Shown here: one piece after another, positions 1-42,755 of the stretch | Layout of the letters: each line of letters opens with the position of its first letter | Position numbering within the stretch: the stretch's first letter is position 1 | Assembly (NCBI GenBank): GCA_036375715.1 | Contig: DASVBS010000007.1 | Span: 1-42,755, forward strand | From: Longimicrobiaceae bacterium | GTDB lineage: Bacteria; Gemmatimonadota; Gemmatimonadetes; Longimicrobiales; Longimicrobiaceae | Direction of reading: 5' to 3' | Length of the DNA: 42,755 nucleotides | The notes under the pieces: model-generated | Told to the model about the DNA's origin: nothing | The model's input: the letters and a program-made list of their open reading frames with translations, nothing else | Databases searched by the model: none | Translations under genes and position numbers: made by a program

Positions 1-140
1 AGATGGTGATGCCGGGGGACAACGTGCAGATGACGGTGGAGCTGATCACGCCGATCGCGATGGAGAAGGAGCTGCGCTTTGCGATTCGCGAGGGCGGCCG
101 GACGGTGGGCGCCGGGGTGGTGACGGAGATTCTGGAGTAG
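1..140 (+). CDS. tuf: Elongation factor Tu, C-terminal end (partial)
   Basis: The reading frame is open from the left edge to a TAG at 138-140. It encodes the last 45 residues of EF-Tu, including the conserved stretches [26 protein letters not shown] and [12 protein letters not shown]-Tu delivers aminoacyl-tRNA to the ribosome as a GTP complex. Only part of domain III is present, so the GTPase domain cannot be checked. Its position directly before rpsJ is the classical str-S10 junction. A heptamer inverted-repeat element begins 10 bases after its stop codon. Confidence 0.95.
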
Positions 141-149
141 AACGGAAAA

Positions 150-260
150 GGTTATCCGTTATCCGTTATCCGTCGGAACCGAGGGGCTGGCTCCAAGCCG
201 GCCGACCGTTCCGCACTGACAAACTGCTATCGGATAACGGATGACGGATATCGGATAACC
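150..260. repeat. Heptamer inverted-repeat element 1 (TTATCCG type)
   Basis: The left arm (152-172) is three tandem TTATCCG units. The right arm (about 228-260) is four degenerate units of the complementary heptamer. The core between them contains CGGAAC (174-179) and its complement GTTCCG (208-213), so the pairing continues past the heptamers. The element fills most of the tuf-rpsJ gap and starts 10 bases after the tuf stop. It encodes no plausible protein. Transcribed, it would fold into a long hairpin. Confidence 0.9.
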
Positions 261-296
261 ATAATCCGCCACCACTGATATACAGGCATCTGACAA

Positions 297-605
297 ATGG
301 CCGGCAAGATTCGCATTCGACTGAAGAGCTTCGATCACGCGGTGATCGATCAGACCACCTCCGACATCGTGCGCACGGCGCAAAAGACGGGGGCGCGGGT
401 GAGCGGGCCCATCCCGCTTCCCACCCGGATTCAGCGCTGGACGGTGCTCCGCTCGCCGCACATCGACAAGAAGAGCCGCGAGCAGTTCGAGCTCAAGACG
501 CACAAGCGGGTGATCGACATTCTCGACTCACGCCCGCAGACGATCGACGCGTTGACCAAGCTGGATCTTCCGGCCGGTGTCGACGTGGAGATCAAGGTCG
601 ACTGA
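297..605 (+). CDS. rpsJ: 30S ribosomal protein S10
   Basis: This is a 102-residue protein of normal S10 length with the family signatures [23 protein letters not shown] and [14 protein letters not shown]10 is a 30S head protein and in other bacteria also acts as NusE in antitermination. The ATG at 297 lies 36 bases after the upstream repeat element, and only a weak purine stretch precedes it. It is the first gene of the S10 segment, followed 10 bases later by rplC. Confidence 0.98.
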
Positions 606-615
606 GGGGGGCGTC

Positions 616-1242
616 ATGGCGGGAATCATCGGGAAGAAGCTGGGCATGACCCAGATCTTCGAAGAATCGGGCGCCGTGGTGCCGGTCACGGTCGTACAGG
701 CCGGACCGTGCCCCGTCGTCCAGGTCCGCACCCGCGAAAAGGAGGGCTACGAGGCCGTCCAGCTCGGGTTCGGAGAGAAGAAGAGCAAGCGGGCGACCCG
801 CGCGGAGCAGGGGCACGCCGCCAAGGCGGGGCTCGCCGCCGCGCCCGAGGTGCTGCGGGAGTTCGGCCTGGCCGAGGGGGAGACCCCGCCCAATGTGGGG
901 GACCAGATCACCGTCGAGCTGTTCGAGGTGGGCAGCCGGGTCAAGGTGACCGGCACCACCAAGGGGCGGGGCTTCCAGGGCGTGGTCAAGCGCCACGGCT
1001 TCGGCGGCGGGCGCGCCTCGCACGGCGCCACCCGGATCCATCGGGCTCCGGGATCGATCGGCGCGGGCACCAACCCCTCGCGGGTTATCAAGGGGAAGCG
1101 GCTGCCGGGCCACATGGGCGACGTGCAGCAGACGGTCCGTAATATCCGTGTTGCCAAAGTGGATCCCGAGCGCAACCTGATCTACCTGCGCGGTGCGGTT
1201 CCCGGCCCGGTGAACGGCGTCGTGTTCATCACCAAGCAGTGA
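616..1242 (+). CDS. rplC: 50S ribosomal protein L3
   Basis: The protein has 208 residues and begins [15 protein letters not shown], the standard L3 N-terminus. The frame is open further upstream to 577, but that would overlap rpsJ and add a non-family peptide. The ATG at 616 has a GAGGGGGG ribosome-binding stretch just before it. The glycine-rich loop around [16 protein letters not shown] and [22 protein letters not shown] is the conserved part that reaches toward the peptidyl transferase centre. It is an early assembly protein of the 50S subunit. Confidence 0.98.
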
Positions 1243-1253
1243 GGGCTCACGAG

Positions 1254-1883
1254 ATGCTTACCGCACGGTATTTCAGCGCCTCGGGAGAGCCGGGGGAAGC
1301 TCGAGAACTGCCGGAAGACCTGTTCGACGGGGTCGTGAACGAGGCGGTGCTGCACCAGGTGATCAAGGCGCACCTGGCGAACAAGCGGCAGGGAACCGCC
1401 TCCACGAAGACCCGTGCCCAGGTCTCGGGTGGCAACAACAAGGTCTGGCGGCAGAAGGGAACCGGTCGCGCCCGCCAGGGCTCGATCCGCGCCCCGCACT
1501 GGCGCGGGGGCGGCGTCGTCTTCGGTCCGTCGCCGCGCGACTATCACCAGGATGTGCCGCGCAAGGTGAAGGCGCTCGCCCGTCGCTCCGCGCTGAACGC
1601 GAAGGCGCTGCGGGAGGAGATCGCCGTGATAGAGGGCTTCGACGTGGACGCCCCGAGGACCAAGGCGGTCGTCGGGCTGCTGAAGAAGATCGGGTCCGCG
1701 GACAAGAAGGTCCTGATCCTCACCTCGGGGCTCAATCCGAATCTGTACCTGTCCGCCCGCAACCTGCCCGGCGTGTCGGTGCTCCCCTTCGCGGAGGCGA
1801 GCGCGTACGACCTGATGAACGCGGGCGAGTTGCTCATCGAGGAGGCCGCTCTGACCCCCGCCACGGAGGTGGCGAATGCGTAG
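1254..1883 (+). CDS. rplD: 50S ribosomal protein L4
   Basis: The protein has 209 residues from the ATG at 1254, with the L4 hallmarks [21 protein letters not shown] and [21 protein letters not shown]. These form the extended loop lining the exit tunnel. A GTG at 1239 overlapping the rplC stop is possible, but the ATG has a GAGGGC stretch at suitable spacing and a more natural N-terminus. In Escherichia coli L4 also represses the S10 operon; nothing here shows whether that holds. The 3' end overlaps rplW by 8 bases, so translation is probably coupled. Confidence 0.97.
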
Positions 1884-2166
1884 TCTGTACGACGTGATCG
1901 TGCGCCCGATCGTCACCGAGAAGTCGACCGAGCTACTCGATCGGACCGGCAAGTACTCCTTCGTCGTGGCGAAGGAGGCGAACAAGGTGGAGATCGCGCG
2001 CGCGGTCGAGAAGCTGTTCAACGTGCGCGTTCGCGACGTCCGCACCATGCAGTATCGCGGCAAGGAGCGTCGGGTCGGCCGGACCATCGGACGGCGCGCC
2101 GCCTGGAAGAAGGCGGTGGTGACGCTGCGCGAGGGCGATACAATCGAGATCTTCGAGGGGGTCTGA
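1876..2166 (+). CDS. rplW: 50S ribosomal protein L23
   Basis: A 96-residue L23, starting inside the end of rplD. The conserved [22 protein letters not shown] and [18 protein letters not shown] segments are clear. L23 sits at the tunnel exit and is the docking site for trigger factor and the signal recognition particle. Length is normal. It is followed 3 bases later by rplB. Confidence 0.97.
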
Positions 2167-2169
2167 GCC

Positions 2170-3009
2170 ATGCCCGTCAAGCAGTTCAAGCCGGTGACGG
2201 CCGGGACGCGCTTCCGCGCCACCAACGACTTCAGTGAGATCACCCGCAAGGGGCCTGAGAAGTCGCTGACCGAGGCGCTGCCGAAGAGCGGCGGCCGCAA
2301 CCACCACGGCCACATCACGTCGCGGCGCCGTGGCGGCGGCCAGAAGCGTAAGTACCGCATCATCGACTTCAAGCGGAACAAGTTCGGGGTTCCCGCGCGG
2401 GTCGTGGCGATCGAGTACGATCCGAATCGCAGCGCGCACATCGCCCTGGTCGAGTACCAGGACGGTGAGCGTCGCTACATCCTGCACCCCGTGGGTCTCT
2501 CCGTCGGCGACACGGTGCAGTCCGGTCCCGGTACGGACATCCGGCTGGGGAATGCCGTTCCGCTCGCCGAGATCCCGCTGGGCACCACGGTGCACAACAT
2601 CGAGCTCCGCCCGGGCAAGGGCGGTCAGCTGGCGCGTTCGGCCGGTTCGGGTGTGCAGGTGGTGGCGAAGGAGGGCGATCTCGTCACCCTGCGCCTGCCC
2701 TCGAGCGAGATGCGGCTCGTCCGTCGCGAGTGCCTGGCGACCATCGGCCAGGTGGGCAACGTCGACCACAGCCAGCAGTCGATCGGCAAGGCCGGCGCGA
2801 ACCGCTGGCGCGGCCGTCGGCCCAGGGTCCGCGGCGTGGCCATGAACCCGGTCGATCACCCGCTGGGCGGTGGTGAGGGCAAGTCCTCCGGCGGTCGGCA
2901 CCCGGTCTCCCCCTGGGGCAAGGCCGAGGGCGTCAAGACCCGCCGCCGGAAGAAGAACACGAACCGCTTCATCGTGCGCGGCCGGAAGCGCGGGAAGGCA
3001 ACGCAGTAG
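2170..3009 (+). CDS. rplB: 50S ribosomal protein L2
   Basis: A 279-residue L2 with the signatures [27 protein letters not shown] near the N-terminus and [30 protein letters not shown] near the C-terminus. The latter contains the conserved histidine region (VDHP) implicated in 23S rRNA and peptidyl transferase centre contacts. Length matches the family. It is the last gene before an intergenic region of about 255 bases that carries a heptamer repeat element and then a candidate promoter for rpsS. Confidence 0.98.
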
Positions 3010-3012
3010 GGA

Positions 3013-3128
3013 GGTTATCCGTTATCCGTCGGGACTCGCGACTGGCATTTAGTCTGGCCCACTACGCGCGAAGCCAGACCAGCAACGGATAACGGATAAC
3101 GTACAACGGATAACGTACCACGGATAAC
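3013..3128. repeat. Heptamer inverted-repeat element 2 (TTATCCG type)
   Basis: The left arm begins 4 bases after the rplB stop (two TTATCCG units, 3015-3028). The right arm (3084-3128) holds several complementary CGGATAA units, with short GTACAA and GTACCA interruptions. The core contains GTCGGGACTCG next to the left arm and AGTCTGGC / GCCAGACC complementary words. It carries no coding signal. Confidence 0.9.
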
Positions 3129-3140
3129 CCTGTGCGGGGC

Positions 3141-3168
3141 TTTCAAACCGCTCCCAATCAGTTATATT
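3141..3168 (+). promoter_or_regulatory. Candidate sigma-70-like promoter for rpsS
   Basis: TTTCAA at 3141-3146 and TATATT at 3163-3168 are separated by 16 bases. The -10 match is good and the -35 match is weak. It lies just downstream of repeat element 2 and about 100 bases before rpsS, in a local AT-richer patch of an otherwise GC-rich region. This would give the genes from rpsS onward their own transcription start. The function is inferred from position and motif only. Confidence 0.45.
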
Positions 3169-3194
3169 GGAAGGCTGCGGCAAAACGGCGTCGC

Positions 3195-3244
3195 GTCCAC
3201 CACTGATGAATCAAGTGGACCTTGTTTCCGGCGTTGGCCGGGAA
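3195..3244 (+). promoter_or_regulatory. Two consecutive hairpins in the rpsS leader
   Basis: GTCCAC (3195-3200) pairs with GTGGAC (3215-3220). Next to it, TTTCCGGC pairs with GCCGGGAAA across 3224-3244 with one bulge. The pair lies between the candidate promoter and the rpsS start at 3265, where a ribosomal-protein leader regulator would sit. No known autoregulatory leader class was recognised. Confidence 0.35.
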
Positions 3245-3264
3245 ACAGCTAAGAGCGAGAGAGC

Positions 3265-3552
3265 ATGCCGAGGAGTCTGAAGAAGGGGCCGTTCGTCGAG
3301 GAGAGTCTCCTCAAGAAGATCACGGCCATGAACGAGCGCGGGGAGAAGCGGGTCGTGAAGACCTGGTCGCGCGCGTCGACGATCATCCCGGAGTTCGTCG
3401 GGCACACGCTCGCGGTGCACAACGGGAACAAGTTCATCCCCGTGTACCTCACCGAGAACATGGTCGGGCACAAGCTCGGCGAGTTCGCCCCGACGCGGAT
3501 GTTCCGCGGTCACGGTGGCAAGCTCGTCGATCGGCGTGCCAAGGCCCGCTAG
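3265..3552 (+). CDS. rpsS: 30S ribosomal protein S19
   Basis: A 95-residue S19 beginning [19 protein letters not shown], with [20 protein letters not shown] and [11 protein letters not shown], all diagnostic. S19 is in the 30S head near the A site. The start has an upstream GAGCGAGAGAG purine stretch. It is separated from rplB by a repeat element, a candidate promoter and two hairpins, so it may head its own transcript. Confidence 0.98.
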
Positions 3553-3575
3553 CACGAGCTCAAGGAGAAGCGACG

Positions 3576-3926
3576 ATGGAAGCTCGCGCGATCGCGAAGA
3601 ATGTGGGGATGTCCCCGCGCAAGCTGCGGCTGGTGATCGACCTGATCCGTGGCCGTAACGTGAACGATGCGTATTCGATCCTGAAGTTCTCGAAGAAGGC
3701 CGCCACGGAACCGATCGACAAGGTCCTCCGCTCCGCGGTCGCGAATGCCCAGCAGAAGGCGGACGCCGCGGGCAGCTTCCTGGATGCGGATGAGTTGTAC
3801 GTTCGCGAGGCGTATGTCAACGAGGGTCCGCGCCTGAGGCGCTTCCGGGCCGCGGCCATGGGCCGCGCCGCCCCGCGTATCAAGCGGACCAGTCAAGTCA
3901 CGATCGTCGTCGACCGCAAGGAGTAG
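3576..3926 (+). CDS. rplV: 50S ribosomal protein L22
   Basis: A 116-residue protein from the ATG at 3576, preceded by AAGGAGAAG. It has the L22 signatures [24 protein letters not shown] and the C-terminal hairpin [29 protein letters not shown] that lines the exit tunnel. The frame is open upstream across rpsS, but that part is shadow sequence. It lies 23 bases after rpsS and 2 bases before rpsC. Confidence 0.97.
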
Positions 3927-3928
3927 AC

Positions 3929-4588
3929 GTGGGACAGAAAACGCATCCCAGAGGGTTCCGTCTCGGCATCGTCAGCCCGTGGAAGTCGCGCTGGTATGCC
4001 GAGCGTGATTTCCCGCAGCTCCTGGTCGAGGACGAGAGGATCCGGAAGTACCTGCATCAGCGTCTCGGTCATGCCTCGCTCGCCGAGGTGGAGATCGAGC
4101 GCAAGCCGCAGAAGGTCATCGTCACCGTTCACACCGCCCGACCCGGCGTGGTGATCGGTAAGGGCGGCTCGGAGGTCGACAAGCTGCGCGACGAGCTCGG
4201 GCGGCTGACGCCCAACGAGGTCGCGATCAACGTCGAGGAAGTGAAGCGCCCTGAGATCGAGGCGCAGCTCATCGCCGACAGCATCGCGCACCAGCTCGTG
4301 CAGCGCGTCTCCTTCCGCCGGGCGATGAAGCGCGCGGTGCAGAACGCGATGCGGGCCGGCGCCGAGGGGATCAAGGTCCAGGTCTCCGGGCGACTGAACG
4401 GCGCCGAGATCGCCCGCACCGAGGGCTACAAGGAGGGCCGCATTCCGCTGCACACGCTGCGGGCCGACATCGATTATGCGCAGGCGACCGCTCGCACCAC
4501 CTACGGCACGATCGGCGTGAAAGTCTGGGTGTTCAAGGGCGAGGTCGTGGAGGACCGTCGCGGGCGCACCTACTCCAGCGACGCGTAG
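3929..4588 (+). CDS. rpsC: 30S ribosomal protein S3
   Basis: A 219-residue S3 starting with GTG, preceded by the purine run GCAAGGAG. The N-terminus [13 protein letters not shown] and the KH-domain loop [16 protein letters not shown] are clear, followed by the C-terminal domain with [31 protein letters not shown]3 lines the mRNA entry channel. The length is typical and there is no C-terminal extension. Confidence 0.98.
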
Positions 4589-4602
4589 GAGGGAGAACGA
4601 TC

Positions 4603-5031
4603 ATGCTGTCGCCGAAGCGAGTCAAATATCGCAAGCGGATGAAGGGCCGGATGCGCGGGAACGCCACCCGCGGCACCGAGGTGTCCTTCGGCGAATACGG
4701 GCTGCAGGCGCTGGATCGCGGCTGGATCTCCAACCGCTCCATCGAGGCCGCGCGAATCGCCATGACCCGCCACATCAAGCGTGGTGGGAAGGTCTGGATC
4801 CGCATCTTCCCGGACAAGCCGGTGACCAAGAAGCCGCTGGAGGTCCGGATGGGTAAGGGGAAGGGCAACCCGGAGGCCTGGGTGGCCGTCGTCAAGCCCG
4901 GGCGGATGATGTTCGAGCTGGAGGGTGTGCCGGAGCCGGTGGCGCGTCGTGCGCTGGAGCTGGCGGCCGCGAAGCTTCCGGTTCGCTGCCGCTTCGTGGT
5001 GCGTGAGCGCCCGCACGGAGGTGAGGCATGA
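4603..5031 (+). CDS. rplP: 50S ribosomal protein L16
   Basis: A 142-residue L16 with [19 protein letters not shown] and the conserved [23 protein letters not shown] segment. It binds 23S rRNA near the A and P sites. An AGGAGGGAGAA ribosome-binding site precedes the ATG. Its stop overlaps the rpmC start (ATGA at 5028-5031), indicating translational coupling. Confidence 0.98.
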
Positions 5032-5234
5032 AGGCGTCCGAGATCCGCGAGCTCACCACCGACGAGATCCTGGCCCGCATCGAGGGCTACCAGGAGGAGA
5101 TCTTCAAGCTGCGGTTCAGGTCCGCGACGCAGGAGATCGAGAACCCGATGCTGCTGCGGACGCTCCGCCGCGACATCGCCCGCTTGAAGACCGTGCTGGC
5201 CGAGCGCCAGCTCGAGGAGGAAGGTAGCCGCTGA
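5028..5234 (+). CDS. rpmC: 50S ribosomal protein L29
   Basis: A 68-residue helical protein, [30 protein letters not shown] followed by [22 protein letters not shown], matching L29 in length and the two-helix hairpin pattern. L29 sits near the exit tunnel beside L23. It overlaps rplP by 4 bases and rpsQ by 1 base (TGATG). Confidence 0.96.
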
Positions 5235-5539
5235 TGAGCACGAACGAGAGCCAGGTGACCCCCGTCACCGACGAGAGCGCGGAGAACGAGCGCGGGCGCC
5301 GCAAGACCCGTATCGGCACCGTGGTTTCGGACAAGATGGACAAGACGGTGGTGGTGCTGGTCGAGCGCCGTTACGCTCATCCGCTCTACGGCAAGCAGGT
5401 GACCCGGTCGAAGAAGTACCACGCCCACGACGAGAACAACGAGTACCGCGTGGGCGACCGGGTGCGCATCACCGAGACGCGACCGCTGAGCAAGCTGAAG
5501 CGCTGGCGCGTGTCGGCGCTGATCGAGAGGGCGAAGTAA
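5234..5539 (+). CDS. rpsQ: 30S ribosomal protein S17 with acidic N-terminal extension
   Basis: The S17 core runs from about residue 22 ([32 protein letters not shown]), with [23 protein letters not shown] near the end. The protein has 101 residues, about 15-20 longer than usual. The extra N-terminal part ([19 protein letters not shown]) is acidic and looks disordered. The start is fixed by the TGATG overlap with rpmC; no internal ATG or GTG sits at the core boundary. S17 binds 16S rRNA in the 30S body. Confidence 0.96.
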
Positions 5540-5548
5540 GACGAAAAC

Positions 5549-5648
5549 GGGTTATCCGTTATCCGTTATCCGTAAGTCGGCGGGCCTTCGCGTGACGCGG
5601 AGGGTAGCGACAGACCAACGGGTAACGGATAACCGATAACGGATAACC
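5549..5648. repeat. Heptamer inverted-repeat element 3 (TTATCCG type)
   Basis: The left arm (5549-5573) has three exact TTATCCG units, starting 10 bases after the rpsQ stop. The right arm (5618-5648) has four complementary units, two of them degenerate. The core is about 45 bases. The element ends 15 bases before the rplN start, so it fills almost all of the rpsQ-rplN gap. Confidence 0.9.
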
Positions 5649-5663
5649 AAAGAGCAGACTCCA

Positions 5664-6032
5664 ATGATCCAGCAAGAATCCGTCGTCCGGATCGCGGACA
5701 ACAGCGGGGCCAAGAAGGCGCTCGTGATCCGCGTTCTGGGGGGCAGCAAGCGGCGCTACGCCCGTATCGGCGACATCGTGGTGGTCGCCATCAAGGACGC
5801 CCTGCCGGACGGCACGGTGAAGAAGGGAGACGTGGCCAAGGCGGTGATCGTGCGTACCACCAAGGAGGCACGCCGGCGTGATGGCTCGTACATCCGCTTT
5901 GACGAGAACGCCGCCGTGATCATCAACGACGCCGGGGAGCCGCGGGCGACGCGCATTTTCGGCCCGGTGGGCCGTGAGCTGCGCGAGAAGCGCTTCATGA
6001 AGATCGTTTCGCTGGCGCCGGAGGTGCTCTGA
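5664..6032 (+). CDS. rplN: 50S ribosomal protein L14
   Basis: A 122-residue L14 with [28 protein letters not shown], the signature for this family, and [24 protein letters not shown] at the end. L14 forms part of an intersubunit bridge. Length is exactly typical. It overlaps rplX by one base (TGATG). Confidence 0.98.
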
Positions 6033-6349
6033 TGGCCGGAATGCGACTCAAGAAGGGCGACCGGGTCAGGGTCGTTCGCGGCAACGAGCGCGGGAAGGAA
6101 GGGACCATCCTGCGCGTCGACCGCGAGAAGAACCGCGTCGTGGTGGAGGGGGTGAACCTGCGCAAGCGGCACATGAAGCCCTCGCAGCAGAACCCCGAGG
6201 GCGGAATCATCAGCTTCGAGGCGCCCCTGGCCGCCTCCAACGTGATGCTCATCGACCCCGCTTCGGGCGCGCCCACCCGCATCCGCATGCAGGTGAACAA
6301 GAGCGGAACCAAGGAGCGGGTGGCGGTGAAGTCGGGGCGGGTGATCTGA
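6032..6349 (+). CDS. rplX: 50S ribosomal protein L24
   Basis: A 105-residue L24 with the KOW motif KKGDRVRVVRGNERGKEGTILRVDREKNRVVVEGVN near the N-terminus, a nucleation protein of 50S assembly. It overlaps rplN by one base. A heptamer repeat element starts 15 bases after its stop. Confidence 0.97.
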   Translation: MAGMRLKKGDRVRVVRGNERGKEGTILRVDREKNRVVVEGVNLRKRHMKPSQQNPEGGIISFEAPLAASNVMLIDPASGAPTRIRMQVNKSGTKERVAVKSGRVI

Positions 6350-6363
6350 GGAACGGACAATTT

Positions 6364-6500
6364 GGTTATCAGTTATCCGTTATCGGTTATCCGTCCGGAC
6401 CAGTGACTCAATGCTTCCGCATTGACCGCAACATTCAGCGGCGACACTCGGGCATGCCCGCCGGTCCCGACTGATAACGGATGACGGACAACTGATAACC
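6364..6500. repeat. Heptamer inverted-repeat element 4 (mixed TTATCCG/TTATCAG)
   Basis: The left arm has four units in the order TTATCAG, TTATCCG, TTATCGG, TTATCCG (6366-6393). The right arm (6471-6500) is complementary and also includes a CTGATAA unit at each end, so the variant unit occurs in both arms. The core ends with CGGTCCCGACTGA (6462-6474), identical to 13 bases in element 8 (14476-14488). It lies between rplX and rplE. Confidence 0.9.
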
Positions 6501-6563
6501 TTCAAGCGTCACCGCCCTGTCGGGCATTCGGTCGCGGCAGGATACGGAGCGCAGGAGAGAGAC

Positions 6564-7163
6564 ATGGCAGCGGAGAATGGAGCGGGCAACGGCCGGGTGA
6601 AGCCGCGCCTGCAGAGGCATTACGAGGAGAACGTTCGGGCGAAGCTGCAGCAGCAGTTCGGCTACAAGTCCGTGATGCAGACGCCCCGCCTGGAGAAGGT
6701 GGTGGTGAACGTGGGAATCGGCGAGGCGGCCAAGAACGCCAAGCTGCTCGACTCGGTGGTCGAGGAGCTGGGGCTGATCACCGGCCAGCGCCCGACCGTC
6801 CGGCGGGCCAAGAAGGCGATCTCGAACTTCTCGCTGCGCCAGGGGATGCCGGTGGGCGTCGCGGTGACGCTGCGGCGCGAGCGGATGTGGGAGTTCGTCG
6901 ACCGCTTCATCAACATCGCGGTGCCGCGTATCCGCGACTTCCGCGGTCTGCCGTCCCGCTCGTTCGATGGGCGCGGGAACTACACGCTCGGGGTGAAGGA
7001 GCAGCTCATCTTCCCCGAGATCGATTACGACAAGGTGCAGAAGATTCACGGCATGGACATCACCTTCGTGACCACCGCCGTGAACGACGAGGAGGGGCTC
7101 GCGCTTCTCCGCGAGCTGGGGATGCCCTTCCGGGGCGAGACGCCCGTCCGGGTCTTCGCCTGA
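6564..7163 (+). CDS. rplE: 50S ribosomal protein L5
   Basis: A 199-residue L5, longer than the usual 178-180. About 12 extra N-terminal residues ([12 protein letters not shown]) precede the core, [41 protein letters not shown]. The C-terminal half has [28 protein letters not shown]5 contacts 5S rRNA and the P-site tRNA. An AGGAGAGAG ribosome-binding site precedes the ATG, supporting the longer start. Confidence 0.97.
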
Positions 7164-7197
7164 TCGACCTGGATCCTGACACTCGAGCAAAAGCAAG

Positions 7198-7383
7198 ATG
7201 GCCCGTAAGTCCCTGATCGAGAAGGCGAACCGGAAGCCCAAGTTCGGCGTCCGCGCGTACAACCGCTGCAATCGCTGCGGCCGCCCGCGCGGCTATCTCC
7301 GGAAGTTCGGCCTCTGCCGCATCTGCTTCCGCGAGATGGCGCTGCGGGGGGAGATACCCGGGGTGCGCAAAGCGAGCTGGTGA
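7198..7383 (+). CDS. rpsN: 30S ribosomal protein S14, zinc-binding type
   Basis: A 61-residue short S14 (type Z). Cysteines C24, C27, C40 and C43 form the CxxC...CxxC zinc ribbon around [20 protein letters not shown]. This is the zinc-dependent form; the long cysteine-free form is not seen here. It lies 34 bases after rplE. A perfect hairpin and a repeat element follow its stop codon. Confidence 0.98.
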
Positions 7384-7384
7384 G

Positions 7385-7406
7385 CACGCGCACAGTTGTG
7401 CGCGTG
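7385..7406 (+). other. Perfect 9-bp hairpin after rpsN
   Basis: CACGCGCAC (7385-7393) and GTGCGCGTG (7398-7406) flank a 4-base loop, beginning one base after the rpsN stop codon. The last base joins directly onto the AATTACG heptamer array. There is no run of T after the stem, so it does not look like a classical intrinsic terminator. It could be a processing or RNase-stop hairpin. Confidence 0.6.
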
Positions 7407-7507
7407 AATTACGAATTACGAATGACGAATTATGGGTCCCATTGGCCGCTACTCGTCACTTCGGCAAGCAGAGATCGTAATTCGTAATTCATAATTCGTA
7501 ATTCGTA
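7407..7507. repeat. Heptamer inverted-repeat element 5 (AATTACG type)
   Basis: The left arm (7407-7434) is AATTACG, AATTACG, AATGACG, AATTATG. The right arm (7476-7507) is a run of CGTAATT-type units in the complementary orientation, with one CATAATT variant. The core has GGGTCCC (7434-7440), resembling the inner core of the TTATCCG elements. The heptamer itself is different from its neighbours in the same operon, yet both arms carry the same one. Confidence 0.9.
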
Positions 7508-7574
7508 GTTGTATTCCATCCACTTCCTACCAGTCCGGCTGCGCTGACGCCGGATACTATAGGAGAACGACCGC

Positions 7575-7967
7575 ATGGTGACGGATCCCATTGCGGACAT
7601 GCTCACCCGGGTGAGGAACGCGCAGAGCGCGCGGCACCGCCGGGTCGACATGCCCGTTTCGAAGCTGAAAGTCGAGATCGCTCGACTGCTCAAAGAGAAC
7701 CACTACATCCACGACTACAAGGTCCTGGACGGCGACCGGTTCCCGGTGCTTCGGCTGTATCTGAAGTACTACCAGGAGAAGCCGGTCATCCGGGAGCTGA
7801 AGCGCGTGTCCAAGCCGGGCCTGCGCAAGTACGTGGGGGTGAAAGAGATTCCGCGCGTCCGCAACGGGCTGGGTATGGCCATCCTGTCCACCTCCAAGGG
7901 GGTGATGACGGACCGGGAGGCGCGGGCGAACAAGGTGGGGGGCGAGCTCCTCGCCACGGTCTGGTAG
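7575..7967 (+). CDS. rpsH: 30S ribosomal protein S8
   Basis: A 130-residue S8 with [32 protein letters not shown] at the N-terminus and [35 protein letters not shown] at the C-terminus, the RNA-binding signature. In E. coli S8 is the translational repressor of the spc operon. An AGGAGAACGACC ribosome-binding site precedes the start. A -10-like TACTAT at 7555-7560 has no convincing -35. Confidence 0.98.
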
Positions 7968-7978
7968 GAGGAGCAGCC

Positions 7979-8518
7979 ATGTCGAGAATCGGTAAGCGGC
8001 CCATCCCCGTTCCGGCGGGCGTGGAGGTCACCATCGACGGTCAGACCGTGCGGGTGAAGGGCCCCAGGGGCGAGCTGCAGCGCACGCTGCATCGCGACAT
8101 CACCATCGAACGCGCCGACGGCGAGCTGCGGGTGACGCGTCCCAGCGACGCGCCGAATCACCGCGCGCTGCACGGCCTCAGCCGGACGCTGGTCGCCAAC
8201 ATGATCGAAGGGGTGACCACCGGCTTCAAGAAGACGCTCGAGATCGTCGGCGTCGGATACCGCGCGGAGAACAAGCCGTTCGGGCTCACGTTCCAGCTCG
8301 GCTATTCCCATCCGATCGACTACCGCGCGCCCGAGGGGATCACCCTGCGTGCGGTGTCGCCCACGGTGGTGGAGGTCGAGGGCGCGAACAAGGAAGTGGT
8401 CGGTCAGGTAGCGGCTGAGATCCGGTCGCTGCGCCCCCCCGAGCCGTACAAGGGGAAGGGCGTGAAGTATCAGGGCGAGGTGATCCGTCGGAAGGCCGGC
8501 AAGGCGGGCGGCAAGTAA
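7979..8518 (+). CDS. rplF: 50S ribosomal protein L6
   Basis: A 179-residue L6: [33 protein letters not shown] starts the first of two duplicated domains. The C-terminal signature [24 protein letters not shown] follows. L6 is near the GTPase-associated region. AGGAGGAG precedes the ATG. Normal length. Confidence 0.98.
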
Positions 8519-8539
8519 CGGCGGTCTGCGCGGCCGCCG
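8519..8539 (+). other. GC-rich hairpin in the rplF-rplR gap
   Basis: CGGCGG (8519-8524) can pair with CCGCCG (8534-8539) over a 9-base loop directly after the rplF stop. This 114-base gap is one of the few sizeable gaps in the superoperon without a heptamer repeat element. No T-run follows, so termination is not supported. Confidence 0.35.
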
Positions 8540-8632
8540 GTGCGGGTGGAGACCTGTCTCGCGCCCGTCCCGCGATGACCCGCAGCGCGACCCAACGGAT
8601 CATCGTAATAGTCAAACCACAGGATCGAACCA

Positions 8633-9004
8633 ATGGCACTGGGAATGAAGCAGCGGCGGGAGCGGCGCGAGCGCCGGCATCGCCGGGTCCGCAAGAAGGT
8701 GGTCGGCACCGCCGAGCGGCCCCGTCTGGTGGTCTTCCGCTCGCTGAAGAATATCGAGGCGCAGGTCGTCGACGACACGCGTGGAGTCACGCTGCTGGGT
8801 ATCTCCACCCTGGCCTCGGACGTGAAGGCGAACGGCGCCGAGCTATCGAAGACCGATCGAGGCCGCCTGGCCGGAAAGCTTCTCGCCGAGAAGGCGAAGG
8901 CCGCCGGCATCACGCGGGTCGTGTTCGACCGCGGCGGCTATCTCTATCACGGCCGTGTGAAGGCCTTCGCCGAAGGCGCCCGCGAGGGCGGCCTCGAGTT
9001 TTAA
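8633..9004 (+). CDS. rplR: 50S ribosomal protein L18
   Basis: A 123-residue L18 with [40 protein letters not shown] and the C-terminal [28 protein letters not shown]. It binds 5S rRNA with L5 and L25. The start ATG at 8633 has only a weak upstream AGGATCG stretch. rpsE follows 9 bases later. Confidence 0.97.
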
Positions 9005-9013
9005 GGGGGAAGC

Positions 9014-9607
9014 GTGGCTAGAGATCAGCAGCAGAATCGAGGCGGCGGTCGCGAGGGCCGGGGCGGTCGCGAGGGTCGCGCGGGCGGCCGGAGCGAGCGC
9101 GGGAGCCGCGGGCAGCGCGAGTCGGAGTTCAAGGAGAACGTCATCCACATCAACCGCGTCGCCAAGGTGGTGAAGGGCGGCCGGCGGTTCTCCTTCTCCG
9201 CGTTGGTGGCGGTCGGCGACCAGCAGGGCCGGGTCGGCGTGGGTACCGGCAAGGCCAACGAGGTCTCCGAGGCGGTGCGCAAGGCGCTGGAGACGGCGCG
9301 GCGCGCCATGGTGACGGTGCCGATCATCGCCGGGACGATCCCGCACGAGATCGTAGGTCACTCCGGGGCCGGAAAGGTGCTCCTTCGTCCCGCGGGTCCG
9401 GGAACCGGCGTGATCGCCGGCGGACCGGTGCGCGCGGTGCTGGAGTGCGCGGGCGTGCACGACATCCTCACCAAGAGCCTCGGGTCGAACAATCCGGGCA
9501 ACATGGTGCTGGCCACCATGGATGCGCTCACGAGACTGACTACCCGCGAGCGTCTCGCCGTCGAGCGTGGCGTTCCGGTCGAGGCGCTGGAGGCGGCCCA
9601 TGGCTAA
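9014..9607 (+). CDS. rpsE: 30S ribosomal protein S5 with Gly/Arg-rich N-terminal extension
   Basis: The S5 core runs from about residue 39 ([31 protein letters not shown]) to the end, with the conserved [30 protein letters not shown]. The protein has 197 residues, about 30 more than usual. The extra 38 N-terminal residues are repeats of arginine, glycine and glutamate ([16 protein letters not shown]). The GTG start at 9014 is preceded by AAGGGGGAAG. S5 lines the mRNA entry site. It overlaps rpmD by 8 bases. Confidence 0.96.
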
Positions 9608-9791
9608 GCTGCTCGAGATCCGACAGATTCGTAGTGGCGTGGGGATGCCGAAGGACCAGCGAGCCACGCTCGCGGCGCTGGGGCTGAAGCACCAGCGGAC
9701 CGTCATCCAGAAGGACAACCCCGCCATTCGTGGCATGATCTTCAAGGTCCGCCATCTCGTCGAGGTGACGGAGCGGGAAGGGCAGGAGTAA
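9600..9791 (+). CDS. rpmD: 50S ribosomal protein L30
   Basis: A 63-residue L30 from the ATG at 9600, inside the end of rpsE. It reads [29 protein letters not shown] and then [17 protein letters not shown], the full family pattern. The frame is open upstream to 9567, but that would add non-family residues. It ends directly against the rplO start. Confidence 0.96.
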
Positions 9792-10247
9792 ATGGACGGA
9801 CTCCACAATCTGCGGCGCCCCGAGGGGTCGCACCGGAACCGGAAGCGCGTCGGCCGTGGGCCGGGCTCCGGGAAGGGGAAGACCGCCGGGTACGGCCACA
9901 AGGGCTCCAAGGCGCGCACCGGCAGTCACGGACCGGGTGGCGGCAAGGCGCACTTCGAGGGCGGTCAGATGCCTCTGCAGCGCCGCCTGCCCAAGCGGGG
10001 CTTCAACAACCCGAACCGGGTCGAGTACCAGGTGGTGAACCTCTTCCAGCTGGAGCGGCTGGAGGAGACCGAGATCACTCCCGAGACGCTCCTGAAGCAC
10101 GGGCTCATCGGCTACGCAAAGAAGCCGGTCAAGGTGCTCGGCGGCGGTGAGCTGAGCCGGGGTATTACCGTTTCCGCGCACGCGTTCAGCAAGTCGGCGC
10201 GCGAGAAGATCGGCGCGGCGGGCGGTACGGTACAGGAGATCGGCTGA
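9792..10247 (+). CDS. rplO: 50S ribosomal protein L15
   Basis: A 151-residue L15 with [36 protein letters not shown], the glycine-rich N-terminal arm, and the C-terminal [32 protein letters not shown]. It is a late assembly protein of 50S. No spacer separates it from rpmD, and secY follows after 2 bases. Confidence 0.97.
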
Positions 10248-10249
10248 CG

Positions 10250-11569
10250 ATGAGCAATCCCGTCACCACCCTGTTCCGGATTCCGGAGCTCAAGGACAAG
10301 ATCCTCTTCACGCTGTTCCTCGTCTTCATCTATCGCCTCGGCGCGCACGTGGTGGCGCCGGGCATCGATGTGACGGCGCTGCGCGATTTCGCGGGTCAGC
10401 TCCAGGGGACGGTGTTCGGGATCTACGACATGTTCGTGGGTGGCGGGCTGTCGCGCGCGACGGTATTCGCCCTCGGCATCATGCCGTATATCTCCGCGAG
10501 CATCATGTTCCAGCTGCTCGCGGCGGTATTCCCGTCCATCGAGCGGATGCAGAAGGAGGGGGAGGAGGGGCGGAAGAAGCTCACGCAATATACGCGGTAC
10601 GCCACGGTCGGCCTCTCGGCCGCCCAGGCGTACGGCTATTCGATCTTCCTGGAAGGGATCCCCGGGGCGGTGGTGAACCCGGGCATCGGCTTCAAGCTGA
10701 TCATGATCCTGGCGCTCACCACCGGCGCCGTGTTCGTGATGTGGCTGGGTGAGCAGATCACCGAGCGCGGCATCGGGAACGGGATGAGCCTGCTCATCTT
10801 CTTCTCGATCATCGAGGCGATCCCGAGCGCGATCGTGCAGACGGTCGAGCTGGTGCGGGTGGGTGAGGTCACCGGTCTGGCGCTGATCATCCTTGCCGCG
10901 GTCTCGGTGGCCACCATCTCCGCGACCATAGCGGTGACGATGGCGGCGCGGAAGATCCCGGTGCAGATCCCGCGCAAGGTGATGGGGAAGGGGCGGGTCC
11001 GGGAGGGCCAGAAGTCCTTCATCCCGCTGCGTCTGATCTCGGCGGGCGTGATGCCGATCATCTTCGCCCAGTCGATCATCGTGGTACCCGGGACCTTCGC
11101 GACCTTCGCGGACACCCCCTGGTTGCAGCAGGCGGCGGGCTGGTTCCAGTACGGCACCTGGCCGTATTACATCAGCTTTGGCCTGCTGACGATCTTCTTC
11201 ACCTACTTCTACACCGCCATCATCTTCAACCCCGTCGATCTGGCGGAGAACCTGAAGAAGCAGGGCGCCTTCGTGCCCGGAGTGAAGCCGGGTGCGCGCA
11301 CGGCCGAGTACATCGACCGGGTGTTGACGCGCATCTCCTTCCCGGGGTCTCTCTTCCTGACCGCCGTGGCGATCGTTCCGCAGCTGGTTCTCGACGCGGT
11401 GGGGGTGCCCTTCCTGGGCCGGCTGCTGGGCGGGACCGGCCTGCTGATCGTCGTCGGCGTCGGCCTGGACACCGTGCAGCAGATGCAGCAGCACCTGCTC
11501 CTGCGCCACTACGACGGCTTCATGAAGCGTGGCCGGGTGAAGTTCCGGGGGCGGCAGAGGTATATCTGA
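10250..11569 (+). CDS. secY: Protein translocase subunit SecY
   Basis: A 439-residue membrane protein with about ten hydrophobic segments. Family signatures include ELKDKILFTLFLVFIYRLGAHV at the N-terminus, ALGIMPYISASIMFQLL in TM2, and GEQITERGIGNGMSLLIF in the middle. The cytosolic loop has RKIPVQIPRKVMG. SecY is the protein-conducting channel of the Sec system in the inner membrane. Its place between rplO and adk is the standard spc-operon order. Confidence 0.98.
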   Translation: MSNPVTTLFRIPELKDKILFTLFLVFIYRLGAHVVAPGIDVTALRDFAGQLQGTVFGIYDMFVGGGLSRATVFALGIMPYISASIMFQLLAAVFPSIERMQKEGEEGRKKLTQYTRYATVGLSAAQAYGYSIFLEGIPGAVVNPGIGFKLIMILALTTGAVFVMWLGEQITERGIGNGMSLLIFFSIIEAIPSAIVQTVELVRVGEVTGLALIILAAVSVATISATIAVTMAARKIPVQIPRKVMGKGRVREGQKSFIPLRLISAGVMPIIFAQSIIVVPGTFATFADTPWLQQAAGWFQYGTWPYYISFGLLTIFFTYFYTAIIFNPVDLAENLKKQGAFVPGVKPGARTAEYIDRVLTRISFPGSLFLTAVAIVPQLVLDAVGVPFLGRLLGGTGLLIVVGVGLDTVQQMQQHLLLRHYDGFMKRGRVKFRGRQRYI

Positions 11570-11576
11570 GAGGGGT

Positions 11577-11738
11577 GGTTATCCGTTATCCGTTATCCGT
11601 TTGTCAGTTATCAGTCATCAGTCATCAGTTGTCACTTGGGACCGACGAGCTGACCCGGAGCCATGCGGTCTGGCTACTGCGGGGCAGGGCATCGGTCTCG
11701 ATCCATGACGGATAACGGATAACTGATAGCGGATAACC
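11577..11738. repeat. Heptamer inverted-repeat element 6 (composite)
   Basis: The left side starts 8 bases after the secY stop with three TTATCCG units (11579-11599). It continues with a second array, TCAGTTA, TCAGTCA, TCAGTCA, TCAGTTG, TCA (11604-11634). The right arm (11706-11738) is complementary to the first array and has a single ACTGATA unit matching the second. The core has GGGACCG and CGGTCTCGA in complementary positions. It lies between secY and adk. Confidence 0.88.
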
Positions 11739-11769
11739 ATAGGCCGTTACAGCTACGTCAACCATCCAG

Positions 11770-12402
11770 ATGCTACTCATCCTCCTCGGCGCGCCGGGGG
11801 CAGGTAAGGGAACGCAGGGAAGTCTCCTGGCCGAGAAGCTGGGGGTGCCGAAGATCGCCACGGGGGACATCCTGCGCGAGGCGGTGCGGGCGGGGACGCC
11901 GCTGGGCGAGGAGGCGCGGCGCTACATGGATGCCGGCGAGCTGGTGCCGGATGGCGTGATCCTCGGGCTGGTGCGTGACGCGCTGGCCGACCCGTCGGCG
12001 GAGAAAGGCGCCATCTTCGACGGCTTTCCGCGCAATGTGGCGCAGGCCGAGTCGCTCGCGGGGATCCTGCGGGAGCAGGGCCGTAGCGTCGACGCGGTGG
12101 TCGCGCTCGAGGTCGAGCCGGAGGCGATCGTAAAGCGGATGTCCGGTCGCCGCACCGACCCCGAGACGGGCGAGGTCTACCACATCGAGCACAACCCCCC
12201 GCCTCCAGAGATCGCGGACCGGGTGGTTCAGCGCCCCGACGACCGGGAGGAGACGATCCGGCACCGGCTCGAGGTATACGAGGAATCGACGCGGCCGCTG
12301 ATCGACTACTACGAGCGGGCCGGCGTGCCGGTGCACCGGGTGGACGGGGATCGACCCATCGACGTCGTCCAGGCTGACCTGCAGCGGATCGTGGCGGGTT
12401 GA
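11770..12402 (+). CDS. adk: Adenylate kinase
   Basis: A 210-residue adenylate kinase converting ATP and AMP to two ADP. The P-loop GAPGAGKGT is at residues 7-15, the DGFPRN motif at 84-89, and the LID begins near GRRTDPETGEVYH (126-138). The LID has no cysteines, so this is the long, non-zinc form. The start codon follows a pyrimidine-rich stretch with no clear ribosome-binding site. It overlaps map by 4 bases (TTGA). Confidence 0.97.
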   Translation: MLLILLGAPGAGKGTQGSLLAEKLGVPKIATGDILREAVRAGTPLGEEARRYMDAGELVPDGVILGLVRDALADPSAEKGAIFDGFPRNVAQAESLAGILREQGRSVDAVVALEVEPEAIVKRMSGRRTDPETGEVYHIEHNPPPPEIADRVVQRPDDREETIRHRLEVYEESTRPLIDYYERAGVPVHRVDGDRPIDVVQADLQRIVAG

Positions 12403-13163
12403 TCACGCTGAAGTCGCCCGAGGAGATCAAGGCGATCGCGCGGGCTGGGGCGATCATCGCCGACCTGTTCCGGGTGATTCCGGGCGAGCTCTTACCGGGG
12501 AGGAGCACCGCCGACCTGGACCGCTTCGCCGAGGAGTTCATCCGCTCTCACGCGGGCGCGGAGCCGGCGTTCAAGGGCCTGTACGGCTTTCCGGCCACCC
12601 TCTGTACGAGCATCAACCACGAGGTCGTGCACGGCATCCCCTCCTCGAGGCGCAAGCTGGTCGAGGGGGACGTGCTGAGCATCGACTGCGGCGTGAAGCT
12701 GGAGGGGTTCTACGCCGACGCCGCCGTCACGCTGCCGGTGGGGGAAGTGGCCCCCGAGGTGAGCCGGCTGTTGAAGATGACGCGCGAGAGCCTGCTCGCC
12801 GGCGTGGCCGAGGCGCGCCCCGGGAAGCGGCTGGGCGACATCGGCGCGGCGATCCAGGCAGTGGCGGAGCGCGAGGGCTACGGCATCGTACGCGACCTGG
12901 TCGGTCACGGGATCGGCCGCTCTCCGCACGAGGAGCCGCAGGTACCCAACTACGGCAAGGCCGGCCGGGGGATGCCGCTCGAGGTGGGGCTGGTGATCGC
13001 GATCGAGCCGATGTTCAACCTGGGCACCGCCGACGTGCGCACCATGCCCGACCGCTGGACGGTGATCACCGCCGATCGCCGCGTGTCCGCTCACTTCGAG
13101 CACACCGTGGCGGTGACGGAGGCGGGGCCGAGGGTGCTCACGCCGTGGGAGCTGGCTGATTGA
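12399..13163 (+). CDS. map: Methionine aminopeptidase, type I
   Basis: A 254-residue type I enzyme that removes the initiator methionine from nascent proteins. The five metal ligands are in place: D96, D107, H170, E203 and E234, along with H78 (VVHG) and H177. The start is a TTG overlapping the adk stop; the first residues ITLKSPEEIKAIARAG match the family. It is the last gene before a 273-base gap containing a repeat element and a good promoter. Confidence 0.96.
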   Translation: MITLKSPEEIKAIARAGAIIADLFRVIPGELLPGRSTADLDRFAEEFIRSHAGAEPAFKGLYGFPATLCTSINHEVVHGIPSSRRKLVEGDVLSIDCGVKLEGFYADAAVTLPVGEVAPEVSRLLKMTRESLLAGVAEARPGKRLGDIGAAIQAVAEREGYGIVRDLVGHGIGRSPHEEPQVPNYGKAGRGMPLEVGLVIAIEPMFNLGTADVRTMPDRWTVITADRRVSAHFEHTVAVTEAGPRVLTPWELAD

Positions 13164-13190
13164 GGAAGTGGAACGCGGGGTGGAGGCCTC

Positions 13191-13360
13191 GGGCTATCCG
13201 TTGGGATTGGGGTTATCCGTTAGGATTGGCGTTATCCGTTATCGGTTATCCGTTGGGATCGGTGGACCAGCCCACAGCCCGTCCTCCAGCAACCGCGTCC
13301 ACCGCCCAAGGAGGGGCTGGTCGGGAGCCGCGTCCTGGTCCGGACGGATAACGGATAACC
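13191..13360. repeat. Heptamer inverted-repeat element 7 (TTATCCG type, interrupted)
   Basis: The left arm (13194-13255) has CTATCCG, TTATCCG, then TTATCCG, TTATCGG, TTATCCG, interrupted by two related spacers (TTGGGATTGGGG and TAGGATTGGC). The right arm (13342-13360) has two complementary units. The left arm is longer than the right arm, so only part can pair. It fills most of the map-rpmJ gap. No infA gene is found in this gap, although infA often sits here. Confidence 0.85.
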
Positions 13361-13374
13361 GCGCATGGACGACC

Positions 13375-13403
13375 TTGCTCCATCTCCGAATCCTGGTTAT
13401 TAT
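13375..13403 (+). promoter_or_regulatory. Sigma-70-like promoter for rpmJ-rpsM-rpsK
   Basis: TTGCTC at 13375-13380 and TATTAT at 13398-13403 are separated by exactly 17 bases, in an AT-rich patch beginning 15 bases after repeat element 7. Transcription would start about 13410, some 27 bases before rpmJ. It would drive the alpha-operon part of the cluster (rpmJ, rpsM, rpsK and perhaps rpsD, rpoA, rplQ). Confidence 0.6.
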
Positions 13404-13436
13404 TCCGAGCTATTGTTCTGACGAAGCGAGGCGACG

Positions 13437-13553
13437 ATGAAGGTACGCGCTAGCGTAAAGCCGATCTGCGAGCACTGCAAGGTGATCCGGCGGCGCGGAG
13501 TGGTTCGCATCATCTGCAAGAAGAACCCGCGCCACAAGCAGCGGCAGGGTTAA
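13437..13553 (+). CDS. rpmJ: 50S ribosomal protein L36, zinc-binding type
   Basis: A 38-residue protein, [20 protein letters not shown] and then [18 protein letters not shown], which is L36. The zinc ligands C11, C14, C27 and H33 are all present, so it is the zinc-dependent form. It has a GAAGCGAGGCGACG purine-rich upstream stretch and precedes rpsM by 19 bases, as in most bacteria. Confidence 0.97.
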
Positions 13554-13572
13554 GTCAACATCGGGAGAGCAC

Positions 13573-13953
13573 ATGGCTCGCATCGCGGGTGTCGATCTGC
13601 CGCGTGAGAAGCGCGTCGAGATCGGTCTGACGTACATCTACGGAATCGGTCGCGCGTCGGCCCAGAAGATCCTGGAGCAGGCGGGCGTGGATCCCGACCG
13701 GCGGGTGCATCAGCTCACCGACGAGGAGGTGAACCGTCTTCGTCGGACGATCGATGCGTCGTACCGGGTGGAGGGCGTGCTGCGGGCCGAAGTGGCGCGG
13801 AACATCAAGCGGCTGATGGACATCGGCTGCTACCGCGGGCTTCGGCATCGGCGCGGTCTGCCGGTTCGCGGACAGCGCACGCACACCAACGCACGCACCA
13901 AGAAGGGTCCGCGCCGGGCGATCGCCGGCAAGAAGAAGCCCGGGAAGAAGTAA
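13573..13953 (+). CDS. rpsM: 30S ribosomal protein S13
   Basis: A 126-residue S13 with [34 protein letters not shown] and the C-terminal [34 protein letters not shown], a basic tail that contacts P-site tRNA. GGGAGAGC precedes the start. rpsK follows 15 bases later. Confidence 0.98.
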
Positions 13954-13968
13954 GGAGCGAACAGCCTC

Positions 13969-14361
13969 ATGGCAAAGCCGAAGCAGGGTGGGCGGGCGAA
14001 GGCCAAGCGCCACGTCGACGCGGAGGGGATCGCCTACATCCAGGCGACCTTCAACAACACGATCATCACGATCACCGACATGGCGGGCAATGCCGTCGTG
14101 TGGGGGAGCGCGGGCAAGGCGGGCTTCAAGGGCTCCAAGAAGTCGACCCCCTTCGCCGCCACCGTCGCCGCCGAGCAGGCCGCGAAGGAGGCGTTGAACA
14201 TGGGGATGAAGCGCGTGCACGTGCGGGTGCAGGGGCCGGGGTCCGGCCGCGAGTCCGCGATCCAGGCGATCGCCGCCGCGGGCATCGCGATCCGCTCCAT
14301 CCGCGACGTGACCCCGATCCCGCACAACGGGTGCAGGCCGCCGAAGAAGCGCAGGGTGTGA
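13969..14361 (+). CDS. rpsK: 30S ribosomal protein S11
   Basis: A 130-residue S11 with [42 protein letters not shown] and the C-terminal [20 protein letters not shown]. It forms part of the 30S platform near the mRNA exit. AAGGAGCGAAC precedes the ATG. A heptamer repeat element starts within 10 bases of its stop. Confidence 0.98.
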
Positions 14362-14368
14362 CAACTAC

Positions 14369-14514
14369 GGTTATCCGTTATCCGTTATCCGTTGGAACCG
14401 GTGTCGAGCCCGGAGCTGTGGCCCCCAGTTATCGCGCCCAGCGCTAAAGCAGGGGGCAAGCAGCGGGCGGCGTCTCGGTCCCGACTGACAACGGATAGCT
14501 GATAACGGATATCC
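14369..14514. repeat. Heptamer inverted-repeat element 8 (TTATCCG type)
   Basis: The left arm (14371-14391) is three exact TTATCCG units. The right arm (about 14486-14514) has degenerate complementary units, including one GATAGCT. The core begins with GGAACCGG and ends with CGGTCCCGACTGA (14476-14488), the same 13 bases as element 4. After the element there are about 100 further bases before rpsD with no recognised promoter. Confidence 0.9.
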
Positions 14515-14613
14515 ATGGTGAGGAAGGGCGGTGGCGGGGCCAACTTGGTGTAAACCTCAGCGACCGGCTGGGGGAGGAAGCCTTAACAGAACGTCAGGAG
14601 ATTTCGAGGATCA

Positions 14614-15250
<637 letters not shown>

Positions 15251-15256
15251 GCGAAT

Positions 15257-15324
15257 GGCTATCAGCTATCCGCTATCGGCTATCAGTCCCATCGACCGAT
15301 AGCCGATAGCCGGTAGCCGATAGC
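15257..15324 (+). repeat. Heptamer inverted-repeat element 9 (CTATCGG type), compact hairpin
   Basis: The left arm is CTATCAG, CTATCCG, CTATCGG, CTATCAG (15259-15286). The right arm (15298-15324) is complementary, with only 11 bases between the arms. It would form a nearly uninterrupted stem of about 25 base pairs starting 8 bases after the rpsD stop. The sequence TTCTTTACTT follows immediately, so an intrinsic terminator or attenuator role ahead of rpoA is possible. It is the shortest-looped member of the family. Confidence 0.9.
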
Positions 15325-15349
15325 TTCTTTACTTATCTCCCGGAGGAGT

Positions 15350-16438
15350 ATGGTGGAACTGGACCTGACCGGCCTGCAGATGCCGAATCTGCCCGAGCAG
15401 CCGCGTGAGGGGCAGATCGTGCTGCGTCCGCTCGAGCGCGGTTTCGGGCACACGCTGGGCAACACGATGCGCCGGATTCTACTCTCCCGGCTTCGCGGCG
15501 CCGCGGTCTGGGCGTTCCGTACCGACGGCGTTCTCCACGAGCACCAGACAATCCCGGGCGTCGTCGAGGACGTGCACCAGGTCATTCGCAACCTCAAGAA
15601 CCTGGTCATCAAGCTGGACGACGAGACGGATGAGGCGGTGCTCGAGCTGCGTGCCAGCTCGGCCGGTCCGGTGGCGGCGGCGAACATCCGGGAAAATCCG
15701 GCGGTGACCATCGTCAACCCCGATCATCACATCCTCGAGCTCACCGAGGACCGGGACCTGAGGATGGAGCTGTACGTGAACAAGGGGCGGGGTTTCGTGC
15801 TGGCGGATCAGCATCCCATCCCTCGGGGAATGCCGGCCGACCTCGTGCGCATCGATGCCGTGTACAACCCGGTGCGCCGGGCTAACTTCGTCGTCGAGGA
15901 GACGCGCGTTGGCCAGCGGACCGACTTCGATAGGCTGGTGCTCGAGGTGGAGACCAACGGCGCGATCGACGTGCCGACGGCGGTGCAGTATGCCGCACGG
16001 CTGGCGATCGAGCACTTCAGCTACCTGGCCGGTGCACGTCCCTCGTGGACGGAGGAGCGGAGCTGGGGATCGGGTGTGGAATCGGCCGCTGCGCGCAGCC
16101 CGTTTGCGGGTGGTGTGCCGGTACCGCCTCGCATCCAGGACGTGCTGAACCGTCCCATCGAGGACCTGGCGGAGCTGAGCGTGCGCAGCCGCAACAGCCT
16201 GCAGAAGGAAAACATTCAGACGGTGCGCGACCTGGTCCAGCGGACCGAGGAGCAGATGCTCGCCATCGACAATTTCGGCAAGAAGTCCCTACAGGAGATC
16301 AACGAGTTCCTCGCCCAGCAGGGCCTCCGCTTCGGGGTCCGGCTCGCCGAGGGCGAGAACGGCACGTTGTGGTGGTCGGAGGGCGCCGAGGAAGACGGTG
16401 AGGGGTCGGGCGGCACCGACGAGGAACCCTCGGCCTGA
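15350..16438 (+). CDS. rpoA: RNA polymerase alpha subunit
   Basis: A 362-residue alpha subunit. The N-terminal domain has RPLERGFGHTLGNTMRRILLSRLRGAAVW and GRGFVLADQH. The C-terminal domain (about 265-330) has NRPIEDLAELSVRSRNSLQKENIQTVRDLV, which binds promoter UP elements and activators. The protein ends in an acidic tail (EEDGEGSGGTDEEPSA), longer than in E. coli. The GGAGGAG site sits very close to the ATG at 15350; the GTG three bases on would give better spacing, so the exact start is uncertain by one codon. Confidence 0.97.
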   Translation: MVELDLTGLQMPNLPEQPREGQIVLRPLERGFGHTLGNTMRRILLSRLRGAAVWAFRTDGVLHEHQTIPGVVEDVHQVIRNLKNLVIKLDDETDEAVLELRASSAGPVAAANIRENPAVTIVNPDHHILELTEDRDLRMELYVNKGRGFVLADQHPIPRGMPADLVRIDAVYNPVRRANFVVEETRVGQRTDFDRLVLEVETNGAIDVPTAVQYAARLAIEHFSYLAGARPSWTEERSWGSGVESAAARSPFAGGVPVPPRIQDVLNRPIEDLAELSVRSRNSLQKENIQTVRDLVQRTEEQMLAIDNFGKKSLQEINEFLAQQGLRFGVRLAEGENGTLWWSEGAEEDGEGSGGTDEEPSA

Positions 16439-16462
16439 AGGACACCACTGGAGCGATAGAAG

Positions 16463-16825
16463 ATGCGACATCGTAAGAAAGGCCGTCAGCTCAGCCGTAC
16501 GGCGAGCCACCGGGAGGCGCTGCTGCGGAACCTGGCGACCAGCCTGTTCCGTCACGGGCGGATCTCCACCACCACCGCCAAGGCCAAGGAGCTGCGTCCG
16601 TACGCGGAGCGGCTGATCACGCTGGCCAAGCGGGGAGACCTGCACGCCCGCCGGCTCGCTGCGCGCAAGATTGCGGACCGCGAGGTGCTCGGCACGCTGT
16701 TCGACACGATCGGACCCCGCTTCGCCGAGCGCCCGGGCGGCTACACCCGAGTGCTGAAGCTCGGACATCGCCAGGGCGACGGCGCCGAGATGGCACTGAT
16801 CGAGCTGGTCGACCGCGGGGAGTAA
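16463..16825 (+). CDS. rplQ: 50S ribosomal protein L17
   Basis: A 120-residue L17 with [58 protein letters not shown], the diagnostic N-terminal half. L17 lies near the tunnel exit. It is the last gene of the alpha segment, as in most bacteria, and is followed by two hairpins. Confidence 0.98.
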
Positions 16826-16848
16826 CGAGCCGATTCTTTTCGGGCTCG
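16826..16848 (+). other. Hairpin directly after rplQ
   Basis: CGAGCC (16826-16831) pairs with GGCTCG (16843-16848) around a T-rich loop, starting at the base after the rplQ stop. The downstream sequence is not a T-run, so it is a weak terminator candidate on its own. It may protect the 3' end or act with the next hairpin. Confidence 0.45.
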
Positions 16849-16875
16849 GTTAGAAGCTCGCGGGACACAACAAAC

Positions 16876-16926
16876 AGGGCGCGAAGACGGCTCCGGAAGG
16901 GGTCGGGCTCGCGCCCTGGGTGTTTT
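16876..16926 (+). terminator. Probable terminator of the ribosomal superoperon
   Basis: AGGGCGCGA (16876-16884) and TCGCGCCCT (16909-16917) form a perfect 9-bp stem. The sequence GGGTGTTTT follows. Given its position about 50 bases after rplQ and before a gene on the opposite strand, it is the likely 3' end of the operon. The loop is long (24 bases) and partly self-complementary. Confidence 0.55.
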
Positions 16927-17161
16927 GGGGAACCCGCACGGCGAATCCGCGGGCGGAATCGCTGGGCGCCGTACTGGCGCGGTGGAAATTGGCGCGGGGT
17001 CGGGTTGGGTGGCGGGCATTGGTGGCGTCGGGCAACGGACGTCCGGCACGCGGATCCGTACCCGGGTGTCCCGCCGCATGGCGGGCGGGCATGGCGCGCC
17101 CGCAACGTTGATGTGCAGGCGGGTTCCGCACATTCGCGAAACTGCCCGCGCTGGCAAACCA
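16927..17161. other. Intergenic stretch without a recognisable gene
   Basis: About 235 bases between the superoperon terminator and the rpmB terminator. Open frames cross it on both strands, but they have no family resemblance and run into rpmB antisense. Nothing resembling an RNA gene or repeat element was seen. Base composition is G-rich on the plus strand. Confidence 0.5.
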
Positions 17162-17197
17162 AAAGCGGCCGCTCCTCATACGAGGGGCGGCCGCTTC
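17162..17197 (-). terminator. Intrinsic terminator of rpmB
   Basis: A hairpin of more than 12 base pairs with one mismatch is built on AAGCGGCCGC (17163-17172) and GCGGCCGCTT (17187-17196). On the minus strand the stem is followed by TTTTGGTTT. It lies 31 bases beyond the rpmB stop, which fits intrinsic termination. Confidence 0.75.
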
Positions 17198-17227
17198 AAC
17201 AACTCGAGCGAAACGCGACGCTACCGC

Positions 17228-17422
17228 TCAGCCGGCCTTCTGCACACGGCCGGCAGAGAGGCACTTGGTGCAGACCCGCACGCGCTTGCGCGTACCGTTC
17301 TCGGTGACGATCCGCGCCGGCTGGAGATTCGGGAGCCAGCGGCGGCGGGTCTTGTTGTTGGCGTGACTGACGTTGTTCCCGGTCCGCGGCCCCTTGCCGC
17401 AAACGGCGCAAACTGCGGCCAT
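17228..17422 (-). CDS. rpmB: 50S ribosomal protein L28, zinc-binding type
   Basis: A 64-residue L28, [20 protein letters not shown] and then [16 protein letters not shown], with cysteine pairs C5/C8 and C51/C54 giving a zinc ribbon. The minus-strand start has CGAGGAGATTGAT upstream, a good ribosome-binding site. It is monocistronic, with its own promoter and terminator, and opposite in orientation to the ribosomal superoperon. Confidence 0.97.
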
Positions 17423-17463
17423 ATCAATCTCCTCGTGCGAGCGCGTTCAAGGTCGAGCCTCAT

Positions 17464-17492
17464 AATCTAGACAGGCGTTACGTCGCCGTCAA
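17464..17492 (-). promoter_or_regulatory. Sigma-70-like promoter for rpmB
   Basis: On the minus strand TTGACG (plus 17487-17492) and TAGATT (plus 17464-17469) are separated by exactly 17 bases. The start of transcription would be near 17457, about 35 bases before the rpmB start codon. It faces away from the gmd promoter. Confidence 0.65.
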
Positions 17493-17511
17493 GCGCGCGC
17501 GCTGGCTCGCG

Positions 17512-18611
<1,100 letters not shown>

Positions 18612-18615
18612 ACCC

Positions 18616-19581
18616 GTGCGCGTGCTCGTGACCGGCGCGGAGGGCTTCGTCGGCCAGCACCTTCTGCGGGTGCTCGCGCGCGAGGGCGGTCACGAGGTGG
18701 TCGCGGGCTACTACCCCGCGACCGGTCCGGCTACCGTGGGAGAGGCTGCCCGGTTGCCGCAGGTTCCTCTCGACGTGACTTCGACGCGGTCGATCGAGCG
18801 GGTTCTCGCGGAGCATCGCCCCGAGTGGATCTTCCACCTGGCGGCTCAGAGCTCGGTGAGCCGCTCCTTCGCGGATCCGCTGGGAACCTGGGAGGTCAAC
18901 GCGACCGGCACGCTGCGGCTGGCGGAGGCGGTTCGCACGCTGGGGAGCGGTCGGACCCGAATGCTGGTGATCAGCTCCGCGGAGGTATACGGAGCGGTGC
19001 CCCCCGAGCAGCAGCCCATCCCCGAGACGGCGCGGATGCGTCCGCAGACCCCGTACGGAGCGTCCAAGGGCGCGGCGGAGCTGGCCGCAATCCAGGCGGC
19101 TTCCGGAGGAGGGTTGGAGGTGGTCGTCGCGCGCAGCTTCAACCACACGGGACCCGGTCAGGACGAGCGCTTCGTCTTTCCCACTCTGGCGCGCCAGCTC
19201 GTGCGGATGCGCCGGGGAGAGCAGGAGCGGGTCCTGCGGGTGGGGAACCTGGAGGTGGAACGGGACTTCCTGGATGTGCGTGACGTGGTGCGCGCCTACC
19301 GTTTGCTGATCGAACGGGGCGAGAACGGCACGGCCTACAACGTGTGCTCCGGGGTGTCGCGGTCGCTGCTCGCGATGGTGCAGACGCTGGTGAAGATCTC
19401 CGGGACCGGGGCGCGACTGGAGGTCGACGAGGAGCGCTTCCGCCCGGTGGATATCCCCGTTCTCTATGGTGATCCGACCCGGCTGCAGGCACTGGGGTGG
19501 CGCGCCGAAGTCGATCTGGAGCAGACCTTCCGTGACCTGCTTTCTGAAGCAGAGCTGAGTACAACGGCGGAGGTAGGATGA
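18616..19581 (+). CDS. rmd: GDP-6-deoxy-D-mannose reductase (GDP-4-keto-6-deoxymannose reductase)
   Basis: A 321-residue SDR-family protein starting at GTG. It has GAEGFVG (7-13), SSAEVYG (120-126) and the Y147xxxK151 pair in TPYGASK. The segment NHTGPGQDERFVFPTLARQL, then GNLEVERDFLDVRDVVRAY, matches the Rmd branch rather than the epimerase-reductase FCL branch. With gmd it would make GDP-D-rhamnose. The exact stereochemical outcome is inferred from similarity; a related epimerase is the main alternative. Its last bases overlap the next gene (ATGA). Confidence 0.8.
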   Translation: MRVLVTGAEGFVGQHLLRVLAREGGHEVVAGYYPATGPATVGEAARLPQVPLDVTSTRSIERVLAEHRPEWIFHLAAQSSVSRSFADPLGTWEVNATGTLRLAEAVRTLGSGRTRMLVISSAEVYGAVPPEQQPIPETARMRPQTPYGASKGAAELAAIQAASGGGLEVVVARSFNHTGPGQDERFVFPTLARQLVRMRRGEQERVLRVGNLEVERDFLDVRDVVRAYRLLIERGENGTAYNVCSGVSRSLLAMVQTLVKISGTGARLEVDEERFRPVDIPVLYGDPTRLQALGWRAEVDLEQTFRDLLSEAELSTTAEVG

Positions 19582-21101
19582 GTGAGGCGCCGGGGACGGT
19601 CTATCTCGTCGGCGCGGGGCCGGGGGACCCGGGATTGATCAGCCTGCGCGCGGTGGAACGACTGCGCGCGGCGGACGTGATCGTTTACGACGCGCTGGTG
19701 CACCCGGACCTGCTCGAGCACGCCCGCCCGGAAGCCGAGCGGATCTTCATGGGGAAGCGGGCGGGCGAGCCGTCTCCCGGGCAGGAGGCGATCAACGATC
19801 TGCTCATCAGACTCGCGCGCACCCACCGTCGGGTCGTGCGGCTCAAGGGGGGCGATCCCTTCGTCTTCGGGCGCGGCGGCGAGGAGGCCCTGGTGCTGCG
19901 CCAGGCGGGGATCCCCTTCGAAGTGATCCCGGGAATCACGGCGGGGGTGGCGGCGACCGCCTACGCCGGGATCCCGGTCACCCACCGAGGCCTCTCCTCG
20001 AGCGTCGCCTTCGTCACCGGACACGAGGATCCCACCAAGGATGACACCGACCTGGACTGGGAGCACCTGGCCCGCGGCGTGGGGACGGTGGTCTTCTACA
20101 TGGGCGTGCGACGGATGGAGGAGAACCTGGCGCGCCTGCGGGATGCGGGCCGGCCGGGGGACACCCCGGCGGCAGTGATCCAGTGGGGGACCTACCCGTC
20201 GCAGCGCACGGTGGTGGGTACCCTGGACACTCTTCCCGGCCTGGCCGCGGCGGCGGGGATCGGTGCCCCGGCGATCACGGTGGTGGGGGAGGTCGTGCGC
20301 CTGCGCGAGGAACTCGCGTGGTTCGAGTCGCGCCCGCTCTTCGGACGCCGGATCGTCGTCACCCGCGCGCGCGCCCAGGCGAGCGAGCTGGTGGCGGAGC
20401 TGAGCGCGCTCGGCGCCGACGTGATCCAGTTCCCCACCATCCGGGTGATCCAGCCGCCGGACATCGAGCCGCTGCGCCGGGCGGTCGCCCAGGCCGAGTC
20501 GTACGATTGGATCGTCTTCACCAGCGTCAACGGGGTGCAGCGGTTCTGGGCGGAGCTGAGGGCCTCGGGACGGGACACTCGCTGCCTGTGCGGCGTGTCG
20601 CTCTGCGCCATCGGTCCGGCCACCGCGGCCGCCATCGAGCTGGAGGGAGCGCAGGCCGACCTCGTCCCGCCGCGCTACATCGCGGAGAGCGTGGTAGCCG
20701 CCCTGCAGGAGACGGGAGACCTGACCGGCAAGCGGATCCTGCTGCCGCGGGCGGAGCAGGCGCGCTCGGTGCTGCCGGAGGCGCTGCGGGAGAGTGGGGC
20801 CGAGGTGGATGAGGTGGTTGCGTACCGCACCATCCTCGACGGGGCAGGGGCTGAAGACATCCGGCGGCGGCTGACTGAGGGGAGGGTGGACATCATCACC
20901 TTCACCGCGAGCTCCACGGTGCGCAACTTCGTGGACCTGGTGGGGACGGAGATCGGCAACGCGAGGGTAGCGTCGATCGGTCCGATCACCTCGGCCACCG
21001 CGCGTGAGCTGGGACTGCCGGTGCACGTGGAGGCGGAGGTTCACTCCATCCCTGGCCTGTTGGAGGCGCTGACCCGCTTCGCCGCCACCGTGAGCGAATG
21101 A
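19578..21101 (+). CDS. cobA-hemD: Uroporphyrinogen-III C-methyltransferase / uroporphyrinogen-III synthase fusion
   Basis: A 507-residue two-domain protein. Residues 1-245 are a SAM-dependent uroporphyrinogen methyltransferase (VYLVGAGPGDPGLISLRA, VVRLKGGDPFVFGRGGEE, PGITAGVAATAYAGIPVTHR), the first step to siroheme and cobalamin. Residues 255-507 are a HemD-type uroporphyrinogen-III synthase (GRRIVVTRARAQASEL, VDIITFTASSTVRNFVDL), which closes the tetrapyrrole ring. The fusion joins consecutive steps at the heme/siroheme branch. It overlaps rmd by 4 bases and the following gene by 4 bases, so it is cotranslated with polysaccharide-type genes. Confidence 0.94.
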   Translation: MSEAPGTVYLVGAGPGDPGLISLRAVERLRAADVIVYDALVHPDLLEHARPEAERIFMGKRAGEPSPGQEAINDLLIRLARTHRRVVRLKGGDPFVFGRGGEEALVLRQAGIPFEVIPGITAGVAATAYAGIPVTHRGLSSSVAFVTGHEDPTKDDTDLDWEHLARGVGTVVFYMGVRRMEENLARLRDAGRPGDTPAAVIQWGTYPSQRTVVGTLDTLPGLAAAAGIGAPAITVVGEVVRLREELAWFESRPLFGRRIVVTRARAQASELVAELSALGADVIQFPTIRVIQPPDIEPLRRAVAQAESYDWIVFTSVNGVQRFWAELRASGRDTRCLCGVSLCAIGPATAAAIELEGAQADLVPPRYIAESVVAALQETGDLTGKRILLPRAEQARSVLPEALRESGAEVDEVVAYRTILDGAGAEDIRRRLTEGRVDIITFTASSTVRNFVDLVGTEIGNARVASIGPITSATARELGLPVHVEAEVHSIPGLLEALTRFAATVSE

Positions 21102-22621
21102 CGGCTGGCGGACGCCGAGTCGGCGGGTGGCTGCTGGGCGTGGTGCTCGCGGCGGTCGTGTCCGCACCGTGCGGAGCCCAGGCGCCGGGGGTCACCAACG
21201 GCGAGACCCCGCGAAGCGTGACCCCGAACGTTCTGCCCGACCACTGGGTGATGGACGCGGTGCGTCGCGCAGAGGGGATGGGGCTGCTGGAGCAGTCGGT
21301 GCCTTTTCGCGCGGCGCTCTCGCTGGATCACGCGGCGGAGATCCTGGAGGAGGCCGCCGCCACGGCGAGCCAACGGGATTCCGCAACCGCTCGGCTAGCG
21401 AGGGGGTGGCTGAGCCGCTTCCGCCGCGAATACGGGGGACTCACGGCCGGCGGCGCGGCGCGCTGGCTGGGCCTGCAGGCTGCTGTTGCGGGTGAGTCGC
21501 ACACGGGGCGGGTCGCGCCCGGCTTCGGCGAGCTGGGGGAGGAGCGCAAAGGTGCGGTCGCCCTCGACGACGAGGGATGGGTCGGAGCGGAGACGGAGTT
21601 GTCGGCCGCGCTGGGCGAGCACCTGGCGCTGATGTTCGCGCCCCGCGTCAACAGCGAGCGGACGCGGCTCGAACGCTTCGAGCTGGTGACCGGATGGGGC
21701 AACTGGCGTCTCTCCGCGGGCCGCCAGCCGGTGGGGTTGATCAAGAGCCCGGCGGCGGGCCTGGTCCTCTCCGGAGGGGTGGCGCTGGACCGGGTATCGC
21801 TGAGGACCGAGCGGATGCGCCGTCTCCCTGGCTTTCTGAGGGTGATGGGGCCCGTGGGGGCGGAGCTGGTGGTGAGTCGCCTGTGGAACGACGAGCGGCA
21901 CGAGCGCGAGCCCTTTCTGTGGGGAGGGACGCTCTCCGTCCAGCCGTTCCCGCGGTTTGGGCTCGCGGTGCACCGAGCGGCGATGTTCGGGGGGCGGGGC
22001 TACGCCGAGCCCGTCACCCTCGAGACCCTCGTCGACATGCTGCTCGGGCGGGTGTCGAACCTGGGCTTCGAGAACCAGATCGTCTCGGTGGAGGCGCGCT
22101 ACCGCCTTCCCACCGAGCGGTGGGCACCGCTGACTGCCTATCTCGAGTGGGGGTCCGAGGATGCCGCCGGGGCCTGGTGGGACGTGCCGGGGCGGGTGTT
22201 CGGCCTGGAGAGCCCGGCCATTCCCGGCCTGGAGGCGCTCGCGATCGGTGCGGCCTATACCGACATCGCAGCGCACTGCTGCTTCAACCCGCCCTGGTAT
22301 CGCCATCACGCCTTCTACGGCGCCTGGGCTGCGTATGACCGCCCCCTGGGGCACCGATTGGGGGGTGAGGGGTCGGAATGGCTGGTGTACGGCAGCTTCG
22401 ACCGTCCGGAGGAGGGCTATCGCGTCGAGGCGCAGCTCTTTCGACGGGAGCGCTCGGGGCAGAACCTGTACGTACCCGGGCGGGAGGAGAGCGCAGGCGC
22501 CGCGTTGCGCGCCAGCTGGCGCCAGCGTCCCGGCCTCGAGCTCAGGGGCGAGGGCGCACTGGAATCCGGCAGTGGGTGGAGCGAACGCCGCCTTCGCCTG
22601 GGCGCCCACGTCTTCTTCTGA
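21098..22621 (+). CDS. Wzi/capsule-assembly-like outer-membrane beta-barrel protein
   Basis: A 507-residue exported protein. A signal peptide is visible (WLLGVVLAAVVSA, cleavage near residue 28). A helical region follows, with an S-layer-homology-like start (DHWVMDAVRRAEGMGLL). The rest alternates hydrophobic and polar residues as in outer-membrane barrels, with aromatic girdle residues and an aromatic C-terminal residue (HVFF). Segments such as WGNWRLSAGRQPVGLIKSPAAGLVLSGG resemble Wzi-family capsule-assembly proteins, but similarity is weak. It starts inside cobA-hemD (ATGA). The function is inferred. Confidence 0.55.
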   Translation: MTAGGRRVGGWLLGVVLAAVVSAPCGAQAPGVTNGETPRSVTPNVLPDHWVMDAVRRAEGMGLLEQSVPFRAALSLDHAAEILEEAAATASQRDSATARLARGWLSRFRREYGGLTAGGAARWLGLQAAVAGESHTGRVAPGFGELGEERKGAVALDDEGWVGAETELSAALGEHLALMFAPRVNSERTRLERFELVTGWGNWRLSAGRQPVGLIKSPAAGLVLSGGVALDRVSLRTERMRRLPGFLRVMGPVGAELVVSRLWNDERHEREPFLWGGTLSVQPFPRFGLAVHRAAMFGGRGYAEPVTLETLVDMLLGRVSNLGFENQIVSVEARYRLPTERWAPLTAYLEWGSEDAAGAWWDVPGRVFGLESPAIPGLEALAIGAAYTDIAAHCCFNPPWYRHHAFYGAWAAYDRPLGHRLGGEGSEWLVYGSFDRPEEGYRVEAQLFRRERSGQNLYVPGREESAGAALRASWRQRPGLELRGEGALESGSGWSERRLRLGAHVFF

Positions 22622-22641
22622 GACCGAGATGGAGGACGGCC

Positions 22642-22830
22642 GAATTACGAATTACAAATTACGAATTACCGATGCACTTTGAATTTTGAATTTTGAATTA
22701 CGGACAGCAGGGCCTCCTCGGCGCCCTCCGGGAAATCCTCTGCGTACTCTGTGGTTTGCCGGCGTGGACCTGCAAACGCGACACATCAGTCGCGATCGCA
22801 TTCGTAATTCGTAATTCGTAATTCATAATT
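22642..22830. repeat. Heptamer inverted-repeat element 10 (AATTACG plus AATTTTG)
   Basis: The left AATTACG-type arm (22642-22670) is followed by an AATTTTG array (about 22677-22699). The right arm (22800-22830) is four CGTAATT-type units. No complement of the AATTTTG array was found, so that part is unpaired. The core includes CTCTGCGTACTCTGTGG (22739-22755). The element ends 6 bases before the hemB start codon and fills almost the whole gap. Confidence 0.85.
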
Positions 22831-22836
22831 GTTTCT

Positions 22837-23817
22837 ATGAACGATTATCCGAGTTTCCGGCCGCGGCGGCTGCGGCGGAGCGAGGCGCTGCGCGGGTTGG
22901 TGAGAGAGAGGACCGTGCAGCCGGCCGACCTGGTGCTGCCGCTCTTCGTGGTGCCCGGGAAAGGGGTGCGGCGGCCGGTGAGCTCCATGCCGGGGGTGGA
23001 CCAGACCTCGGCGGACGAGCTGCTACGTGACGCGACCGAGGCGCTCCAGCTCGGGATCCCGGCGGTGCTGCTCTTCGGCATTCCCGAGGAAAAAGATGAC
23101 GTGGGCTCCTCGGGCTACCACCCGAGCGGGGTCGTGCAGGAGGCGGTGCGGCTGCTCAAGCGCGAGCTGCCGGAGCTGATCGTGGTGACCGACGTCTGCC
23201 TCTGCGAGTACACCTCCCACGGGCACTGCGGGGTGTTGAGGGGCGAGACGGTAGACAACGACGCGACCCTGCCGTTGCTGGCGCGCATGGCGGTGAGCCA
23301 CGCCGAGGCGGGCGCGGACATCGTGGCGCCCTCTGACATGATGGACGGGCGAGTGAAGGCGATCCGCGCGGCGCTGGACGTGAAGGGGCACACCGACGTG
23401 CCGATCCTTTCTTATGCGGTCAAATACGCGTCGAGCTTCTACGGTCCCTTCCGCGACGCGGCGGAGAGTGCCCCCTCCTTCGGAGATCGCCGCGGCTACC
23501 AGATGGACCCCGCCAACGCACGCGAAGCGCTCCGCGAGGCGCGTCTGGACATCGACGAGGGGGCGGACCTGCTGATGGTCAAGCCCGCTCATGCCTACCT
23601 GGATGTGATCCACCGCGTGCGCATGGCCACCGAGCTGCCGCTCTGGGCGTACCACGTCTCCGGCGAGTACGCGATGGTGATGGCCGCGGCGGAGCGCGGC
23701 TGGCTCGACGGCGACCGGGCGATGACCGAGGTGCTGACGTCGATCAAGCGCGCCGGGGCCGATCGGGTGGTGACCTACTACGCCCGCCAGTTCGCGCGTC
23801 GCGCGCGGGAGGGGTGA
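22837..23817 (+). CDS. hemB: Delta-aminolevulinic acid dehydratase (porphobilinogen synthase)
   Basis: A 326-residue HemB that condenses two 5-aminolevulinate molecules to porphobilinogen. The two active-site lysines are K196 ([20 protein letters not shown]) and K249 ([12 protein letters not shown]). C121, C123 and C131 ([13 protein letters not shown]) form the zinc-site version of the metal loop. The ATG at 22837 has no ribosome-binding site; the bases before it belong to the repeat element. Context is heme synthesis with cobA-hemD, one gene away. Confidence 0.97.
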
Positions 23818-23929
23818 ACGGCTGAAGGCCCGTCGCTGGCCGACCGATTCTGAGGGATAGAGGACCGGCACCGGTTCTGGCGGCGACGGGACCACACGTA
23901 CCTTGGGGCTTCCCGATCGAGGACCGGCC

Positions 23930-24766
23930 TTGAAAGTGCTCGTCACAGGTGGCGGGGGGATGCTGGCGCGGGCAGTGACGGCGGAGCTACAGCGCCGCGG
24001 CCACCAGGTCGATGCACCGCCTCGCTCCGAGCTCGATGTCACGGACGAGGCGGCTATTTGTGCGCGAATCATGCAGAGCAGGCCGGCCGCCGTGATCCAG
24101 TGTGCGGCGTTTACCAACGTGGACGCTGCGGAGGAAGCGGAGGCCGAGGCCTTCCGGGTCAACGCGAAAGCCACGGAGTATGCGGCTTCGGCCTGTCATA
24201 AGATCGGAGCCGCACTCGTTTACCCGAGCACAGACTACGTCTTCGCGGGAACGGGAGAGCGCCCGTACAGACCGGACGATCCGACCGGTCCGGTGAACGC
24301 GTACGGGCGCTCGAAGCTGGCTGGGGAGCGGGCCGCGCGCGAAGCGGGGCGATACCTGATAGTTCGCACAAGCTGGCTTTATGGTGCGGGTGGAAGGAAC
24401 TTCGTCGACACCATCCGGCGGTTAGCGAGCGAGCGGTCGCGGCTGGAGGTGGTGGACGATCAGGTGGGGCGGCCGACGTGGACGGGCACACTCGCTAAAG
24501 CCATGGTGGAACTGGTTATGCGTGGGGCGACGGGGGTGGTCCACGTGACCGACCAGGGTGAGCCGGTGAGCTGGGCGGGCGTGGCGCGGGAGGTGGTGGA
24601 GCGGTTGGGGGCGAAGGTAGAGGTGGTGCCGGTGCCGACCGAGCGGGTGCCGCGGCCGGCCCGACGCCCTGCGTATTCGGTGCTGGATTGCTCCGGGGCC
24701 GAGGCGGTATTGGGGGAAGCGTTGCCGGAGTGGAGGGGGGTGCTGGCGGGGTATCTGGCCTCGTGA
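23930..24766 (+). CDS. rmlD: dTDP-4-dehydrorhamnose reductase
   Basis: A 278-residue SDR protein making dTDP-L-rhamnose from the 4-keto intermediate. It has VLVTGGGGMLARAV, the RmlD pattern CAAFTNVDAAEEAEAEAFRVNA, the catalytic Y/K in NAYGRSKLAGE, and RTSWLYGAGGRNFVDTIRRLA. The TTG at 23930 (AAA GTG next) gives the natural N-terminus MKVLVTG; an upstream TTG at 23903 is also open. It is separated from rmlA and rmlC by about 17 kb. Confidence 0.92.
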   Translation: MKVLVTGGGGMLARAVTAELQRRGHQVDAPPRSELDVTDEAAICARIMQSRPAAVIQCAAFTNVDAAEEAEAEAFRVNAKATEYAASACHKIGAALVYPSTDYVFAGTGERPYRPDDPTGPVNAYGRSKLAGERAAREAGRYLIVRTSWLYGAGGRNFVDTIRRLASERSRLEVVDDQVGRPTWTGTLAKAMVELVMRGATGVVHVTDQGEPVSWAGVAREVVERLGAKVEVVPVPTERVPRPARRPAYSVLDCSGAEAVLGEALPEWRGVLAGYLAS

Positions 24767-24806
24767 GCGAGACGATCTCGGAAAATTCCTCCTATGGGTC
24801 GGGTAG

Positions 24807-26282
24807 ATGAATAGTGCGCTGGCGCAGGTCGCCGCGATCGAGGAGGCGCAGCCTTCTCCCGGTCCCCTGCGACCCTTCGATGTGCGGCTGAGGAGGGAGA
24901 TTGCGCATCGGCGGCTGGTGATCTCGATGATGCGGCGGTTCCTGAGGGTGATGGGATTGCACGTGCTCGACGCCGCGCTGCTGGGGGTTGGCCTGGCCGC
25001 GCTCTCGCGGGCCTGGCCGGGGCAGCTGGCCATCGGACGGTATGCGCTGGCGGTGATCGCCATCACCCTGTTGAGCCTCAACGCCCTATCGGCCTACGAT
25101 CCCGGGATCGGGCGACGAGACCATCGCCGTCTGCTTTCCGGAGTGCTCCTGTCGCTGTTGATCCTGGGTTGCCTGGTGGCTTTCCCGCCGCAGCTCGCGA
25201 TTCCGGTGCGGGAGCTGGTCGTATTCGGAGCGCTTGGCTTTCCGCTCCTGGTGATCGGACGGGAGGCCGCCGAGTGGCTGGTGAAGCAGGTGTACGTTCG
25301 CGGGATCGGGCTGCGCCGCGCGGTGATCATCGGAAACCTGGAAGAGGTTGGCCGCGCCATCGAGCGGCTGCGTGACTCGCGCGACGCCGACCAGTACATC
25401 GAGGGGCATCTCTCCCCGACGGGTGTGGCGGATCCGACTTCGCTCGGCGACGTCTCCCGGCTGGCGCAGATCCTGGAAGAGCGCGACGTCCAGGAAGTCA
25501 TCGTCGCGACGTCGCTGCCGAGCGCCGAGATCCGGCGCATCGCCGACTGCTGCTTCGACCACGGCGCGGCGCTGTTCGCGGTCCCGCCGGTCAGCGACGT
25601 GGTGGACTGCCGCGCCGAGCCGATGCGCATGGGCTCCTGTCCGCTCATCCGGCTTCACCCCGGGCGGCTGGAGGTGCCGGCCCTGCTGTTGAAGCGCGCG
25701 TTCGACCTGGTGCTCGCCTCGCTGATGCTGGTCGTGGCGCTCCCGCTGATGGCGCTGATCGCCATCGCCATCAAGCTGGATTCTCCCGGTCCGGTGTTCT
25801 TCCGGCAGGTACGGGTGGGGCTCGGCGGCCGTCGCTTCGTGATGTGGAAGTTCCGGAGCATGTACATCGACTCCGAGGAGCAACACGATGACGTGCTCTG
25901 CCTCAACGCCTACCCCGATCGCCGCCTCTTCAAGGCGCCCCAGGACCCGCGGATCACCCGGGTGGGGCGGATCCTGCGGCGCATGAGCCTGGACGAGCTG
26001 CCTCAGCTCTTCAACGTGCTGGCCGGCGATATGTCGCTGGTGGGGCCGCGCCCGCCGATTCCCCGGGAGGTGGCGGAGTACGAGCCGCACCACTTCGAGC
26101 GGCTGTCCGTCGTGCCCGGCATCACCGGCCCGTGGCAGGTCGGAGGGCGAAACCTGATCACCGACTTCGAGAAGGTCGTACGGATGGAGAAGGCCTACAT
26201 CCAATCGTGGTCGCTCCTTCTCGACGCCAAGATCCTCCTCCGAACCGTGAAGGTGGTGCTGAGCGGCGAAGGCGCCTACTGA
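24807..26282 (+). CDS. Polyisoprenyl-phosphate sugar-1-phosphate transferase (WbaP/WcaJ type)
   Basis: A 491-residue membrane enzyme that starts the repeat unit by moving a sugar-1-phosphate from a nucleotide sugar to undecaprenyl phosphate. It has four N-terminal transmembrane segments (about 46-68, 77-96, 109-127, 135-150). A cytosolic CoA-binding-like domain follows (RRAVIIGNLEE onward), then a re-entrant helix (about 300-325) and the catalytic domain. The catalytic domain has KFRSM, MSLDELPQLFNVLAGDMSLVGPRP and GITGPWQVGGRN. The sugar specificity cannot be read. It overlaps the next gene by one base (TGATG). Confidence 0.93.
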   Translation: MNSALAQVAAIEEAQPSPGPLRPFDVRLRREIAHRRLVISMMRRFLRVMGLHVLDAALLGVGLAALSRAWPGQLAIGRYALAVIAITLLSLNALSAYDPGIGRRDHRRLLSGVLLSLLILGCLVAFPPQLAIPVRELVVFGALGFPLLVIGREAAEWLVKQVYVRGIGLRRAVIIGNLEEVGRAIERLRDSRDADQYIEGHLSPTGVADPTSLGDVSRLAQILEERDVQEVIVATSLPSAEIRRIADCCFDHGAALFAVPPVSDVVDCRAEPMRMGSCPLIRLHPGRLEVPALLLKRAFDLVLASLMLVVALPLMALIAIAIKLDSPGPVFFRQVRVGLGGRRFVMWKFRSMYIDSEEQHDDVLCLNAYPDRRLFKAPQDPRITRVGRILRRMSLDELPQLFNVLAGDMSLVGPRPPIPREVAEYEPHHFERLSVVPGITGPWQVGGRNLITDFEKVVRMEKAYIQSWSLLLDAKILLRTVKVVLSGEGAY

Positions 26283-27415
26283 TGCGGGTCGCACTGGTTA
26301 CCGATTGGCTCACCTCCTTCGGCGGCGCCGAGAGGGTGTTGATGGAGCTCCATCGACTCTTCCCCGAGGCGCCACTTTATACATCCGTATACGATCCATC
26401 GGGCCTTCCCCCGGAGATGCAGGGTTGGGACGTTCGTCCCTCCTTCCTGCAGCGGGTCCCGTTCGCCCGCAGCCACAGGCAGGCGTTTTTGCCGGTGATG
26501 CCGCTGGCCTTCGAGCAGTTCGACCTGCGCGAGTTCGATCTGGTCATCTCCGGCAGCAGCGCCTGTGCGAAAGGGGTGATCACCCGCCCGGACGCGCTGC
26601 ACCTCTGCTACTGTCACACCCCCTGCCGCTATCTCTGGGACCTCTATCACGACTACACGGGCGGTAGCCGGGCGAGGGCGCTGATCGCGCCGGTAGCTCA
26701 CTGGCTGCGCGTGTGGGACCGGGTCTCGTCCGACCGGGTGGACCATTTCGTGGCAAACTCGCGCGAGGTAGCCGGCCGGATCCGCAAGCATTACCGCCGC
26801 GAGGCGGACATCGTCCACCCGCCGGTCGACGTCGAGCGGATTCAGCCGAACGGTGCGCCGCCGGAGGACTTCTACCTGACCGTGTCGCGGCTGGTCTCGT
26901 ACAAGCGGATCGACCTGGCGGTGCAGGCCGCTACCCGGCTCGGGCGACGGTTGATCGTGGTGGGCGATGGGCCCGAGCGCGCGCGGCTCGAGGCGCTGGC
27001 GGGCCCGACTGTGGAGCTGGTCGGATACCTACCCGACCGGGAGGTGGCGGAGCTGCTGGCGCGCTGCCGCGCCTTCCTCTTCCCGGGCCACGAGGACTTC
27101 GGGATCGCGGCCGTCGAGGCGCAGGCCGCCGGGCGTCCGGTAGTGGCGTTCGGGCGCGGTGGCGCCCTGGACAGCGTGGTCGACGGGAAGACGGGGGTGC
27201 TCTTCGAGGAGCAGACCGTCGCGGACCTGGCCGAGGCGATGCTCGAGCTGGAGCGGACCGAGATCGATCCCGACATCTGCCGCGCCAACGCGGAACGTTT
27301 CGGGGCGGCGCGCTTCCGTGACCAGATCTCCGCGGTGATCGAGCGCCAACTGGAGGGCGAGCTGCGGCGGGGTACCTCCGAGCCGGCGCTGGAGCGGCGG
27401 GCCGGGAGAGTGTGA
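26282..27415 (+). CDS. Glycosyltransferase family 4
   Basis: A 377-residue GT-B-fold retaining glycosyltransferase. It begins MRVALVTDWLTSFGGAERVLMEL, a GT4 N-terminus. The C-terminal half has the nucleotide-sugar site SRLVSYKRIDLAVQAA and FPGHEDFGIAAVEAQAAGRPVVAFGRGG, with the conserved E-x7-E region. A mannosyl- or rhamnosyltransferase role would fit the available GDP- and dTDP-sugars, but that is inference. It is coupled to the preceding transferase. Confidence 0.9.
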   Translation: MRVALVTDWLTSFGGAERVLMELHRLFPEAPLYTSVYDPSGLPPEMQGWDVRPSFLQRVPFARSHRQAFLPVMPLAFEQFDLREFDLVISGSSACAKGVITRPDALHLCYCHTPCRYLWDLYHDYTGGSRARALIAPVAHWLRVWDRVSSDRVDHFVANSREVAGRIRKHYRREADIVHPPVDVERIQPNGAPPEDFYLTVSRLVSYKRIDLAVQAATRLGRRLIVVGDGPERARLEALAGPTVELVGYLPDREVAELLARCRAFLFPGHEDFGIAAVEAQAAGRPVVAFGRGGALDSVVDGKTGVLFEEQTVADLAEAMLELERTEIDPDICRANAERFGAARFRDQISAVIERQLEGELRRGTSEPALERRAGRV

Positions 27416-27548
27416 CCGCGCGCGAGCAGCTCGGGGTAAGCAGCTGCGACGGGAGGCGCCCGCACCTACGTCGTTCAGCCTCCGACGTCTCCGCCGGATG
27501 CTCGCATTTTGGGGGATGACGGCGGCGGCTGACGAGAACCGAGCACGC

Positions 27549-28640
27549 ATGATCGTCGTCATCAAGATCGCGGCCCGGGGGGACCTCCTCCTCGCGGCGC
27601 CGGCGTTCCGCTACCTGCGGGAGAGCCGGCGTGGTGAGCGCATCGTGCTGGTGGTGGGGGAGTCGTGCCGGGACGTGGCGGAGCACCTGCCGTACTTCGA
27701 CGAGATCCGCACGATCGACGATCGCGCCCTGTTCACCGGCTCTCCGATCGCAAAGCTGCGGGTGGTGGGAGAGCTGCTCCGCATCCTGCGGAGTGCACGC
27801 GGAGGTGGGCACTCCGAAGCGATCGTGCTGCATCGCGACTGGCGCTACGGTGTGGTGGCCTGGTTGGCGGGGGTGAAGACCCGACGGGGCTTTTCCTCTG
27901 GTCGGGGCGATCGCTTCCTGACGCACCCATACCGGGCGGGCGAGCGGGAGCACCACGAGGCGCAGTACCTGGGCGTCATGGGTGGATCCGGGGCGGTTTT
28001 GCCGGGACCCGCCACTCTCTGGCGCTTCGCGCCCGGAGAGCGGGAGCGGGCGCTGCAGAAGGCGGCCTCGCTGGGACTCGAAGTGGATGGTCGGCCACTG
28101 TTGGCGCTGGGGTTCGGCGGAGGACGAAACGTGAAGATGGCGGTGGACCTCAAGCTGTGGCCCCTGGAGCGCTACGTCGAGCTGGCCGGGCGGCTGGAGG
28201 AGGAGGGGATGCGCGCCGTCTGGCTGGGGGATGGCCACGACGCGGAGCGGTTGGGCGAGGTGGATCCGGGTGTGAACCTGGCCGGGCGGCTGAGTGTGGT
28301 GGAGACCGCCGCGGTGGTGAGCGCCTCCCGGCTGGTGATCGCCAACGACACCATGCTGCTCCACCTCGGTCGGGTGCTGGGTATACCGGCGCTGGGGATC
28401 TTCGGGCCCACTGACCCCGCGCATACGGGGCCGCACCTTCCCGGCTCCGCCTACCTCTGGCTCGGACCCGACAGGGTCCCCTGTTCCCCCTGTCACCAGG
28501 ACGGCTACTATCCGCCCTGCCGCTTCGAGCATCGCTGTATGCGTGAGCTGCCGGTGGAGGCGGTGCTGCGCACCGCGCTGCGCCTGCTGCGGGCTGAGCC
28601 ATCGGCCGCCGGACTGGATCGAAGTGTAGGAGTCGGTTAG
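27549..28640 (+). CDS. Glycosyltransferase family 9 (heptosyltransferase-like)
   Basis: A 363-residue protein from the ATG at 27549 (MIVVIKIAARGDLLLAAPAFRYLRE). It has ALGFGGGRNVKMAVDLKLWPLERYVELAGRL and the GT9 hallmark VIANDTMLLHLGRVLGIPALGIFGPTDPAHTGP. The family transfers ADP-heptose to LPS core; other substrates are known, so the call is family level. A cysteine cluster near the end (CSPCHQDGYYPPCRFEHRC) recurs in the family. An earlier ATG at 27516 is possible. Confidence 0.85.
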   Translation: MIVVIKIAARGDLLLAAPAFRYLRESRRGERIVLVVGESCRDVAEHLPYFDEIRTIDDRALFTGSPIAKLRVVGELLRILRSARGGGHSEAIVLHRDWRYGVVAWLAGVKTRRGFSSGRGDRFLTHPYRAGEREHHEAQYLGVMGGSGAVLPGPATLWRFAPGERERALQKAASLGLEVDGRPLLALGFGGGRNVKMAVDLKLWPLERYVELAGRLEEEGMRAVWLGDGHDAERLGEVDPGVNLAGRLSVVETAAVVSASRLVIANDTMLLHLGRVLGIPALGIFGPTDPAHTGPHLPGSAYLWLGPDRVPCSPCHQDGYYPPCRFEHRCMRELPVEAVLRTALRLLRAEPSAAGLDRSVGVG

Positions 28641-28714
28641 CTTTCGCCCCATCATTCCGGCACCGCCCGGCTTGCAGGGCGGCTGGTCAACGCGCCTCGC
28701 CCGGCTGTGCGGGA

Positions 28715-28727
28715 GTCGATTTTCGAC
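28715..28727. promoter_or_regulatory. Palindrome upstream of the export operon
   Basis: GTCGA (28715-28719) and TCGAC (28723-28727) form a perfect inverted repeat around TTT, 20 bases upstream of the -35 box of the wza-like gene. A small regulator could bind here, or it could be a weak terminator hairpin for the previous gene. No partner site was seen elsewhere. Confidence 0.3.
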
Positions 28728-28747
28728 CGAGCCACGGTGGGGCGATT

Positions 28748-28778
28748 TTGACATTCAGGGGCGGTCTTCACTCATATC
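28748..28778 (+). promoter_or_regulatory. Candidate promoter for the polysaccharide assembly operon
   Basis: A perfect TTGACA (28748-28753) is followed by a weak -10 candidate, TCATAT or CATATC (28772-28778), at 18-19 bases. Transcription would start near 28785, only about 5 bases before the first ATG, so the mRNA could be almost leaderless. It precedes a set of eight genes that overlap or nearly touch. Confidence 0.45.
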
Positions 28779-28789
28779 CGAGAATGTGA

Positions 28790-29416
28790 ATGATGGTACG
28801 TTGTCTGATCCTGACAGCGCTGACGCTCGCGCTCACCGCGGCTGGGGCCGGTGCGCAGGAAGGGATGACGGCCGCCACTGAAGCGCTGATCCAGCCGGGC
28901 GATCAAGTTGTCCTCACCATCTGGCGCGAGCCGGACCTGAGCGGGACTTTCACCGTGGACGCCGACGGGATGGTGTCGTTGCCGCGCGTGGGACCGGTAA
29001 AGGCGTCGGAAATGACCGGCCTGGAGCTGCAGAGCCACGTGCGCGAGGTGCTCACCCGCTACCTGCGCAACCCGTCGATCGAGATCCGCGTCCTGCGACG
29101 GGTCGGTGTGCAGGGTGAGGTGCTGCGCCCCGGTCTCTACATGATCGACCTCACCACCACCCTGCGAGAGGTGATCTCCGAGGCCGGCGGGATCACGGAG
29201 TTCGGCAACCCCGAACGGATTTCCATCATCCGCGATGGTGAGCGGATCCCCATCGGTAGCGGCGCCAGCGCTCGCTTCGTGGGCGTTGAGCTTCAGTCCG
29301 GAGACCAGGTTCTGGTCGGCCGCCGGAGCTGGTTCGAGTTGAACTCACTCGCCATAGTCAGCACGGCCGCCGTGGTCGTCTCGGTGGCGGTCCCCCTGCT
29401 GCGCTCCGCCTTCTGA
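28790..29416 (+). CDS. Polysaccharide export protein (Wza-like, SLBB domain)
   Basis: A 208-residue exported protein. Signal peptide about 1-22 (LILTALTLALTAAGAGAQ); polysaccharide-export domain about 32-105 (IQPGDQVVLTIWREPDLSG, VDADGMVSLPRVG); SLBB domain about 107-155 (GVQGEVLRPGLYMIDL, GGITEFGNPERISIIRDG). A hydrophobic C-terminal helix (186-204) could be the outer-membrane segment. No lipobox cysteine is present, unlike E. coli Wza, and it is shorter. It overlaps the next gene by one base. Two adjacent ATGs (28790, 28793) are possible starts. Confidence 0.88.
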   Translation: MMVRCLILTALTLALTAAGAGAQEGMTAATEALIQPGDQVVLTIWREPDLSGTFTVDADGMVSLPRVGPVKASEMTGLELQSHVREVLTRYLRNPSIEIRVLRRVGVQGEVLRPGLYMIDLTTTLREVISEAGGITEFGNPERISIIRDGERIPIGSGASARFVGVELQSGDQVLVGRRSWFELNSLAIVSTAAVVVSVAVPLLRSAF

Positions 29417-31671
29417 TGCGCACGACCTCCGAGGCGGTCGACATCCGCGAGTTCGCCCTCGCTCTGCGACGGGAGTGGCGCTGGGTGGCCGGCGGCGTGA
29501 TCGTCGGCCTCCTCCTCGCCGTCCTGGTCCTCCTCTTCGTGCGGCCCCGGTACCAGGCCAGCGCGACCGTGCTGCTCCGCACCCAGATCACCCATCCGGG
29601 CTCGCTGATGAGCTCGAGCGGAGGAGGGGAAGGGGAGGGGACTTCGGTGTCGCTCGGTGGGCTGGCCGAGATGTTCTCGATGGACACCGGCTTCGAGACC
29701 GAGATGGAGATCCTGGGCAGCCGTGCCGTGGTCGGCGCGGTGGTCGACTCCCTGGGACTCCAGGCGCGCGTGCTGAAGCCGTGGGGTACGCCGCTCCGCG
29801 ACATCATCGCTTCCGCCCATATCCCGACCGACCTGGAGACGATCGAGCTGGAATTCGAGCGGACGGCGAACGGTTACCGGGTTGAGGGGGAAGGGGTGCG
29901 GGCGACCGCCAGGCCTGGCGAGCCCTTCGAGGTGGCGGGGGCGCGGCTGACGTTGCGGCCGGAACTGCCGGACGAATTCACCCTCGAGTTGACCTCGCGG
30001 CAGGACGCGGTCAAGCGGACGCTCGCGGCGCTCAACGTGGAGCGCGCCGGCGGAAACGTGGCCGAGCTGACCTATCGCGATGTCGACCCGCACACCGCCG
30101 CGGGCGTCGCCAACGCCATCATCGACAAGTACATGCTCCGCCGCACCACCACGGACCGGAGCACCAACCGTCGCCGCTACGAGTTCCTGCGGAGCCACAC
30201 CGACAGCATCGCCACACAGCTCCAGCTGGCCAGCGAAGAGTTGCGGCGTCACCAGGAGCAGAGTGGCCTGCTCAGCCCCGAGGTGCGCACCGAGGCGGAG
30301 GTGGAGCAGGCGATGGCGCTGAAGAGCCGGCGGCAGGAGCTGGAGATCGACGCGCGGGCGCTGGCCCAGATCCTTGCCCTCGGCGAGCAGGGCACGCTCG
30401 ACGCGCACGCGGTGGCCTCCTACCCGACGCTGATCCAGAACGCCGCGGTCAACCAGCTGCTCGCGCGCCTGTCCGACCTGGAGGCGCAGCGCACCGAGCT
30501 GCTCGATCGACGTACCCCCGAAGATCCCGACGTGCAGCTGGTGGAGCTGGAGATCGGGCAGACACAGCAGCGCATCGTAGAGATCGCCCGCTCCTTCCAG
30601 GCCGGGGTCGCGCGGCAGATCGCCGAAGTGGATCGCGAGCTGGCACGCTCGCAGGCGCAGCTGGCCGCGCTGCCGGAGGCGGTCGAGCGCAGCCTGCAGC
30701 TCGAGCGCGAGGTCGATCGCCTCTCGGAGACGCTGGTGGCCCTGCAGACCCAGCTCGTTCAGGCTCGGCTGGCGGCCATCGCCGAGGGCGGCGACCTGAT
30801 GCAGATCGATACCGCGGAGCCGCCGCGGCGGCCGCTCTACCCGCGCGCCCCCATCACGCTCGCGCTGGGCCTGTTCGGCGGGCTCTTCTTCGGGGTGGTC
30901 AGCGCCATCGGCAACGGCTCCCTGGGCCGGCGGGTGCACGATCCGTTGCAGATCGAGCGGCTCACGGGGATACCGGCGGTCCTGCTGCGGCACGATGCGC
31001 CGCTGCTGCTCCGCGACGTCGACACCGCGCGCAGCATCCTGGTGGTGGCGGCCGATCGGGAGAGCAGGGCGCTACCCGCAGCGCGCCGGCTGGCGGCCAC
31101 CGGCGCGCTGCGCGGGCGCACCGTCGTCCTGGCCGACCTCGAGGATGTGCACCACCTGCCCACCGGGGAGATGGCCAGCGCTGCCGCCGACGCGGCAAGG
31201 GACGCAGCGGAGGCAGACGCGGAGGTGGATGGTGGGCTGTCCCGGGTGCCGGGTAGCGAGGCCCTGGGCGGCGAGGCTTCACCTCGCAAAGCGCCGCCTG
31301 GTAAAGGGTTGACAGCCAGGGCGGGCGCCGACGCGTCGGGCGTACCGACCAGCTCCCACGCGCTGGAGCCGACGCCGGAGCCCCAGGGGGGTGGCTACCT
31401 GCTCTTCCGTCCGAACGGAAACCTGCGGATGGGTGCCCGCCCGCTGCTGGACCGGCTGGAGGAGCGGGGCTCGCTGGTCGTTGCCGCTCTGCCGCCCCCG
31501 GATCAGGCGGTGACCGCCGCCCTGGTCGAGTCGGGCCGCAGCGTAGCGGTCGTGGTGCGCGCGGGCAAGACCACCCGCGCCTCGCTCGAGGAAGTGCTCC
31601 AGGCGCTCGCGCGCATGGACGTCGACGTCTCGGGCGTCATCCTGGACCGAGGCAAGGGACTCCGCGGGTGA
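29416..31671 (+). CDS. Wzc-like polysaccharide co-polymerase with degenerate tyrosine-kinase domain
   Basis: A 751-residue inner-membrane protein. The Wzz-type N-terminus has a transmembrane segment (about 23-42). A long coiled-coil periplasmic region follows (about 200-455), then a second transmembrane segment (about 475-498) after the PRRPLYPRAP motif typical of Wzc. The cytosolic part (535-751) aligns with BY-kinase order (SILVVAADRESRALPAARRLA, then RTVVLADLED). It lacks the Walker A GxGKS/T and a C-terminal tyrosine cluster. A low-complexity insert lies around residues 610-655. It probably sets chain length without autokinase control. Confidence 0.85.
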   Translation: MRTTSEAVDIREFALALRREWRWVAGGVIVGLLLAVLVLLFVRPRYQASATVLLRTQITHPGSLMSSSGGGEGEGTSVSLGGLAEMFSMDTGFETEMEILGSRAVVGAVVDSLGLQARVLKPWGTPLRDIIASAHIPTDLETIELEFERTANGYRVEGEGVRATARPGEPFEVAGARLTLRPELPDEFTLELTSRQDAVKRTLAALNVERAGGNVAELTYRDVDPHTAAGVANAIIDKYMLRRTTTDRSTNRRRYEFLRSHTDSIATQLQLASEELRRHQEQSGLLSPEVRTEAEVEQAMALKSRRQELEIDARALAQILALGEQGTLDAHAVASYPTLIQNAAVNQLLARLSDLEAQRTELLDRRTPEDPDVQLVELEIGQTQQRIVEIARSFQAGVARQIAEVDRELARSQAQLAALPEAVERSLQLEREVDRLSETLVALQTQLVQARLAAIAEGGDLMQIDTAEPPRRPLYPRAPITLALGLFGGLFFGVVSAIGNGSLGRRVHDPLQIERLTGIPAVLLRHDAPLLLRDVDTARSILVVAADRESRALPAARRLAATGALRGRTVVLADLEDVHHLPTGEMASAAADAARDAAEADAEVDGGLSRVPGSEALGGEASPRKAPPGKGLTARAGADASGVPTSSHALEPTPEPQGGGYLLFRPNGNLRMGARPLLDRLEERGSLVVAALPPPDQAVTAALVESGRSVAVVVRAGKTTRASLEEVLQALARMDVDVSGVILDRGKGLRG

Positions 31672-32975
31672 TGGCCACGCGTGCGGTCGAGGCTGGGTTC
31701 AAGCGGCCCGCGACGGGCCGGCGGGGCGTCGTGGAGGCCCGCGCTGAGCCCGAGGTCGTCTCGCCGAGTCGCGCGCAGAAGGCGGTGCTCCTCTTCCTGG
31801 TGACCTTCCTGATCGTCTTCCCCAAGGGAGGCATCAAAGTCGGAGGGGTGCCGATCACCTGGGGATATTTAGGGATGGGCCTGGTCTCGCTCTGGCTGCC
31901 GTACGCGCTGCTCGCCAGGCGCGCCGCTCCTCTGCGAACGGCGCGCCTGGTCGCAATGGGGATGCTGGTGCCGTTCCTGGCGGTGAGCTGGGGCGGAATC
32001 CTGGCGCACGGGGCGATGGACACCGGGTTCGCTCTTTCCTTCGTCACCACCTTCTTCGTCATCCCACCGGTCATGCTGATCGTGCTGGGGATGCACATCG
32101 ACCGCATCGACCTGGACCTGCTCCTGCGCGCGGTGCGGATGGCGGTGCTCCTGGTATCCGCCTATGGCATCTTCCTCTTCTTCTACAAGCTCGCCACCGA
32201 CAGCTTCATCGAGATCCCGTACCTGACTGTGAACGCGGGCGACGTGGGCGAGCTGGAAGGCAAATCGATCGATCGCGGCGGCGTCTTCAAGCTCATCTCC
32301 ACCTATAACAACGGGAACGTGTACGGGATCTCGCTGTTGATGCTCCTGCCCCTGTACACGTTCTTGGAGAAGCGGCTGAGTAGCGTGCTGACGGTGAAGG
32401 CCTCGCTGGTGCTGACTCTCTCACGCACCGTGTGGGCGGGGTTGGTGGTTTACGAGGTGCTCAGCCGCCTGTACGTTCGTCGCCCAACGTGGAAGACGGT
32501 GGCGGCGATTGCGGGTTGGGTCTCCCTGGCGGCGGTGGGGGTCTGGTATGCTCTGGACCTGCTGGATCGCGACCTCGGCTTCCTCTTCGACCGCACCCTG
32601 GGAGGGCGCATCGACCAGGTGCGCTACCTGTTCGAGGCCAGCCTGCTCCCCGCCCGGCCGTTCGACGTGATTCAGGAGATGATCTACCTTTCGGTGGTGG
32701 ATTATTTCGGGTTGGTGGGCCTGCTGACCTTCCTGGTCGGGCTGACGGGTCCGCTGGTGCTGCACCTGGCACGCTTTCTTCCGCACTGGGAGACCGAGTA
32801 CAAGAGGAGCCTGGCCGTCGGATTGATCGTGTACCTGTTCGTGGCGATCTCCGACGGGGCGTTGCTGTACATTCCGGTGATGGCGATCTACTGGTTCGTG
32901 GTTTCTCTGCTGCTCTCGAACAATCCGAGCTTCCGGGACTTCGTGCCTGCCGGCCGGCGCGCGGGGACGGCATGA
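31671..32975 (+). CDS. O-antigen polymerase/ligase-like membrane protein (Wzy candidate)
   Basis: A 434-residue protein with about ten hydrophobic segments and a large periplasmic loop in the middle (about residues 180-215). Its position between the Wzc-like protein and glycosyltransferases, and the topology, fit a Wzy polymerase or an O-antigen ligase. No catalytic motif can separate the two. The start could be GTG 31668 or ATG 31671; the ATG forms a TGATG overlap with the previous stop. It overlaps the next gene by 4 bases. Confidence 0.7.
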   Translation: MATRAVEAGFKRPATGRRGVVEARAEPEVVSPSRAQKAVLLFLVTFLIVFPKGGIKVGGVPITWGYLGMGLVSLWLPYALLARRAAPLRTARLVAMGMLVPFLAVSWGGILAHGAMDTGFALSFVTTFFVIPPVMLIVLGMHIDRIDLDLLLRAVRMAVLLVSAYGIFLFFYKLATDSFIEIPYLTVNAGDVGELEGKSIDRGGVFKLISTYNNGNVYGISLLMLLPLYTFLEKRLSSVLTVKASLVLTLSRTVWAGLVVYEVLSRLYVRRPTWKTVAAIAGWVSLAAVGVWYALDLLDRDLGFLFDRTLGGRIDQVRYLFEASLLPARPFDVIQEMIYLSVVDYFGLVGLLTFLVGLTGPLVLHLARFLPHWETEYKRSLAVGLIVYLFVAISDGALLYIPVMAIYWFVVSLLLSNNPSFRDFVPAGRRAGTA

Positions 32976-34015
32976 ACCGCACGCCTCGCGTCTACGTCCT
33001 GCTGCTGAACTGGTGCGGCTGGCGGGACACGATCGAGTGCCTGGAGAGCGTATTCCGGCAGGCCTACGCGGATTACCGCGTCGTGGTCTGCGACAACGAT
33101 TCTCCGGATGGGTCGGTCGATCACATCCGGGCGTGGGCCGAGGGCCGGGAGATCGCGGCCGTGCCGGAGGGACACCCGCTGCGCCACCTCTCCGATCCTC
33201 CCGCGGCGAAGCCCATCCCCCTGGCCGAATACGATCGCGAGCAGGCCGAGCGCGGCGGCGACCCGGGGCTCGATCCGCCGCTGGTGCTGATCCACACGGG
33301 CGGCAACCTGGGCTTCGCCGGCGGGAACAACGTGGGCTTGCGCTACGCGCTCGCGCGTGGCGATGCCGACTACGTCTGGCTGCTGAACAACGACACCGTG
33401 GTCGCCCCGGATGCCCTGGCGACGATGGTGGCGCGCGTCGAGGCGGGCGAGCGGGTGGGAATGGCGGGGGCGAAGCTCCTCTACTATGACGAGCCGCGGC
33501 GGGTGCAGGCGATCGCCGGTGGGCTGCTCACCCCGTGGCAGGGGTTGGCCACCCACCTGGGGAGCGACGAGCAGGATGACCAGAGTCGCTGGACCGACCC
33601 GGTGGAGGTCGATGTGGTGCTCGGCGCCTGCCTGCTGGTGCGCCGCACGCTGATCGAGGAGGTGGGGCTGCTGGACGAGGAGTACTTCATGTACTCCGAG
33701 GAGATGGACTGGTGCTGGCGGGCGCGGCGGCGCGGATGGAAGCTCATCTATGCTCCAGGGAGCGTGGTCTGGCACAAAGTGGGGAGGAGTGCGGGGCAGG
33801 GCAGCCCCTTCCAGGACTATCACGCGGCGCTGGGCACCCTGCTGTTCGTGCGCAAGAACTTTCCGCGGCTCGCGCCGATCGCCATGGCTTATGGCCTCTA
33901 CCGGATGCTGCTCCCCAAGATCGTACGGCTCGAGCCGGCGCGGGCACTGGCGGTGATGCGCGCGTACCGGGACTACCTGGGGCGCTCGCGCGGCGCGCGC
34001 CCCCGCGCGACGTGA
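32972..34015 (+). CDS. Glycosyltransferase family 2 (rhamnosyltransferase-like)
   Basis: A 347-residue GT-A inverting glycosyltransferase. It has VYVLLLNWCGWRDTIECLESVFRQ, the DND at 41-43, and HTGGNLGFAGGNNVGLRYAL. The metal-binding LLNNDT is at 137-142, and the acceptor-side FMYSEEMDWCWRARRRGW follows. These are the features of WbbL-type rhamnosyltransferases. An insert of about 45 residues (55-100) is longer than in many relatives. L-rhamnose transfer is plausible given rmlA, rmlC and rmlD nearby, but not proven. Confidence 0.85.
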   Translation: MNRTPRVYVLLLNWCGWRDTIECLESVFRQAYADYRVVVCDNDSPDGSVDHIRAWAEGREIAAVPEGHPLRHLSDPPAAKPIPLAEYDREQAERGGDPGLDPPLVLIHTGGNLGFAGGNNVGLRYALARGDADYVWLLNNDTVVAPDALATMVARVEAGERVGMAGAKLLYYDEPRRVQAIAGGLLTPWQGLATHLGSDEQDDQSRWTDPVEVDVVLGACLLVRRTLIEEVGLLDEEYFMYSEEMDWCWRARRRGWKLIYAPGSVVWHKVGRSAGQGSPFQDYHAALGTLLFVRKNFPRLAPIAMAYGLYRMLLPKIVRLEPARALAVMRAYRDYLGRSRGARPRAT

Positions 34016-34053
34016 CCGGGGCGATCGAGACATCGCGCTCCCGGCCGGGCCGG

Positions 34054-35298
34054 ATGGACGGTATCGTCATCGGTGCGCTCGAGTCCGAGCTCCCCGCGGG
34101 CGGCGGAATCCAGCGCTATGCCGCGGGCCTGGTTCCGGAGCTGCTCGCCCTGGAGGAGAGGGCGGTCGCGTTGGTGGCGTCGCCCGCCGTGGGCGAGGCC
34201 TTCGGCGAGCGCGCCGTGGTTGCCCGTCCGCGGCGGATGGCGCGCGGCAACTTCGTCGGCAACCTGCTGCGGGTGACGTGGCACCAGACCGCCCTGCCGC
34301 GCCTCCTCCGTGAGCGAGGGGCGCGACTCTTCTACTCCACCACCACCGACGGGATGCTGGCGCCCGCCTGCCCGCAGGTCGTCACCGTGCACGATCTCAT
34401 CCCCCTGCTCCATCCCCGCTCCGCGCCCCGCCTCCAGTACCACTTCCGCTACGTGGTTCCCCGCATCGTGCGCGCTTCCGCGGCCGTCGTGGCCATGTCC
34501 AAGGCAACGCGTGCCGACCTCGAGCGCTTCTATGGCGTTCCCGGGGAGCGGGTGCACGTGGTCCACCAGGGATATCGCAGCGAGGTCTTCCACACCGGCG
34601 CGGTGAAGGCCAGCCGCGAGGTCGCGCGCCGCTTCGGCCTCGGGCGGTACTTCCTCGCCACGGCTGACGGGCGATCGTACAAGAACATCCCCCGGGTGAT
34701 CGAGGCTTTTGCGCGGCTGCTGCGGAATGAGCCGTCGAGCGATAACCCGGCACGGAACGGCGAGCGAGAGGTTCGCTCGGCAGGTGACCTCGTGCGAGGA
34801 GACGGCGGAGTAGACAACGGTCCGGGACGGGGCGACGTCCAGCTCGCTCTGGTCGGGCGCAGCAGCCGCAAGGAGGTCGACCTGCCGGCCCTGGCCGCCG
34901 AGTTGGGCGTGGCGGACCGCACCCGCTTCCTCGGGTTCGTCACCGACGAGGAGCTGGCCGCGCTATATGCCGGGGCCGAGGCGTTCGTCTTCCCGTCGCT
35001 GTACGAGGGGTTCGGCATCCCCCCGCTGGAGGCGATGGCCTGCGGTTGTCCGGTGATCGTGGCGGAGCGCGCGTCGCTCCCCGAGGTGTGCGGAGACGCC
35101 GCGCTGTACGTGGATCCCGAGCGGATGGACGATATCGCGGCGGCGATGGGGCGTATCCTCGCCGAGCCGGAGCTACGCGCCGGGCTTGCGAGGCGGGGTC
35201 CAGAGCGCGCGGCACACTTCAGCTACCGCACCGCGGCGGCGGCAATCCGCGAGGTTCTACACGCCGTCGCGGAGCGGTGCGGAGGGGTGCCGGTATGA
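34054..35298 (+). CDS. Glycosyltransferase family 4
   Basis: A 414-residue GT-B transferase. It has [32 protein letters not shown] and the family signature [37 protein letters not shown] at 34012 overlapping the previous stop is an alternative start; the ATG at 34054 gives the better first beta-strand. Around residues 228-259 there is a low-complexity insert carrying two DNA palindromes. It overlaps the flippase gene by 4 bases (ATGA). Confidence 0.88.
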
Positions 35299-36833
35299 GC
35301 GGGCCCGAGCCGACCCCGACACCGCCGGTGGCGGGGCTGACGCGCGGGAGTCTGCTCGCGCGCAATGCCGTGCTGAATCTGCTGGGGCAGGGCGCGCCGA
35401 TGCTGGTGGCACTGGTCGCCATCCCGGTGCTGATCGCGGCACTCGGAACCGAGCGCTTCGGCGTGCTGACCCTGATCTGGGTGGTGATCGGCTACTTCAG
35501 CCTGCTCGACCTGGGGCTGGGGCGGGCGCTCACCCACCTGGTGGCGGAGAAGCTCGGGGCCGGGCGGGAGGAGGAGATCCCCGCGCTGTCGTGGACCGCG
35601 CTGGCGCTCGTCCTGGCGCTGGGGGCGGCGGGAGGTCTGGTCGCCGCGCTCCTGGCGCCGTGGTTGATCCTGGAGGTGGCGCACCTGCCAGCGGAGCTGG
35701 AGCGCGAGACCGTGGGGGCGATGTACCTGCTCGCCCTCTCCCTGCCGGCCGTGGCCAGCACCGCGGCGCTCCGGGGCATTCTGGAGGCGGCGCAGCGTTT
35801 CGACCTGGTGAACGCGCTGCGCGTGCCGCTGGCGGCCTTTCTCTATGCCGGACCGCTGCTGGTGCTGCCGTTCTCCAACCGGCTGGTGCCCATCGTGGGC
35901 GTGTTGCTGGTGGGGCGCCTGCTGGGGTGGGCCGCCCACCTCTGGATGTGCCTGCGCACCCTCCCGCAGATGCGGCGGGTGCAGGTAGACCGACTGGCTG
36001 TGCCGGCGCTGATCCGCTTTGGCAGCTGGGCTACGGTGAGCAACCTGGTCAGTCCGCTGATGGTCTACCTCGATCGCTTCCTGATCGGGGGGATGGTCTC
36101 GGTGGCCGCCGTGGCCTACTACGTCACGCCGTACGAGGTGGTGACCAAACTCTGGGTGGTGCCCTACGCGGTGGTGGGCGTGCTCTTCCCGGCGGTGGCG
36201 GCGGTGCACGCGGCCGATTCGACGCGCACCGGGCAGCTCTTCCGGCGCTCGCTGCAGGCGCTCCTGCTGGTGATGTTCCCCGTGACCCTGGTGCTGGTGA
36301 CCCTGGCGCCCGAAGCCCTCGACCTCTGGCTCGGCGCCGAGTTCGCCCGCAACAGCGCGCCCGTGCTGCGCTGGCTGGCGATCGGCGTCTTCGTGAACAG
36401 CCTGGCGCAGGTGCCGTACACGGTGCTGCAGGGGATGGGGCGTCCGGATCTGACCGGGAAGCTGCACCTGCTCGAGCTCCCGCTCTACCTGGTGGGCCTG
36501 TGGCTGCTGGTGGGCCGGTGGGGGATCGTGGGCGCGGCCGCTGTCTGGGTGCTGCGCATCGGCGTGGATACCGTGGCGCTCTTCGCGCTGGCGCGGCAGC
36601 GCCTTGGACGGGAGAGAGGACTGCAGGGTCTGGGGGGAATGGTGCTCGGCGCGCTGGCCCTGCTGCTGGCGGGGGCGGCGATGCCCGGCACCACCAGCCG
36701 CCTGGCCTATGTGATTGCCGTGCTGGTGCCCTTCGCGGTGGTGGCGTGGCGGGTCGGGTTGCGCGGGCGGGGGCGCCAGGGTCTGCTCGAGATGGTCCGG
36801 CGGGAGGGGGCCGGATCGACGGTGGCACCGTAG
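35295..36833 (+). CDS. Wzx-type lipid-linked oligosaccharide flippase
   Basis: A 512-residue protein with about 12-14 transmembrane helices, of the MATE/MOP-type polysaccharide flippase family. It has NAVLNLLGQGAPMLVALVAIPVLIAALG at the N-terminus and SWATVSNLVSPLMVYLDRFLIGGM in the middle. It moves undecaprenyl-linked repeat units to the periplasmic face. It starts inside the preceding glycosyltransferase. Specificity is unknown. Confidence 0.9.
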   Translation: MSGPEPTPTPPVAGLTRGSLLARNAVLNLLGQGAPMLVALVAIPVLIAALGTERFGVLTLIWVVIGYFSLLDLGLGRALTHLVAEKLGAGREEEIPALSWTALALVLALGAAGGLVAALLAPWLILEVAHLPAELERETVGAMYLLALSLPAVASTAALRGILEAAQRFDLVNALRVPLAAFLYAGPLLVLPFSNRLVPIVGVLLVGRLLGWAAHLWMCLRTLPQMRRVQVDRLAVPALIRFGSWATVSNLVSPLMVYLDRFLIGGMVSVAAVAYYVTPYEVVTKLWVVPYAVVGVLFPAVAAVHAADSTRTGQLFRRSLQALLLVMFPVTLVLVTLAPEALDLWLGAEFARNSAPVLRWLAIGVFVNSLAQVPYTVLQGMGRPDLTGKLHLLELPLYLVGLWLLVGRWGIVGAAAVWVLRIGVDTVALFALARQRLGRERGLQGLGGMVLGALALLLAGAAMPGTTSRLAYVIAVLVPFAVVAWRVGLRGRGRQGLLEMVRREGAGSTVAP

Positions 36834-36848
36834 ATCGGCGGCGCCGGG

Positions 36849-37832
36849 ATGCTCGAGTGCCGGGTGTGCGGGGCGCGGGGGGAGCACGAGCGGTTCGTCG
36901 CCCGGGAGATGATGTTCGGGCGGCGAGACCCGTTCGAGTATTTCGCCTGCGGCTCCTGCGGATGCCTGCAGATCGTCGAGGTGCCGGCGGGCCTGAGCGC
37001 CCACTACCCGAGTGACTACTACTCCTTCGCGCGACCGCGCGAGGGGCGCGTGAAGCGGTTCCTGAAGCGGCGCCGCGCGGTCCACCTGCTGGAGGGGAGG
37101 TCGGCGATCGGGCGGGTGGCGGCGCGCTGGTTCGGCGTGCCGGATCTGTTCGCATGGATCGCCGTCACCGGCGTCCAGCCCGACGACGAGATCCTGGACG
37201 TGGGGTCGGGGGGCGGGCACCTCCTCCTGCAGCTACGCGACATCGGCTTCCGCCGGTTGACCGGGATCGACCCGTATCTCCGGACTGAAGCCGGGCCGGC
37301 GGAGGGGGTGCGGCTGCTGCGCCGGCGGGTCGAGGAGGTGGAGGGCGAGTTCGACCTGGTGATGATGCACCACGCCTTCGAGCACGTCCCCGATCCCCGG
37401 GATGTCCTCGCGCACGTGCGTCGCCTGCTCCGTCCGGGGGCGGTGGCGCTGATCCGCATCCCCCTGGCCGACTCGTGGGCGTGGGAGCATTACCGGACCG
37501 ACTGGGTGCAACTCGACGCCCCCCGTCACCTGTACCTGCACACCCGCCGGAGCATGGAGATCCTGGCGAACCAGGTGGGCCTGCGCCTGGAGCGGGTCAT
37601 ACACGACTCCACCGCCTTCCAGTTCTGGGGGAGCGAGCAGTACCGCCGCGACATCCCCCTGCGCGACCCCCGCTCCCACGCGGTGAACCCCCGCGCCTCC
37701 CTCTTCACCCGCGAGCAGATCCGCGAGTTCGAGCGCCGCGCCGGCGACCTGAATGCGGAGGGGAGGGGGGACCAAGCCGCCTTCTACCTCAGAAAGGCAC
37801 GAGGCGTGACGGGTGGCAATTTTGAATTTTGA
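36849..37832 (+). CDS. SAM-dependent methyltransferase with N-terminal zinc ribbon
   Basis: A 327-residue class I methyltransferase. C4/C7 and C34/C37 look like a zinc ribbon. Motif I is ILDVGSGGGH (115-124), and MMHHAFEHVPDPRDVLAHVRRLLRPGA is the motif around the catalytic pocket. Such proteins methylate sugars in polysaccharide clusters. The last four residues (NFEF) and the TGA stop are encoded by the AATTTTG heptamer array of repeat element 11. The original C-terminus may have been altered by the repeat. Confidence 0.85.
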   Translation: MLECRVCGARGEHERFVAREMMFGRRDPFEYFACGSCGCLQIVEVPAGLSAHYPSDYYSFARPREGRVKRFLKRRRAVHLLEGRSAIGRVAARWFGVPDLFAWIAVTGVQPDDEILDVGSGGGHLLLQLRDIGFRRLTGIDPYLRTEAGPAEGVRLLRRRVEEVEGEFDLVMMHHAFEHVPDPRDVLAHVRRLLRPGAVALIRIPLADSWAWEHYRTDWVQLDAPRHLYLHTRRSMEILANQVGLRLERVIHDSTAFQFWGSEQYRRDIPLRDPRSHAVNPRASLFTREQIREFERRAGDLNAEGRGDQAAFYLRKARGVTGGNFEF

Positions 37833-37983
37833 ATTTTGAATTGGGGGCTCCTGCTGGAATTACGAATTACGAATTACGAATTACGGGCTCAATTTACGCC
37901 GACCGCACGACCGACATCCGCCGGGGGCGAATTCAGAATTCAAAATTGCTGCTCTGGTAATTCGTAATTCGTAATTCGTAATT
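37819..37983. repeat. Heptamer repeat element 11, interleaved AATTTTG and AATTACG arms
   Basis: Order along the strand: AATTTTG array (37819-37842), AATTACG array (37859-37884), complement of the first (about 37929-37948), complement of the second (about 37958-37983). The two inverted repeats overlap instead of nesting. The left array overlaps the end of the methyltransferase gene. The right end stops 4 bases from the stop codon of the minus-strand barrel gene. The core between the arms is about 45 bases. Confidence 0.85.
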
Positions 37984-37986
37984 TTT

Positions 37987-39591
37987 CTATAACTCCGGCA
38001 GACGGCCCGGTCGGATAGTCAGGCGTAGCGTGTTGTTGTTCAGGTCCCAGGTGCCGGGTTCGCCGAGGCTGGTGGATTCGTTCTGGAACATGAAGTTGTA
38101 GCGGCGGGTGCGGGTGTACTCGAGCTCGAGCCAGGCGGGGCCGATGCGGGTGGCGCCGCGGAGGCCGCCGAAGAAGGAGACGTCGTGGTCCAGGGGGAAG
38201 GGCTCCTGGGTGAGGTAGTAGGCGTCGTTGTCCCAGCGGATGCGGCCGCCGAAGACCCCCAGCTGCCAGTCGTCGGCCAGGTAGTCGCCGGCGATCCACT
38301 GGCTGGAGGAGCCGGGCCCGATGGCGGCGCCCAGGATCTGGCCGCGCTGGGTGTAACCCTGGGGCACGTCCAGGCTGGTGTAGAAGCTGCCCGTGGGCCG
38401 GTGCCGGGTGGTGGTGCTCTGCTCCAGGTAGGTGATCTCGCCGTGCAGGCGCAGGAAGCCCGAACTGTCCGCCCGCACGGGGTGCACCCATTGCGCCCCC
38501 ACGGTATAACCCTGGGTGTGGTTGGGATTGACGAGGAAGTCGCGGAGCGAGGTGGTCATGCGATAGCGGGCCCACTCCCCGTACGCCTCGAACCCCGCGG
38601 CCGGGAAGATCCAGCGCCCGAAGGCGGAGAAGACCTGCTCCTCCTTCGACTCCGCGGGCATGATGGCGGAGAACATCTCCTGTGGGAAGTCGTCGAACGC
38701 GCGCAGGCGGCCGAACACGGTGCGGGCGAGCCCTACCGTGAGCCCTGGTTCCCCCGCCGGCCGGTAGGTGAAGGCGAGGCCGCTCAGGTGCCGGCGGCCG
38801 TTGTGGTTGATGGTGTCGAAGTACACCGACTCCTGCAGCACTCCCGCATTCCAGAGGATCTCGAAATCACCGATCGGGGTGGAGACAGGTGGGCCGGTGC
38901 GCACGAAGATCCGCGGCACCCCGGGGGCGTTGTTGCTCATCACGATGGCGTTGCGGACCCCGGGCCCCCACCACTGGTCGTCGCGCGCCCAGCCGAACCG
39001 CACCGGTCCCACCGACGCGGTCACGGTGAGCTGGCCGGGACCGAGCGCGGCGCGTTCCTCGTCGCCGAAGCGGGTGGGCATGTCCACCGAGATCGGCAGC
39101 GTCGCCCAGTGCCATCGCGCGCTGTATTGACTGCGGTCGGCCAGCGGATAGGGGACGAAGTCGAAGGGTCGGTTCTCTTCGTAGCGCAGCTCGGGGGCAA
39201 AGACCACCACCACCGGGCCAAAGGCCGCCCGGATCCCGCCGGTGAGGTGCAGGTTCGCCCCGCGCCCGGCCCAGAGCGCCCCGTCGTTGAAGGTATAGGG
39301 GATGTCTGAGTTCCAGACGCCCTTCAGATCGGGCAGCAGGAACTGGAGCCGGAAGGTCGGCACCGAGTCGTGCGGCAGCGCAGGGAGGAGCGTGCTGGTG
39401 GAGCGCAGCAGGTAGCCGTCGGTGGAGGCGCGGCCGAGGATCTGGGCCACGCGCAGTCGATCGTCGTAGAGGCCGAAAACACCGGGGAGCGGAAGCGTGC
39501 GCTCCACCTCGCCCGGCTGCTGCGCGGCGCCGTCCGCGGGGAGCAGCGCCGCGGCGAGGAGGAGAACGCTCAGATACGGACGGGAGATCAT
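37987..39591 (-). CDS. Wzi-like capsule-assembly outer-membrane protein (paralogue A)
   Basis: A 534-residue exported protein from the ATG at 39591, with signal peptide ISRPYLSVLLLAAALLPADGAAQ. The frame extends upstream, but the ATG at residue 1 of the signal peptide is the natural start. It has NSDIPYTFNDGALWAGRG, which matches the plus-strand neighbour's [18 protein letters not shown], and WWGPGVRNAIVMSNNAPGVP against [20 protein letters not shown]. Wzi-family proteins are outer-membrane barrels that anchor surface polysaccharide. The anchor role is inferred. Confidence 0.72.
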   Translation of the reverse strand: MISRPYLSVLLLAAALLPADGAAQQPGEVERTLPLPGVFGLYDDRLRVAQILGRASTDGYLLRSTSTLLPALPHDSVPTFRLQFLLPDLKGVWNSDIPYTFNDGALWAGRGANLHLTGGIRAAFGPVVVVFAPELRYEENRPFDFVPYPLADRSQYSARWHWATLPISVDMPTRFGDEERAALGPGQLTVTASVGPVRFGWARDDQWWGPGVRNAIVMSNNAPGVPRIFVRTGPPVSTPIGDFEILWNAGVLQESVYFDTINHNGRRHLSGLAFTYRPAGEPGLTVGLARTVFGRLRAFDDFPQEMFSAIMPAESKEEQVFSAFGRWIFPAAGFEAYGEWARYRMTTSLRDFLVNPNHTQGYTVGAQWVHPVRADSSGFLRLHGEITYLEQSTTTRHRPTGSFYTSLDVPQGYTQRGQILGAAIGPGSSSQWIAGDYLADDWQLGVFGGRIRWDNDAYYLTQEPFPLDHDVSFFGGLRGATRIGPAWLELEYTRTRRYNFMFQNESTSLGEPGTWDLNNNTLRLTIRPGRLPEL

Positions 39592-39721
39592 CGGTTCGTC
39601 GGCGTCGGCGGACGTGCTGGACGGTTCGAGCCGCACACGATAACCTCAGTGACCCCGCCCGTGCTACGGTCGCGGGCGGCCACGTAGGCCTCGGACCAGC
39701 CAATTTTCGTGAGGGAGCTGC

Positions 39722-41383
39722 GTGAGGAGATCGAGGACCGGGGGATCACCGAGGCGGATCGGCGTGTCGGGGGTTGCGCTCGCGGTGCTTCTCGGCGGTG
39801 TCGGGGAGGTCGCGGCGCAGACGACTGAAAGCTACGACGTGCGCGCCGAGGTATTCGCCGGCGGCGAGATCGAGCGGTACCTGCGGAACCTGCAGCTCGC
39901 CCGGGCGGCGAACTGGTACCCATGGACCGTGCGCGCCTTCTCCCCCGGCGAGGTGGAGGGCATGGCTCGTCCGGACTCGACGCACCCCTGGGGAGAGCGG
40001 TTCAGGATCACGGACGGGGAGAACGGGCTGGTGGAGTACGGGTGGGTGCGCCCGCGCGCCGGCGCGATCTTCAACTCCGCCTTCCCGTATGGTGGGAACG
40101 ACGGGGCGGTGTGGAGCGGGCGGGGAATCACCACCGCGGTCGAGGGGGGCGCCTGGGCGCGGGTGGGACCCCTGTCGCTGGTGCTCGCGCCGGTCGCGTT
40201 CATCGCCCAGAACCGGGAATTCGAATTGCACCCGGCCTCTCTGTCCGGTGAGAGACGCTTCAACGACGCGAGAGAGGGCGGGAGTGGAATCGACCTGCCG
40301 CAGCGCTTCGGCGAGGGGTCCTACTCACGCATTTCCCCGGGGCAGAGCACCGTGCGCCTGGACCTGGGGCCGGTCGCGGTTGCAGCGTCCACGGCGAACC
40401 AGTACTGGGGGCCGGCCGAGAGCAATCCCCTGATCCTCGGGAACAACGCCGAGGGCTATCCGCATTTCTTGCTGGGGACGAGCCGTCCCCTGAACGTGGG
40501 AATCGGGCTCGTGCACGGGCGCATGGTGTGGGGGAGGCTGGAGCAGTCCGACTACTCTCCGATGCCAGACCCGGATGCCTTGCGCTTCATGTCGGGATTC
40601 GTGGGACTCTTCCGTCCGCGTGGCGTGCCAGGCCTGGAGATCGGGATGAGCCGCTTCTTCCACTCGCCCTGGCCGGAGGGGGGCTTCTCGCTGGACGACT
40701 TCACCAAGCCGCTGGAGGGCTTCCTGAAGGTGAACGTCCGCGGCGACGAGGGGAGCACCGACAACTCCGACGCGGACAACCAGCTCGCGTCCGTCTTCAT
40801 GCGCTGGGCGCTGCCGCGCATCGGGTTCGAGGCCTATGCCGAGTACGCGCGCGAGGATCACAACTGGGACTTCCGCGACTTCATGCTCGAGCCGGATCAC
40901 GACGCGGCCTACCTGCTGGGCTTCCGGCGGGTATGGGCGGGCGACGGGCGGCATTGGACCGTGCTGCGCGGCGAGGTGATGAACGCCGAGGTCTCGCACC
41001 TCTTCCGGGTGCGCACCCAGACCCGCTTCTATCGGCACGGCCGGATGCGGCAGGGGCACACCTTCGAGGGGCAGATCCTCGGCTCGCAGCACGGCTACGG
41101 CGGCGCCGCCACCGAGTTGGCGGTGGATCGCTACGAGCCCTGGGGTCGCTGGACGCTCGCCTGGAACCGCGCGGTGTACGACCGGCGGGGAAGGTACTGG
41201 CAGGAAGGGCTCATCGAGCGCGACGCAGTGGACACGGGGCACGCCCTTCGCGCCGAGGCGCTCTGGTTCCACGGGGAGCTCGAGCTCTTCGGTCGCCTGG
41301 AGGGGCTGTACCGCCTCAACCACTACTTCGAGGACGACGACGTGAACCTTCACGCCGCGTTCGGGGTGACGTGGAGACCGTGA
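39722..41383 (+). CDS. Wzi-like capsule-assembly outer-membrane protein (paralogue B)
   Basis: A 553-residue exported protein starting at GTG, preceded by GAGGGAGCTGC. Signal peptide about 1-32 ([20 protein letters not shown]). The barrel region has the same motifs as the divergent neighbour, for example [25 protein letters not shown] against FEAYGEWARYRMTTSLRDFLVNPNH. The two are diverged paralogues in head-to-head arrangement. It overlaps rmlA by 4 bases, so it is cotranslated with rhamnose synthesis. Confidence 0.75.
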
Positions 41384-42285
41384 GCGGGAGCCAGCCGGCG
41401 CCGACGCGCCGGGGAATCATTCTGGCCGGAGGGAGCGGGACCCGGTTGTACCCGATCACCCGGGTGGTGAGCAAACAGCTCCTGCCGGTCTACGACAAGC
41501 CCATGGTGTACTACCCGCTCAGCGTGCTCATGCTGGCGGGAATCCGGGAGATCCTGGTGATCTCCACGCCCCAGGATCTGCCGCGCTTCGAGCAGCTCCT
41601 GGGCGATGGGACGCAGTGGGGGCTCGCCTTCTCCTACGCGGAGCAGCCGCGGCCGGAGGGGCTGGCGCAGGCCTTCCACATCGGCCGGGAGTTCGTGGGG
41701 AAGAGCCCGGTGACGCTGATCCTGGGGGACAACCTCTTCTACGGTCGGGGTCTGACGGACCTGTTGCGTATCGCGGCGGCGCAGACAGAGGGGGCCACCA
41801 TCTTCGGGTACCAGGTGAGCAACCCTGAGCGCTACGGAGTCGCCGAGGTGGACGCGGAGGGGCGGGTGATCTCCATCGAGGAGAAGCCGGAGCGGCCGCG
41901 CTCCGACTACGCGGTGACGGGGCTCTACTTCTACGACAACGACGTGCTGGAGATCGCGGCGGGGCTGAAGCCGTCGGCGCGCGGGGAGCTGGAGATCACC
42001 GACGTGAATCGCGAGTACCTGCGGCGCGGGGCGTTGCGGATGGAGATCTTCGGGCGGGGGATGGCCTGGCTGGATACCGGCACCCACGAGTCGCTGCACG
42101 AGGCGAGCAGCTTCATCGAGACCATCGAGAAGCGGCAGGGGCTCAAGGTGGCGTGCCCCGAGGAGATTGCCTTCCGGCTGGGGTGGATCGACGCCGAGCA
42201 GGTGCTGCGTCTGGCGCGGGCGATGAATACCAACAGCTACGGCCGCTATCTCGAGCGGCTGGTGCAGCGAGAGGCGAAGGGATGA
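41380..42285 (+). CDS. rmlA: Glucose-1-phosphate thymidylyltransferase
   Basis: A 301-residue RmlA that makes dTDP-glucose from dTTP and glucose-1-phosphate, the first step to dTDP-L-rhamnose. It has the signature GGSGTRLYP (17-25), [21 protein letters not shown], and [10 protein letters not shown] with the metal-binding aspartate. The start is GTG overlapping the previous stop (GTGA). Length is normal. It overlaps rmlC by 4 bases (ATGA). Confidence 0.96.
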
Positions 42286-42755
42286 AGGTGACGGAGCTGG
42301 GTCTCCCGGGTGTGTTGCTGCTGGAGCCGCGCCTCTTCCGGGACGAGCGGGGCGCCTTCGTGGAGAGCTGGAGCGCGCGCCGCTTCGCCGCCGCGGGGTT
42401 GGGGGTGGAGTTCGTGCAGGACAACGTCTCGTGGTCCCGGCGGGGGGTGGTGCGCGGGCTGCACTACCAGCATCCCCACGGGCAGGCCAAGCTGATCTCC
42501 GTGCTGCGTGGAGAGGTCTGGGACGTGGTGGTGGACGTGCGGCGCGGCTCGCCGACCTTCGGCCAGTGGATCGGGGTGCCGCTCTCGGCGGAGAGCGGGC
42601 ATCAGCTCTTCATCCCGGAAGGATATGCGCACGGCTTCGCCGCGCTCTCCGAGGAGGCGATCTTCAGCTACAAGTGCAGCCGGTACTACGATCCGGCCAG
42701 CGAGTGGACGATCCGCTGGGACGACCCGGAGCTGAAGATCGACTGGCCGGTGGAG
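42282..42755 (+). CDS. rmlC: dTDP-4-dehydrorhamnose 3,5-epimerase (partial, runs off the window)
   Basis: The first 158 residues of RmlC, a cupin that epimerises the 4-keto sugar at C3 and C5. The catalytic His61 (RGLHYQ) and Tyr130 ([10 protein letters not shown]) have the expected positions, along with [10 protein letters not shown]. The frame is open to the right edge, so the last about 25 residues are missing. rmlB was not seen; it may lie beyond the edge. Confidence 0.95.

Follow-up and report, generated by a model that had tools for sequence, protein, structure and literature searches.

The element between the methyltransferase and Wzi-like genes

In the window (that is, the whole 42,755-nt stretch of DNA analyzed here), a gene for a class I SAM methyltransferase (Methyltransf_23) and a gene for a Wzi-like outer-membrane protein (PF14052) meet at an element built of tandem 7-nt units (37816-37983; Table 1). 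The two genes converge, since the latter is encoded on the - strand, and its stop codon lies only 3 nt from the element. The location at the convergent end of two genes, as described in the initial annotation, was therefore confirmed.

Table 1. Coordinates and strands of the genes, arms and repeat elements in the window
Feature	Position	Strand	Remarks
Class I SAM methyltransferase ORF (Methyltransf_23)	36849..37832	+	final four codons and stop within the repeat
Arm A, AATTTTG x3.6, left side	37818..37842	+	array detection; gives NFEF and stop
Arm B, GAATTAC/AATTACG x4.1, left side	37857..37885	+	array detection
Variable G+C-rich centre	37886..37928	none	sequence
Arm A', reverse complement of A	37930..37949	-	inverted-repeat match, 95% over 20 nt
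Arm B'	37957..37983	-	27/27 complementary to 37858-37884, then TTTCTATAAC on + strand
Wzi-like outer-membrane protein gene (PF14052)	37987..39636	-	stop 3 nt from element
Second B/A element (B A ... B')	22641..22830		between codirectional genes, upstream of ALAD gene
B-type element	7406..7507		within ribosomal-protein operon
GTTATCC-type element	151..259		start of ribosomal-protein operon
GTTATCC-type element	3014..3128		4 nt past rplB stop
GTTATCC-type element	5551..5647		after rpsQ
GTTATCC-type element	6365..6499		before rplE
GTTATCC/GTTATCA-type element	11578..11737		between secY and adk
GTTATCC-type element	13191..13359		after gene 12399-13163
GTTATCC-type element	14370..14511		between rpsK and rpsD
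Short element, GCTATCN units	15258..15324		after rpsD

The element contains two inverted repeats with interleaved arms, arranged as A, B, A', B' (extents as in Table 1, with A taken as 37816-37842). B and B' are perfectly complementary (27/27; 37858-37884 and 37957-37983), and the match between A and A' is imperfect (37816-37835 and 37930-37949). On the right-hand side, the arrays read GAATTCA x2.7 (37929-37947) and GTAATTC x3.9 (37957-37983). The interleaving pointed out in the initial annotation agrees with these coordinates, and interleaving was observed in all six elements that have A and B units in both arms, none of them being nested (p=0.016; seven of seven at the loosest threshold, p=0.008), in a test that was post hoc and based on small numbers. 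No homologous centre could be detected for 37886-37928 among the 98 sampled elements (E<1e-4).

The methyltransferase protein terminates in FYLRKARGVTGGNFEF, directly followed by the stop codon. The codons AAT TTT GAA TTT TGA (37818-37832), which encode NFEF and the stop, lie inside the AATTTTG array; these four residues and the stop are the only repeat-encoded part, and the preceding RGVTGG comes from flanking sequence. Approximately 84 homologues with 39-55% identity, belonging to many phyla, were each followed to the stop; most terminate 1-3 residues past the position of FYLRK and none ends in NFEF. Thus, the tail RGVTGGNFEF is an addition to the protein. The earlier proposal that the repeat supplies both the C-terminus and the stop codon of this gene is supported by the position of the codons inside the A array and by the comparison of C-termini, in which no homologue with the NFEF ending but lacking the element was found among the ~84.

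A family of facing heptamer arrays in the sampled contigs

The genome, assigned to the Gemmatimonadota (G000; 4.37 Mb in 87 contigs, assembly 95% complete), was sampled through 12 whole contigs comprising 1,896,452 bases (43% of the genome), every one of which was scanned entire. Genes (1603) were predicted by a simple codon-usage caller, and arrays within 300 nt were grouped into one element. Exact arrays with a period of 7 (164) far outnumbered those with a period of 8 (30) or 6 (7), and almost none were found at other periods in these 1.9 Mb. Sequence read backwards gave a single array, against 278 for the real one; this control covered 4 of the 12 contigs and about half of the bases. Considering both the excess of period 7 and the nearly empty control, the arrays occur beyond chance. 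A tandem family with a period of 8, AAGGTGAC, is also present in the genome, with 18 arrays in the sampled contigs.

We identified 99 two-armed elements in 1.9 Mb (~52 per Mb, an estimate somewhat biased by the choice of some contigs for their query matches), and the arms face inward in 98 of them. The median length of an element is 166 nt and that of an arm 27-32 nt, or about four 7-nt units. Five units dominate: AATTACG, AATTTTG, GTTATCC, AGCTAGA and AGCCAGG; three consecutive copies of AATTACG occur 189 times in the genome. Most elements contain one kind of unit, and mixing takes place only within the sets AATTACG/AATTTTG, GTTATCC/GTTATCA and AGCTAGA/AGCCAGG/AGTTAGG, with one cross-set exception. 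The register of the array edges is preferred rather than fixed (for example, 10 of 15 left ends and 11 of 15 right ends for GTTATCC), the element ends reading (G)AATTACG, AATTTTG, GTTATCC, AGAAGCT or AGCCAGG. Centres of B-type elements often hold a REP-like palindromic module, GATCCTTCGC..GCTCAGGATGAC (for example, C65:268240-268459 and C60:60138-60389), of which a pattern search of the sampled contigs found few copies, mostly within heptamer elements.

The elements are concentrated at gene 3' ends. The gaps that hold the 98 elements are tandem in 67, convergent in 25 and divergent in 6 cases, compared with 406, 59 and 163 of the remaining gaps that are 100 nt or longer (odds ratio for convergent versus divergent 11.5, p=9e-9). 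Within tandem gaps, an element lies at a median of 10 nt from the upstream stop and 35 nt from the downstream start, the stop being nearer in 54/67 (p=1.5e-6).

In 8 of the 98 elements, the stop codon of a neighbouring gene is contained in the element. AATTTTG arms supply the stop in 5/15 gene-facing cases and all other arms in 3/102 (p=8e-4), as would be expected because AATTTTG repeats have TGA in all three frames, whereas AATTACG has no sense stop; one AATTACG arm is indeed read through as ten residues. Exactly four of the 1603 called genes end in FEF. All four terminate in NFEF, all do so in A arms, and the genes are unrelated. Two of the other genes with this ending were checked, and their homologues in relatives have a different tail (for example, FY followed by GAREARRAG, where the element-bearing gene reads FYRNFEF). 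Comparison of the sequences indicates that in these two genes the element replaced native codons and was not merely placed after them, unlike the methyltransferase, whose protein was lengthened; in the one case inspected by eye (C61:43374-45908), no displaced native C-terminus, of the kind expected after a simple insertion, was seen to the right of the element. It should be noted that a single repeat gives several unrelated proteins an identical C-terminal tetrapeptide, which calls for caution in annotation and also offers a chance to ask about any common effect of the shared NFEF tail.

Pfam analysis identified an S10-spc-alpha ribosomal-protein operon in the window, and eight elements lie inside it (seven GTTATCC-type and one AATTACG-type). 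This density (8 in 15.4 kb) is well above the 0.74 expected (P=1e-6), and 8/26 gaps of the operon contain an element compared with ~6% elsewhere (p=9e-5). Another element is found between atpG and atpD, gene names being read from the sequences. An integron attC cassette array at 0-16 kb was considered and rejected: Pfam revealed an ordinary S10-spc-alpha operon, and the order of the elements, GTTATCC...GGATAAC, is opposite to that of attC sites, which is RYYYAAC...GTTRRRY. No Rfam match was obtained in the window or in the operons of eight relatives.

Predicted RNA structure, relatives and possible roles

If transcribed, the element at the methyltransferase end would fold far more strongly than shuffled sequences (z=-5.1). 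The B-B' hairpin is the predicted global minimum (-61.9 kcal/mol), and forcing A-A' gives -50.9, or 11 kcal/mol worse. A balanced switch between two hairpins is therefore unlikely, and the suggestion of two mutually exclusive hairpins is not supported in this form. It was also conceivable that the A-B-A'-B' layout is a regulatory RNA switch or a pseudoknot acting on the methyltransferase or on the convergent gene. The invariable interleaving of elements that combine A and B would fit such a role; however, the energies are unbalanced, the element lies 3' of both genes and most family members contain a single kind of unit, so that we regard this explanation as very improbable.

As for the two-way terminator proposed for the element, a U-run follows B' on the + strand, whereas none follows either hairpin on the - strand, and a scan for intrinsic terminators with a short loop found none. 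Across the family, T-runs in the distal flanks are slightly enriched (11/117 compared with 35/898 in controls, p=0.015), and more than 90% of flanks have none. Eight members lie inside the S10-spc-alpha operon, where strong termination would be harmful, and the case for a general two-way terminator is weak.

Relatives provided further information about the same gaps. Arrays of three AATTACG units are absent from all 60 relatives examined, and in several of them the equivalent ribosomal-operon gaps are only 5-15 nt long. Four others (G001, G013, G009 and G007) have facing pairs of other heptamers, some degenerate, in the same operon gaps, the units being GCTATCG, ACTGGTA, AAGTGCC, GGGACTA and AACAGGG. 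A unit similar to the GCTATCN of the short element after rpsD occurs in G001 between rpsQ and rplN. Among 40 genomes of other lineages, AATTACG arrays were found in three, namely, a Geobacter, a Pyrinomonadaceae and a Cytophagaceae bacterium, and they form facing pairs in the first two.

These observations bear on whether the elements are made by the host and selected as signals at 3' ends, such as terminators, sites of RNase III-type processing or barriers to exonucleases, rather than being selfish or neutral sequences. Their position right past stop codons and rarity in divergent gaps, the enrichment in the ribosomal-protein operon, the copy between atpG and atpD, the paired arrays of other sequence in the same operon of the four relatives and the slight T-run enrichment all point in this direction. 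However, own arms match no better than arms taken from other elements (B, 0.891 within elements and 0.880 between, P=0.09; no better for G, S or A), which gives no indication that pairing between the two arms of an element is selected, and arm lengths are not correlated within elements. For the same reason, co-evolution of arms by quasi-palindrome correction was rejected. Moreover, the consistent interleaving is the reverse of the nested hairpin that selection for pairing would give, most flanks have no T-run, strong terminators inside S10-spc-alpha are implausible, and the 5-15 nt gaps at the same sites imply that the element is dispensable there. Taken together, a host signal appears rather doubtful.

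We consider it probable instead that the element is a copy of a dispersed, non-coding 3'-end repeat, which would form a REP-like 3'-end structure if transcribed; the data are best read as a heptamer-class repeat that is REP-like and located at 3' ends. Members of this family have a variable G+C-rich centre flanked by a facing pair of arrays, each with about four 7-nt units, and copies would have been placed at gene 3' ends, where they may be tolerated, or useful, because promoters and coding sequence are left unbroken. One copy may then have come to cover the end of the methyltransferase gene with loss of the native stop, the ORF now ending inside the array because of its three-frame TGA. Transcripts of one convergent gene, or of both, probably include the element in their 3' UTR, where it would fold into a single long B-B' hairpin. 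By analogy with REPs, this hairpin might serve as a 3'-end structure, either as a barrier to decay or by influencing how translation is completed.

Origin and relation to known repeats

The composite left arm recurs in an element on another contig (C83), with 59/66 positions identical and the A-B spacer included in the match. Centres are mostly unrelated to one another, and 18/98 have a homologous partner. On the basis of this match and of the related centres, at least some elements look like copies of a unit. Movement is not demonstrated by the available data, since the two flanks of an element are no more alike than permuted ones (P=0.58), giving no target-site duplication, and no Y1/RAYT transposase (Y1_Tnp, PF01797) was matched in G000 (assembly 95% complete). 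Accordingly, a MITE of a DDE transposon with target-site duplication was rejected, as was RAYT/REPIN mobilization, for which the GTAG/CGTC tag is missing as well.

The lack of both duplication and transposase would be expected if the arrays arose locally, by replication slippage at a 7-nt period, with facing pairs produced by slippage and template switching in quasi-palindromes and with no mobile unit. The strong preference for period 7 also agrees with this explanation, as does the persistence of period and facing layout among relatives whose units differ; polymerase slippage as a source of heptamers is an idea cited in PMC4692102. On the other hand, the same ~five units are found at some 100 unlinked sites, other phyla also have AATTACG pairs, the array edges keep a preferred register, and a composite arm with its spacer is common to two loci. 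Slippage alone is thus an unlikely origin. A broader hypothesis, which we put forward tentatively as possible and no further, is that the elements belong to a widespread class defined by form, with facing 7-nt arrays at gene 3' ends, in which period and polarity would persist although the unit changes from lineage to lineage; such a class would have an undescribed mode of spread, of which the interleaving, never nested, would be the footprint.

Several known repeats resemble the REP-like heptamer repeat favored here. Cyanobacterial STRR heptamers are intergenic tandem arrays of 7-nt units and have been described without a facing-pair rule; by this description, they share the unit length, the tandem arrangement and the intergenic location with the elements of our genome. 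The GGGAATC repeats of Xanthomonas and GGGGA(T/C)T repeats of Nostoc form intergenic arrays of mostly four 7-nt units, with 70-75 facing heptamer pairs per genome in Xanthomonas; they are found on the coding strand no more than 50 nt past a stop codon, which some of them overlap, are rare between divergent ORFs, and have no known function (PMC4692102, 2015). Our elements likewise have about four tandem units in facing pairs, are intergenic and 3'-proximal, and are rare between divergent genes. In contrast, AATTACG and AATTTTG are A+T-rich, have no GGG and are not G-rich quadruplex-forming units; and in place of a single unit, about five units coexist in one genome, with mixed interleaved arms, turnover between genera and the recurrent NFEF ending. 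The elements most resemble these heptamer repeats and, by analogy, may work like a REP palindrome.

TAACTGA heptamers are distributed patchily across phyla, in Beggiatoaceae, Cyanobacteria and Bacteroidetes; 13 published sets overlap the upstream stop and some are found in ribosomal-protein operons, most being direct repeats that immediately precede start codons, and one pair being inverted (MacGregor 2015, PMC4679880). TAACTGA (as GTTATCA) is a minor unit in our genome, whereas almost all elements here are facing pairs downstream of stops, to which they are nearer in 54/67 tandem gaps. The GTAG and CGTC superfamilies of REPs are intergenic palindromes located mostly within 20 bp of 3' ends, between convergent or codirectional genes; they form hairpins of 20-40 bp and carry a GTAG/CGTC tag. 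GTAG REPs are linked to RAYT, and the TAG at their termini is often the stop codon of the flanking ORF (PMC3733652, 2013). A 2025 REP survey (PMC12306157) cites ribosome stalling for REPs within 15 nt of stops. Our elements are likewise close to gene 3' ends, at a distance of about 20 nt or less (the median in tandem gaps given above), but possess neither tag nor RAYT. The constant-length tandem repeats of Subirana and Messeguer (PMC8161180) were rejected as relatives, their units being 20-21 or 52 nt and not 7.

Thus, stops provided by a repeat, placement at 3' ends and heptamer arrays in facing pairs have each been described before. Their combination with interleaved arms, several units in the same genome, a change of unit from genus to genus and a recurrent NFEF ending was not found described in the literature searched, subscription journals being outside that search. 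Heptamer arrays in Xanthomonas, cyanobacteria and Beggiatoaceae have no agreed function or mechanism, and here several inward-facing units occur in one genome with other units in the same operon slots of relatives. This coexistence and turnover make it testable what fixes the period of seven and the polarity while the letters change.

The alignments of ribosomal-protein operons also revealed other conserved sequences. In one relative (G008, L169), the secY-adk and rpsK-rpsD gaps hold a different palindrome, similar to GTCATTCCCGCGAAAGCGGGAATCCAG. A leader-like sequence, GGUGUAAACCUCCG..ACCGUCGGGGGGAGGAAGCC at 14545-14585, upstream of rpsD (14614), is conserved in the 12 sequences aligned, which include relatives among L169-L182; it contains a small conserved hairpin, has no Rfam match at gathering thresholds and is possibly an S4 autoregulatory leader. 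Two further leader-like sequences are common to Gemmatimonadota relatives (L170-L180), namely, GCGUCCACCACUG...CGUGGA before rpsS (~3190-3250) and GUGACCGCC...GGGAUACGGA before rplE (~6505-6555), and at both sites the heptamer element lies between the upstream stop and the leader.
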